Source: a virus. From it: a stretch of 39,209 nucleotides of DNA. This document shows positions 1 to 39,209 of this stretch, in pieces. Location: IMG/VR virus record IMGVR_UViG_3300040801_004080, positions 1 to 39,209 of that record; one strand, written 5' to 3'. How positions within the stretch are numbered: the first letter of the stretch is position 1; the number at the start of each line of letters is the position of its first letter. A model generated the notes under the pieces. That model was given only the letters and a program-made list of their open reading frames with translations. It was not told the DNA's origin and searched no databases. The position numbers and the translations under genes were made by a program.

Positions 1-87
1 ATGGATCAAAGAAATCAGAGAGAAAAACGGCCTATGGGAACTCACCCTAAACCTACCGGTTCGCCTACCGAACCAAGATGGTGACCC
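1..87 (+). repeat. Left copy of 87-bp att-region direct repeat
   Basis: Positions 1-87 are identical to 39018-39104. The two copies diverge immediately afterwards: here the sequence continues into phage DNA, on the right into tRNA-Glu. Most of the repeat is integrase coding sequence; only its last 9 bases (79-87) match the 3' end of the tRNA. A simple attL should have host DNA to the left of the core, so this copy looks like an attP junction from a circular or tandem phage, or an assembly overlap. The true left limit of the repeat is outside the window. Confidence 0.9.
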
Positions 88-166
88 AGTTTGGAGTAAG
101 ACGAACCGGTTTTTGTTGATGCGGCGGGAAGGGTTGGTTGTTTATGCGATGGCGCGGGCGGCTTAG
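2..166 (+). pseudogene. 3' fragment of serine integrase gene, phage-form C-terminus
   Basis: In the same frame as the integrase at the right end, this fragment reads through the 87-bp repeat and continues openly for 26 more codons, from codon 86-88 to a TAG at 164-166. It therefore gives the C-terminal tail the integrase would have when the phage ends are joined, a predicted 519-residue protein. The stop overlaps by two bases the stop of the convergent lipase gene (TTA at 163-165). In the window it is only a fragment, because the upstream part is at the other end. Confidence 0.75.
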
Positions 167-987
167 TCCGTCCATTTGAGGGCGGCGGGTTTCAGGCTGT
201 CGAGCGATGCAACGACTGCGCGGTGATATTGGCGGATGGAGTGATCGTGGATTGATACCGCTTTGCCAAGCCGGAAGCCTCGAAATGAGATGTGTCCGGC
301 GGTGGTGCGGCCGATGCGCTGCAGTTGCTGAAAGAATGGGTTCATGCCGGGTTTGATTGCGCCGCGCAGGGTGATGACGGATACGCCGGGTTCCGGGTGG
401 CGGTATCCCATTGTCCAGGGCGGAAGGCAGGGAACGAGGTCGGCTTTGTTGCGCAGCTGGATCAGGCGGCCGTCCATGGCGTTGCGGATTTGCTCCGCAA
501 AGTCGGCATCCCCGGGGCGCGGGGCGCCTGCCACAACCACGAGGTCGGGCAGGATGCCTTTTTCGCGGCAGATGAGTTCGAGCAGGTAGGTGCAGGCTCC
601 GCCAAGTGAGTGCCCGCATAGGATTAGCGGACGCGGTCGGCGGCTGTATTCTTCGGCGATGGCGGCAACGAGCGGCCGGCGGATTAAGCCAAAGTGCGCC
701 CCAAAGCCGGAGCTGACTTTTCCTTTGCCGATGTATGATCGCTTTTTAAAGGTGAGGTTGTTTTTCCAGTCCTTGTAATCGTTGGTGCCCGCGATGCAGG
801 CGATGATTACATTGTCGGCGGTGAAGAGCGCCGCGCGGGCGTTGCTGTTGGTTATGATTTTTGGCGACAGGCGGCGGTCTGCGCAGAAGTCAGCAAAGCC
901 GGGTCCCTCTTCGTGGAGATAGACCGCTGTGCAGCAGGCTAGTGCCAGCTCAGTCTGTTTGGCTTTTTTCCGTCGCTGGTTTTTCAT
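163..987 (-). CDS. Class 3 lipase / alpha-beta hydrolase, possible lysis esterase
   Basis: This 274-residue protein has the features of lipase class 3. It has the nucleophile elbow GHSLG (Ser127), a following AGAPRPGDADF segment typical of the family, a candidate Asp183 in NKADLVPCLPP, and a late DHS with His249, so the catalytic triad looks complete. There is no obvious signal peptide. The ATG follows AGGGG and overlaps the end of the upstream membrane-protein gene by 38 bases. It is the last gene of the leftward transcript, behind small TM and lipoprotein genes that look like lysis genes. I infer a role in breaking the outer membrane or lipids at lysis; a lysogenic-conversion lipase is the alternative. 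No muramidase was recognised nearby. Confidence 0.8.
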   Translation of the reverse strand: MKNQRRKKAKQTELALACCTAVYLHEEGPGFADFCADRRLSPKIITNSNARAALFTADNVIIACIAGTNDYKDWKNNLTFKKRSYIGKGKVSSGFGAHFGLIRRPLVAAIAEEYSRRPRPLILCGHSLGGACTYLLELICREKGILPDLVVVAGAPRPGDADFAEQIRNAMDGRLIQLRNKADLVPCLPPWTMGYRHPEPGVSVITLRGAIKPGMNPFFQQLQRIGRTTAGHISFRGFRLGKAVSIHDHSIRQYHRAVVASLDSLKPAALKWTD

Positions 988-1165
988 CAGTTATTCCCCT
1001 GTATTCGAAGTCGAGCAGCGTAAAGCGGAAGCCTTTGGTGAAGACGGTCAGACGTTCGGCCAGATCAAACGTGCGCTGAATGATGATGAGAAACAGAAGC
1101 ACCAGCAGGCAGATCAGCAGCGCGGCGAGCAGGATGAAGATGGGGAATGGCGGGAAGTCGGTCAT
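950..1165 (-). CDS. Small single-TM protein, possible holin or inner-membrane spanin
   Basis: This is a 71-residue protein with a short N-terminus (MTDFPPF), one long hydrophobic segment at about residues 8-30 and a polar C-terminal tail with an Arg/Lys-containing region. It sits in a run of overlapping small genes with the TM/coiled-coil protein and the lipoprotein upstream (ATGA-type overlap at 1162-1165) and the lipase downstream. The family is not recognised. Position and topology suit a holin or a spanin subunit, but either role is inference. Confidence 0.65.
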   Translation of the reverse strand: MTDFPPFPIFILLAALLICLLVLLFLIIIQRTFDLAERLTVFTKGFRFTLLDFEYRGITDEKPATEKSQTD

Positions 1166-1395
1166 TTGCCCTGCTTCCGAATCATCAACTTGATTTCGGT
1201 CAGATCGTTTTTCACATAGCGCATGTCGGTTTTCAGCTCGACGATGGTGTCGTTCTTGGCCTCCATCCGCGCAATGCGACGCTCCTGGGCCACCGCGCTA
1301 ATTGACTGCACCGCAATAATCAGCGTCAGCACAGACGCGATTGCCGTCAGCCCCTTGCACCATTGTCTGTCTATTCCACATCCGGCTTGCGTCAT
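1162..1395 (-). CDS. TM plus coiled-coil protein, lysis-type (XhlA/spanin-like)
   Basis: This 77-residue protein has a hydrophobic segment at about residues 15-32 followed by a charged, heptad-like helix running to the C-terminus (EAKNDTIVELKTDMRYVKND and onward, ending IRKQGK). That helix resembles the coiled coil of XhlA-type proteins and of inner-membrane spanins, though the order of segments differs from classical XhlA. The start overlaps the stop of the lipoprotein gene by four bases, suggesting coupled translation. It probably works with the lipoprotein at 1392-1583. The exact role is unproven. Confidence 0.6.
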   Translation of the reverse strand: MTQAGCGIDRQWCKGLTAIASVLTLIIAVQSISAVAQERRIARMEAKNDTIVELKTDMRYVKNDLTEIKLMIRKQGK

Positions 1396-1583
1396 TGCTC
1401 GGCATCCTTTCGGGTGAGCCGGTCGATGATCCGCCCGGCGGTGGTTACGTATTGATCGACCTCCGAGGCCGCAGATTGCTTTTCGATCTTAAGCGCGTTG
1501 ACCTCCGCCTTGTTCCCGGACACGCATCCGGTCAGGGTCAGGAGAGTTGACAAAATCATGGCCGTCAAAATCATTTTTTTCAT
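1392..1583 (-). CDS. Small lipoprotein, candidate outer-membrane spanin
   Basis: This is a 63-residue protein with a clear lipoprotein signal: MKKM, a hydrophobic stretch, then the lipobox LTGC with Cys at about residue 19. The mature part is short, charged and probably helical. Small lipoproteins paired with a TM/coiled-coil protein are the usual Rz1/Rz arrangement, and the next gene fits the partner. It could instead be a surface lipoprotein unrelated to lysis. The gene ends in an overlap with the following start. Confidence 0.65.
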   Translation of the reverse strand: MKKMILTAMILSTLLTLTGCVSGNKAEVNALKIEKQSAASEVDQYVTTAGRIIDRLTRKDAEQ

Positions 1584-1633
1584 TGCTCAGTTCCGTTAGT
1601 TGGCCCACTCGGGGCTGGCTTGCGCCGTTGTGC

Positions 1634-2272
1634 TTACTGGACGTTGGCGGTGACGTGACTTGCCCAGAATTCCTCTGCTTCGGGGTTGGGGAAACTTGCA
1701 GGCTTATAGTTGGTCTCCAGATCTGTAAAATAGTTGACGTATTGGGTTTCAGTAAAAAGCCGTCGCCCAACCATTGAAATTGTTCTGATTGACTGCTTCG
1801 TTTCCCCATTGCTGAATCCAGCATTTTTTGGAATTTGCGACATTAGAATCACCATTTCAGAAGTGATTAGGTTGGGGTTCTTCCACACAAGCCGTGAGGC
1901 ATACAGGGCGGACTTTCGCCGGATGTACGTTGATTGGTTTACATTTTCAGACACTCCTTTTAAAAACAGGTAGGCTTCCTCTCGCTTACCCTGCGCTACC
2001 ATAGCCTTGACATACCCGTTGAAGTGCTTCTCTGCTATAGATAGAGTTACAGCGGCTTCATACTCTCCTAGCTCAAGAAGGCGTGGGTAGATATACATGG
2101 CCGCTCGTCTGGATCTATTGTCGCTAACAGTCTTTGCTTGCTGATAGAGGGTGTTCAGTTCACTAACTGTGGTCTTTGAGTTAATCAGACTGATAAACTC
2201 AGCCTTTGTGATGTCCTGTGCGAAAAGGCAGCTAGCTGATAACATAATTGTGACTAATCCTAATTTCTTCAT
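1634..2272 (-). CDS. Secreted hypothetical protein (212 aa), AT-richer moron-like gene
   Basis: A Sec-type signal peptide is visible (MKKLGLVTIMLSASCLFAQD, cut probably after LFA). The rest is mostly helical with tetratricopeptide-like spacing (YPRLLELGEYEAAVTLSIAE, EEAYLFLKGVSEN), but no domain can be assigned. The ATG follows AGGAG. Base composition is visibly lower in GC than the tail genes to its right. Together with its place between tail fibre and lysis genes, this suggests a recently acquired accessory gene. No function is proposed. Confidence 0.7.
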   Translation of the reverse strand: MKKLGLVTIMLSASCLFAQDITKAEFISLINSKTTVSELNTLYQQAKTVSDNRSRRAAMYIYPRLLELGEYEAAVTLSIAEKHFNGYVKAMVAQGKREEAYLFLKGVSENVNQSTYIRRKSALYASRLVWKNPNLITSEMVILMSQIPKNAGFSNGETKQSIRTISMVGRRLFTETQYVNYFTDLETNYKPASFPNPEAEEFWASHVTANVQ

Positions 2273-2301
2273 TGTATTCTCCTAGTTTTGGTTTTTGTTG
2301 A

Positions 2302-3738
2302 TTACTGATGCCAAGTCCAGATTGGTTCCATGGCCCGCCACACTGCTATTCCAGAGAGGGTTTCCTGTACCCCAGAGCGACCACTTACGTATGCAATGCT
2401 CCACTTCAAGTCGGGGTTATCTGCGGTCATCCACGGCTTTCCATCAATGCTGGGATACGTGATGACGGATGTTGGGGTGCCAGTACTATTCGCATACATC
2501 TCTGCTGAGGGTTCTACGGTTCCAGATGGAGTATTCCGCCGCGAATAAAACCTGTGTGTCTTCATTGAGAACCCAGAATCGGCGGCCACTGTGTAATATG
2601 TAATAGCACTTGCATCATTTCCAGTTGAAGTTCCGCCACACCAGTAATCATATTGTTGGTGGGTATATTGCGTAGAGGGGTCTAGCCTGGCGTTAAAAAG
2701 CCAAGTCGGTGGAACATACCCACCGTTTGCAACAGAAAAGGCCGATGATACTCCCCCGTCCGTAGACCACCACCAAAACCCTGCTCCATTGTTGATGAGA
2801 GCGTAGGTCGTATCGGCCAGAACGGGAGCGTTCCCATACCACGGACATCCATTTACCCGATTCATCGGGTCGTCATACAGGGTAAGCACCGTTAGGTCTG
2901 TCGCCTTGATCATTGGGTACATGAAGTTATTGGTAGAAGCTTTGATTTCAATATCATACATCCCGCTTGGTAGGAGTACACTGAAGCAAGGGTAGGGAGG
3001 GATTCCTACTTTATCTAGGATATCGGCGTTGGTTGCGGCAAGATCTACCGCATGCGCCGCTCCGATTGCGTCTACGAAGTCTTCGGTTGGGAGGGTGTAG
3101 GTTAGCGTTGGGCCGGTTCCATCTCCTCCAGTCCAAGCAGATGCGTTCTTCGGCGGCGCGTCGGTTTCAGGATAAGTATTAACAGTAATCCAATCGCGTG
3201 TGGTGAACATAAACCGATCGGCTGATTTGACAATAAGAAACGCAGATGTGTCACCACGCCACTGTGGGGTATTATTCACGAGGGTATATGTTTGATTAAG
3301 TAGAGCGTCCGTAGCTTCGCTAACCGTTATGCTCAATGGATATTCTGGTATATTGTCACCATTTAGGTTGGCCTTCGTTGCCAGTCCAGCTGATAACTCC
3401 GCATCCGTTGCGGCGGTGGCGGCGGCCTGTTTCAGATCGAGCGCTGCCTGCTGCGCGGCGCTAACCGGTTTGTCGGCGTCCGAGGTGTTGTCCACGCTTC
3501 CGAGGCCGACCTGTGCGGCGGTGACGCCGTGCGGGTCATCGCCGCGGCTGGTGTGCGCGGACAGGTCGTCGGCGGCATCGGTTTCGTTCTGGTTGACAGT
3601 GGCCTGGACGGCCGCCAGCTCGGCGGCGGTGGCGGCGGTGGTGGAGTCGGTGGCGGTTGGTACGTCCCATGCCGCGCAGGCGGTGAGCGACAGGAAGATG
3701 AAGGATAACAGATGAAAGATGAAGGCGGTTTTTCTCAT
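2302..3738 (-). CDS. Tail fibre / receptor-binding protein with lipoprotein-like N-terminus
   Basis: This 478-residue protein has a fibre motif near residues 60-90 (DPHGVTAAQVGLGSVDNTSD), a pattern common in collar and tail fibres of many phages. An Ala-rich helical stretch follows, and then an AT-richer C-terminal half with Trp/Tyr-rich beta segments, probably the receptor-binding part. The start chosen is the ATG that overlaps the stop of the previous gene (TAATG). It gives an unusual hydrophobic N-terminus ending in LTAC, like a lipobox. The codons for that segment come from a word-like repeat at 3694-3725. Whether the fibre is really secreted or lipidated is doubtful. Confidence 0.75.
   Translation of the reverse strand: MRKTAFIFHLLSFIFLSLTACAAWDVPTATDSTTAATAAELAAVQATVNQNETDAADDLSAHTSRGDDPHGVTAAQVGLGSVDNTSDADKPVSAAQQAALDLKQAAATAATDAELSAGLATKANLNGDNIPEYPLSITVSEATDALLNQTYTLVNNTPQWRGDTSAFLIVKSADRFMFTTRDWITVNTYPETDAPPKNASAWTGGDGTGPTLTYTLPTEDFVDAIGAAHAVDLAATNADILDKVGIPPYPCFSVLLPSGMYDIEIKASTNNFMYPMIKATDLTVLTLYDDPMNRVNGCPWYGNAPVLADTTYALINNGAGFWWWSTDGGVSSAFSVANGGYVPPTWLFNARLDPSTQYTHQQYDYWCGGTSTGNDASAITYYTVAADSGFSMKTHRFYSRRNTPSGTVEPSAEMYANSTGTPTSVITYPSIDGKPWMTADNPDLKWSIAYVSGRSGVQETLSGIAVWRAMEPIWTWHQ
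3694..3725 (-). repeat. Word-like repeat (GATGAAGGATAACAGATGAAAGATGAAGG type)
   Basis: Degenerate tandem units of about 7-10 bases built from GATGAAGG/GATGAAAG lie at the 5' end of the tail fibre gene. Read on the minus strand they encode the hydrophobic segment FHLLSFIFLSL. It is one of several unrelated short-word repeats scattered through the window. Confidence 0.6.
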
Positions 3739-4022
3739 TAGGCTTCTCCGTTTTCTGCCCATTTCAGGACTGGTTTTCCGCCGGCGTCGTTTTCGAGCCA
3801 GAGGGAGTGGTAGTTTCCTGTCGTTACATTCAGGATTTGGAAGGTGGCGGCGTCTTTGAAGCGGAAGTTGGCGCTGGGCGGGGTGCGGATGAGCGCGAGC
3901 AGGTCGGCGAGCGGAATGAGCACGTCGGATCCGGTACCGGCCGGGTCGGCAATGGCGATGAGTTTTTCGTCTCCGATGATTTCGGCGGCGGTTGTGATTT
4001 CTTTGAGTCGCTTCGTATTCAT
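3738..4022 (-). CDS. Small phage protein between tail tip and fibre (94 aa)
   Basis: The protein opens with a helical segment resembling short virion-associated proteins (KEITTAAEIIGDEKLIAIAD, then SDVLIPLADLLALI) and ends with a beta-rich region containing GNYHSLWLENDAGG. No known family is recognised. The ATG has AGGAAAACC in front, and the stop overlaps the fibre gene start. By position it is probably a minor tail or fibre-attachment protein. Confidence 0.6.
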   Translation of the reverse strand: MNTKRLKEITTAAEIIGDEKLIAIADPAGTGSDVLIPLADLLALIRTPPSANFRFKDAATFQILNVTTGNYHSLWLENDAGGKPVLKWAENGEA

Positions 4023-4055
4023 GGTTTTCCTGTCTGTAAATGGCGCGGTGTCAAC

Positions 4056-7000
4056 TTAGTAATCGTCGACTGTGTAAACTGGAGGCTCCCTATCAATCAC
4101 ATCCACTGTTTGGGTTAAAACGTAATTTCCCTCACCGCTGTCCGGCGCCATGATGTACACATTACTTCCCCACGCAACCGGGTCTCCGCTCGTTTGGATC
4201 TGCCGGACAAAGAAATTTCCGACACGGGAGCCTGACTGGGTTAAATAAAACCAAAACCACCCGCTGGCCGAGGGGTTAACCAGCAGTGAGGAGACCACTC
4301 CATCTTTATTTCCGGCCAAGTCGAAAAAGTCCGCAAACACTCCGCCGTTTGTATAGCTGTCCGGCGGCGACAGATTACTGTTTGAGATTCCCCACATAAC
4401 GGTTGTCGCGGACGATCCGTAATAGGACCTCACAAAAATCTCGTCCGTGTTACCCGTTTCACCTCGTCCGCGAACGGCGATGGGAATGTAGGCGCGCACG
4501 TCCGCCGAGAACGTGAGGCTGGAGCGGGATGTCAAATCCTCAAACGACACAACGCGCAGAATGTTCTTCCCGGTCAGCGTGATTTCGCCATTCGCCGGCA
4601 CGAGCTCAGCCGTCAATCCGGAAGGCACCTGTCCGTCGGTCCGGTAATAGGCTGTTGTTCCAGGCTGAGTCGCAACTGTGATGGTGACGGATTGCAGGTA
4701 GGTGTAGGTTTCTCCGGTTTGCAGTTCGAATGCTCCGACAAACAGCTGGGGCATTGGCACATCGCCGTAGATGTTTACGTCATAGAATTCAGCCGATCCA
4801 TCCCCCTTGATGCGCCAGCCGCTGGTTCCTTCAACGTAGTTGGAGCTTTTCAGGTCGCCGCCGGAATCGATCTGCCCGCGAATGAGCATGTTTAGGAATT
4901 CGGCGGTGCCGTCGCCTTTGATGCGCCAGCCGGTTTGACCTGTTAAAAAGTTTGAGCTTTGTAGGATGGAGTTTGCACCGTCCATTTCAATGAGCTCGGC
5001 ACCGATCTGCCCGGCGATCAGTTTGGCGGCTGACAGGCTTGCAATCTTGGCGTCGGTGATGATGGCGTTGGCGATCTGGGCAGCATAGGCGATGATGATT
5101 TCCTGCTGATTCACATCGTTGCCATCGATCAGCACTTTGGCGGTGCCGAGCTTGCCCGCGTTCTGGCCGGCATTGTAGGGGCCGACGTTGCCCGAGGTGT
5201 CGACGGCGCGGATCCAGTAATAATGATCGGCGGCGGTGGTGACGTTGTGAGAAAAAAATGCGGCGCCGGTTTCGGCAATTTTCACGGCATTGGCGAGGTC
5301 GTTATCTGCCGATTCCCAAATCTCGGTATAGTCAAAATCGGCATCGGCCGGGTTGGCCCATTCGAGCCAGATCATTAAAAAGCCGATGGTGGTGGAAAGC
5401 GCGGTCGGTGCGGCCGGTGGATCCTGATCGCCGGAAACCGCGATCGCGGTTTGAAACGATGCTTCGACAAAGCTGTCGGTGAATGTGGTGTTGTCTTTTG
5501 CCCGCACAATAATTTCATAGGTGCCCGCTTCGACAAAACGCACCGGCACTTTGAATTCGTGTTGGTCGGTGGCTTCAATGGGTCCACCGGCTACGCTGAT
5601 TTCATCCTGCACCCCGGCTCCGACGTTGCGATACGACAGGGACCAGAAGGTTAAGTCGCCGTCCTGATCGGTAATAGAGCCTTCCACGCTGACGGCAACG
5701 CCGACAAATCCATTTGCAGGGGATGCGGTGAGCGTGATTTTCGGGGCGAACAGCCGCGAGGCCGGGAACATGAAGTCGACGGTTCCGTCGCCGGAAATAT
5801 CGCGGCTCAAAAATGCGTTGTAGGGTTCGGTTTTAAAGTAGGCACGCGCGGCGGCGGCGGCGAGCGTCGGGAAGTCGTTGTGCGCAAAGATGCGCAGGGT
5901 GTCTTTGTAGACCAGCCAGGCTTCGGCCCCGGCGCTGAAGGTGCGGCGCACCGTGCCGAACCGGCCGCGCAAGGCTTCGATGCGGCGTTTTCCAGCCTCC
6001 GGAACGGTCATGGCCGACAAAGAGAGAATTTCCAGCATGGGGAAGCCGTCTGCATCTAAAGCGATTGGAAGCGCTGTATCTCGTACGCTCACATCATCAA
6101 TGTAAACATCAAACCCGTTGGTTGGAACATCGGCGTAGAATCGAACAAACCCTTCCGCATCAGCTGTTGCGGTGTGTTCAATCGCGTAATCTACCCAATC
6201 TGTGTCAGGAGACAAAATTCTTATGGTGTAATTTTCTCCACCAAATCCTGAAACTCCAAAGTAGATGTGCGTGTTTCCTACAGTTTCTCCGGCGCTATGT
6301 TTAATCCTGAATTTGAGGCGGTAAGTGCGGCCGGTTTCCATCTGTCCAAATGATTGAATAAGAGAGGTCGACGAGGCTGTTGAAGCGGGTGTTGTGATGG
6401 TGATCTGTCCGATTCCGGCGCTGGTATCCAGTGCTGCCACGCCGTCGCCCTGCGAGAAGGTCCAACCAGTGGCCCCGTCCGAAAAGTCGCCGTTTTCGAT
6501 CCGCTCTTCAATTTCCATCAGGAAGAGCAGCAGCTGATTATCGCGCGCTACGGCAAGGCCGAGATCATCGGCCAGATTGAGCAGGTCGATGTCGTTCGAG
6601 AGGGCCACGTCGAGCAACGGCGCGTCGGTGGCGGCATCGTAGCCGACTTCATCGGCGCTTTTGGCGGCGGCGGCAAAGGCGGCGGAGAGATCCGCGCGAA
6701 CGTTGAAGGTGCGCTGGTTTCCAATGGTTGGAAAGTCGCCGTCGGTGGCGTCGTCATAGAGCAGGTTCATTCCGATGGTCATGTTGTCTTGCCGCTGAGC
6801 CAGCACGGCAATGCCATAATCCGCTTCGGAGAGTTTGGGCGGCAGTTCCACTGGGCGAACATAGACCAGCGCGGCGGGTTCGGCGATGCTTCCGCCGCCG
6901 TCGCCACTGCCGGGTATGACGGGCGTGAAGCCGATCGGAACCAGGTTGGTTTCCGCTTTGAGCGTAATATCCGCCGATCCGGTTTTACGGATGGTCATTT

Positions 7001-8306
7001 CAGTGATGCGGCAAACCTGCAGCAGTTGAGCCCCGCCCGGCTCCGCGTCGATATCGAGCCGGAAGAGCGAGCCGACGGCCAAATTCTGCGCGCGGCTTTT
7101 GCGGACGCTGATCTTTCCGGCCAAGCCCGGCAGTGCGTTGCTTTTGCCCCATTCGCCGGCGTAGGCCGCCGCCTGAGTGCGGCGCGTGATGTAGGGACGT
7201 TGCAGCGTGGCGCGGTTCGGTTCGCCAGTGATTTCCAGCAGGCTTAGATCGTCAAACTTTTCCGACGATTCTTTATAGGTGCTATCGCGATCGATGAAGG
7301 TCACGGACCAGCCGGTTTCCATCCCCGTCCAGCTTTCCTGCTCGAGATCCGGCGGTTCCGTAAGATCAGCGGCGGTAATCTGCGGCAGGGTTCCGGCATC
7401 GATGGTTTCGCCGTGCGGCCAATTGCCCGCGTTAATCTGCGCGCCGAGCGAGTCCCACAGCAAAAAGCTATCGGTCATCAGGCCGATGTTCGACAAAAAC
7501 GAGCGCATGGTTTCCTGCGTGTTGAGCAGCGGGGAGCCATAGGACAGGTCTCGCTGGGCGTAGAGCGCGGCGGCGACGGTCTGGAAGCTGGGCGCATCGA
7601 AGAGCGTAGACGGCAACCCCAGCCCGAAGCGCTGATTAGTCATCAGCTCGGCGGCGGCGCACAGCAGGTTCGCTTGATCGTCGTCGAGTTCGGACGGCGT
7701 AGAGGTGACCAGCGGTTGCGCCGGTTTGCGGTTCACCACAATTTCAATGTTTGGCGCGCTGACTTTTTCCCGCCCGAATAGCAGCTCGTGAAACTCGATG
7801 AAGGCGATTCCTTTATAGTCCGGATGATCTTCCGCCTGGTCATTGTTGGCGGGTTTCAGAATGGAGTCGGCGCCCAGCGTCTGGGTTTCGGTTCCCCAAT
7901 AAAAAACAAATTCTCCTTTGCCCGCGATGGTGCCGGAGAAGGGTTCGCCGTCTACCGGGCGCGTGACATTCCCGAGCGCCCAAACCTGCTCGGTGTCGAT
8001 GATGATGGCGACCAGCTCATCCACCGGCCCGCAGCAGACCGCAGCAGCCATGCTGCCGTAATAGTCGTAGGCTCCGGTGCCCGCTGAGCTTCCTTTTTTG
8101 CCGGTTCCGCCTTTTTTGCCGCTGTTGGCCTTCACCTCAACCGTTTTCTGGTTGTAGATGTTCGAGATCCACCGCGCGGCAACCTTGCGCTCCCCGGCAA
8201 TGTACGGAACCGGAACGGCCTCTTGCGATGTGCTGATCTGTTCGTCGGATATGCTGCCCTTATCGACTTCCGGCGTTTTCTGCGAATTGTTTCCGCCCCA
8301 GCTCAT
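4056..8306 (-). CDS. Tail tip / host-specificity protein (lambda J-like), 1416 aa
   Basis: The N-terminus has the VPYIAGERKVAARW segment typical of J/tip attachment proteins, followed by tail-hub-type sequence with RPYITRRTQAAAYA near residue 375. A carbohydrate-binding-like jelly roll spans about residues 600-745, starting NGDFSDGATGW and ending DVYIDDVSVRD. A fibronectin type III-like domain lies near 970-1060 (PPAAPTALSTTIGF to DTSGNVGPYNAG). A helical stretch and two tandem TGxxGWRIKGDGxAEF motifs (about 1115-1175) precede a beta-rich C-terminus. The ATG overlaps the upstream TGA (ATGA). Lambda J (1132 aa) is shorter; the extra length is in the inserted binding domains. It determines host recognition. 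Confidence 0.88.
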   Translation of the reverse strand: MSWGGNNSQKTPEVDKGSISDEQISTSQEAVPVPYIAGERKVAARWISNIYNQKTVEVKANSGKKGGTGKKGSSAGTGAYDYYGSMAAAVCCGPVDELVAIIIDTEQVWALGNVTRPVDGEPFSGTIAGKGEFVFYWGTETQTLGADSILKPANNDQAEDHPDYKGIAFIEFHELLFGREKVSAPNIEIVVNRKPAQPLVTSTPSELDDDQANLLCAAAELMTNQRFGLGLPSTLFDAPSFQTVAAALYAQRDLSYGSPLLNTQETMRSFLSNIGLMTDSFLLWDSLGAQINAGNWPHGETIDAGTLPQITAADLTEPPDLEQESWTGMETGWSVTFIDRDSTYKESSEKFDDLSLLEITGEPNRATLQRPYITRRTQAAAYAGEWGKSNALPGLAGKISVRKSRAQNLAVGSLFRLDIDAEPGGAQLLQVCRITEMTIRKTGSADITLKAETNLVPIGFTPVIPGSGDGGGSIAEPAALVYVRPVELPPKLSEADYGIAVLAQRQDNMTIGMNLLYDDATDGDFPTIGNQRTFNVRADLSAAFAAAAKSADEVGYDAATDAPLLDVALSNDIDLLNLADDLGLAVARDNQLLLFLMEIEERIENGDFSDGATGWTFSQGDGVAALDTSAGIGQITITTPASTASSTSLIQSFGQMETGRTYRLKFRIKHSAGETVGNTHIYFGVSGFGGENYTIRILSPDTDWVDYAIEHTATADAEGFVRFYADVPTNGFDVYIDDVSVRDTALPIALDADGFPMLEILSLSAMTVPEAGKRRIEALRGRFGTVRRTFSAGAEAWLVYKDTLRIFAHNDFPTLAAAAARAYFKTEPYNAFLSRDISGDGTVDFMFPASRLFAPKITLTASPANGFVGVAVSVEGSITDQDGDLTFWSLSYRNVGAGVQDEISVAGGPIEATDQHEFKVPVRFVEAGTYEIIVRAKDNTTFTDSFVEASFQTAIAVSGDQDPPAAPTALSTTIGFLMIWLEWANPADADFDYTEIWESADNDLANAVKIAETGAAFFSHNVTTAADHYYWIRAVDTSGNVGPYNAGQNAGKLGTAKVLIDGNDVNQQEIIIAYAAQIANAIITDAKIASLSAAKLIAGQIGAELIEMDGANSILQSSNFLTGQTGWRIKGDGTAEFLNMLIRGQIDSGGDLKSSNYVEGTSGWRIKGDGSAEFYDVNIYGDVPMPQLFVGAFELQTGETYTYLQSVTITVATQPGTTAYYRTDGQVPSGLTAELVPANGEITLTGKNILRVVSFEDLTSRSSLTFSADVRAYIPIAVRGRGETGNTDEIFVRSYYGSSATTVMWGISNSNLSPPDSYTNGGVFADFFDLAGNKDGVVSSLLVNPSASGWFWFYLTQSGSRVGNFFVRQIQTSGDPVAWGSNVYIMAPDSGEGNYVLTQTVDVIDREPPVYTVDDY

Positions 8307-8866
8307 GGCCTCGGCCTCCATATTTTTTCGATGCGACGCGAATAGGTTGGGTCGCTCAGGTTACAAATTTTCGTTCCAATCCCGCGCATGCAGTGGATAA
8401 AGCGGCCGCCGGGCAAAACCACCCCGACATGATGGACGCAGCCGCCGATGCGGAAGCCGATGATATCCCCAGATATGGGGATTTCAGAGGTCGGAGGTCG
8501 GAGGTCGGAGGTCAGTTGAGAGAGGTCAGAGGTCGGAGGTCGGAGGTCGGAGGTCAGATGACTTCTGACTTCTGACTTCTGATCTCCGTATCGGAGCGCA
8601 GCGAAGATATCTGACCGCTCATTTAAAAAGCATTCAATCAGGCTGTCGCGGTGGGTGTCGCTCCAGCGCATGGATGCGTCCGGAGCGGATAGGTTGAGCG
8701 GATACCCGGCTTCGATGTAGAGCTGTTCAGCCAGCATGTGGCAGCAGGTGCCACCGCGCGGACCCTTGGCCCGGCTGTTGGCCACAAAGGGCGTTCCTAC
8801 CCATTCACGGGCGGCCTGCTCCATCGCTTCAATGCGGGCGACGCTGTTGAACCAGGTTTCAATCAT
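8303..8866 (-). CDS. NlpC/P60-type tail assembly peptidase (lambda K / GTA gp14-like)
   Basis: This 187-residue protein matches the phage NlpC/P60 layout. The helix EQAAREWVGTPFVAN leads to the catalytic Cys region GTCCHML (Cys41 or 42), and the HHVGVVLPGGRFIH block supplies the His (about 145-146). It lies just before the tip gene, as gpK does in lambda, and probably trims the tail tip or cuts peptidoglycan at entry. Residues 96-129 are an in-frame word repeat (SEVRSHLTSDLRPPTSDL and a second round) placed between the Cys and His blocks, where a loop can tolerate it. The start overlaps the upstream stop (TAATG). Confidence 0.82.
   Translation of the reverse strand: MIETWFNSVARIEAMEQAAREWVGTPFVANSRAKGPRGGTCCHMLAEQLYIEAGYPLNLSAPDASMRWSDTHRDSLIECFLNERSDIFAALRYGDQKSEVRSHLTSDLRPPTSDLSQLTSDLRPPTSEIPISGDIIGFRIGGCVHHVGVVLPGGRFIHCMRGIGTKICNLSDPTYSRRIEKIWRPRP
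8484..8587. repeat. Word-like tandem repeat, GGAGGTC/GAGGTCA and TTCTGAC units
   Basis: About 100 bases consist of 7-base units GGAGGTC and variants, followed by three TTCTGAC-type units. The array lies wholly inside the NlpC/P60 gene and keeps its frame, giving LTSDLRPPTSDL-type peptide repeats. Related units recur at 34315-34347, 35021-35046 and 35160-35195. Confidence 0.9.
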
Positions 8867-11013
8867 TATTTCTTCCCGTTGTTGGAGTAGTCGCGGTTGA
8901 TCTTGGCGAGGGTCGGGTTGCCGGACGGCACGAAGGGGAAGCCGCCGAAGCGCGCGAAGTTGTCGAACTTCCCGTCCGGATTATCAGCGGCATGGTAGAC
9001 ACTGCAGGTTTCTTTTCGTCCGTCGCATCCAGCCCAAAGGAAAATGGACTCCGGAATGTTTTCGAGGGGGTGCCGGATGGAGAGTTTGATGTTGCCGCCG
9101 TTGGCGACGCTGTCGAGCACACTACGGCGCTCAAAAGATTGATTTGCTCCTGCTTCGAGTTTTCCACCCGCAAAGAAGTGTTCAAACACGCTGACGGCCG
9201 GGCGGGTTGCCCCGGCATCCACAAAGGCGGGTTGGCCGATGATCAGCTCATGCGCGCCATCATACGAAACCACGGTAGCCGACATTTTCCAATCATTGGA
9301 AGAAAGCCCGCAGGACGTTCCAAACACTGGGAAGTTGCAGGTCGGCTGAATCAGCAGCGTCGGAATCTGCCGGTCGAAGATCGAGCCCAGGCTTACGCAT
9401 TTCGCTGAGATGCGCGGCCCGTCAAAGTTGGCGCTTTTCACCTGCCCGCTGAAAATGGTTTTTGCAGAGGCGATATCGCCGGCCGCGTCGGGGCTGCATT
9501 CTAAAATTGAAACATAAAGCGGCGCTTCCAACCGGAACGGAAGAAAATAGCCGAGCGGGTTGCGCAGTGCCGGATCCGTATCGTGCCAGAAATAGCGGCT
9601 GGTGAGTGTGATGTTGTTCTTTTCGAGGTTCAGGTTTTCGGCAGCGTCCGAATGGTCGAACCGGCGCGGTGTGTAAACATCGGCCCCGTGCGTGATCGCG
9701 GCTTCGTGACTGGTGAAAAGCCAGTCATCAAAGCCAGCCAACTCAAATCGATACAAAAAGGCAGTGGCATCCTGTGCGCCGGATTCGTCGGATAGATCCT
9801 CTTCCAGCTCTTCCGGAACTTCGCGGAAGCGCAGGGCGGTCCGCGCAACCGCGTCGGTCTCGAATCTGATTTTCAGCGATGCCGAGGCGAACCGCGCCAG
9901 CAGCAGCGGCGAGACCAGCGTGCGGTTCGGGTCGAAGGCGGCAACAGTCACCTCCCCGAGCTCTACCGTGTCGGCGGCGGTGTCGAGGGCGGCAATGGTA
10001 TGCGGCTCCACCGTCGAGGGCGATATCAGCGCCAAATGCGAAGAGGCTCCCAGCCCTGCGGCGTTATCTGTTTGTAGTGTTCCCGCTCCGGATAATACGG
10101 ATGCGGTCAGGCGGCAATCGCCGACAAAGGCTGGGAGCCAAAAGTTTTTAACTGGGCCGAGCGAGTCGGAAAAGAAGCGAATCAGCGCATGGATTTGCGC
10201 CCAGCTGGAACAAAGAAATTCCTGCTCAGTCACGCGCGCGGCGGTTTGGGGATAATACGTATCGGATGTTTCGCGGCCATAGCCGATTTCTTCGCTGTCG
10301 AGTTCGACCAGCGCTTCGCCAAAGTCCAGCGTGTTCCAGTTGGGACGCTGCGGAAAGAGCGGGCGAACCTGTCCCGCGGCTTGCGGTCCGGCGGCAAAAT
10401 TTAGCGCGGCGGCGGTGAACGCGTTTTCAATCGGCGAGTTTTCAACAAACTGAACCCGCACGCTCATCAGTTCGTCGGTAATCATTTCCGGCTTCGGAGC
10501 CTTGCTGAACCGGCCCCACAGCAGCGGAACTTTGACCGCGCTGATCGATGGCTCAAACGAGGGCGAGAGCGCGGCGTTGTAGACCTCATAGGCCGACCAA
10601 TCCGGCTCATACACCAGCATCACACCGGATGAAAGTCGGGCGGTTTTGGTGTCGCCGGTTTCGCCGGAAACATAGAATTCTCCCGCGCTGTCTACAAACG
10701 GATCGCTGCCAAAGGCGTAGAACGTTTTGTCGTCGTAATATCCGCCAGCTCCCGGCCAGAAGGGACAAAGGACCGGCGTGTTGCCCAGCGCTTTCAAGGC
10801 GGCGCGGAGTTCAGCCGCGCTGGTGCGGTTTAAGAGCAGTTCGAACGATAGGGAGGTGCGCAGGCTCGTTGATAGCGGCGTGCGCTCCTCACGCCCGGTC
10901 AGGCCGCGCTCGGAGTCGCTGAGGATGCGAAATTCAGCTTCTACCGGCGCGGCCCAGTTGGGCGCAAAATGCAAAAGGGTGACGGTTTGAGAGTTTACGG
11001 TTAGATTGATCAT
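8866..11013 (-). CDS. Large tail hub protein, DUF2163/BR0599-type C-terminus
   Basis: The C-terminal third carries the conserved DUF2163/phage_BR0599 signature. Cysteine positions in CNFPVFGTSCGLSSNDW are followed by GCDGRKETCSVYH and FARFGGFPFVPSGNPT. The N-terminal 300 residues look like a separate tail-hub domain, possibly DUF2460-like, so the 715-residue protein may fuse functions that gene transfer agents keep in two genes (gp12 and gp13). It sits between the tape measure and the NlpC/P60 gene, exactly where the hub belongs. The start overlaps the tape measure stop (ATGA). Confidence 0.8.
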   Translation of the reverse strand: MINLTVNSQTVTLLHFAPNWAAPVEAEFRILSDSERGLTGREERTPLSTSLRTSLSFELLLNRTSAAELRAALKALGNTPVLCPFWPGAGGYYDDKTFYAFGSDPFVDSAGEFYVSGETGDTKTARLSSGVMLVYEPDWSAYEVYNAALSPSFEPSISAVKVPLLWGRFSKAPKPEMITDELMSVRVQFVENSPIENAFTAAALNFAAGPQAAGQVRPLFPQRPNWNTLDFGEALVELDSEEIGYGRETSDTYYPQTAARVTEQEFLCSSWAQIHALIRFFSDSLGPVKNFWLPAFVGDCRLTASVLSGAGTLQTDNAAGLGASSHLALISPSTVEPHTIAALDTAADTVELGEVTVAAFDPNRTLVSPLLLARFASASLKIRFETDAVARTALRFREVPEELEEDLSDESGAQDATAFLYRFELAGFDDWLFTSHEAAITHGADVYTPRRFDHSDAAENLNLEKNNITLTSRYFWHDTDPALRNPLGYFLPFRLEAPLYVSILECSPDAAGDIASAKTIFSGQVKSANFDGPRISAKCVSLGSIFDRQIPTLLIQPTCNFPVFGTSCGLSSNDWKMSATVVSYDGAHELIIGQPAFVDAGATRPAVSVFEHFFAGGKLEAGANQSFERRSVLDSVANGGNIKLSIRHPLENIPESIFLWAGCDGRKETCSVYHAADNPDGKFDNFARFGGFPFVPSGNPTLAKINRDYSNNGKK

Positions 11014-13574
11014 GAAAATTCGTGCCTGTTTTTACGCATGACATCAATGATTCGCGCCTCAGTGTCTGAGTTATTTAAAATATGTTTGCGCAGTTCGTTT
11101 CTATCTAAGAAAAACAGATTGTCTGGAGTTCGTTGGTTTTTTTGAGATGCCGCAAAAGCTGGAACAGAGGCAGACGCCACAGCGGCGTTGCCACCGCCGG
11201 ACAGCGCGGCCTCAACTCCGCCAACGCCAATGCTGTTGACGACATTCGCCGGCACAACGTATTCCCCGCGATGCACTACACCGGCAACGTCATATTTTCC
11301 GCCGTCGCCTGTATAGCCGCCTTCGGAAAATGCGCCCAGCGCAGCGGCACCGCCAACGGCGGCGGTCAAAGCAGCTAATCCGACAACAGAGGCCATTCCA
11401 AAAGAACCGATACTGGAAAGGATTGCATTCATCAGCAGTGACGGGGTTTTCGCGGCCGCAGAGGCAAGGGTTACAGCAACATCTTTTGCGTGCAGTGCAG
11501 AAGACAACGAGCTCCAGGCCATCGATGCGCCTTCCATGACAACATGCTGCATGATCCACGCCGAGGCCATGTCGGCAAAAGCTGCAATCAGACTGGTTAC
11601 AACCGCACTTCCGATGTTCGCCAACGCTTCGCCCCACGTCATGGTTCCCCGGATCAGCCCATCAATGCCTTCGGACAAACTGGAAAACATTCCTTCGAAC
11701 GGAGCAGTGACCACCGCAGAAACGTTCTCGGCGGTTTCCTCCATCTTTTCCATAAACTCTTCAGTCTGGACATCAAACCAGTTTGGCATTTCTCCTTTCT
11801 TATCGCCCTTACCGTCAGACCCAGCCGACGGCGGCGCCGGCGTGACAACATCGGCGCCGCCAAAAACAGAGCCTTCAGCGGCCATCTCGGCGTTTTTCTG
11901 TTTGATCAGTGCGGCCAGCTTCTGGGTGGCCGTCAGGCCGCGCTCCGTTTCGTCGGCATATACGCCGATTCCTTCGCGCATCGCTTCAAGACCAACGGTT
12001 ACGCTTGCAAATGTATTTTTGTTGAATATGTCTGTTCGCAATTTTTGCTGAGCGAGAATATTACTCCACTCCTCAGCTTCGTAGTCGGTAGTTTTAAATT
12101 CAACAGGTTTAAATTCCGCCCACGTAGGAAAAATCGCGTTGAGGTCGCCAATTGTTCGGTTAATAAACCATTCAAATTCTTTTATAAACCCGTCAATCGC
12201 CCAGCTACCGAACTCTTTAAATTGTTCGAATGCCCAGCGGAATCCGGATGTAAGATACGTGACCACCGTTTGAAATGTATTTAGCAGCATTTTTCCTGCA
12301 CCAATGGAGAATGAAAGAACTCCGTTTAATGCGCTTGTCCAAAATCCGCCACTTTCTGAAAACCAATCAAACAGACCATCCATTGTTGCTTTGCCGGCGA
12401 TGGCCCCTTGTTCAAAGCCAGCTTCGATGGTGAGAGCAATGAGGTCGCCAAACTCTCCATCTCGCCACGATTCAAACGCAACGCCAACAAATCCGGATAT
12501 GCTGTCTTTTGCTTTTAAAATCGATTCAGCAAGACTATCGGCCCCTGAACTCATCGCTCCCAAAACACCCGCATCACCCACATCGATGACCATGCTCTGC
12601 CACGCTGATTTGACGCGGCGAAGCGAGCCGAACAGGTTGTCATCCATCGTGGCAGCGGTTTCTTTGGCAATTCCGCCCGAGTTTCTCAGGTTGGTGGTGA
12701 ACTGCTCCAGCGCGCCGCTGCCCTGCGAAACCAAAGCAAGGAACGCCGGTCCGGCGCGCTGGCCGAAGATGGTCATTGCGTCCGTGGCATCGCCGCCGGA
12801 TTCCTCAAATTGTTTGATGATATCGACCAGCGGAAGCAGGTTGCCCGCCGTGTCTTCGGTAGCAATTCCCAGCCGACCCAGCGCGGAAGCAGCTTCGGTG
12901 GGCGGGTTGATCAGATTGCTGAGCATCCGGCGCAGTGATGTTCCGGCCAGCGTGCCCTGTATCCCCGCATTCCCAAGCAACCCAATCGCCGCACCGGCTT
13001 CTTCAATCGACTGACCGGCCGCGCGGCTGAGCGGCGCGACGTATTTCATGGCTTCGCCCATTTGCACCATGTTGGTGTTCGCGTTGGCGGTGGTGCCAAC
13101 CAGCACGTCATTGATCATCCCCAGCTCAGACGCGGACTTTCCGAAGCCGGTCAGGATGTTGGAGGCGATATCGGCAGTCGTTGCCAGATCCATCTGAGAA
13201 GCGGCGGCCAGATCGAGCACCCCGGGGAGCGCTTCATAAATTGATTTTGCTTCAAAGCCAGCCATCGCCAAAAAGCCCATGGCATCCGCTGCTTCGGAAG
13301 CAGTGAATTTGGTGGTTTCAGATAGAACCTGCGCGCGGTCGGCCAGCGCGGCGGTGGCTTCGTCCGTTTCCTGCGTGAGCGCTTTGACGCGCGACATCGA
13401 TTCTTCGAAGCCGCCCATCACCCGCCCGGCCCCGACAAGGCTCCGGAGCGATACATAGGCACCGGCGGCGGAGGCCAGCGTTCGCGTGAGTTGTTTGACG
13501 CCTGCCGACGCAGAGTTGAGCCCGCCCAATCTTGAGCGCATATCGATTAATACACTGACGCGGCTGTCGGCCAT
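11010..13574 (-). CDS. Tail tape measure protein (TP901 family)
   Basis: This 854-residue protein has the TP901 tape measure core at about residues 50-300 (GGFEESMSRVKALTQETDEA, then TKFTASEAADAMGFLAMAGF and NMVQMGEAMKYVAPLS). Ala/Gly-rich hydrophobic helices follow, including likely membrane-active segments near residues 660-770, and a C-terminal GGYTGDGGKYDVAGVVHRGE motif commonly seen in tape measures. It sets tail length; at roughly 0.15 nm per residue the tail would be about 130 nm, which is inference. The ATG has GAGGAAT in front. Confidence 0.93.
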   Translation of the reverse strand: MADSRVSVLIDMRSRLGGLNSASAGVKQLTRTLASAAGAYVSLRSLVGAGRVMGGFEESMSRVKALTQETDEATAALADRAQVLSETTKFTASEAADAMGFLAMAGFEAKSIYEALPGVLDLAAASQMDLATTADIASNILTGFGKSASELGMINDVLVGTTANANTNMVQMGEAMKYVAPLSRAAGQSIEEAGAAIGLLGNAGIQGTLAGTSLRRMLSNLINPPTEAASALGRLGIATEDTAGNLLPLVDIIKQFEESGGDATDAMTIFGQRAGPAFLALVSQGSGALEQFTTNLRNSGGIAKETAATMDDNLFGSLRRVKSAWQSMVIDVGDAGVLGAMSSGADSLAESILKAKDSISGFVGVAFESWRDGEFGDLIALTIEAGFEQGAIAGKATMDGLFDWFSESGGFWTSALNGVLSFSIGAGKMLLNTFQTVVTYLTSGFRWAFEQFKEFGSWAIDGFIKEFEWFINRTIGDLNAIFPTWAEFKPVEFKTTDYEAEEWSNILAQQKLRTDIFNKNTFASVTVGLEAMREGIGVYADETERGLTATQKLAALIKQKNAEMAAEGSVFGGADVVTPAPPSAGSDGKGDKKGEMPNWFDVQTEEFMEKMEETAENVSAVVTAPFEGMFSSLSEGIDGLIRGTMTWGEALANIGSAVVTSLIAAFADMASAWIMQHVVMEGASMAWSSLSSALHAKDVAVTLASAAAKTPSLLMNAILSSIGSFGMASVVGLAALTAAVGGAAALGAFSEGGYTGDGGKYDVAGVVHRGEYVVPANVVNSIGVGGVEAALSGGGNAAVASASVPAFAASQKNQRTPDNLFFLDRNELRKHILNNSDTEARIIDVMRKNRHEFS

Positions 13575-13576
13575 CT

Positions 13577-13852
13577 CTATTCCTCTCTGATCGGTATTCC
13601 GGAGCCTGAAAACATTTGAATCAGTTTGTTCGTGTTCTGCTCCGGATCGGTTTCTTCGGGTTCGCTAAGTGATCTTATAAACTTGTTTGCCTTTTCGTTG
13701 GCTTCTGTGCTCCAGGGTGCGGCCGCGGCGAGAATCTGCGATAGGGCCATCAAACGAAAATCCGCCGCTTTGCGTTTGGCATCACGGCGGAGAATCAGGA
13801 ACAACTCGGGGAATGAAAGCATCTCTGCAATTTCCGCCACGCCCTTCCCCAT
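13577..13852 (-). CDS. Tail assembly chaperone, second part (lambda T-like)
   Basis: This 91-residue product is mostly helical (AEIAEMLSFPELFLILRRDAKR) and lies directly between the gpG-like chaperone and the tape measure, the place of gpT. It starts one base into the upstream stop (TAATG). The same frame stays open far upstream of the ATG, through the last part of the gpG-like gene, so it may be made as a -1 frameshift fusion as in lambda G-T. No strong slippery heptamer is certain; CCAAAAAC near the end of the upstream gene is the best candidate. Confidence 0.7.
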   Translation of the reverse strand: MGKGVAEIAEMLSFPELFLILRRDAKRKAADFRLMALSQILAAAAPWSTEANEKANKFIRSLSEPEETDPEQNTNKLIQMFSGSGIPIREE

Positions 13853-14214
13853 TACGATGGCGGCGTCGGCGCAGAGGTCGGAGACGCTGCTGCCAGTTTT
13901 TGGCCTCTTAGTGCGAGCGGCAGCATGGCTTCGTTCACATTTGCCCGCCGCTCCGCCCAGCGGCAGACAGTCGTAAAATTTATGTCGTGGCCCTTTTCAA
14001 CGATGTCGAGCAGGCTGCTTGCGGTCACGTTTTCAGCCCAGCCCGGATCTTTTCCACACAGCAGCTCGGCGGTGGCCTCTTCGTTTTCGATGGCCCGCAG
14101 GTAGTCCTCAAACTTTTTGACCTTCAGCAGTTTGACCCGTACGGTTTCTTTGCTTCCGTCGGTGAGGAAAATCTGCAGCTCTTCGCCGCCGTTGATAATG
14201 GTTTGATCATTCAT
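13852..14214 (-). CDS. Tail assembly chaperone, first part (lambda G-like)
   Basis: This is a 120-residue protein with an N-terminal beta segment (EELQIFLTDGSKETVRVKLL) and a helical body with ASSLLDIVEKGHDINFTTVC, a pattern seen in tail assembly chaperones that sit before the tape measure. An ATG four codons upstream is possible, but the one chosen (MNDQT) has AAAGGA ahead of it. The start overlaps the end of the small Lys-rich gene. Confidence 0.75.
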   Translation of the reverse strand: MNDQTIINGGEELQIFLTDGSKETVRVKLLKVKKFEDYLRAIENEEATAELLCGKDPGWAENVTASSLLDIVEKGHDINFTTVCRWAERRANVNEAMLPLALRGQKLAAASPTSAPTPPS

Positions 14215-14365
14215 TTGGTTTCGCATCCTTTTTTTCGTCGACCATCGGTTTCTTTTCCGCTGGCGCTTTTGTTGAGGCTGGGGCGGCGGGGCGCTTCTTC
14301 CGAACCGGTTTTTTCTTCCGGTTCGGTTTCGGCTTTCCGTAAAAAATGTCGTTCAAAGTCGGCAT
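14207..14365 (-). CDS. Short Lys/Pro-rich basic protein (52 aa)
   Basis: The reading frame starts MPTLNDIFYGKPKPNRKKKP and continues with Lys, Ala and Pro to a TGA that overlaps the chaperone gene start by eight bases. AGG lies upstream of its ATG. It fills the gap between tail tube and chaperone genes exactly. No family is recognised. The strong positive charge suggests an unstructured nucleic-acid- or protein-binding peptide. Confidence 0.55.
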   Translation of the reverse strand: MPTLNDIFYGKPKPNRKKKPVRKKRPAAPASTKAPAEKKPMVDEKKDAKPNE

Positions 14366-14380
14366 GATTTTACCTAACGG

Positions 14381-14935
14381 TTACACCACAGGGGCTGGAA
14401 CCTTTTTAACGATCACTTCGCCCACGTCGGACAGGACTTGCACCTCAACTTCGTAGGAGCTGTAGTCGTCGCCGTCAAAAGTCGGAGGGGAGCTCATGCG
14501 GACCAGGCAAGAGAAGTGCACATATTTGATGCGCGGAACCGCGTTGTCGCGGCCGTCATAAATTTGCAGGCGTCCATAGCCCTTGAGCGCGTTGGAGCCA
14601 GTGGCCGGGATGTACTTGGTGAAATCGGTGTCGGTGTCATCCACACCCGCGCCGGCAAAGAACATCATGCGCAGCGCAAAGGCATCGAATTCGTCGCAGG
14701 TGAGTTTGAAGCCGTTTTTTAATCCGGTGATGAAAATATCATCACGAACCTTCACGCCGTTGTAGGAGCCCATGTGCTCTTTCTGCTCGGACTCAACGAT
14801 CGGGGAAATGGATTTGATGTTTCCGAACGCTGCGCCGGCGACATCGTAGCCGGTTTCATCGGCCGGGGCTTCGGTTGCTCCAACGATCAGGGCGAAGTCG
14901 CCGTTGCCGATGATGAGTTTATCTGTATCGTTCAT
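14381..14935 (-). CDS. Major tail tube protein (lambda V-like)
   Basis: This 184-residue beta-rich protein contains SDVGEVIVKKVPAPVV at its end and a NGFKLTCDEFDAFALRMMFF core, with spacing typical of siphovirus tube proteins. It lies between the terminator-like gene and the assembly chaperones, as V does in lambda. The ATG giving MNDTDKL is preferred over an upstream TTG because GAGG stands eight bases before it. It should be among the most abundant tail proteins. Confidence 0.82.
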   Translation of the reverse strand: MNDTDKLIIGNGDFALIVGATEAPADETGYDVAGAAFGNIKSISPIVESEQKEHMGSYNGVKVRDDIFITGLKNGFKLTCDEFDAFALRMMFFAGAGVDDTDTDFTKYIPATGSNALKGYGRLQIYDGRDNAVPRIKYVHFSCLVRMSSPPTFDGDDYSSYEVEVQVLSDVGEVIVKKVPAPVV

Positions 14936-14945
14936 AATTTTTACC

Positions 14946-15368
14946 TCACTCAATGGTTTTGATCAGGAAGTTGCAGAAGTAGGTTGTTAGACCGCTGTCA
15001 AGTTCCCCTTTTGTATATGCCGGATTGTCAACCGTAAGGGCGTTTTTAAGCCCGGTGGAGCCCCAGTTGTAGCCATTGACCGCCTTGAGAACCAGCCCGA
15101 CCACTTCCAGCGCAGTGAGGCCGGTTGCGTTCGTTTTCGGGTTTTCCAGCACAGAAACAATCATCTGATTTTGCAGCAGCAGATCCGGAGCGTTAGGAGC
15201 CGCCAATCTCCCGGATTCCTGAATGAATACCAACGCAAGGCCAATATCTTTCAGCGCGGTTTCGAGTTCGCTCTTTTTATTCAGGTCGGTTATCTGGGGA
15301 ATATTCCCCAATGCGGCAACGGCGGAAATAATCCCCTGAATGGTCGGGGTGACTTCGTGGAGTTTCAT
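14946..15368 (-). CDS. Tail terminator-like protein (lambda U-like)
   Basis: This 140-residue protein of tail-terminator size (lambda U is 131 aa) lies between the gp10/Z-like protein and the tube protein. The segment NQMIVSVLENPKTNATG followed by TALEVVGLVLKAVNGYNW resembles the terminator pattern of a beta strand, a name-giving 'ENP' turn and a helix. The ATG giving MKLHEV has GAGG-like bases before it. An upstream in-frame start would add residues coded by a word repeat and is less likely. Confidence 0.65.
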   Translation of the reverse strand: MKLHEVTPTIQGIISAVAALGNIPQITDLNKKSELETALKDIGLALVFIQESGRLAAPNAPDLLLQNQMIVSVLENPKTNATGLTALEVVGLVLKAVNGYNWGSTGLKNALTVDNPAYTKGELDSGLTTYFCNFLIKTIE

Positions 15369-15382
15369 AGGAACCTCTTGGT

Positions 15383-15419
15383 TGTGGAATGTGGAAAGTG
15401 GAATGTGAAACGTGAAATC
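15383..15419. repeat. Word-like repeat, GTGGAATGTGGAAAGTGGAATGTG type
   Basis: Degenerate units of GGAATGTG/GGAAAGTG/GAAACGTG lie between the gp10/Z-like and terminator-like genes. The repeat reaches the last codons of the upstream gene. It is one more family of the short-word repeats found in this window. Confidence 0.7.
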
Positions 15420-16008
15420 ATATTTTAACACCTTGTGTAAAAGCATTTAGTTTTGCGATGGTGCGGCGCTGAGCCTCTTTCTGCTTGCGGATGACGTAGC
15501 GCTTCATCGAAATAACTTCACCAGCAAGCACTTGATCGATAATCCGGCGCTCTTGATTTATTTTAACAGCGCCTTCGAGGTAGCTGATAATTTCGACAGA
15601 TGGGTGCCTGACTCCGCGTGCTGTGCGTTCAATTGCTTTTCCGATTTCCCTGTTTCGGCGGTTGCGCCTTGATGCAACAATATTTCTAACTTCATTTCTA
15701 CGCCGCCAATCAGCCAACAGAAAACTTATCCCTAAATACTTAACAGACGCTCGCCGACGCCGCCTCTCCTTGTCGACAGTCATTCCTTTTGCGCGCTTCA
15801 CTCGATAGCCTAAAGCTTCGATTTCACTATCTATATCCTCTGGAGTTGGAGCCATCGCTCGAAATCTCTTATAGATATTTAAATGAACGTAATACGCTTT
15901 ATTTGCGACTATCTCACCGAGACTGCGCTGGTTGTAGCGAATGTATTCCTCAAGCTGCTTATTAAACGCTTTCAGGTTGCGCGGATCGATGGCCGGTTTT
16001 TCGCTCAT
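15418..16008 (-). CDS. Minor tail / neck protein (lambda Z- or HK97 gp10-like)
   Basis: This 196-residue, strongly basic, helical protein contains many Arg clusters (KERRRRRASVKY, RRRNEVRNIVASRRNRRNRE). It is placed exactly where gpZ/HK97 gp10 proteins lie, after the head-tail joining protein and before the terminator. No sequence motif decides the family, so the assignment rests on size, charge and order. The start overlaps the upstream stop (ATGA). Confidence 0.6.
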   Translation of the reverse strand: MSEKPAIDPRNLKAFNKQLEEYIRYNQRSLGEIVANKAYYVHLNIYKRFRAMAPTPEDIDSEIEALGYRVKRAKGMTVDKERRRRRASVKYLGISFLLADWRRRNEVRNIVASRRNRRNREIGKAIERTARGVRHPSVEIISYLEGAVKINQERRIIDQVLAGEVISMKRYVIRKQKEAQRRTIAKLNAFTQGVKI

Positions 16009-16394
16009 TCCTCATCCACTCCGGAATATTCGCAGATGTATTTGTTGACCGGCTTTCCAGGGTTTGGACGCCGCGCCGTAATCCGATATCGCCCGCCTTC
16101 GTCATCGATGAAATAGGTTCCAATGTCTGGAAGATATTTGGCGTTCGATTTGTAGAAGTTCCCCGCCTGATCCGCCAGCGGCGTTCCATCGTCGGCGACA
16201 TAGATTTTTGCGATGTCCGACTTCAGGCAGCAGACCACAACCGTCTGACAACTCCCCGGATCCAGATCGAACGCCTGCGGGTTAGAATTCTCTCGCTCCA
16301 CAATGGCCGGAAGCTCCACGCCTTCCAGCGTCAGCACAATCCCGGACGTTTCCAGCAGTTCGTTAAATCCTTCAATGTGATCAGCAGCGCTCAT
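16005..16394 (-). CDS. Head-tail joining protein (lambda FII-like by position)
   Basis: This 129-residue protein starts with MSAADHIEGFNELLETSG, typical of short joining proteins, and continues with beta-rich sequence (YFIDDEGGRYRITAR). By order it is the first gene of the tail/neck block. No good SD precedes its ATG, and a terminator stands 70 bases upstream, so expression may need read-through or a promoter I could not identify. Confidence 0.6.
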   Translation of the reverse strand: MSAADHIEGFNELLETSGIVLTLEGVELPAIVERENSNPQAFDLDPGSCQTVVVCCLKSDIAKIYVADDGTPLADQAGNFYKSNAKYLPDIGTYFIDDEGGRYRITARRPNPGKPVNKYICEYSGVDEE

Positions 16395-16428
16395 ACAAGT
16401 GCCGCCGTGTCAACGGCAGGGGAAGGCG

Positions 16429-16462
16429 TTAGGCATTAGGTTTTAGGCTTTAGGCTTTAGGC
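16429..16462. repeat. Word-like repeat, TTAGGC(TT) units
   Basis: TTAGGCATTAGGTTTTAGGC followed by two more TTTAGGC units lies between the cassette terminator and the head-tail joining gene. It is non-coding here and belongs to the same class of short-word repeats as those inside genes. Confidence 0.8.
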
Positions 16463-16464
16463 AC

Positions 16465-16488
16465 AAAAAAGACGGTCCGTAGACCGCC
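16465..16488 (-). terminator. Rho-independent terminator of the two-gene cassette
   Basis: On the minus strand GGCGGTC-TACG-GACCGTC forms a 7-bp stem (one G-T pair) followed directly by six T. It lies just after the 70-residue gene and before the tail genes, so it ends the short transcript that begins at the promoter near 17240. Confidence 0.8.
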
Positions 16489-16518
16489 TTCCAGTTTCAA
16501 AATTCACGGTTCAGGTTT

Positions 16519-16731
16519 TTAAATCTTCACCCCCGCTTTTTTTGCGGCCGCATCGAGGCAGTCGCGCACCCATTCCGGCAGCTTTTGACCGCTTGCGGCC
16601 GCAGCCTTCACCCACCCGGCCTTTTGCCAGCCCGTGCAGGCCAACGCATTCAAGCGGCTATCCCGTCCCTCATCCTTCGCCGCGTTTTTGTTTCCAACCG
16701 GCGGCCCTGCTTTTTTTTCTTTTTCGGTCAT
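16519..16731 (-). CDS. Small hypothetical protein of the moron-like cassette (70 aa)
   Basis: The N-terminus MTEKEKKAGPPVGNKNAAKD resembles the GxPxGNKNA openings seen in small phage and plasmid proteins. The C-terminal half (KLPEWVRDCLDAAAKKAG) could be a short helical pair like those of RHH-type or plasmid accessory proteins. The function is unknown. It is the second gene of a unit bounded by its own promoter and terminator. Confidence 0.6.
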   Translation of the reverse strand: MTEKEKKAGPPVGNKNAAKDEGRDSRLNALACTGWQKAGWVKAAAASGQKLPEWVRDCLDAAAKKAGVKI

Positions 16732-16750
16732 AATTCATTTTCTCCACTGA

Positions 16751-16770
16751 GCCCCGCCCGAAGGCGGGGC
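16751..16770. repeat. GC-rich hairpin between the two cassette genes
   Basis: GCCCCGCC-CGAA-GGCGGGGC is a perfect 8-bp stem with a tetraloop in the 46-base gap between the two cassette genes. There is no T-run after it, so it may slow polymerase or protect mRNA rather than terminate fully. Confidence 0.7.
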
Positions 16771-16777
16771 ATGTTGT

Positions 16778-17152
16778 TTATGCTTTCAAATGTTCACCTT
16801 GCTGTTGGCGAATGTTTTCCATCCATTGGCGTTGCATGCGCGGGCTGAATTGCGACGGTCGGCCTTCTTCAAAATGAACGGATTCCTGAAAGGTTCCAAC
16901 ATAATCATTCCGGAATGATACGGGATACCAATTGGAATCCGGCCCTTTCCAAAAAACCATATCCGGATCACGCATCAGGTCGCCGTTCTGTTCGCCGTAG
17001 TGGGCAACGCTGAGGCAGTCGCTACCAATGTGTTCCACAGAAACAGGCATGAACCCTTCTCCATTTCCAATCTTGATGTGTCCGCCGTTTGCTTCAGCCA
17101 TTGCGGCCAAACGAGTGAGGGTGGATGCTGCTTTGTTGTTTACTTTGTTCAC
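16778..17152 (-). CDS. DUF6908-like protein of the moron-like cassette
   Basis: This 124-residue protein contains LSVAHYGEQNGDLMRDPDMV followed by FWKGPDSNWYPVSFRNDYVG. That is the pattern I recall for DUF6908, a domain of unknown function spread by plasmids and phages. It starts with GTG preceded by GGAGAGTTAAA. A consensus-like promoter lies about 60 bases upstream, so it can be expressed apart from the late genes, perhaps in the lysogen. The function is unknown. Confidence 0.7.
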   Translation of the reverse strand: MNKVNNKAASTLTRLAAMAEANGGHIKIGNGEGFMPVSVEHIGSDCLSVAHYGEQNGDLMRDPDMVFWKGPDSNWYPVSFRNDYVGTFQESVHFEEGRPSQFSPRMQRQWMENIRQQQGEHLKA

Positions 17153-17213
17153 TTTAACTCTCCGAGTTATTCGCGGTCCCGCCGCGCCGGTTGCTCCCCT
17201 TGAGCATGTTTAG

Positions 17214-17242
17214 AGAGTACACCCGCACCTTTATTTAGTCAA
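17214..17242 (-). promoter_or_regulatory. Sigma-70-type promoter of the cassette
   Basis: On the minus strand TTGACT, 17 bases, TACTCT reads toward the DUF6908-like gene. An A/T-rich inverted repeat (17241-17264) lies directly upstream and could act as an UP element or operator. This is one of the two best promoter matches seen in the window. Confidence 0.7.
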
Positions 17243-17264
17243 TTGTTTTTTATCAAAAAACAAT
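17241..17264. promoter_or_regulatory. A/T palindrome upstream of the cassette promoter
   Basis: ATTGTTTTTT-ATC-AAAAAACAAT forms a 10-bp inverted repeat overlapping the upstream edge of the -35 box. It may be an operator or UP-like element. Confidence 0.5.
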
Positions 17265-17281
17265 ATTAGTTTACAGGGGTG

Positions 17282-17300
17282 TTTTCCAACCATTGGAAAA
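17282..17300. repeat. TTCCAA-N3-TTGGAA palindrome (intergenic copy)
   Basis: TTTTCCAACCATTGGAAAA, an 8-bp inverted repeat around a 3-base centre, lies between the head-operon terminator and the cassette promoter. It is one of six exact TTCCAA-N3-TTGGAA copies in the window. Confidence 0.85.
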
Positions 17301-17324
17301 TCTGTGCGCGCCTATGCAATAGGC

Positions 17325-17359
17325 AAAAAAGTGGCCCCCAACGCAAAACGCTGGGGGCC
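17325..17359 (-). terminator. Rho-independent terminator after the head genes
   Basis: On the minus strand GGCCCCCAGCG and its complement form a long stem around a short T-rich loop, followed by AC and six T. It stands 40 bases after the stop of the last head gene and should end most head-gene transcription. Confidence 0.88.
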
Positions 17360-17397
17360 GAGGTCGAAGAGGATGTCTTCGGGTGGTGGATGGAAAT

Positions 17398-17829
17398 TTA
17401 TTCTTCAGGTGGCGGATCTTCGTCATCCGGTGCGTCGGAATCATCGCCGGCGGTTTTCAGCTCCTGGACCTTCGCCCAAATGTCATTGCGCGCCTTGGCG
17501 TCAATGCTCACGTCGAAGGCTTTTTCGAGGGTCTTGACGTGCGGCACGTCGTTTTTACCGAAGCCATCTTCGGGCAGAACCACTTCGCCGGAGGCGAGCT
17601 TTTGCGCGATTTCGTCAAAGGACGGAAGCGCGGGCTGTTCCGGTGCCGCGGCGCGGTTGAGCTTGCGGCGTTTGGCCGGTTGGCGGAGGTCGAAGAGTTC
17701 AACCTTTTTAAACTCTTCGCCTGTGAATGCGCGGAGTTCGGCTTTCGCTTTGCTCATCGGCATCACATCGCCGACGACGTTCATGGTGCCGTCGAGCGAT
17801 GTTGAAATCATAATTGCTTTAGATGCCAT
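17398..17829 (-). CDS. Small head protein, FI-like by position (143 aa)
   Basis: The 143-residue protein has an N-terminal beta segment (MASKAIMISTSLDGTM), a basic middle (RQPAKRRKLNRAA) and a strongly acidic C-terminus (AGDDSDAPDDEDPPPEE). It follows the major capsid gene directly, where lambda has FI. The family is not recognised. A head-completion or packaging-assisting role is inferred from order and the acidic tail only. A strong terminator follows. Confidence 0.6.
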   Translation of the reverse strand: MASKAIMISTSLDGTMNVVGDVMPMSKAKAELRAFTGEEFKKVELFDLRQPAKRRKLNRAAAPEQPALPSFDEIAQKLASGEVVLPEDGFGKNDVPHVKTLEKAFDVSIDAKARNDIWAKVQELKTAGDDSDAPDDEDPPPEE

Positions 17830-17842
17830 AGTCAGTCCCCCC

Positions 17843-18742
17843 TTATGCAGCTACAATGCGGACCAGGCCGTCTGGGTTTCCTACGCATTTGCCGTAGTTG
17901 CATTCCAGCACGCGCTTCGTGGTCTTTTTGTCCGGATCGTACCATTCCTTGAAGGCGATCGTCATGCCGCTGTCGTTGGTGAAGATGCGGTAGTCCATGA
18001 CTTTCGCGGCGGACGTGTCCGGCTTGACCGGGCGGAAGGCGATGCCGATGGCCTCGCGGTTGACGGCGAAGCCCTGAAGGCTTTGGGCGTTTTCAGGAAT
18101 GACGGTGGATTCGAAGATGTTTTCGAAGGTTCCAAGGTTTGGAACTTTACCCATGCGGATGGCTTCGATGCCGCCGGACTGAGAGGCATCTTTAACAGCA
18201 GGATCTTTACACAACGCGGTGTAGTAATCTTCGTTGATGATCATGTTGCGGCCCATTTTCGGCCACTTGAGCGTGGTGCACTGCTTGCCGATATCAAGGA
18301 TATCGTCACTGTCAAAATCAGCCGCGAGGATCGCCGCCGGAATCACGTTGGCGAAGTTGGCGGCGGTGATCAGGCCCCAGATGTCGGCCAGAACAGATTC
18401 AGCCAGTGCGGCACCATACTGCTTGCCGATTTCATCGAGCTTGAGCAGGGAGAGCGTGGCGAGCTGGTCGTCGGTGTAGTGGAAGCCGACATAGGGGTTT
18501 TTATCGATTTCCAACTCTTTCGGCAGTTGGGTGGCGTCTTCGGTTACGTAGCCGTTTGCAGGATTGTACTGCGTGACGGTTGCGCCGGCCGGCGTCCAGG
18601 TGAACTGAATCTTTTTGCCTGCGGTGGCAAAGTCAGACGACATGTCGATCGAGAACGAGCTAAGCGCCTGGATGGTGGCATTGAACGCTTTGAGCGCTGC
18701 CTGCGAGATGATGTCAATTGCGAGTGCTGCTGAGAGGGCCAT
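17843..18742 (-). CDS. Major capsid protein
   Basis: This 299-residue protein starts MALSAALAIDIISQAALKAF and has the beta-rich P-domain-like run (KELEIDKNPYVGFHYTDDQL) and long central helices of HK97-fold capsid proteins. It lies after the protease and a coiled-coil scaffold-like gene and before the small head protein, the place of lambda E. The ATG has GAAAGG in front. I cannot tell E-like from P22 coat-like by eye. Confidence 0.82.
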   Translation of the reverse strand: MALSAALAIDIISQAALKAFNATIQALSSFSIDMSSDFATAGKKIQFTWTPAGATVTQYNPANGYVTEDATQLPKELEIDKNPYVGFHYTDDQLATLSLLKLDEIGKQYGAALAESVLADIWGLITAANFANVIPAAILAADFDSDDILDIGKQCTTLKWPKMGRNMIINEDYYTALCKDPAVKDASQSGGIEAIRMGKVPNLGTFENIFESTVIPENAQSLQGFAVNREAIGIAFRPVKPDTSAAKVMDYRIFTNDSGMTIAFKEWYDPDKKTTKRVLECNYGKCVGNPDGLVRIVAA

Positions 18743-18813
18743 GGCTTAACCTTTCTTCTGGAGTTTTAAAAACAGGGTCTATTTTTTCAGGGTGGATGCT
18801 TTGAAACAGGGAT

Positions 18814-19353
18814 TTACTTTTTCGCGGTCTGTTCCTTGTAAATTGCGGATTTGTGTTTTTCGAGGAATTCGGCTTTGGCGGCCGGGTCGGTGATCGCGGC
18901 GTACTGCTCGGTCAGGCTTCCGGCTTCGGTGTCGGTATGGTCGAGTGCAACCGGTTCGACACCGGCGGCGGCACAAATGGCGGCGGCGCGTTCTTCGGCT
19001 GTTTTGGCTTCGGCTTTCAGCGTGCCAACTTCTGCCCCGAGCGTTGCAACCTGTTCGGTCGCGGTGGCGAGTGCGGTTTCGGCGGCGGTCTGTGCGGTGC
19101 CGGCTTCTTCGGCCAGCGCTTCAGCCGCGCCCAAATCTTCTTTGGCGGTGGCGAGCTGGGTGCCAAGGTCTTCAGCCAGTGCGATCGCGCCTTCGGCGTG
19201 TTCCTGGGCAGAAGTAAGTTGTTCGGACATCGATGTCAGCGCGGCTTTTGCCTGGTCCAGCGATTTGGGAACTTCAAAAGCGATGGCAGATGTAATTCCG
19301 GAAACCAGTGCGGTGATGGCGGTTTTTGCTTTTTCGAGTGATTCAAATTTCAT
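18814..19353 (-). CDS. Coiled-coil scaffold-like protein
   Basis: The 179-residue protein is almost all helix. It is rich in Ala, Glu, Thr and Gln with clear heptads from about residue 30 to 120 (LDQAKAALTSMSEQLTSAQE and on), and ends in a Lys-rich helix. It lies between the S49 protease and the capsid gene, where a scaffold (Nu3-like) is expected, but unlike Nu3 it is a separate gene and not nested in the protease. A strong SD (AAGGAGAAA) suggests high expression. Confidence 0.7.
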   Translation of the reverse strand: MKFESLEKAKTAITALVSGITSAIAFEVPKSLDQAKAALTSMSEQLTSAQEHAEGAIALAEDLGTQLATAKEDLGAAEALAEEAGTAQTAAETALATATEQVATLGAEVGTLKAEAKTAEERAAAICAAAGVEPVALDHTDTEAGSLTEQYAAITDPAAKAEFLEKHKSAIYKEQTAKK

Positions 19354-19365
19354 TTCGGTTTCTCC

Positions 19366-20178
19366 TTAGCTGGCGCGTTTTAAAATTTCAGCGTATGCGT
19401 TTTCATAAGTTCCGATCTTGTCAACCAGATTGGCTTCGAGCGCCCGCTGTCCGACCAGGCATTGACCGCGCATAAACGCAGAATCGACAGTGCGATGTGC
19501 CAGGACGTGATCGCGGAAAAGGCCGAAATAATCGTCCACAACCTCTTGGAAATGCGCTTTGTGCTCTTCGGTTAAGGAGGCGGGCCAGCCGGCGGCTTTC
19601 AGGTCGCCGCCCGTGTGGGTGATGTAGGCCGGTTTCCATCCGCGCGCTTCCCACTCCCCGGACCGGTCGACCAGCCCGAGAATGGTTCCAATGCTCCCGA
19701 CCTGCGCGGAGGGTGCGCAAACAATCAGATCCGCTCCGGATGCAATGCTATAAGCCGCCGACGCGCAAAGCGAATCAACCCAAGCCACAACCGGCAAAGG
19801 GGAGTCTGCAACAACCTGCGAGATTTCGGCATTCCCAGCACACCCGCCGCCGGGGGAGTTTATCGCCAAAAACACGCCGCCCGCGCCGCGCTCAGCGGCG
19901 GCGGCAAATTCCTGCTCGATTTGAGAGTAGTCAGTATTCCCACAGCTCCGCTCAATCTTGCTCATCCCCATAGCCAGCACGCCTTGAACGGCAATATGCG
20001 CAATCTTGTTGCCATCAATTTCCATGTCCGGACGTTCATTCACAAAATCGGCGAACATGCCCGCTTGATAGTCGGCAGCCAAGCGGCTTTGAAGAACTTC
20101 ATGAATCGCCATGTGCCCGCCAGCGGTGATGTTCCAAGGCTGACGATAGACGGCGTCAATAACATGTTGAAATCTCAT
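19366..20178 (-). CDS. S49-family head maturation protease (lambda C-like)
   Basis: This 270-residue SppA/ClpP-fold serine protease shows NSPGG (about 107-111), the catalytic Ser in SLCASAAYSIAS (Ser140) and the following PSAQVGSIGTI strand. Lys182 in EARGWKPAY is a candidate general base. Phages with this gene cut scaffold and portal or capsid during head maturation. The start overlaps the portal stop (TGATG). Confidence 0.88.
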   Translation of the reverse strand: MRFQHVIDAVYRQPWNITAGGHMAIHEVLQSRLAADYQAGMFADFVNERPDMEIDGNKIAHIAVQGVLAMGMSKIERSCGNTDYSQIEQEFAAAAERGAGGVFLAINSPGGGCAGNAEISQVVADSPLPVVAWVDSLCASAAYSIASGADLIVCAPSAQVGSIGTILGLVDRSGEWEARGWKPAYITHTGGDLKAAGWPASLTEEHKAHFQEVVDDYFGLFRDHVLAHRTVDSAFMRGQCLVGQRALEANLVDKIGTYENAYAEILKRAS

Positions 20179-21665
20179 CAGTCTTTCTCCGGTGGTTTTG
20201 GCGTTAGCAGATCGCTGAGCGAATCGCCTTTCGGGTTGTAGAGCATGTTGATCGGCACGTTGTATTTTTTAGCGGCGGCAATAATGGCGGCGGCATTTCG
20301 GGCGCGGATATCAAGCTGCTCTTCGAAGTCCTGCCCGAGTTCTTTGAAATGCTCATCGAGTGTTTTCAGTCCGGTCTCCACATCGGCGCGGTTTTCTTTG
20401 CTTTCGCGGCCGGCGTCGACGGTGATTTTTCGCGGCGTGACAAAGCGGACTTTGTACCAGTCTTTCATCGGGGCCAGCTCGCCTTTGTCGATGGCGTCGC
20501 CGATGACGTAGCCCCAGGTCTGGATCAGCATGCGGTTGATGATGGCCTGCTGCCGTTTCTCGAACCGCCGCCCGGCTTTGGCGGTGATCAGCCGAACCGA
20601 TGCCCCGCCAACTTTTGACGGGTCTTGTGTGAATTCATGCGGCAGGCCGCCGCCGGAGCTGTCGCGCTGCAACCAACTGAGGAAGCCGGTGAAGGTCGGG
20701 CTGGGGCGTTTGCTTTCGTAGGATTCAAGTTTTTCGCCTGGTTTCAGGCCGGCAACAATTCCGCCGATGATCTCTTGCAGTTTTGTCGGGTCGGTTGGTT
20801 CGCCGTTTTCATCGGTTTGTTCGATTTCAACCTGAAAGTCAGGGTTGTCTTCAATCAGCCCGTCTTCGGTCGTGATCGTCCGCGATATGCTGGAATTATC
20901 TTTGACGGCGCGTTTTTCGATGGCGAGCAGTTCGTTTTCATCTTGCAGATGGTTGATGGCGTGCTGCATCGGCGGCGCGGATCGCGCGGCGGATATCAGC
21001 TCGGGTTCGAAGATGTGCAAGACGGCGTTGGCCGGGATCAGGCGGAAGTCGTACGCTTCGCCCTGGCGCATGCTGTAGAACATGGGCGCGCCGTAGCGGT
21101 CGAATTTGATGCCGTCCGTGGTTTCCATTTTGCCATCATCCTGACATCGATGCGATTCGATGAGCTGGATGCGCGGCCGCCCAAAGCGGTCGCGGACTTT
21201 GATGACAAACACCTCGCCGTCGGAGTCGACGGCGCGGCAGGCGAGGCTTTGACATTCGGCGAATGAAAAGCGGTTGGTGATGTCGGCGCGGAAGCAGAAG
21301 CGTTTAAAATGCTCTTCGGCGGCGGTGTTCCAGTCGTTGTCTTCCGTTTGGGCCTGGGCCCGCATGCCGGTGCCGACGGAATAGATATCCATGTCGCCAA
21401 CATAGCCGCGCATGAAACCTGAATTCTTGAGCAGATAGCGGGTTTTGCTGACCAGTTCGCGCCGCGTGTAGCTGGTCAGTTCGTCTTTGGCGTCGCGCGG
21501 CTGCCCGCCGGGAAGCGTTCCGCGCCCGGTGGATCGGTTGGCCCCCTCGTAAACCGACAATCCCAGAACCTTGGTCCCGAGATATTTCTGCACCGGGTTG
21601 GCCGCTGCCGGATTCCCCAGCCCGAAGACCGTTTTCCCGATAAATTTTTGAGCTTTGTTGGCCAT
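20178..21665 (-). CDS. Portal protein (lambda B family)
   Basis: The 495-residue protein has lambda-family portal features: an N-terminal RRELVSKTRYLLKNSGFMRG segment, then GEVFVIKVRD with GRPRIQLIESHRC, and a C-terminal region with GKLQ-type helices replaced here by YNPKGDSLSDLL. It lies between the gpW-like protein and the head protease. It forms the ring through which DNA is packaged. The ATG has GGAAAG in front. Confidence 0.88.
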   Translation of the reverse strand: MANKAQKFIGKTVFGLGNPAAANPVQKYLGTKVLGLSVYEGANRSTGRGTLPGGQPRDAKDELTSYTRRELVSKTRYLLKNSGFMRGYVGDMDIYSVGTGMRAQAQTEDNDWNTAAEEHFKRFCFRADITNRFSFAECQSLACRAVDSDGEVFVIKVRDRFGRPRIQLIESHRCQDDGKMETTDGIKFDRYGAPMFYSMRQGEAYDFRLIPANAVLHIFEPELISAARSAPPMQHAINHLQDENELLAIEKRAVKDNSSISRTITTEDGLIEDNPDFQVEIEQTDENGEPTDPTKLQEIIGGIVAGLKPGEKLESYESKRPSPTFTGFLSWLQRDSSGGGLPHEFTQDPSKVGGASVRLITAKAGRRFEKRQQAIINRMLIQTWGYVIGDAIDKGELAPMKDWYKVRFVTPRKITVDAGRESKENRADVETGLKTLDEHFKELGQDFEEQLDIRARNAAAIIAAAKKYNVPINMLYNPKGDSLSDLLTPKPPEKD

Positions 21666-21666
21666 G

Positions 21667-21927
21667 TTATCTTTCCAGGTGCCGGGTCATTCCCGCCTGA
21701 ATCATGCGGCGGCGTTTGCCGTAGGTGCCCGGTGCCAGTATCTTCAGAGCGTCTTGACAGGCGCGAATGATGGAGTGGATCTCTTCGATGCGCCGTTTGT
21801 TGACGCTGGAGTTGTCGGACGCATACGCCGCCTGCGTTTTCAGCAGTTCTTTTTTCTGAACTGCTAGAATCGCTTCCACCTCCTCCTGGGTGAAACCTAC
21901 AGAATAATCAATCACGTCCTTCATCAT
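21667..21927 (-). CDS. gpW-like head-to-tail joining protein
   Basis: This 86-residue helical protein (VGFTQEEVEAILAVQKKELL) has a basic C-terminus, and sits between terminase and portal as gpW does. Two adjacent ATGs (21927 and 21924) lie inside the end of the terminase gene; an upstream TTG is less likely. The assignment is by size and position, with helix pattern as support. Confidence 0.65.
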   Translation of the reverse strand: MMKDVIDYSVGFTQEEVEAILAVQKKELLKTQAAYASDNSSVNKRRIEEIHSIIRACQDALKILAPGTYGKRRRMIQAGMTRHLER

Positions 21928-23725
21928 CAGTTGGCGCGGTGTCAACCGCCTCGCCGCCGATGATCTTCAGCATGATGGCCGCGGTGACCTGCATAACCTC
22001 GCAGTCGAAGTAATGGTTCGGGCGTTTTCCGATCAGTTCCCAAACCCACTTATTGCCCTTCTTGACGCGGCGCTCGGCTTCGAGCTGGCGGCGATAGTCC
22101 CGGCCGGTTTCGTCGGGTAGCTGCCACATCATTTCGTCGCCGATCTTGATGTTCCGGAGCTTCTGCAGGATGTCGCGAATGTTGTTGGCAGAGAAATGAT
22201 GCAACCGGCACATGTCCCGCCCGGCGGCAACTTTGTGAACGGGGGAATAGAACCGGCTGGTTTTCTCCTTGCTGCCGTCTTTGAGTTTGCGCATGTGGAC
22301 AAAGTAGTCTTTCTGATCCCCCTTCAAAGCCGTCCACCCCCGCGCCCCGCACTGTTTATAAACCTCGTAGGCGTTATATCCGGCATCCTGAAAAACCAAC
22401 TGCGGATGAACTTCAAACCGCTCTTGAATCACATCAACGTCTTCAATCGTCGGGACTTTCTCATACCACACCAACCGCGATTGACCGGATGCAGACCATG
22501 ACCGGACAATAACAAAATAATGGTCAATCTGTTTGTCGATCGCCAGGAAGCGCAGCGGAACGCGGGCGTTTTTATCAGAGCTTTCGACTACCTGCATATT
22601 CGCCGTCAGCGCACCCTCGTTTTCCCAAACGTTGCCGAGCTCATAAGCCTGAGTCGGAACATCCATGCCGAAATCTTCCGCTTCTTCATTCCACGGCTGA
22701 GCCAGGCGCTTCTGATAAAACTGAATCAGCGGGTTCATGTCGCCCTTTTTCGCGGCCAGTTTCGCGCGAATATACATCTCCGCCAACCGGCCCCATTTCA
22801 TCGTTGCAATTCCGTTCCAATGGAATCCGACCAACTCGCGCGATGCGTTCAAGTTGCCTTTCACAAACGTACCAGAATCTGCCATTTTGCGGCGGTTTGA
22901 GTAGGTGTCGTCAATCAAATGCTCGCAGTCGATGCACTTGTATCCGGTCGATTCGCGCACTGTTTCAAAGTTGTAATTTCCGGCCTCATCTTTGCAGGTT
23001 TTATCCCACTCGACCCGCTGCCATTTGTACGGCTGGCGACTTCGGCATTTCGGACATTTGAACGTCCATTCCCGCTGATCGGTCGATTTCCATTTCCGGT
23101 CCAAATCATCATCTTCGACCCCGGCCTGAGACATCCAGATACATTTTCCCAGCCAGCCGAAAGACGTGGTTCGGCCCTCCGCCTCTTCCATGTGACCTTG
23201 CGGCCAGTTCCAACACTCATCCCCAATGATCCAGCGGATCGAGCGACGCTGTAGATTCTTGAGATTGTGCGCGCCTAAGATCCACAGCGACATTCCGTTG
23301 TTGAAATGGATCGTCGTGTTTCGCCTCTTATTTTTATCCGCCGGAAACAGCCGCTTGACCGGATCGCACTTTTCGAACAGCGGTTGCAAACGGCTCTCAG
23401 AATGGTCCTTTGCATTTTCGTCGTTATCGCAAAGCCACATCGTCGGGCCGGGCAAGTTTTCGATGATGTAGGCCAGCGTCAATTCTCCGCCCAGCGACTT
23501 GGTCGCCTGAATCGCGGCAAGGATACAAACCTCTTTCACCGCCGGATCAACCATCGCTTCCATTGGCTCCCGGCAGTGCGGTGAATTCTCAGAGCGAAAC
23601 CGCCCCGGAATCGGCGAATAGGGGATCTCCTGAATGTGTTGCTCCGCCCATTTCCAAGGCGGCTGCCGATCAGGCGGACGCCACGCCTCACGGAAAATAT
23701 TCCGCAGTTTTTCTTTATCCGTCAC
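21908..23725 (-). CDS. Terminase large subunit (GpA family)
   Basis: The 605-residue protein has a P-loop-like QATKSLGG (residues about 73-80), a Walker B-like WIIGDE (165-170) and two CxxC pairs (CPKC 224-227 and CIDC 264-267) of the GpA zinc region. In the nuclease half it has acidic positions in FLAIDKQIDHYFV and VFQDAGYNAYEVY. GpA terminases usually make cohesive ends. The GTG start overlaps the TGA of the small subunit (GTGA). Confidence 0.93.
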   Translation of the reverse strand: MTDKEKLRNIFREAWRPPDRQPPWKWAEQHIQEIPYSPIPGRFRSENSPHCREPMEAMVDPAVKEVCILAAIQATKSLGGELTLAYIIENLPGPTMWLCDNDENAKDHSESRLQPLFEKCDPVKRLFPADKNKRRNTTIHFNNGMSLWILGAHNLKNLQRRSIRWIIGDECWNWPQGHMEEAEGRTTSFGWLGKCIWMSQAGVEDDDLDRKWKSTDQREWTFKCPKCRSRQPYKWQRVEWDKTCKDEAGNYNFETVRESTGYKCIDCEHLIDDTYSNRRKMADSGTFVKGNLNASRELVGFHWNGIATMKWGRLAEMYIRAKLAAKKGDMNPLIQFYQKRLAQPWNEEAEDFGMDVPTQAYELGNVWENEGALTANMQVVESSDKNARVPLRFLAIDKQIDHYFVIVRSWSASGQSRLVWYEKVPTIEDVDVIQERFEVHPQLVFQDAGYNAYEVYKQCGARGWTALKGDQKDYFVHMRKLKDGSKEKTSRFYSPVHKVAAGRDMCRLHHFSANNIRDILQKLRNIKIGDEMMWQLPDETGRDYRRQLEAERRVKKGNKWVWELIGKRPNHYFDCEVMQVTAAIMLKIIGGEAVDTAPTDDEGRD

Positions 23726-24378
23726 GGCGTCAAACCCTCACCGGAATGCAGCAACCGGCGAACCTCATTCAACTGCTGTTCGTTTTTCTGCCGGATTTCA
23801 ATCGGCTCCAGCCCGGCAAGGATCGGCGGCAGTTCATCGCACAGCGCTTTTTCCAACATCTGCAACGCCTTCGCCGTGTTGGATGACCATGACAAACGCA
23901 CCTCCTCGACACTCACATACTCCCCGCGCTTCACCGCATTCTTAAACTCCCGCTCCTCAATTTTCGCCAACAGATCCCGGGCTTTCAGATCATTCAGATC
24001 ATGCGACTTGCCTGAAAGATCGTTCGACTTCATGAACGTTTTCCAGTCAGCAATCACATGCCTGCCATCCGATCGCGGCTTCGGTGCGCCGTCCAGTTTC
24101 GTCCACCGATTCAGCGACTGCCGACTTACCCCAAGAAACCTTGCCAGCTCAGTATAGCTCGTTACAAACGACGGGATCGCCGAAGACTTCTCCGGCTTTT
24201 TCTTCGCCGGCCGACCCCGAGAAACCCGAGACGGCGCCGCCTTCGACGCGGCCTTTTTCGCGGGTGCTTTTTTGGACGGCGCTTTCTTCGATGCGGTTTT
24301 TTTGCGCACCGGTTTCTTGGCGGTCTCGGCTTTCGCCGCCGCCTCTCTCTTCGCTCTGGTTTTCGGTCTACCGGCCAT
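23722..24378 (-). CDS. Terminase small subunit with histone H1-like N-terminal tail
   Basis: The 218-residue protein has a Nu1-like winged-helix segment at about residues 70-105 (SYTELARFLGVSRQSLNRWT), followed by a helical region that may bind the large subunit. Residues about 15-60 are Lys/Ala/Pro-rich (KKTASKKAPSKKAPAKKAAS), like histone H1 tails, and probably bind DNA without sequence preference. The gene directly precedes the large subunit. Confidence 0.85.
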   Translation of the reverse strand: MAGRPKTRAKREAAAKAETAKKPVRKKTASKKAPSKKAPAKKAASKAAPSRVSRGRPAKKKPEKSSAIPSFVTSYTELARFLGVSRQSLNRWTKLDGAPKPRSDGRHVIADWKTFMKSNDLSGKSHDLNDLKARDLLAKIEEREFKNAVKRGEYVSVEEVRLSWSSNTAKALQMLEKALCDELPPILAGLEPIEIRQKNEQQLNEVRRLLHSGEGLTP

Positions 24379-24585
24379 AATCTCTCAAAGGTTGTCTAAC
24401 TATGATTTCTTGTCACCCGTTACGCCTCGCGCACGCGTAGGCGGCGAAATACGCCCGTATACGAAAACATGTAACTTCAAAAAAAATGCCCCTCGCTCGA
24501 TTCGATCGGAATGTCGAGACAGGAACCTGCGTTGGGTGCTAGCCAAAGAGATTCCTTTTTGTTTCTCAACATTGAGAACCATCTT
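24379..24585. other. Gap before terminase genes; possible packaging or regulatory region
   Basis: This 207-base gap lies ahead of the small terminase gene, where cos sites often lie. It contains a 7-bp palindrome TTCTCAA-CA-TTGAGAA (24563-24578) and an imperfect one, CGCCTCGCG-CAC-GCGTAGGCG (24423-24443). A frame for 60 residues (24400-24582) with GGAGG before its ATG also fits here, but its product looks unlike a protein. I see no clear promoter. Confidence 0.45.
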
Positions 24586-25230
24586 TCAAAGACCTCCGCC
24601 GGCGCGCTCGCTGACCAGGGCGTCCAGTTCGTTGCAAATGCAGCGGATCGGGTCGAGGTCTGTACAAATGCAGCGTAGCTGCTCTGCATCCTGACGCTCT
24701 AGCCATCCAGACCGCCGCAACCGGCCAAAGATGCTCACCACACGGTTGACGTGCGGATGCACAACCTCGGGGTTGCGAGTCGAACAGCGCTTCGGTGATT
24801 TGCGCTTGCGCATGGCGCGCGACGGATCGAGGCCCAGCGCCTCAGACAATTCAATGCACCGCTTGCTGACGGCCGCCCGCGTCACGCCGTGCCGCTTGCC
24901 GATCTCTGTCATCGAATCGCCGAGATAGCCGATGCCGGTGATCAGGCTGAAGCACTCAAGAGCCAGAGCCGGGTTCGACTGGCTGAGTAGCTCGCCGATG
25001 ATGCGGCGGATCATGTCATGGACAATGCTATCGCCTTTCTCGCTGGATGCGCTTGGCGGATACTCGAACGGCACCGGCTGATCTTCAACAGCTGCCCCAG
25101 AGTAGTACGGATTCATCGTCTTCGAATAGTCGAGATCCGGTCCGGCGATTCCTGCTTTGCGCATTTGCTCACGCGTCTCTGGATCGAGCTGCTCCCATGC
25201 CGACAAATATTCACGGTCGTGCTTGTTCAT
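24586..25230 (-). CDS. Sigma-like HTH protein, candidate late regulator
   Basis: This is a 214-residue protein with a region-4-like helix-turn-helix at about residues 105-135 (MTEIGKRHGVTRAAVSKRCI). An acidic N-terminus and a C-terminal half with a duplicated motif (LRCICTDLDPIRCICNEL) flank it. It is the last early gene before the packaging genes, a usual place for a late-gene activator or an additional terminase component. A strong GGAGGTGCTC precedes the ATG, which overlaps the upstream stop. Confidence 0.65.
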   Translation of the reverse strand: MNKHDREYLSAWEQLDPETREQMRKAGIAGPDLDYSKTMNPYYSGAAVEDQPVPFEYPPSASSEKGDSIVHDMIRRIIGELLSQSNPALALECFSLITGIGYLGDSMTEIGKRHGVTRAAVSKRCIELSEALGLDPSRAMRKRKSPKRCSTRNPEVVHPHVNRVVSIFGRLRRSGWLERQDAEQLRCICTDLDPIRCICNELDALVSERAGGGL

Positions 25231-26417
25231 TGAGCACCTCCGCTATTTGCCTTTGCCCTGAGCTCCTCAGCCGCCAGATCATTCAAGCGCTTCATGAAGA
25301 TCGCTATCCACTTATTCCACGAATGGCCCTCGATCTTGTCCGAGATGATCCCGCGCAGGATCATCCTCCACATCTCATCCGCAACCTTTGGCCCGTGATC
25401 CCTCCGCAACGTCTTGAATCTGCCCCTGAGCACATACGTCGAGGCCGGGTCATTCGGTGGATGGTGCTCAAAGTTCCACCCGGGAAGCTCCGAAAGGAGT
25501 TTCTCGGAGCTCTTCAACGCATCCTTCACGCGGAACGCATCGCCGGGCTCAAACATCATCTCGGCGATAGTCTCTGCCTCAACCTGCGAAAGCATGCTCG
25601 CTTCGCTCGCCTTCCCCCCCCCTCTTCCATGCGCCGCAGGCGCTCCCCGTCCAGTTGGATTCAGCTGGGAACTCGGTAGAGTTCCTTCTTTATCTGGATC
25701 TAACTCTCTCTCTTTCTCTACGGGAATTTTCCCAACAGGGAAAATCTCCCCCCCAGTTCCACCTCCAGGTGATCCATCTCCTCCAGCTTCCAGGGGGGGG
25801 AAGGCGAGCGAAGCGAGCATGCTTAGACCATCCGCATCGCGAACAAGCACACCCTGCTCAAACCATATCTCCAAAATCGATTCTACCGTCCTCTGTTGCG
25901 GACGCCCCCCACGCCGCGCCCTTATAAGGGAAAGCAGCTCCTCATCGCTCACCGCCCGGCCAAGCCGCTTAAACCAACGCTCCAAATGCTTACCCACCTC
26001 ATCCGCTTCCGCCTTGCGGGCATCCTCTGCCGCCGCCCGCTTACGATCCACATCGCCGCTATGCGCCAACTCCTGATCAGCCGCCCAATACAAAAGCTTC
26101 AAATTACCGTCATCATCCAAATCCGCCTTATTGCACTTCACTTGGCGGGCATCGATCAGAAGCTGCAAACTCTTCCTTATAGAGGCTTCGCGGGCATCAT
26201 CCCCGCGCGACAGCAAAAACAACAACTCCCGCACCGCAATCCGGTGCCCATCCTCAGAATGAAGAATCCCAGTCTCATACCCGCGCTGCGTAGACCCGAC
26301 CAAACACTGCAAATGAGTCAGCAAACCAAGCGCCTCATACGGCAACGCCGAAACATACGGATCGCGCAACACCCGATCATGACTCACCTTATGCCACCAC
26401 ATCCGCCGCCGGCTCAT
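25227..26417 (-). CDS. Replication-initiation-like protein with repeat-bearing linker
   Basis: The N-terminus (WWHKVSHDRVLRDPYVSALP, then GLLTHLQCLVGSTQRGYETG) resembles winged-helix phage replication or replisome-organiser proteins. The middle is a Gly/Pro/Glu-rich linker (about residues 200-275). The C-terminal domain is Trp-rich and helical (GRFKTLRRDHGPKVADEMWR). The linker lies exactly inside a 32-bp inverted repeat whose arms encode SMLASLAFPP and KASEASMLS. The product is 396 aa. A replication role is likely but not shown. Confidence 0.6.
   Translation of the reverse strand: MSRRRMWWHKVSHDRVLRDPYVSALPYEALGLLTHLQCLVGSTQRGYETGILHSEDGHRIAVRELLFLLSRGDDAREASIRKSLQLLIDARQVKCNKADLDDDGNLKLLYWAADQELAHSGDVDRKRAAAEDARKAEADEVGKHLERWFKRLGRAVSDEELLSLIRARRGGRPQQRTVESILEIWFEQGVLVRDADGLSMLASLAFPPLEAGGDGSPGGGTGGEIFPVGKIPVEKERELDPDKEGTLPSSQLNPTGRGAPAAHGRGGGKASEASMLSQVEAETIAEMMFEPGDAFRVKDALKSSEKLLSELPGWNFEHHPPNDPASTYVLRGRFKTLRRDHGPKVADEMWRMILRGIISDKIEGHSWNKWIAIFMKRLNDLAAEELRAKANSGGAQ
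25590..25824. repeat. 32-bp perfect inverted repeat flanking a 171-base spacer
   Basis: Arms at 25590-25621 and 25793-25824 are exact reverse complements, including the GCTCGCTTCGCTCGCC core and a C8/G8 run. They lie in the replication-like gene, in frame. The spacer could be inverted by recombination or form a cruciform or long mRNA hairpin. Confidence 0.95.
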
Positions 26418-27076
26418 GATGACACCTCCGAACGCTTCAATTCATCGCGGACGCTCTTTGCCTTATCCCGGCAGCTCTCACAAAGGATTTGCCCAGTAAC
26501 CGCCGGATTGCTACACAATCGGCACAGCCCAGCGGCCACACGCTTCCGCTGCCAACGTTGCTGCCTCGTTAACCCATCCTGATTCTTTTCCTCCACCGAC
26601 TTCCGCTGCAAATACACCTTACGCCGGTCAAAACACTCCGCGCACATCGTGCTTCCCGGTTTAGCCGGATTTGAACATGCAATACAGATTCCAGCGTTCC
26701 GCTTAACCTCCGCGCGCTTGCGTAGATATTCTATCTCTTTTTTACGACATGCCGAACAAAGCTGAACACCACCCTCCGCCGGTCTTGGGCACAACCTGCA
26801 AATCCCGGAAGCAACCTTCTTTTTTCTCCACGTCTTAGAGAACTCCATCTGTTTCACCGCACAATTGCGGCATAGGCTCTTTCCATCTGACGGACTGCCG
26901 CACTGCACACACAGACCAGCTGCTCTATTTCGCTGACTCCGATCGCGTTTATATTTCCGCCGTTTTTCCATACATTCAGCACACCGCACATGGCCGGGCT
27001 CAACTTGATTCGAACAATCCGTACACAGGCCGGCGGCGAGTCTTTTCCTTCTCCATTTGGGCGAATTCGTAGGCAT
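26414..27076 (-). CDS. Protein of five tandem zinc-ribbon repeats
   Basis: The 220-residue protein has five copies of a CxxC-x(9-11)-CxxC module, for example LCTDCSNQVEPGHVRCAEC, CVQCGSPSDGKSLCRNC and CRLCSNPAVTGQILCESC. They are joined by Lys/Arg-rich helices ending in repeated 'RxxAGLC' joints. Each unit should bind one zinc ion. The basic linkers suggest DNA or RNA binding. The ATG at 27076 overlaps a short upstream frame (TGATG) and has GGAAGG before it; a GTG one codon upstream is also possible. Confidence 0.75.
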   Translation of the reverse strand: MPTNSPKWRRKRLAAGLCTDCSNQVEPGHVRCAECMEKRRKYKRDRSQRNRAAGLCVQCGSPSDGKSLCRNCAVKQMEFSKTWRKKKVASGICRLCPRPAEGGVQLCSACRKKEIEYLRKRAEVKRNAGICIACSNPAKPGSTMCAECFDRRKVYLQRKSVEEKNQDGLTRQQRWQRKRVAAGLCRLCSNPAVTGQILCESCRDKAKSVRDELKRSEVSS

Positions 27077-27114
27077 CACGCCACCTTCCCATCAATAAAA
27101 TCCTGATAATCCAT
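27076..27114 (-). CDS. Possible 12-residue leader peptide
   Basis: MDYQDFIDGKVA is encoded with AAGGA before its ATG and ends in TGATG, so its stop overlaps the start of the zinc-ribbon gene. It may couple translation, or be the remnant of a longer gene: phage methyltransferases often open with a similar segment. Very short, so uncertain. Confidence 0.3.
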   Translation of the reverse strand: MDYQDFIDGKVA

Positions 27115-27136
27115 TCCGCATCCTTCCGTACGGGCG

Positions 27137-27156
27137 GGATCATTCCCGCCCCATTT
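27137..27156. repeat. Hairpin between the 99-aa gene and the zinc-ribbon gene
   Basis: On the plus strand GGGCGGGA-TCAT-TCCCGCCC-CATTTTT forms an 8-bp stem. The T-run is on the plus-strand side, so it is a poor terminator for the leftward operon; it may be an mRNA-processing or attenuation hairpin. Confidence 0.55.
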
Positions 27157-27456
27157 TTACCGCTTTGCGCTCTTAGACGAACCAACCCCAGCCGAACCGC
27201 CCGTTGATGCAGTCCGGGATACCGGCGGCATAACAGGGGTGTTGGCTTGCATGTTTTTCAATTCGTTCATGTAGTCGTCAGCGTATGATTTCGGAAATAT
27301 AATCCCGTGTGATTCCGCATACTCAATGAGCAATTCGCGCAAGCTTGGTTCTGTCCCGTGTTGCGGTTTTGAAAGTTGTGGTTTCAGGTCAAGCAGAGCC
27401 AACCAGTCAATCGAGTTTACCTCTGGTTCCGCGCTGTTTTTGTTGTTTGTGTCCAT
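27157..27456 (-). CDS. Small hypothetical early protein (99 aa)
   Basis: The ATG giving MDTNNKN is chosen because AAAGGAG lies before it; longer frames overlap the DUF5131 gene. The middle contains LLDLKPQLSKPQHGTEPSLR and RELLIEYAESHGIIFPKSYA. The last 25 residues come from a 76-bp segment repeated with three changes near 31.2 kb. No family is recognised. Confidence 0.55.
   Translation of the reverse strand: MDTNNKNSAEPEVNSIDWLALLDLKPQLSKPQHGTEPSLRELLIEYAESHGIIFPKSYADDYMNELKNMQANTPVMPPVSRTASTGGSAGVGSSKSAKR
27168..27243 (-). repeat. 76-bp direct repeat, copy A
   Basis: Matches 31205-31280 at 73 of 76 positions in the same orientation. Here it encodes the C-terminus of the 99-residue protein (PVMPPVSRTASTGGSAGVGS). 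Confidence 0.95.
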
Positions 27457-27493
27457 GTCTTTTTCTCCTTTGGTTGTTTCTCGGAAACTCATT

Positions 27494-28495
27494 TTAGTCG
27501 TTCGGCCACTCATGCCACTGCCGGCCGTCCAACAGATCACCGGCCATCTTCCTTCCAACACGACAAAAGCCGGGCGCGGCATTCGATTCATGCCAATCAG
27601 CCGGATCCACCTCAACTTCAGCGGCCTGATAATGGTGCAGCCATTCCCCCCACTGCTTAAAGAAAAACGGCACCCCGCCCGCCTGGCACTGATCCAGCAG
27701 CCCACGCGCCCAATCCGGATCCATCGCCCGCGCTCCGTATCCAGACTCCCCGCCGCAAATCACCCAATCAAGCGATGGCTCCCGGCCTGTTCCACCGCAG
27801 CGCGTACAACTGGAGCGCTCACAAACATTTCCGGGATGGTTACAAGACCGGCAGCCCTCAGGAATGCAAAGCTCAACCGGCCCCACCATCGGCTCACAGC
27901 TCACGAAACGCCGCGAAGCCGGACAGCGGAGCAAGTGCGGAATCCGCTCATCCGCCATCTCATGATTCTCAGCCGTCACACCCATCCACACATTCGGCAG
28001 CGGCCACTCCAAACAACCGTGCCGATCTCCAAGGTTTGCCGGGAACGCATCCACGGCACGGCACAAAGACGCATCTCCACGCCGCTGCTTAGAATTCATA
28101 TAATCGGCCATCCGCTCCGCGCGCTTCGTCAGCACAATGAAAATATGTTGCGGACACAGCGCCATCACCGCGAAAACCTGATCGATCCACTCATCCGGCG
28201 TGCTCTTATGGAAAAGATCTGTCATCGAACCCACAAAGATCGCCCGAGGCTTCTTCCACTTCAGCGGCTTACCCAGCGCCGACTCCACCAGCTCGGTATT
28301 TCCATTCCAGAACCCGGCAGGATTCACAACACGCTCATACCCCTCAACGTCCATGCCCCTCAACCGATTCGCCATCCGCTCCGCGTAGCAATTGGCACAC
28401 CCCTCCGAAACCTTCGAACACCCCACAATCGGATTCCACGTCTCAGGCGTATAACCCGGCACATTCAACCAACCAATTCCATGCGGCTTGCTCAT
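27494..28495 (-). CDS. DUF5131 / phage Gp37-Gp68 family protein (radical SAM-like)
   Basis: The 333-residue protein opens with TWNPIVGCSKVSEGCANCYA, the three-cysteine signature of the Gp37/Gp68 family (Cys26, Cys33, Cys36), which is distantly related to radical SAM enzymes. It continues with SMTDLFHKSTPDEWIDQVFA, WMGVTAENHEMADERI and VICGGESGYGAR, all family hallmarks. A second cysteine cluster (about residues 212-232, CRSCNHPGNVCERSSCTRCG) looks like an inserted zinc finger. The substrate is unknown. The start overlaps the upstream stop. Confidence 0.88.
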   Translation of the reverse strand: MSKPHGIGWLNVPGYTPETWNPIVGCSKVSEGCANCYAERMANRLRGMDVEGYERVVNPAGFWNGNTELVESALGKPLKWKKPRAIFVGSMTDLFHKSTPDEWIDQVFAVMALCPQHIFIVLTKRAERMADYMNSKQRRGDASLCRAVDAFPANLGDRHGCLEWPLPNVWMGVTAENHEMADERIPHLLRCPASRRFVSCEPMVGPVELCIPEGCRSCNHPGNVCERSSCTRCGGTGREPSLDWVICGGESGYGARAMDPDWARGLLDQCQAGGVPFFFKQWGEWLHHYQAAEVEVDPADWHESNAAPGFCRVGRKMAGDLLDGRQWHEWPND

Positions 28496-29691
28496 TCAGC
28501 ACCTCGCTTTTCAATTTCAATCGTCACTTTGCCACCCGCCTTCAGTGTGCCCGCAAACGCCTTCTCCGCCCTGGGCCGCATCCGCACCGCCACCGGCCGC
28601 TCCATCGCCCAATCAAAACACTTCGCATGAAACTCCTCTGCGCAATGCAACCGGAACGAAAGAAACAGCTCAAACGCAGCGCACCACCATTTCCAAAGTC
28701 TGGAAAAATGATTCAGCCGAAACAGAAAATCGTCCGTCTCCCCGGAATCCATGTCAGGACGCGGAACCTTCACCCCGCGAAACGTCCAATCATCCGCATC
28801 CGCATCGAACGAATAGAAATAATCCGTGCCCGGCTGGGCCAGCGTCACCCGCGCACGCTTTAATAGCATGCCCGCACTCATCGCGCTTTGGAACTCATCG
28901 CTGATCGTCGGAGCCTCCCCTTGGAACCGCAACGTCTCCACCTTCGCATCATCCGCCTTCATCACCAGCGGACCATCCACCATCACCGCCACCTTGCCGA
29001 TCTCAGGCAAGTCAACCTCCTGCGCAGTCTCCGCCGTCCACAACATCCACATCAAAAACTCACGGCCCAACCGAAACGAAAACATCTCCAACTGCTTATC
29101 ATGGCAAATGCCCGCAAACGGCATCGGCTTAAAATCGTTTGGGTTAATCTCTGCATCGATGCACAACCAATCAGGTGTCACCGGGCGCACCCGCTGCTTT
29201 GCATTGTTAAGCGCCATCACCAACGCATCGCTTTTTGCATCCGAAACCGCATCCGTCAGAATCAACCGCTTCAATGGCTCCTGCGTTGCCACCAGCTCAA
29301 TGCCCGCCAAACCCACCGGAGCATCTGGCAAAAGCCGCGCTAACACCTCCTGCTTCAACTCCCCGCGCACCCTGCGCGGAATATACGCCCGGCCCTCGGC
29401 CTGCATCCAAGCCAACTGCTCCCGCTTCACCTCCGCCGCCAGCCGCCCCGCCGGATACTTCCGCTCCGCCTGCACCAAACTCAACCGCAACAAACTAGGC
29501 AACGCACAGCAATTCTCAGCCGTCAAATCCCCATCCAGCAAATGCCGCGGACCCGTCCACCCCGTCACCGACTCATCACGAATTGAATCAATATCCTCCA
29601 GCGGCATCTCCCTGGCCGACTCCAACACCTCATAAAAATCCAGCTCGCCCGCCAGCACCCGAAAACTCACACTCCCATTTTCAAAACTCAT
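28492..29691 (-). CDS. RdgC-like recombination-associated protein
   Basis: The 399-residue protein has an RdgC-like order: a GW-P near residue 44-48 (TGWTGPRHLLDG), then LLRLSLVQAERKYPAGRLAA, RRVRGELKQEVLARLLPDAP and a later VSDAKSDALVMALNNAK. RdgC rings bind duplex DNA and limit RecA. A phage copy could shape recombination or guard replicating DNA. Similarity is moderate, so the call is tentative. It overlaps the DUF5131 gene by four bases. Confidence 0.6.
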   Translation of the reverse strand: MSFENGSVSFRVLAGELDFYEVLESAREMPLEDIDSIRDESVTGWTGPRHLLDGDLTAENCCALPSLLRLSLVQAERKYPAGRLAAEVKREQLAWMQAEGRAYIPRRVRGELKQEVLARLLPDAPVGLAGIELVATQEPLKRLILTDAVSDAKSDALVMALNNAKQRVRPVTPDWLCIDAEINPNDFKPMPFAGICHDKQLEMFSFRLGREFLMWMLWTAETAQEVDLPEIGKVAVMVDGPLVMKADDAKVETLRFQGEAPTISDEFQSAMSAGMLLKRARVTLAQPGTDYFYSFDADADDWTFRGVKVPRPDMDSGETDDFLFRLNHFSRLWKWWCAAFELFLSFRLHCAEEFHAKCFDWAMERPVAVRMRPRAEKAFAGTLKAGGKVTIEIEKRGAE

Positions 29692-29694
29692 CGC

Positions 29695-30165
29695 TCAACC
29701 CTCTCTTTCTTCATTTGTTGTAGGACAGGCTTCCCGTATCCGGGAGCCTGTGTCTTCCGCCGCCTTCCAGCTCATGGCCTCATCAAGATCCCAAAGCCCC
29801 AAGGCACCCTTGCAGAAAATCGGATCAACCAGATCCAGCGCCCTATCAATCAACCAACCCTTCGGACCGAAAAACCAAGGGCTCGAACTCTCATCAACAG
29901 CCCCGCCATAAATTGCGACGCCAACGATCGCGCCCAGCGCAAACTCATCCCGCGCCGGAACCTCATCGATCGAAACGCCCAGCAGCGCGCAATTCTCAAG
30001 AATCCAGCGATAGCCCTTCCCATCAAACTTCTGGCTGGCATGAATCAGAAACGAATCCCCCACCTTCAAAAACCGAGGCGAAGGGACCCAGCTCCGGTTC
30101 TCCACATCCTTCACCCCCGCCACAATCGCCCAAGCCCACGGCTGCCGAACAGATAGACATTTCAT
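29695..30165 (-). CDS. ASCH-domain protein
   Basis: This is a 156-residue protein whose start, KCLSVRQPWAWAIVAGVKDV followed by ENRSW, is the classic ASCH/EVE-type opening. LGAIVGVAIYGG forms the next strand. ASCH domains have a PUA-like fold that binds RNA or modified bases. The C-terminal tail (EDTGSRIREACPTTNEE) is encoded by a mini-hairpin and is probably added sequence. The start overlaps the upstream stop. Confidence 0.85.
   Translation of the reverse strand: MKCLSVRQPWAWAIVAGVKDVENRSWVPSPRFLKVGDSFLIHASQKFDGKGYRWILENCALLGVSIDEVPARDEFALGAIVGVAIYGGAVDESSSPWFFGPKGWLIDRALDLVDPIFCKGALGLWDLDEAMSWKAAEDTGSRIREACPTTNEEREG
29725..29752. repeat. Mini-hairpin at 3' end of ASCH gene
   Basis: ACAGGCTTCCCG and CGGGAGCCTGT form a near-perfect inverted repeat with one deleted base and a 4-base loop. 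It encodes most of the protein's C-terminal tail. Confidence 0.75.
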
Positions 30166-30584
30166 ATCCGACCCTCCGCGTTGTAATTCGTATTAATCGG
30201 CCCGCCCAAAATCTCATCCTCCAAAAGCTCCAACTCCAAAAGCTCCGCCGCGCATTCAGCGCAAAACCCGTCATCATTCAAATGAGACTCAGGAACCTTA
30301 TCGAAAACCGGCTCATAGCATTGAACGCAGTGGCTGGCTTCCGGCCAAATACATCCAACCTTCCAATAGACCCGCTGCCCCGCCTCGGTGAACCAATCTG
30401 CAATCACCTCGCCGGCAAACAGCTCATCCGCTAACGGACAGCGCCTCACGCGAATGTCGATAAACTCACAGCAATCGCCCAGCGCATCATTACCAACGCC
30501 CAGCTTCTTTGCTTCACGGCCATTTTCAGCCCAGCAAATGAAACCCATATTCTCCATACACTCAGTCACCCAATAAGCCTTCAT
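30162..30584 (-). CDS. Small Cys-containing hypothetical protein (140 aa)
   Basis: The protein has an N-terminal alpha/beta part (MKAYWVTECMENMGFICWAE), a CxxC-x(n)-CxxC zinc-binding pair near residues 86-110 (CVQCYEPVFD, FCAECAAELL) and a short acidic end. The function is unknown. It overlaps both neighbours: its start lies 23 bases inside the HD gene and its end overlaps the ASCH start. Confidence 0.65.
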   Translation of the reverse strand: MKAYWVTECMENMGFICWAENGREAKKLGVGNDALGDCCEFIDIRVRRCPLADELFAGEVIADWFTEAGQRVYWKVGCIWPEASHCVQCYEPVFDKVPESHLNDDGFCAECAAELLELELLEDEILGGPINTNYNAEGRI

Positions 30585-31167
30585 CCCTGCCCCCTTCGCG
30601 TCTTTGCGTCTTTGCGGTCAAACTCTCCACCCGCACCCCCAGCTCCGCCAGCCGCCGCAGATAGCGCCCGGCAAAAATCTCAAAATCAGGCTCCGAACTC
30701 AGAAGAACATCCACCGGCTCAACCCCGGACTCCTCCACCGGCCACCGCTCCGGACTCTCCCCCATCAACTGCTGCTTCTCTGTCAGCAACATCCGCGCAT
30801 CAATCCCGCACACCCACTGCGCCGCCTCATACGGGTGGCCGGGCTCCAACCCCGCCGCCTCATGCACCACCGCCAGAATCCGATCCTCCAGCGCCGAAAA
30901 CTCAGGAAACAACCCCTTCACCGGCTTCGGCATATCCCCCACATACGCCTCCGCCGCATCATGCAGCAAAACGTAAAGAGCAAACCGCTCCGGCACATGA
31001 TGGCTCGCCACCACGCAATGATGCGCCACCGAATAAAACCGCGTCACATGCCCGTTAAACCGGCACTGGTGCGCCAGCGCGTGCGCAATATCAACCCAAC
31101 ACACATCCTCTGCGCGCGGCTTCAACACATCAAACTTCCGACCCGTAAACGTCTGTATCCAACTCAT
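30562..31167 (-). CDS. HD-domain phosphohydrolase (YfbR-like)
   Basis: This 201-residue protein opens MSWIQTFTGRKFDVLKPRAE and carries the YfbR-type metal site: RFYSVAHHCV (His49/50), LLHDAAEAYVGDMPKPVK (His69-Asp70) and a later Asp in CGIDARMLLTE. YfbR-like enzymes are 5'-deoxynucleotidases. In phages, related enzymes alter nucleotide pools. The ATG at 31167 is preferred over a TTG upstream. The last residues (TAKTQRREGG) derive from a word repeat. Confidence 0.82.
   Translation of the reverse strand: MSWIQTFTGRKFDVLKPRAEDVCWVDIAHALAHQCRFNGHVTRFYSVAHHCVVASHHVPERFALYVLLHDAAEAYVGDMPKPVKGLFPEFSALEDRILAVVHEAAGLEPGHPYEAAQWVCGIDARMLLTEKQQLMGESPERWPVEESGVEPVDVLLSSEPDFEIFAGRYLRRLAELGVRVESLTAKTQRREGGRDEGLLGD
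30595..30617. repeat. Word-like repeat, CGTCTTTG units
   Basis: TTCGCGTCTTTGCGTCTTTG with a further GCGG lies at the 3' end of the HD gene and is translated as part of its tail (LTAKTQRREG). Confidence 0.7.
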
Positions 31168-31204
31168 ACCCAACCCCTTTTTTAATTTCTAAATTGCCCC
31201 TCTA

Positions 31205-31280
31205 CGCTCTTAGACGAACCAACCCCATCCGAACCGCCCGTTAATGCCGTCCGGGATACCGGCGGCATAACAGGGGTGTT
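31205..31280 (-). pseudogene. 76-bp direct repeat, copy B: orphan gene-end fragment
   Basis: This stretch equals the 3' end of the 99-residue gene at 27168-27243 with three substitutions. It is placed after the stop of the small zinc-finger gene, and I see no start for it. It looks like the remains of a duplicated gene. The two copies flank about 4 kb holding HD, ASCH, RdgC-like and DUF5131 genes. Confidence 0.75.
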
Positions 31281-31291
31281 CTGTTTGCTTC

Positions 31292-31516
31292 CTAAATCCA
31301 CGTATCAGCCCAATCATCGGCACACTTTTGTGAGCAGAACGAATAGTGGTGATCATGCACAAGGTGATCTTCGCAAACAGGCTCGTCACAAAGTTGACAA
31401 AAGCCACCTTTCGGCTCTGAGTCCTTGCCGCAAACAGAACAAGGAAATTCAGTCGTACGAGAGAAGCCGTCCCCTCCTCCCTTTGTTTTTGTCGTCGCGC
31501 TATCCTTCATGGTCAT
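31292..31516 (-). CDS. Small zinc-finger protein (74 aa)
   Basis: Eight to ten Cys/His residues follow B-box/TRASH-like spacing: CSVCGKDSEPKGGFCQLCDE, then PVCEDHLVHDHHYSFCSQKC. The ATG giving MTMKDS has GAAAGGAA just before it. The function is unknown; it may bind two zinc ions and act as an adaptor. Confidence 0.7.
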   Translation of the reverse strand: MTMKDSATTKTKGGGDGFSRTTEFPCSVCGKDSEPKGGFCQLCDEPVCEDHLVHDHHYSFCSQKCADDWADTWI

Positions 31517-31555
31517 TTCCTTTCTCGCCGCTGATCTCGGCGTTCGGCCCAATAG

Positions 31556-31581
31556 AATCATTCTGTCGAAAAATCATTCTG
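31556..31581. repeat. AATCATTCTGTCGAnAAATCATTCTG word, intergenic copy
   Basis: Two AATCATTCTG units separated by TCGAAA lie upstream of the small zinc-finger gene. Almost the same string occurs at 37110-37134, where it encodes a signal peptide. Confidence 0.65.
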
Positions 31582-31582
31582 A

Positions 31583-31840
31583 CTAACCTCTACCGATCAA
31601 AAACACCAATGCCGGAATAGCCAGAAAAACCGCCGTCACGCACCGCAGAAACCACACATCCTTCCGCTCCACCGTCACCTCACTCTTCCAAAACCGCCGC
31701 AACGCCGTACGGGCTCGATCCATCGCGCCCCGCTTCCCCGCCGCCGGCCGCTCCAACCGATGGCCCAGCCGCGTCAAATCAACACACTGAACCCCCTCTT
31801 CAACCCTCAAACCTTTCAACCCTTTAACCATCACGCTCAT
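31583..31840 (-). CDS. Small membrane protein with repeat-derived N-terminus (85 aa)
   Basis: A basic N-terminal region and an Arg-rich middle (RARTALRRFWKSE) are followed by a single C-terminal TM segment (residues about 62-84, FLRCVTAVFLAIPALVFLIG). Codons 4-12 (MVKGLKGLRVE) fall in a word repeat (31801-31829). GGAGGTGCGGGC precedes the ATG. Function unknown. Confidence 0.6.
   Translation of the reverse strand: MSVMVKGLKGLRVEEGVQCVDLTRLGHRLERPAAGKRGAMDRARTALRRFWKSEVTVERKDVWFLRCVTAVFLAIPALVFLIGRG
31801..31829. repeat. Word-like repeat, CAACCCTCAAACCTTTCAAC type
   Basis: Three degenerate units of about 9 bases (CAACCCTCAAA, CCTTTCAAC, CCTTTAACC) form the start of the small membrane protein gene. 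Confidence 0.65.
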
Positions 31841-32076
31841 GCCCGCACCTCCTCATAATTGAGCGCAGCCTGAAGCCGCGCCCGAACCTTACCCATCGCC
31901 TGACGCTCGATCTGATGGATGCTCTGCTTCCGCACTCCAACGCAATCGGCAATATCAGCCAGACTAAGCTCACCGACAAAACCATGCTTTTGCAGCACGG
32001 CCCGCAGCACAGCCAGCTCCCCAGCTAAATCATGCCTGTGATTAGAGCCATGTGGATGCAACGTCACGTTGCTCAC
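31837..32076 (-). CDS. Small HTH protein (79 aa)
   Basis: The C-terminal half fits a sigma region 4/HTH unit: LSLADIADCVGVRKQSIHQI followed by ERQAMGKVRARLQ. The N-terminus is His-rich. Its start and end overlap both neighbours by four bases, so it is translated as part of the early run. Probably a regulator; target unknown. Confidence 0.7.
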   Translation of the reverse strand: MSNVTLHPHGSNHRHDLAGELAVLRAVLQKHGFVGELSLADIADCVGVRKQSIHQIERQAMGKVRARLQAALNYEEVRA

Positions 32077-32279
32077 TCTGCACCTCCGCTCTCAGGTAGG
32101 GCGCGACCGCCGGGCGCGCCGCGTTCCAACGCTTGGAAACATCCACAGCACACGCAATTCCCGCCCTCGATATTTAGATTGTCCACCAGCTCCTGCTGAT
32201 CCAGATCACAACCGTCATCGCCATTAAACAAACAACCTCCGCACCCTTCAAAATGCAATTCACCAATCACAGCACTCAC
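32073..32279 (-). CDS. Small Cys-rich protein (68 aa)
   Basis: Cysteines occur as CGGCLFNGDDGC and NCVCCGCF, likely a single metal site. The C-terminal tail (ALERGAPGGRALPESGGAE) is encoded by an inverted-repeat stretch that includes a TTCCAA-N3-TTGGAA palindrome, and is probably added sequence. Overlaps both neighbouring genes. No function known. Confidence 0.6.
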   Translation of the reverse strand: MSAVIGELHFEGCGGCLFNGDDGCDLDQQELVDNLNIEGGNCVCCGCFQALERGAPGGRALPESGGAE

Positions 32280-33619
32280 GCCGCCACCTCCAGCTGCTCT
32301 TTACCGATGCCGTCGAATACTCGATCGATAAAGTTCTGCACCGCCTTGGGCGGCTTGGAGTTTTGGACGGCATAGCACTGCTCGATGCGGCCCTTCTTCG
32401 GATCGTAGGACACCGCCACAAACGCCTCATTCGGACGGCGCGACCGCCGCACAAACACCACAACCAGCTCCCCGCGCGCCATGCGCGATGCATAGCCTTG
32501 CCCCAGACAATTCTTCAGCGCCCGGCCTTCCTTGGCGAACTGCGCCGCCGTGCGCGGAATCACTACGCGATACGTGCCGCTATCAGACTGCGCCGCCAGA
32601 TTTTCAGCCAACTCATCAGCGATCGCCGCCAGCCGCTTATTCAGCTTCCGGTTCTTCGCCGCATCCTTTTTCGCCTGGAGTTCATCGATCCGATCCTGAA
32701 CCGCCCGCTGACGCGCCAGAAACTGCTTCGGGAAAGAAACCTTCGTGTCGGCCAGATCCAGCCCCAGCGTTTCGCAGTTGCGCAGATAGTCCACATACTG
32801 ATCATTGCGGAGCCGGTGGAAGTGCGCATAATCCGAGGCCTTCTCCGCATCGATACAGCGCGGCAGATTATAAAACTCCCGCCGCGCCTCAATCGCACGA
32901 CTCGCCGCTGCAAAAGAAATCCCCTTGCTGTATGCCTTCTGGATCACCGGAACCGGCCAGCGGCTCAGTTTAATCTCTTCCGCATTCCGCATAAAGAACT
33001 GACGGAAATTGCGATCCTTCTTCAGCTTCCGCAAAACAGACACCTTCGTGCTATACGCACCCAGCCCGCTTTTAATCAGCAGCTCGATCTCCGGATGCTC
33101 CGCATAGATTTTCAGGAAATCCAGAATTTGCCCGCGCTTCGGCTCCCATGCGCAGTACCGGAAACGCCGCGTCCGCTTCAACAGCTCAGGATTCACCACC
33201 GGCGCATTAACCTTCCAGCTGCACCGCAGAGCCCAAGGTTCAGATTCCCATCGTCCCTCATAGCTCCAATAGTTCTGCACGCCGAAACCCTGCGGAGTCC
33301 AGTCCACCGCATAGCCAGCCATCGGAGCCAAAGCCAAATCCCGGACGTGAATCCAAGGATCATCCACACTCGCACAGGCCACCTCCTTGGCCACCGGATC
33401 CGCGCCCCGCTTCGGAGCCTTCACCGCCACCGTCCGCACCTGCACATCAGAGCCATTCTGCGTGAGGTATAAATAGAACCGGTTCACATTGGCAGCCATC
33501 CCGCCACCCCATGCCCGCCGCTTGCTATCCACCTCCAGAATCCGATTCATCGCAGAAAACGAAAGCGGCTCATACCCCTCCGGCGTCCGATTAAAAACCT
33601 CCATCAGTGTCTTACTCAT
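32276..33619 (-). CDS. PcfJ-like protein
   Basis: The 447-residue protein matches PcfJ-type proteins of conjugative plasmids and phages: HPEIELLIKSGL, a helical middle, and the C-terminal AAQFAKEGRALKNCLGQGYA followed by SRMARGELVVVFVR. PcfJ function is unknown. The gene follows the PcfK-like gene with a four-base overlap, as in other elements. Confidence 0.82.
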   Translation of the reverse strand: MSKTLMEVFNRTPEGYEPLSFSAMNRILEVDSKRRAWGGGMAANVNRFYLYLTQNGSDVQVRTVAVKAPKRGADPVAKEVACASVDDPWIHVRDLALAPMAGYAVDWTPQGFGVQNYWSYEGRWESEPWALRCSWKVNAPVVNPELLKRTRRFRYCAWEPKRGQILDFLKIYAEHPEIELLIKSGLGAYSTKVSVLRKLKKDRNFRQFFMRNAEEIKLSRWPVPVIQKAYSKGISFAAASRAIEARREFYNLPRCIDAEKASDYAHFHRLRNDQYVDYLRNCETLGLDLADTKVSFPKQFLARQRAVQDRIDELQAKKDAAKNRKLNKRLAAIADELAENLAAQSDSGTYRVVIPRTAAQFAKEGRALKNCLGQGYASRMARGELVVVFVRRSRRPNEAFVAVSYDPKKGRIEQCYAVQNSKPPKAVQNFIDRVFDGIGKEQLEVAA

Positions 33620-34035
33620 CGGGCCGGCACCTCTTCCCCCGAAAACAGATCCAACACAATCGGACCAACAGGTTTCTTCTGTACCGCATCAGCCCGGGCG
33701 GCTGCCTTGCTCCTCCGTACCGCAGGCGTCCCGCCTGCCTTGCCCGCAGTTTTGGTTTTCGGCTTCGGCTTCGCGCCCTCCTTAATGGAATCCTCCTCAA
33801 AGAAATGGATGATCCACCCGAACACCGTCGCATCATCGATGCAGGCGCAACCATCAACAGCCTTCTTCCTGGCCTCGCCCTTGCAATAGGCCAGCGCACC
33901 GGCCAGCGTCTTCTTGCCCGCACTGATCTTCTCGGCCAGCACATCCGATGCATTCTCTTCCAGATAGGCCAACACCCGCTCTTCGGTCGAATTGCCCGCC
34001 TCCAGCTTCACACGCTTCACCAGTTCCAGACTCAT
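33616..34035 (-). CDS. PcfK-like protein
   Basis: The 139-residue protein has the PcfK pattern: an N-terminal helix with EERVLAYLEENASDVLAEKI, then KKTLAGALAYCKGEARKKAV and a DDATVFGWIIHFFEEDSI motif. The tail is Lys/Ala/Pro-rich and includes AGGTPAVRRSKAAAR, encoded by a mini-hairpin (33722-33738). It is paired with PcfJ. Confidence 0.8.
   Translation of the reverse strand: MSLELVKRVKLEAGNSTEERVLAYLEENASDVLAEKISAGKKTLAGALAYCKGEARKKAVDGCACIDDATVFGWIIHFFEEDSIKEGAKPKPKTKTAGKAGGTPAVRRSKAAARADAVQKKPVGPIVLDLFSGEEVPAR
33722..33738. repeat. Mini-hairpin in PcfK-like gene
   Basis: GCAGGCG-TCC-CGCCTGC is a perfect 7-bp inverted repeat with a 3-base loop inside the part coding the tail. Confidence 0.75.
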
Positions 34036-34640
34036 GACTGGCCTCCAGTCTGGGTGCAGGGACTCCCTGCCTGCTCATCCAGAGTGGCCAGCTGATCGGC
34101 AAAGTGCATCAGCTTCACGGGAATGCACTCGATGGCACCGCTCAGATCGAGCACGCCATATTCACCGCGCTGGGCGCTGAACTCCCGACAGCCATACACG
34201 CCCATATGGAAACGGATCATCGACCGCTCCAAACCCGTCAGCTCAATGAACCCCTCCAGGCATTGAATCGAAAGCTCCGCATGACCCGCCGGATGCTCCT
34301 TATTGTGGGCATATTCTGACCTCTGATCTCCGGCCTCTGATCTCTGGATGTACGCCCCCACCTTGCACACATCGTGCAGAAGGCCAGCGATAATGATGCT
34401 CTCTTTGGGAGTTTTTCCGGCGTTATACATCCGATCCAACGCCAGCAGCTGGATAAATACATTCAAACTGTGATCGGCCAAACCGCCCGAATACACACCG
34501 TGATACTTCGTGCTCGCCGGACACTCATAAAAACCAGAAGCCTCCAACCACTCCAGCAATTCAATCATGCCCGCCCGCGCCGTCTCACCGCCCAGCAACG
34601 CCTCGAACTGCAACTGACTATTCGAAATATGCCCGCTCAT
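34032..34640 (-). CDS. HD-domain hydrolase with in-frame word repeat
   Basis: This 202-residue protein has the HD metal residues: GGLADHSLNVF (His57), LLHDVCKVG (His89-Asp90), a later His in HPAGHAELS and Asp in HFADQLATLD. Between the HD and the next His there is an insert (about residues 99-109, QRSEAGDQRSE) from the GAGGTC-type word repeat. The C-terminus (DEQAGSPCTQTGG) is encoded by two adjoining mini-hairpins. Substrate unknown. Confidence 0.82.
   Translation of the reverse strand: MSGHISNSQLQFEALLGGETARAGMIELLEWLEASGFYECPASTKYHGVYSGGLADHSLNVFIQLLALDRMYNAGKTPKESIIIAGLLHDVCKVGAYIQRSEAGDQRSEYAHNKEHPAGHAELSIQCLEGFIELTGLERSMIRFHMGVYGCREFSAQRGEYGVLDLSGAIECIPVKLMHFADQLATLDEQAGSPCTQTGGQS
34036..34070. 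repeat. Pair of mini-hairpins at 3' end of HD gene
   Basis: GACTGG-CCT-CCAGTC (34036-34050) is followed by GCAGGGA-C-TCCCTGC (34056-34070). Both encode the end of the HD protein. Confidence 0.75.
34315..34347. repeat. Word-like repeat, TCTGACCTCTGATCTC type
   Basis: Degenerate units related to those at 8484-8587, in frame inside the HD hydrolase gene. Confidence 0.8.
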
Positions 34641-34960
34641 TCCGCACCCCCTTGCCCTGTGGAATCAGCGGAGCGTATTCCACTGGGGCCTTCGAGCTCA
34701 GCAACGCGCTTCTTCAGTTTCGTCACCCGGCCCCGCGCTGACGCCCGCTCGCGGATCGTCCGCTTCAAATCCTTCCGGCACATCTCCAGCCGATGCTCAC
34801 AACGCGCCAACGCTCCAGCCTTCTGAGCGGCCATCTCCCAGCCCTCCCCCTTCTCTTTCGACAACGTGGAAACGAACAACTCCCGCGCCTTCTGTTCCAG
34901 CTCATAAGCAATCCAGATCAAAACCACCAACACCAACACCACCATCAGACAAGTTTCCAT
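34637..34960 (-). CDS. Membrane-anchored coiled-coil protein (107 aa)
   Basis: An N-terminal TM (residues 4-19, CLMVVLVLVVLIWIAY) leads into a long charged helix with Arg/Lys/Glu heptads (CEHRLEMCRKDLKRTIRERA and on). The last 17 residues (GIRSADSTGQGG) are coded by a mini-hairpin, 34655-34688. Function unknown; it could tether a phage complex to the membrane. Confidence 0.65.
   Translation of the reverse strand: METCLMVVLVLVVLIWIAYELEQKARELFVSTLSKEKGEGWEMAAQKAGALARCEHRLEMCRKDLKRTIRERASARGRVTKLKKRVAELEGPSGIRSADSTGQGGAE
34655..34688. repeat. Mini-hairpin (CCCTGTGGA...TCCACTGGGG), copy 1
   Basis: GTGGAAT and ATTCCAC flank an 11-base loop and are bordered by CCCT and TGGGG. It encodes the end of the membrane-anchored protein. 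A second copy with a different loop is at 35109-35138. Confidence 0.8.
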
Positions 34961-35199
34961 CCCATCCTCCTTATTTATGTACCGCCCCGAACCTTCGGGG
35001 CCACTAAAGCCTATGGCCTACAGTCCTCAGTCCTCCGACCTCCGGTCCACCACTCCAAACAAATCGCAAATCATCTCCGCAATCGGCACCGCCCAACCCT
35101 CCGGCCTGCCCTGTGGAGGCGACGCTACTCCACTGGGGCCGCCAACGATCACCGCCGACATCCGACCTCCGACCTCTGATTTCTGACCTCTGACCCTGC
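34961..35199. repeat. Gene-free repeat nest (239 bases)
   Basis: This gap holds GCCCCGAA-CC-TTCGGGGC (34984-35001), word repeats at 35021-35046 and 35160-35195, and a second CCCTGTGGA...TCCACTGGGG hairpin (GTGGAG and CTCCAC arms at 35113-35133). No gene or promoter is seen. It looks like a landing area for small repeats. Confidence 0.75.
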
Positions 35200-35445
35200 T
35201 CATATCTCCCTCCTCATCGAAGCAAACTGCAACTCACCCTGCGCCGACTTCCGAACCGTCACCCGCCGCGCATTCGCCACCGGATCCGTGCTGAAACCAA
35301 GCCGCCGATTCCTCTCTTCCTGAAGCGCCGCCAAACACTCCGAATCAGGCGGACAAACATCCTCCAGACGAAATCGCCGCTGCCCCGGAATATCCGGCAC
35401 CTCAACCTCCACCATCTCCGTCCCATCAAAGATTTTGCGTTTCAT
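35200..35445 (-). CDS. Small hypothetical early protein (81 aa)
   Basis: The product starts MKRKIFDGTEMVEVEVPDIP and has a central FRLEDVCPPDSECLAALQEE. No family recognised. AAGGGG is before its ATG. It lies between the repeat nest and the RHH gene, with a TTCCAA-N3-TTGGAA palindrome just upstream. Confidence 0.6.
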   Translation of the reverse strand: MKRKIFDGTEMVEVEVPDIPGQRRFRLEDVCPPDSECLAALQEERNRRLGFSTDPVANARRVTVRKSAQGELQFASMRREI

Positions 35446-35456
35446 TTCTCAACCCC

Positions 35457-35471
35457 TTCCAAACATTGGAA
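35457..35471. repeat. TTCCAA-N3-TTGGAA palindrome (intergenic copy)
   Basis: TTCCAAACATTGGAA lies between the RHH gene and the 81-residue gene. It could be a protein-binding site within the early operon. Confidence 0.85.
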
Positions 35472-35479
35472 ACTCAAGG

Positions 35480-35665
35480 TCAGCCAATACGCGGTGCAAG
35501 CGCATCCTGCGGATGCTCGAAAGCAAAGCTGATCGCCTTGCGCATCACCTTCGTCCGGTCGCTTCCGTCAATCTGCACCAGCGTGTCCAGCTTCTTCAGC
35601 TCCTCCGCATCCAGCGAAAGCGTCGTCGCCTTCCGCACCGGCCTCTTCTTCTTTACGAATTCCAT
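35480..35665 (-). CDS. Ribbon-helix-helix regulator (61 aa)
   Basis: The protein has a basic N-terminus (FVKKKRPVRKATTLSLDAEE) forming the beta ribbon and two helices (LKKLDTLVQ, DRTKVMRKAISFAFEH), an Arc/CopG fold. It is the first clear gene after the second operator. GGAGAAAAC precedes the ATG. It may repress its own promoter and perhaps the opposing one. Confidence 0.8.
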   Translation of the reverse strand: MEFVKKKRPVRKATTLSLDAEELKKLDTLVQIDGSDRTKVMRKAISFAFEHPQDALAPRIG

Positions 35666-35683
35666 CTTGTTTTCTCCTCTAAG

Positions 35684-35700
35684 TATCGCTAGGCGATACG
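35684..35700. promoter_or_regulatory. Operator GTATC-N7-GATAC before the RHH gene
   Basis: GTATCGC-TAG-GCGATAC is a 7-bp inverted repeat about 20 bases before the RHH gene. It overlaps a possible leftward promoter (TTATCA, 17 bases, GATACT). It shares the GTATC-N7-GATAC form with the site at 36292-36310. Confidence 0.7.
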
Positions 35701-35756
35701 CTATTGATAAAAAAAAGGGTCCCTATGCCCGCAAACCATCGCCTATGCTCTTCATT

Positions 35757-36011
35757 ATGAAATATTCAACTGGAACCAAAATCGCATTCACCGCAGTCAA
35801 CGAAAACAGCCAACGCATCGACTGCATCGCAGAAGTCATCAGCAACACAGATTCGCTGCTGACGGTAAAGGTGCTCTCTCCAATACACATGTTCAAGCAC
35901 CCCCCAGAGATTGAACTGATTCCAGACCTAATAGAGCATCATCAAGAGGAACTACGATACACTGGCGAGATAGCAGGCGCTGTATTGATTCCTTCGTTTC
36001 TCTGGCAATAA
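35757..36011 (+). CDS. Plus-strand small protein (84 aa), antisense to early leader
   Basis: The frame starts MKYSTGTKIAFTAVNENSQR and ends AGAVLIPSFLWQ. Codon choice (C-ending) resembles that of the plus-strand lysogeny genes. It lacks a clear SD, though an earlier in-frame ATG exists. It overlaps, on the opposite strand, a 53-residue frame with a strong SD, so the two cannot easily both be expressed at once. Function unknown. Confidence 0.45.
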   Translation: MKYSTGTKIAFTAVNENSQRIDCIAEVISNTDSLLTVKVLSPIHMFKHPPEIELIPDLIEHHQEELRYTGEIAGAVLIPSFLWQ

Positions 36012-36054
36012 CAACCAACTTGCTCGTTCCATCAAAATACCAAACCCTGATCAT
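35893..36054 (-). CDS. Small early protein with duplicated leader (53 aa)
   Basis: MIRVWYFDGTSKLVVIARET and a short rest are encoded behind GGAGGGATGGGG, part of a 29-bp leader also found before the 47-residue gene. Its A/T-ending codons resemble those of that gene. It is antisense to the 84-residue plus-strand frame. Function unknown. Confidence 0.5.
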   Translation of the reverse strand: MIRVWYFDGTSKLVVIARETKESIQRLLSRQCIVVPLDDALLGLESVQSLGGA

Positions 36055-36079
36055 CCCCATCCCTCCTCTGTTTTATTTT
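36051..36079 (-). repeat. 29-bp leader repeat, copy 1
   Basis: Identical to 36257-36285; on the minus strand it carries AAAATAAAACAGAGGAGGGA and the start codon region, that is, an SD plus ATG. Confidence 0.9.
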
Positions 36080-36116
36080 GGGTTTCCTGTCTCTCCGGAT
36101 GAATTACCGATTCAGG

Positions 36117-36260
36117 TTAAGAAATTTCGTCACGATCTGTAGATCCGATGATGTAGGCCCCAGCATAAACTGCCAAAAGCATCCATCCCTTCGAAAGCAG
36201 CAAGTTCACAACATCAACATCTCTCTCTTCTCTGATTTTCTTAATTTCATGTAATTTCAT
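36117..36260 (-). CDS. First leftward early gene, small protein (47 aa)
   Basis: MKLHEIKKIREERDVDVVNL is followed by LLSKGWMLLAVYAGAYIIGS. The GWxLLAVY segment resembles many small phage proteins of unknown function. The ATG has GGAGGGATGGGG before it, and a promoter with operator stands about 30 bases upstream. It should be among the first products after induction. Confidence 0.65.
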   Translation of the reverse strand: MKLHEIKKIREERDVDVVNLLLSKGWMLLAVYAGAYIIGSTDRDEIS

Positions 36261-36285
36261 CCCCATCCCTCCTCTGTTTTATTTT
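36257..36285 (-). repeat. 29-bp leader repeat, copy 2
   Basis: Identical to 36051-36079; gives the SD and start of the 47-residue gene. Confidence 0.9.
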
Positions 36286-36289
36286 TTGG

Positions 36290-36317
36290 AGTGTATCTCA
36301 TGGAGATACATAGTCAA
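36290..36317 (-). promoter_or_regulatory. Leftward early promoter
   Basis: On the minus strand TTGACT, 16 bases, TACACT lies 30 bases before the first early gene. An operator fills the spacer, so binding there would block it. It is the likely main early promoter. Confidence 0.7.
36292..36310. promoter_or_regulatory. Operator TGTATCTC-ATG-GAGATACA
   Basis: Perfect 8-bp inverted repeat with a 3-base centre, inside the leftward promoter. Same GTATC-N7-GATAC form as the site at 35684-35700. Likely target of one of the RHH proteins. Confidence 0.75.
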
Positions 36318-36378
36318 TACTGTTTTTTATTTTTTTTTATACGTGATATGCTAACCCTGATAACCGAGGGGGGAGATC

Positions 36379-36648
36379 ATGAGTTCAAAAAAAACAGAGA
36401 TGGTGCACATCCGGCTGACATCCGAAGAAAAAGCCGATCTCACACAACTCGCAGAAGAAAAGATGACCGACGTATCCACAATGATGCGCAAAATGGCCGC
36501 CATGCTGTGCCAGGCAAGCCGCCAACACGGAACCCGCCTCATCTGGCCCCCTCAATTCAACTACTACCCGGCCACAGAAAGCCGTCAAGAGCTTCTACTC
36601 GTCGCCGAAGAGCCAGAAGAGTACCCAGCTAAAAAACATGCAGGATAA
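36379..36648 (+). CDS. Ribbon-helix-helix protein, candidate lysogeny repressor
   Basis: This 89-residue protein starts MSSKKTEMVHIRLTSEEKAD, with an RHH-type ribbon and helices (LTQLAEEKMTDVSTMMRKMA). The acidic C-terminus (VAEEPEEYPAKKHAG) is an extension. GGGGGGAG is before the ATG. It is the first gene of the rightward unit, divergent from the early promoter, the position of a repressor. Confidence 0.75.
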   Translation: MSSKKTEMVHIRLTSEEKADLTQLAEEKMTDVSTMMRKMAAMLCQASRQHGTRLIWPPQFNYYPATESRQELLLVAEEPEEYPAKKHAG

Positions 36649-36652
36649 TCCA

Positions 36653-37105
36653 ATGGCCTTTAACCCCGAAATTATAGTTCCTCTGGTTGTGTTCTATTTC
36701 TTCGCGGTTGGCGTGGTCACAACAATCCGCTACATCAACAGCATTCCCGACCGCATCAGAGCGAAATTTAAAAAAAAGCAGCCAATCACAGCCAGCGACA
36801 TAGAGCCGCGTAAAATGCCCGCCAGAGCAAAGCGACCGAGGTCATACGATGAGTCTGCAATTCAGGTGAAAAGCCGGGTCCTCATGATCAACTACACCGA
36901 TGGAGATGGAGAAACCACCATTCGCAAAATCAAAACCGCCAGCTATAAACCAAAGGCTAAATTGCTGTTCGCTCATTGTCATCTCGCTGGGGAACAACGC
37001 ACTTTCCGAATCGATCGCATCAACACAGCAACCGCAGCAGGTGGGAAGTTCATTCCAGACATGATGAACTATCTATCCAGCATCCACAGAGGAACAACAC
37101 TATGA
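36653..37105 (+). CDS. Membrane-anchored WYL-like protein
   Basis: An N-terminal TM segment (residues about 6-24, IIVPLVVFYFFAVGVVTTI) is followed by a basic linker and, at about residues 75-130, a WYL-like beta unit: RVLMINYTDGDGETTIRKIK, then KLLFAHCHLAGEQRTFRIDR. WYL domains bind ligands such as nucleic acids and regulate defence and repair. A membrane form is unusual. Its stop overlaps the next start. Confidence 0.65.
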   Translation: MAFNPEIIVPLVVFYFFAVGVVTTIRYINSIPDRIRAKFKKKQPITASDIEPRKMPARAKRPRSYDESAIQVKSRVLMINYTDGDGETTIRKIKTASYKPKAKLLFAHCHLAGEQRTFRIDRINTATAAGGKFIPDMMNYLSSIHRGTTL

Positions 37106-37602
37106 AAAAAATCATTCTGTCGATAATCATTCTGCCGATTCTTCTCCTCACCGGATGCGCAAACATCAACCTGACCGACGAGCAAGTTGATAACTTCGAT
37201 TGGGTGCAGCAAGCCAACGCCTTCAATATTGCTATCGATTACCACAACCTCCGCACCCGAGGTGCTCCTCATCGGCTAATCACTATTGAAAGCTTTGCCT
37301 GGTCATATGCTGATATCGACCCGCGTGTTCTCACCTATTATGAAAAAGCCCTCGTTATCAAAGGGCTTGACCCTGAGCATGTTCAACTCATCCGCAAAGG
37401 TGAAATCTGTGTTGGCATGCGTGAATTCGGCATGTACGCAGCATGGGGCCGCCCGCGCGAGAACAACACCCACCAGTCAGCATATGGAAAATCTATCCAG
37501 CATATCTATGGATCAATCACCGCATCAAAATACTCATCGCTGGCGCGAAAATATGTCTACACCAAAAACGGAATTATCACCTCATTCAGCGTAAAAGAAT
37601 AG
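37102..37602 (+). CDS. BamE/OmlA-like lipoprotein, candidate conversion protein
   Basis: A lipoprotein signal (MKKIILSIIILPILLLTGCA, Cys at about 19) precedes a mostly helical part. The last 60 residues look like an SmpA/OmlA/BamE fold: GMREFGMYAAWGRPRENNTH, then QHIYGS and YVYTKNGIITSF. Co-expressed with the lysogeny genes, it may alter the cell surface, for example to exclude further infection. The signal peptide is partly encoded by a word repeat. Confidence 0.7.
   Translation: MKKIILSIIILPILLLTGCANINLTDEQVDNFDWVQQANAFNIAIDYHNLRTRGAPHRLITIESFAWSYADIDPRVLTYYEKALVIKGLDPEHVQLIRKGEICVGMREFGMYAAWGRPRENNTHQSAYGKSIQHIYGSITASKYSSLARKYVYTKNGIITSFSVKE
37110..37134. repeat. AATCATTCTGTCGATAATCATTCTG word in signal-peptide codons
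   Basis: Nearly identical to 31556-31581; here it encodes the hydrophobic IILSIIIL core of the lipoprotein signal. Confidence 0.65.
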
Positions 37603-37623
37603 AAAGGGTTAAGGCTCAGCCTT

Positions 37624-39159
37624 ATGAAAAAATACCTCATCTACACCCGAGTCTCTCCAAAAGGCAGCGCATGGACCGGCGGCGAAACCACCGTCGTCGA
37701 CCAGGCCACCCAATGCCGCGCCTACGTCCTCGCCACAGATCCCGACGGAACCATCGTCGGAACCATCGAAGACGAATTCGAAAGCGGCGGTTCGTCCAAG
37801 CGCCCCGGCTGGCTCAAAATCATTGAAGACGTAAAACACGGCACCGCAGAATGGGATATCCTTGTCGTCCGCCACCTCGACCGCTTCAGCCGATCGATCT
37901 CCGACGCCGTCAACGCCCTCGAACTCTTCCACAAAAACGGCAAACACCTCATCGCCACCGCCCAGGGCCTCAACAGCTCCACGCCATCGGGTAGGGGAGT
38001 CATCAACATCCTCCTCTCCATCGCCCAAATGGAACGAGAATTCACCGCCGAACGCGTCCGCATGAAAATGATGTCCATCGCCGCCAAAGGCGAATGGCCC
38101 GCCGGCACCGTCCCCTACGGATACCAACGCGGAGAGAAGAAAGACAACATCCTCCACCTTCACCCCGAAAACGCCGACCGCGTCCACCAGATCTTTCTCC
38201 GCTACAAAAACGGAACCGGCCCTCGCCAGCTTGCCCGCGACTATGGACTCTCCACAAACACCATTTACTACATCCTCAAAAACCGCATTTACTTGGGAGT
38301 CCTCGCCTACGGCGGATCAGAATTCCCCGGCAAACACAAAGCCATCATCGACAAAAAACTCTTCGACGACGTCCAGAACATCCTTGTCCCAGCAACCAGC
38401 AACCAGCAACCAGCAACCAAAAAAAGCCGTCCAAGGCCGAGAGCCCAAAAATACCCCTACCTCTTCACCGGACTCATCACCTGCCACTGTGGCCGCGCCA
38501 TGACCCCCGCATCGGCCCACGGACGTAAAAAGCGCTACCACTACTACCTATGCACCGACCGCGAACGCTGCAAACACCGCATCAGCGCCCCGGAAATCGA
38601 AGCGGAAATCCTCGACACCATGCGCACCATCAAACTCAGCAAAAAAGAAATCGACACCATCTGCGAAACCATCCGCAAAACCGTCGCCCGCCGATCCAAA
38701 GAACTCCCCAAAGCCGAAAGCCTCAACAACGCCCTTGCTCTAGCCAAACAGAAAAAAGAACGCCTCACCCGCATGTTCATCGACGGCCTCATCACCCCCG
38801 ACAACGCCGACCTCATGAACAACGAACTATCCAGCGCCACAAAAGAAGTTTCCACCCTCACCGGCCAGCTCGCCGCCATAAAAGCGGCAACCCAAACCAG
38901 CCCGGAGTTAATTGAAGAAATGTGCAACTTTGCCCGCAGCCTCACCGACCTCGAAAAAATCATCGACACCGCAAGGGAAAAAGAAAACACCGACACCCTC
39001 GCCCACATCTGCCGGACATGGATCAAAGAAATCAGAGAGAAAAACGGCCTATGGGAACTCACCCTAAACCTACCGGTTCGCCTACCGAACCAAGATGGTG
39101 ACCCCAACGGGAATCGAACCCGTGTTGCCAGGATGAAAACCTGGAGTCCTAACCGCTGA
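37624..39159 (+). CDS. int: Large serine recombinase (phage integrase), chimeric C-terminus
   Basis: The 511-residue protein has the resolvase catalytic domain (YTRVS, Ser11; HLDRFSR with Arg87 and Arg90), a recombinase domain from about residue 160 (GTVPYGYQRGEKKDN), a zinc ribbon (about 284-318, ITCHCGRAM and YLCTDRERCKHR) and a long coiled coil (about 335-420). A CAGCAACC word repeat gives NQQPAT between the two DNA-binding domains. The last 18 residues (PNGNRTRVARMKTWSPNR) are coded by the antisense strand of tRNA-Glu. In the joined phage form the frame would instead continue as at 86-166. Confidence 0.93.
   Translation: MKKYLIYTRVSPKGSAWTGGETTVVDQATQCRAYVLATDPDGTIVGTIEDEFESGGSSKRPGWLKIIEDVKHGTAEWDILVVRHLDRFSRSISDAVNALELFHKNGKHLIATAQGLNSSTPSGRGVINILLSIAQMEREFTAERVRMKMMSIAAKGEWPAGTVPYGYQRGEKKDNILHLHPENADRVHQIFLRYKNGTGPRQLARDYGLSTNTIYYILKNRIYLGVLAYGGSEFPGKHKAIIDKKLFDDVQNILVPATSNQQPATKKSRPRPRAQKYPYLFTGLITCHCGRAMTPASAHGRKKRYHYYLCTDRERCKHRISAPEIEAEILDTMRTIKLSKKEIDTICETIRKTVARRSKELPKAESLNNALALAKQKKERLTRMFIDGLITPDNADLMNNELSSATKEVSTLTGQLAAIKAATQTSPELIEEMCNFARSLTDLEKIIDTAREKENTDTLAHICRTWIKEIREKNGLWELTLNLPVRLPNQDGDPNGNRTRVARMKTWSPNR
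38390..38419 (+). repeat. Word-like repeat, CAGCAAC units inside integrase
   Basis: Four 7-base CAGCAAC units in tandem, in frame, coding ATSNQQPAT in the linker between the recombinase domain and zinc ribbon. Confidence 0.85.
39018..39104 (+). repeat. Right copy of 87-bp att-region repeat (attR)
   Basis: Identical to 1-87. Holds the last integrase codons and the last 9 bases of tRNA-Glu (39096-39104). The strand-exchange point should be within the bases shared with the tRNA or immediately beside them. Confidence 0.9.
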
Positions 39160-39170
39160 ACGATGGGGCC
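39096..39170 (-). tRNA. tRNA-Glu (anticodon UUC), integration target
   Basis: The minus strand reads GGCCCCATCGTTCAGCGGTT at its 5' end. It has the anticodon loop TTTTCAT (anticodon TTC) between CCAGG and CCTGG, the T-loop GTTCGATTC, and an encoded CCA end. The acceptor stem GGCCCCA/TGGGGTC pairs fully with one G-T. The phage sits at its 3' end. Confidence 0.95.
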
Positions 39171-39209
39171 ATCGCCAAAAGCGAGCGAGCAAGATAGCAA
39201 ACTCGTGAA
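39171..39209. other. Host flank
   Basis: Short sequence past the 5' end of tRNA-Glu. It is presumably bacterial chromosome and contains the tRNA promoter region, but is too short to say more. Confidence 0.5.

Follow-up and report, generated by a model that had tools for sequence, protein, structure and literature searches.

Phage Mx8 of Myxococcus integrates at tRNA genes, and integration of SSV-type archaeal elements cuts their tyrosine integrase into two pieces. In Mx8, which has the two integrase forms Int and IntX (Tojo 1996, Magrini 1999, reviewed in PMC6070905), attP lies inside the coding sequence of int, and host sequence replaces the 3' end of the gene upon integration, as in the locus described here. 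The mycobacteriophages BPs and Brujita likewise resemble this locus in that attP is located in a coding gene, the target is a tRNA gene and a C-terminal part of the encoded protein is lost, the part lost in BPs being an ssrA-like tag (PMC4557955, PMC9262239). A further likeness is to the SSV-type integrases, which extend across attP (PMC4383910), with the integrase gene spanning attP in a tRNA gene. The placement of attP within int is thus already known from Mx8; the variant described here is that of a serine integrase, a class of enzymes in which the control of direction is central both for phage biology and for genome tools.

The window, that is, the entire stretch of DNA that we analyzed, is a virus record of 39,209 bases from IMG/VR, and the last gene on its plus strand is int (Table 1). 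A domain search of the int product detected Resolvase, Recombinase and zinc-ribbon domains (PF00239 with a match of 8e-28, along with PF07508 and PF13408), identifying an integrase of the serine type, not the tyrosine type; the Arg-Val-Ser nucleophile motif (R9, V10, S11) is invariant across nine relatives. The 3' end of int contains one copy of an exact 87-bp repeat. As the original prediction had it, the int frame crosses this repeat into the antisense strand of a tRNA-Glu gene, yielding a prophage form of 511 amino acids, and when position 39104 is joined to position 88, the same frame remains open to a TAG codon, yielding a phage form of 519 amino acids. The two forms have 494 residues in common and then diverge, with 17 residues (NGNRTRVARMKTWSPNR) in the prophage form and 25 residues (VWSKTNRFLLMRREGLVVYAMARAA) in the phage form; the tails themselves had been predicted correctly, and the 18 and 26 codons ascribed to them include the stop codons. 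The swap of tails is forced because attP sits within int. Thus, attP within int and a 3' end that is swapped on integration, the defining arrangement of Mx8, are both found in the window.

Table 1 Features of the integrase gene, the attachment site and their surroundings in the window
Feature	Position	Strand	Remark
int, attR (prophage) form, large serine integrase, 511 aa	37624..39159	+	TGA within antisense tRNA-Glu
Right copy of the 87-bp repeat	39018..39104	+	Last int codons, P half of attP, core
Left copy of the 87-bp repeat	1..87	+	attP (circular form) when joined to 88 onward
P arm ACCGGTTCG	39072..39080 (left copy 55-63)	+	
Core TGGTGACCC	39096..39104 (left copy 79-87)	+	Common to attP and the 3' end of tRNA-Glu
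P' arm CGAACCGGT	102..110	+	Inverted partner of the P arm
Prophage-form tail codons (NGNRTRVARMKTWSPNR)	39105..39159	+	Read from antisense tRNA-Glu
Phage-form tail codons (VWSKTNRFLLMRREGLVVYAMARAA) and TAG stop	88..166	+	TAG of the 519-aa form at 164-166
Convergent phage gene with GHSLGG lipase-like motif	163..987	-	Stop overlaps TAG of the 519-aa form (TTAG)
Host tRNA-Glu (TTC)	39096..39170	-	attB target, intact in attR
Host flank	39171..39209		Similar to Kiritimatiellaeota NIOZ-UU71 beside its tRNA-Glu

Two small genes (36638-37105 and 37099-37602) precede int on the plus strand, the late genes being mostly on the minus strand. They encode a membrane protein with one helix, which weakly matches phrog_6785, and a lipoprotein-like protein (LLTGCAN), and could be expressed in the prophage or be the home of a directionality factor. 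No excision factor is recognizable in the window, an observation that carries little weight because the directionality factors of serine integrases share little homology among themselves (PMC5814800).

The joined sequence forms a symmetric site: a 9-bp exact inverted repeat, ACCGGTTCG...CGAACCGGT, is centered in the 9-bp core TGGTGACCC, with the dyad center between positions 39099 and 39100 (82 and 83 in the left copy; TGGT/GACCC), a core that would presumably contain the crossover point. Short, with inverted arms around a core, this site fits the attP of large serine integrases. In an arm-run test, alternative right halves drawn from the window gave an equal 9-bp arm in only 10 of 12,867 cases, and shuffled right halves did so in 41 of 20,000; the host-joined sequence (attR) alone lacks the 9-bp dyad. 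A score for the palindromic character of the whole site was also tried as a test for attP and rejected, since, unlike the arm-run test, it did not separate attP from shuffles. The symmetry of attP and the same arrangement in a circular relative, L056, make the joined junction look real. The left end of the record starts exactly at the 87-bp repeat, presumably because a de Bruijn assembler encountered one path through the circular form (attP) and another through the integrated form (attR), and we infer that the contig is a mixed-state assembly, not a single molecule. The start of the contig at the first base of the repeat and its mixture of two junctions could also reflect misjoining of the left 87 bp, in which case an attP of this form would not exist; we consider this extremely improbable, given that the junction yields a symmetric attP, with a P' arm that agrees in sequence and spacing with the one in the circular L056. 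A tandem prophage or a plain assembly error was disfavored as the main reading for the symmetry of the junction and the circularity of L056.

The right end of the window is host DNA, because the tRNA-Glu gene and the 39 bases that follow it match genomes of Kiritimatiellaeota/Pontiellaceae. Two contigs of one metagenome-assembled genome (L005 and L007) overlap and end at the same tRNA-Glu and perhaps represent the junction of another element.

We searched for relatives of the integrase in 346 genomes of the host class, 388 genomes of the phylum and IMG/VR. In the tree, 20 of the 21 int genes of one serine-integrase clade (support 100/100) cross the attachment site, such that the two forms with distinct tails originally predicted for the window recur clade-wide, including in a circular free-phage genome. 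The distant integrases L034 and L036 represent a second origin of the crossing; no close relatives of L034 were found in viral contigs. In nearly all prophage relatives, the int frame terminates within a tRNA or tmRNA gene read in antisense, with stop codons in antisense tRNA-Asn (L012, L081), tRNA-Glu (L013), tRNA-Gln (L078, L058, L083), tRNA-Leu (L080), tRNA-Ala (L082, L085, L087) and tRNA-Arg (L084); the int gene of L063 ends in antisense tRNA-Asn-like sequence, where the record stops, that of L086 ends at a tmRNA gene, and the target of L079 is not a tRNA. Among the outgroup serine integrases, no int gene ending in an antisense tRNA was found. The P half-site, GTTCGNCTA-N11-TGG, is kept in the clade at constant spacing and provides a sequence rule by which the attachment sites of these elements, which target tRNA and tmRNA genes, can be located exactly. 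Short protein ends of the kind exemplified by 'SNQRPSG' are explained as tRNA antisense.

Several of the relatives show features of their own. In L036, the tRNA-Asn is rebuilt at attR with two mismatches in the acceptor stem, because the phage provides the 3' strand; in L034, the stem is perfect. About 41.6 kb from int, G355 contig 11 (L109-L111) contains the 3' end of int a second time, in degraded form, together with the P arm and a flank that is similar; this copy may be what remains of an earlier element that used a target of the same type. The serine-integrase element of L086, of about 35 kb, lies at the 3' end of the tmRNA gene (G450 contig 7, near 56660).

The phage form of the gene can be read directly in L056, the genome of which is circular, as indicated by a 99-bp exact terminal overlap. 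Its integrase, 63% identical to that of the window, comprises 523 amino acids and reads through CCGGTTCGTCTAA...TGGC/GACCC...TTAGACGAACC; symmetric sites are also read through by the int genes of L055, L072 and L076. For prophages, the other end had to be located. A search for attL by shared 11-mers was fruitless because the core is too short, and scans of 12 genomes with a generic P' motif yielded no attL that could be used. Element-specific scoring of the core and P' arm located the other end of L086 (35,058 bp), L087 (33,263 bp) and L079 (39,819 bp), with a weaker candidate for L085 left unused. Together with a probable attL of L012 on a separate contig, which is less certain because, by our estimate, a match that good is expected by chance about 0.4-0.7 times in that genome, these ends allowed the phage-form tails of L012, L079, L086 and L087 to be rebuilt. 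Counted from the core onward, the rebuilt L012 tail and the L056 tail are equally long. Next to the probable L012 attL, where the window has the lipase-like gene, there is a caspase-like gene (L209, 2067-2840, minus strand).

The int frame is open across attP in all nine phage forms, read or rebuilt, compared with 4 of 18 alternative frames, so that, judging from these sequences, the read-through looks selected, the nine cases being not fully independent. Among the three closest integrases, conservation of the protein extends as far as LNLP, immediately ahead of the P arm; beyond this point, it is the DNA that is conserved (GTTCGNCTA-N11-TGG), with the window frame one base off that of L012 and L056. 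Compared with shuffled tails, the likeness between the L056 and L012 tails is significant (p = 0.00075), that between the window and L056 is less clear (p = 0.017), and that between the window and L012 is not significant (p = 0.17). The phage tails of the window subclade end in VVYAMARAA, TVFGVAA, QIFANVA and ILRVA, and the tmRNA tags of hosts have YALAA or FALAA at their ends; an AA or VA end is found in 13 of 344 background ORFs. Such ssrA-like ends (ARAA, GVAA, NVA) are missing in the other subclades, and a universal degron across the clade was accordingly rejected; the phage tail of the window subclade may be a degron of the ssrA type.

The alignable solved structures of serine integrases (matches to 4KIS, 9IU2 and 9DXH) end near residues 488-495 of L056, before the swapped part. 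The swapped part is therefore an extension beyond the canonical fold, which the prophage form retains whole. AlphaFold models of the L056 and window integrases show long helices (coiled coil), and the L056 tail is modeled as two strands (508-512 and 516-522). The phage tail is thus a predicted beta-hairpin, with modest confidence, from seven sequences and a model of L056 rather than of the 519-aa form of the window. The prophage tail of the window (502-511) has pLDDT <50, that is, predicted disorder.

On the reading that we favor, with confidence that is roughly even, the location of attP in int lets a phage tail tune the enzyme of the free phage, and integration strips this tuning. In the circular phage, int would cross the P arm, the core and the P' arm and end in the phage-encoded extension; recombination with the 3' end of tRNA-Glu would remove this extension and put the antisense-tRNA residues in its place. 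The common residues would hold the entire canonical catalytic, recombinase and zinc/coiled-coil fold, so that both forms are predicted to bind DNA and to catalyze recombination. The final strand of the zinc domain would carry the tail, the most likely role of which is to tune the enzyme in its phage state through activity, subunit contacts or lifetime; integration would abolish the tuning. The swap would then serve as a built-in report of the integration state and is probably not the main determinant of direction. A bolder version, in which the C-terminal extension of the clade is a sensor of the integration state, with a structured tail that sets the free enzyme and a tRNA-antisense rewrite that acts as protein-level memory biasing direction or lifetime, appears doubtful.

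The wide variation of the tails between subclades and the constraint that the att motif itself imposes on much of the tail count against tuning, and the former fits a passive by-product, whereby enzyme and site are inherited as a unit, the sequence of the tail simply follows from the att DNA and the two forms are functionally equal. The end of protein conservation at LNLP, the maintenance of the P arm as DNA in two frames and the completeness of the canonical fold without the tail point the same way. Nevertheless, a by-product would not be expected to keep the int frame open across attP in every phage form or to produce tails as similar, and as equal in length after the core, as those of L056 and L012; overall, we regard this possibility as real, if on the improbable side. 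The original prediction proposed a possible direction switch, in which the phage form would prefer attP x attB and the prophage form would be less active or dependent on a partner; behavior of this kind is described for Int and IntX of Mx8. Serine integrases are already directed by site-dependent conformation together with a directionality factor, and Mx8 Int is a different, tyrosine-type enzyme; such a switch, although a fair hypothesis, is unlikely in our view. In its favor, the anatomy in Mx8 is alike, with attP in int and a new 3' end accompanied by altered specificity upon integration (PMC6070905), and the tail is attached beside the part of the protein that, in phiC31, makes contact with the directionality factor (PMC5814800).

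Two other explanations concern the lifetime of the protein and the RNA. In the window subclade, an ssrA-like phage tail could shorten the life of the free integrase until integration strips the tag, as with the BPs repressor. The resemblance of the tail ends to the host tmRNA tags, the rarity of AA or VA ends in the background and the presence of such tags on both the repressor and the integrase of BPs speak for this scenario, which we nonetheless find quite unlikely: the L079, L086, L087, L072 and L076 tails lack such ends, the three closest cases are homologous rather than independent, and the residues in question lie in a predicted strand. Alternatively, the tails could be irrelevant, with the tRNA promoter facing the 3' end of int in the prophage and antisense transcription damping int; the tRNA's own downstream region would be displaced by about 39 kb in the prophage. 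Indeed, tRNA-Glu is antisense to int and overlaps it in attR, and the orientation is alike in nearly all prophage relatives, yet damping of this kind leaves the open frame of the phage form unexplained, and we consider it very unlikely. The many lineages of the clade supply natural matched pairs of enzymes that differ only in a short tail, which makes the role of the C-terminus directly testable.

In the literature that we searched, we came across no account of a serine integrase gene that itself harbors attP, which falls short of proving that none exists. Compared with the known systems, the locus differs from Mx8, the Int of which matches Phage_int_M and phrog_1, that is, the tyrosine-type family, in that the window enzyme is of the serine type, uses an attP with a canonical dyad, comes from another phylum and belongs to a clade that the trait marks as a whole. 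BPs and Brujita carry attP in the repressor gene and have an integrase of the tyrosine type, whereas here attP is in int, and an ssrA-like tag is suggested for one subclade only; unlike in the SSV-type elements, the core enzyme stays whole. With the serine integrases of A118/LI, Bxb1, phiC31 and SPbeta (YokA), the window enzyme shares the resolvase, recombinase and zinc-ribbon/coiled-coil domains, but the solved chains of those enzymes stop near the point of entry into attP, and the attP-encoded extension of the window enzyme lies beyond it.
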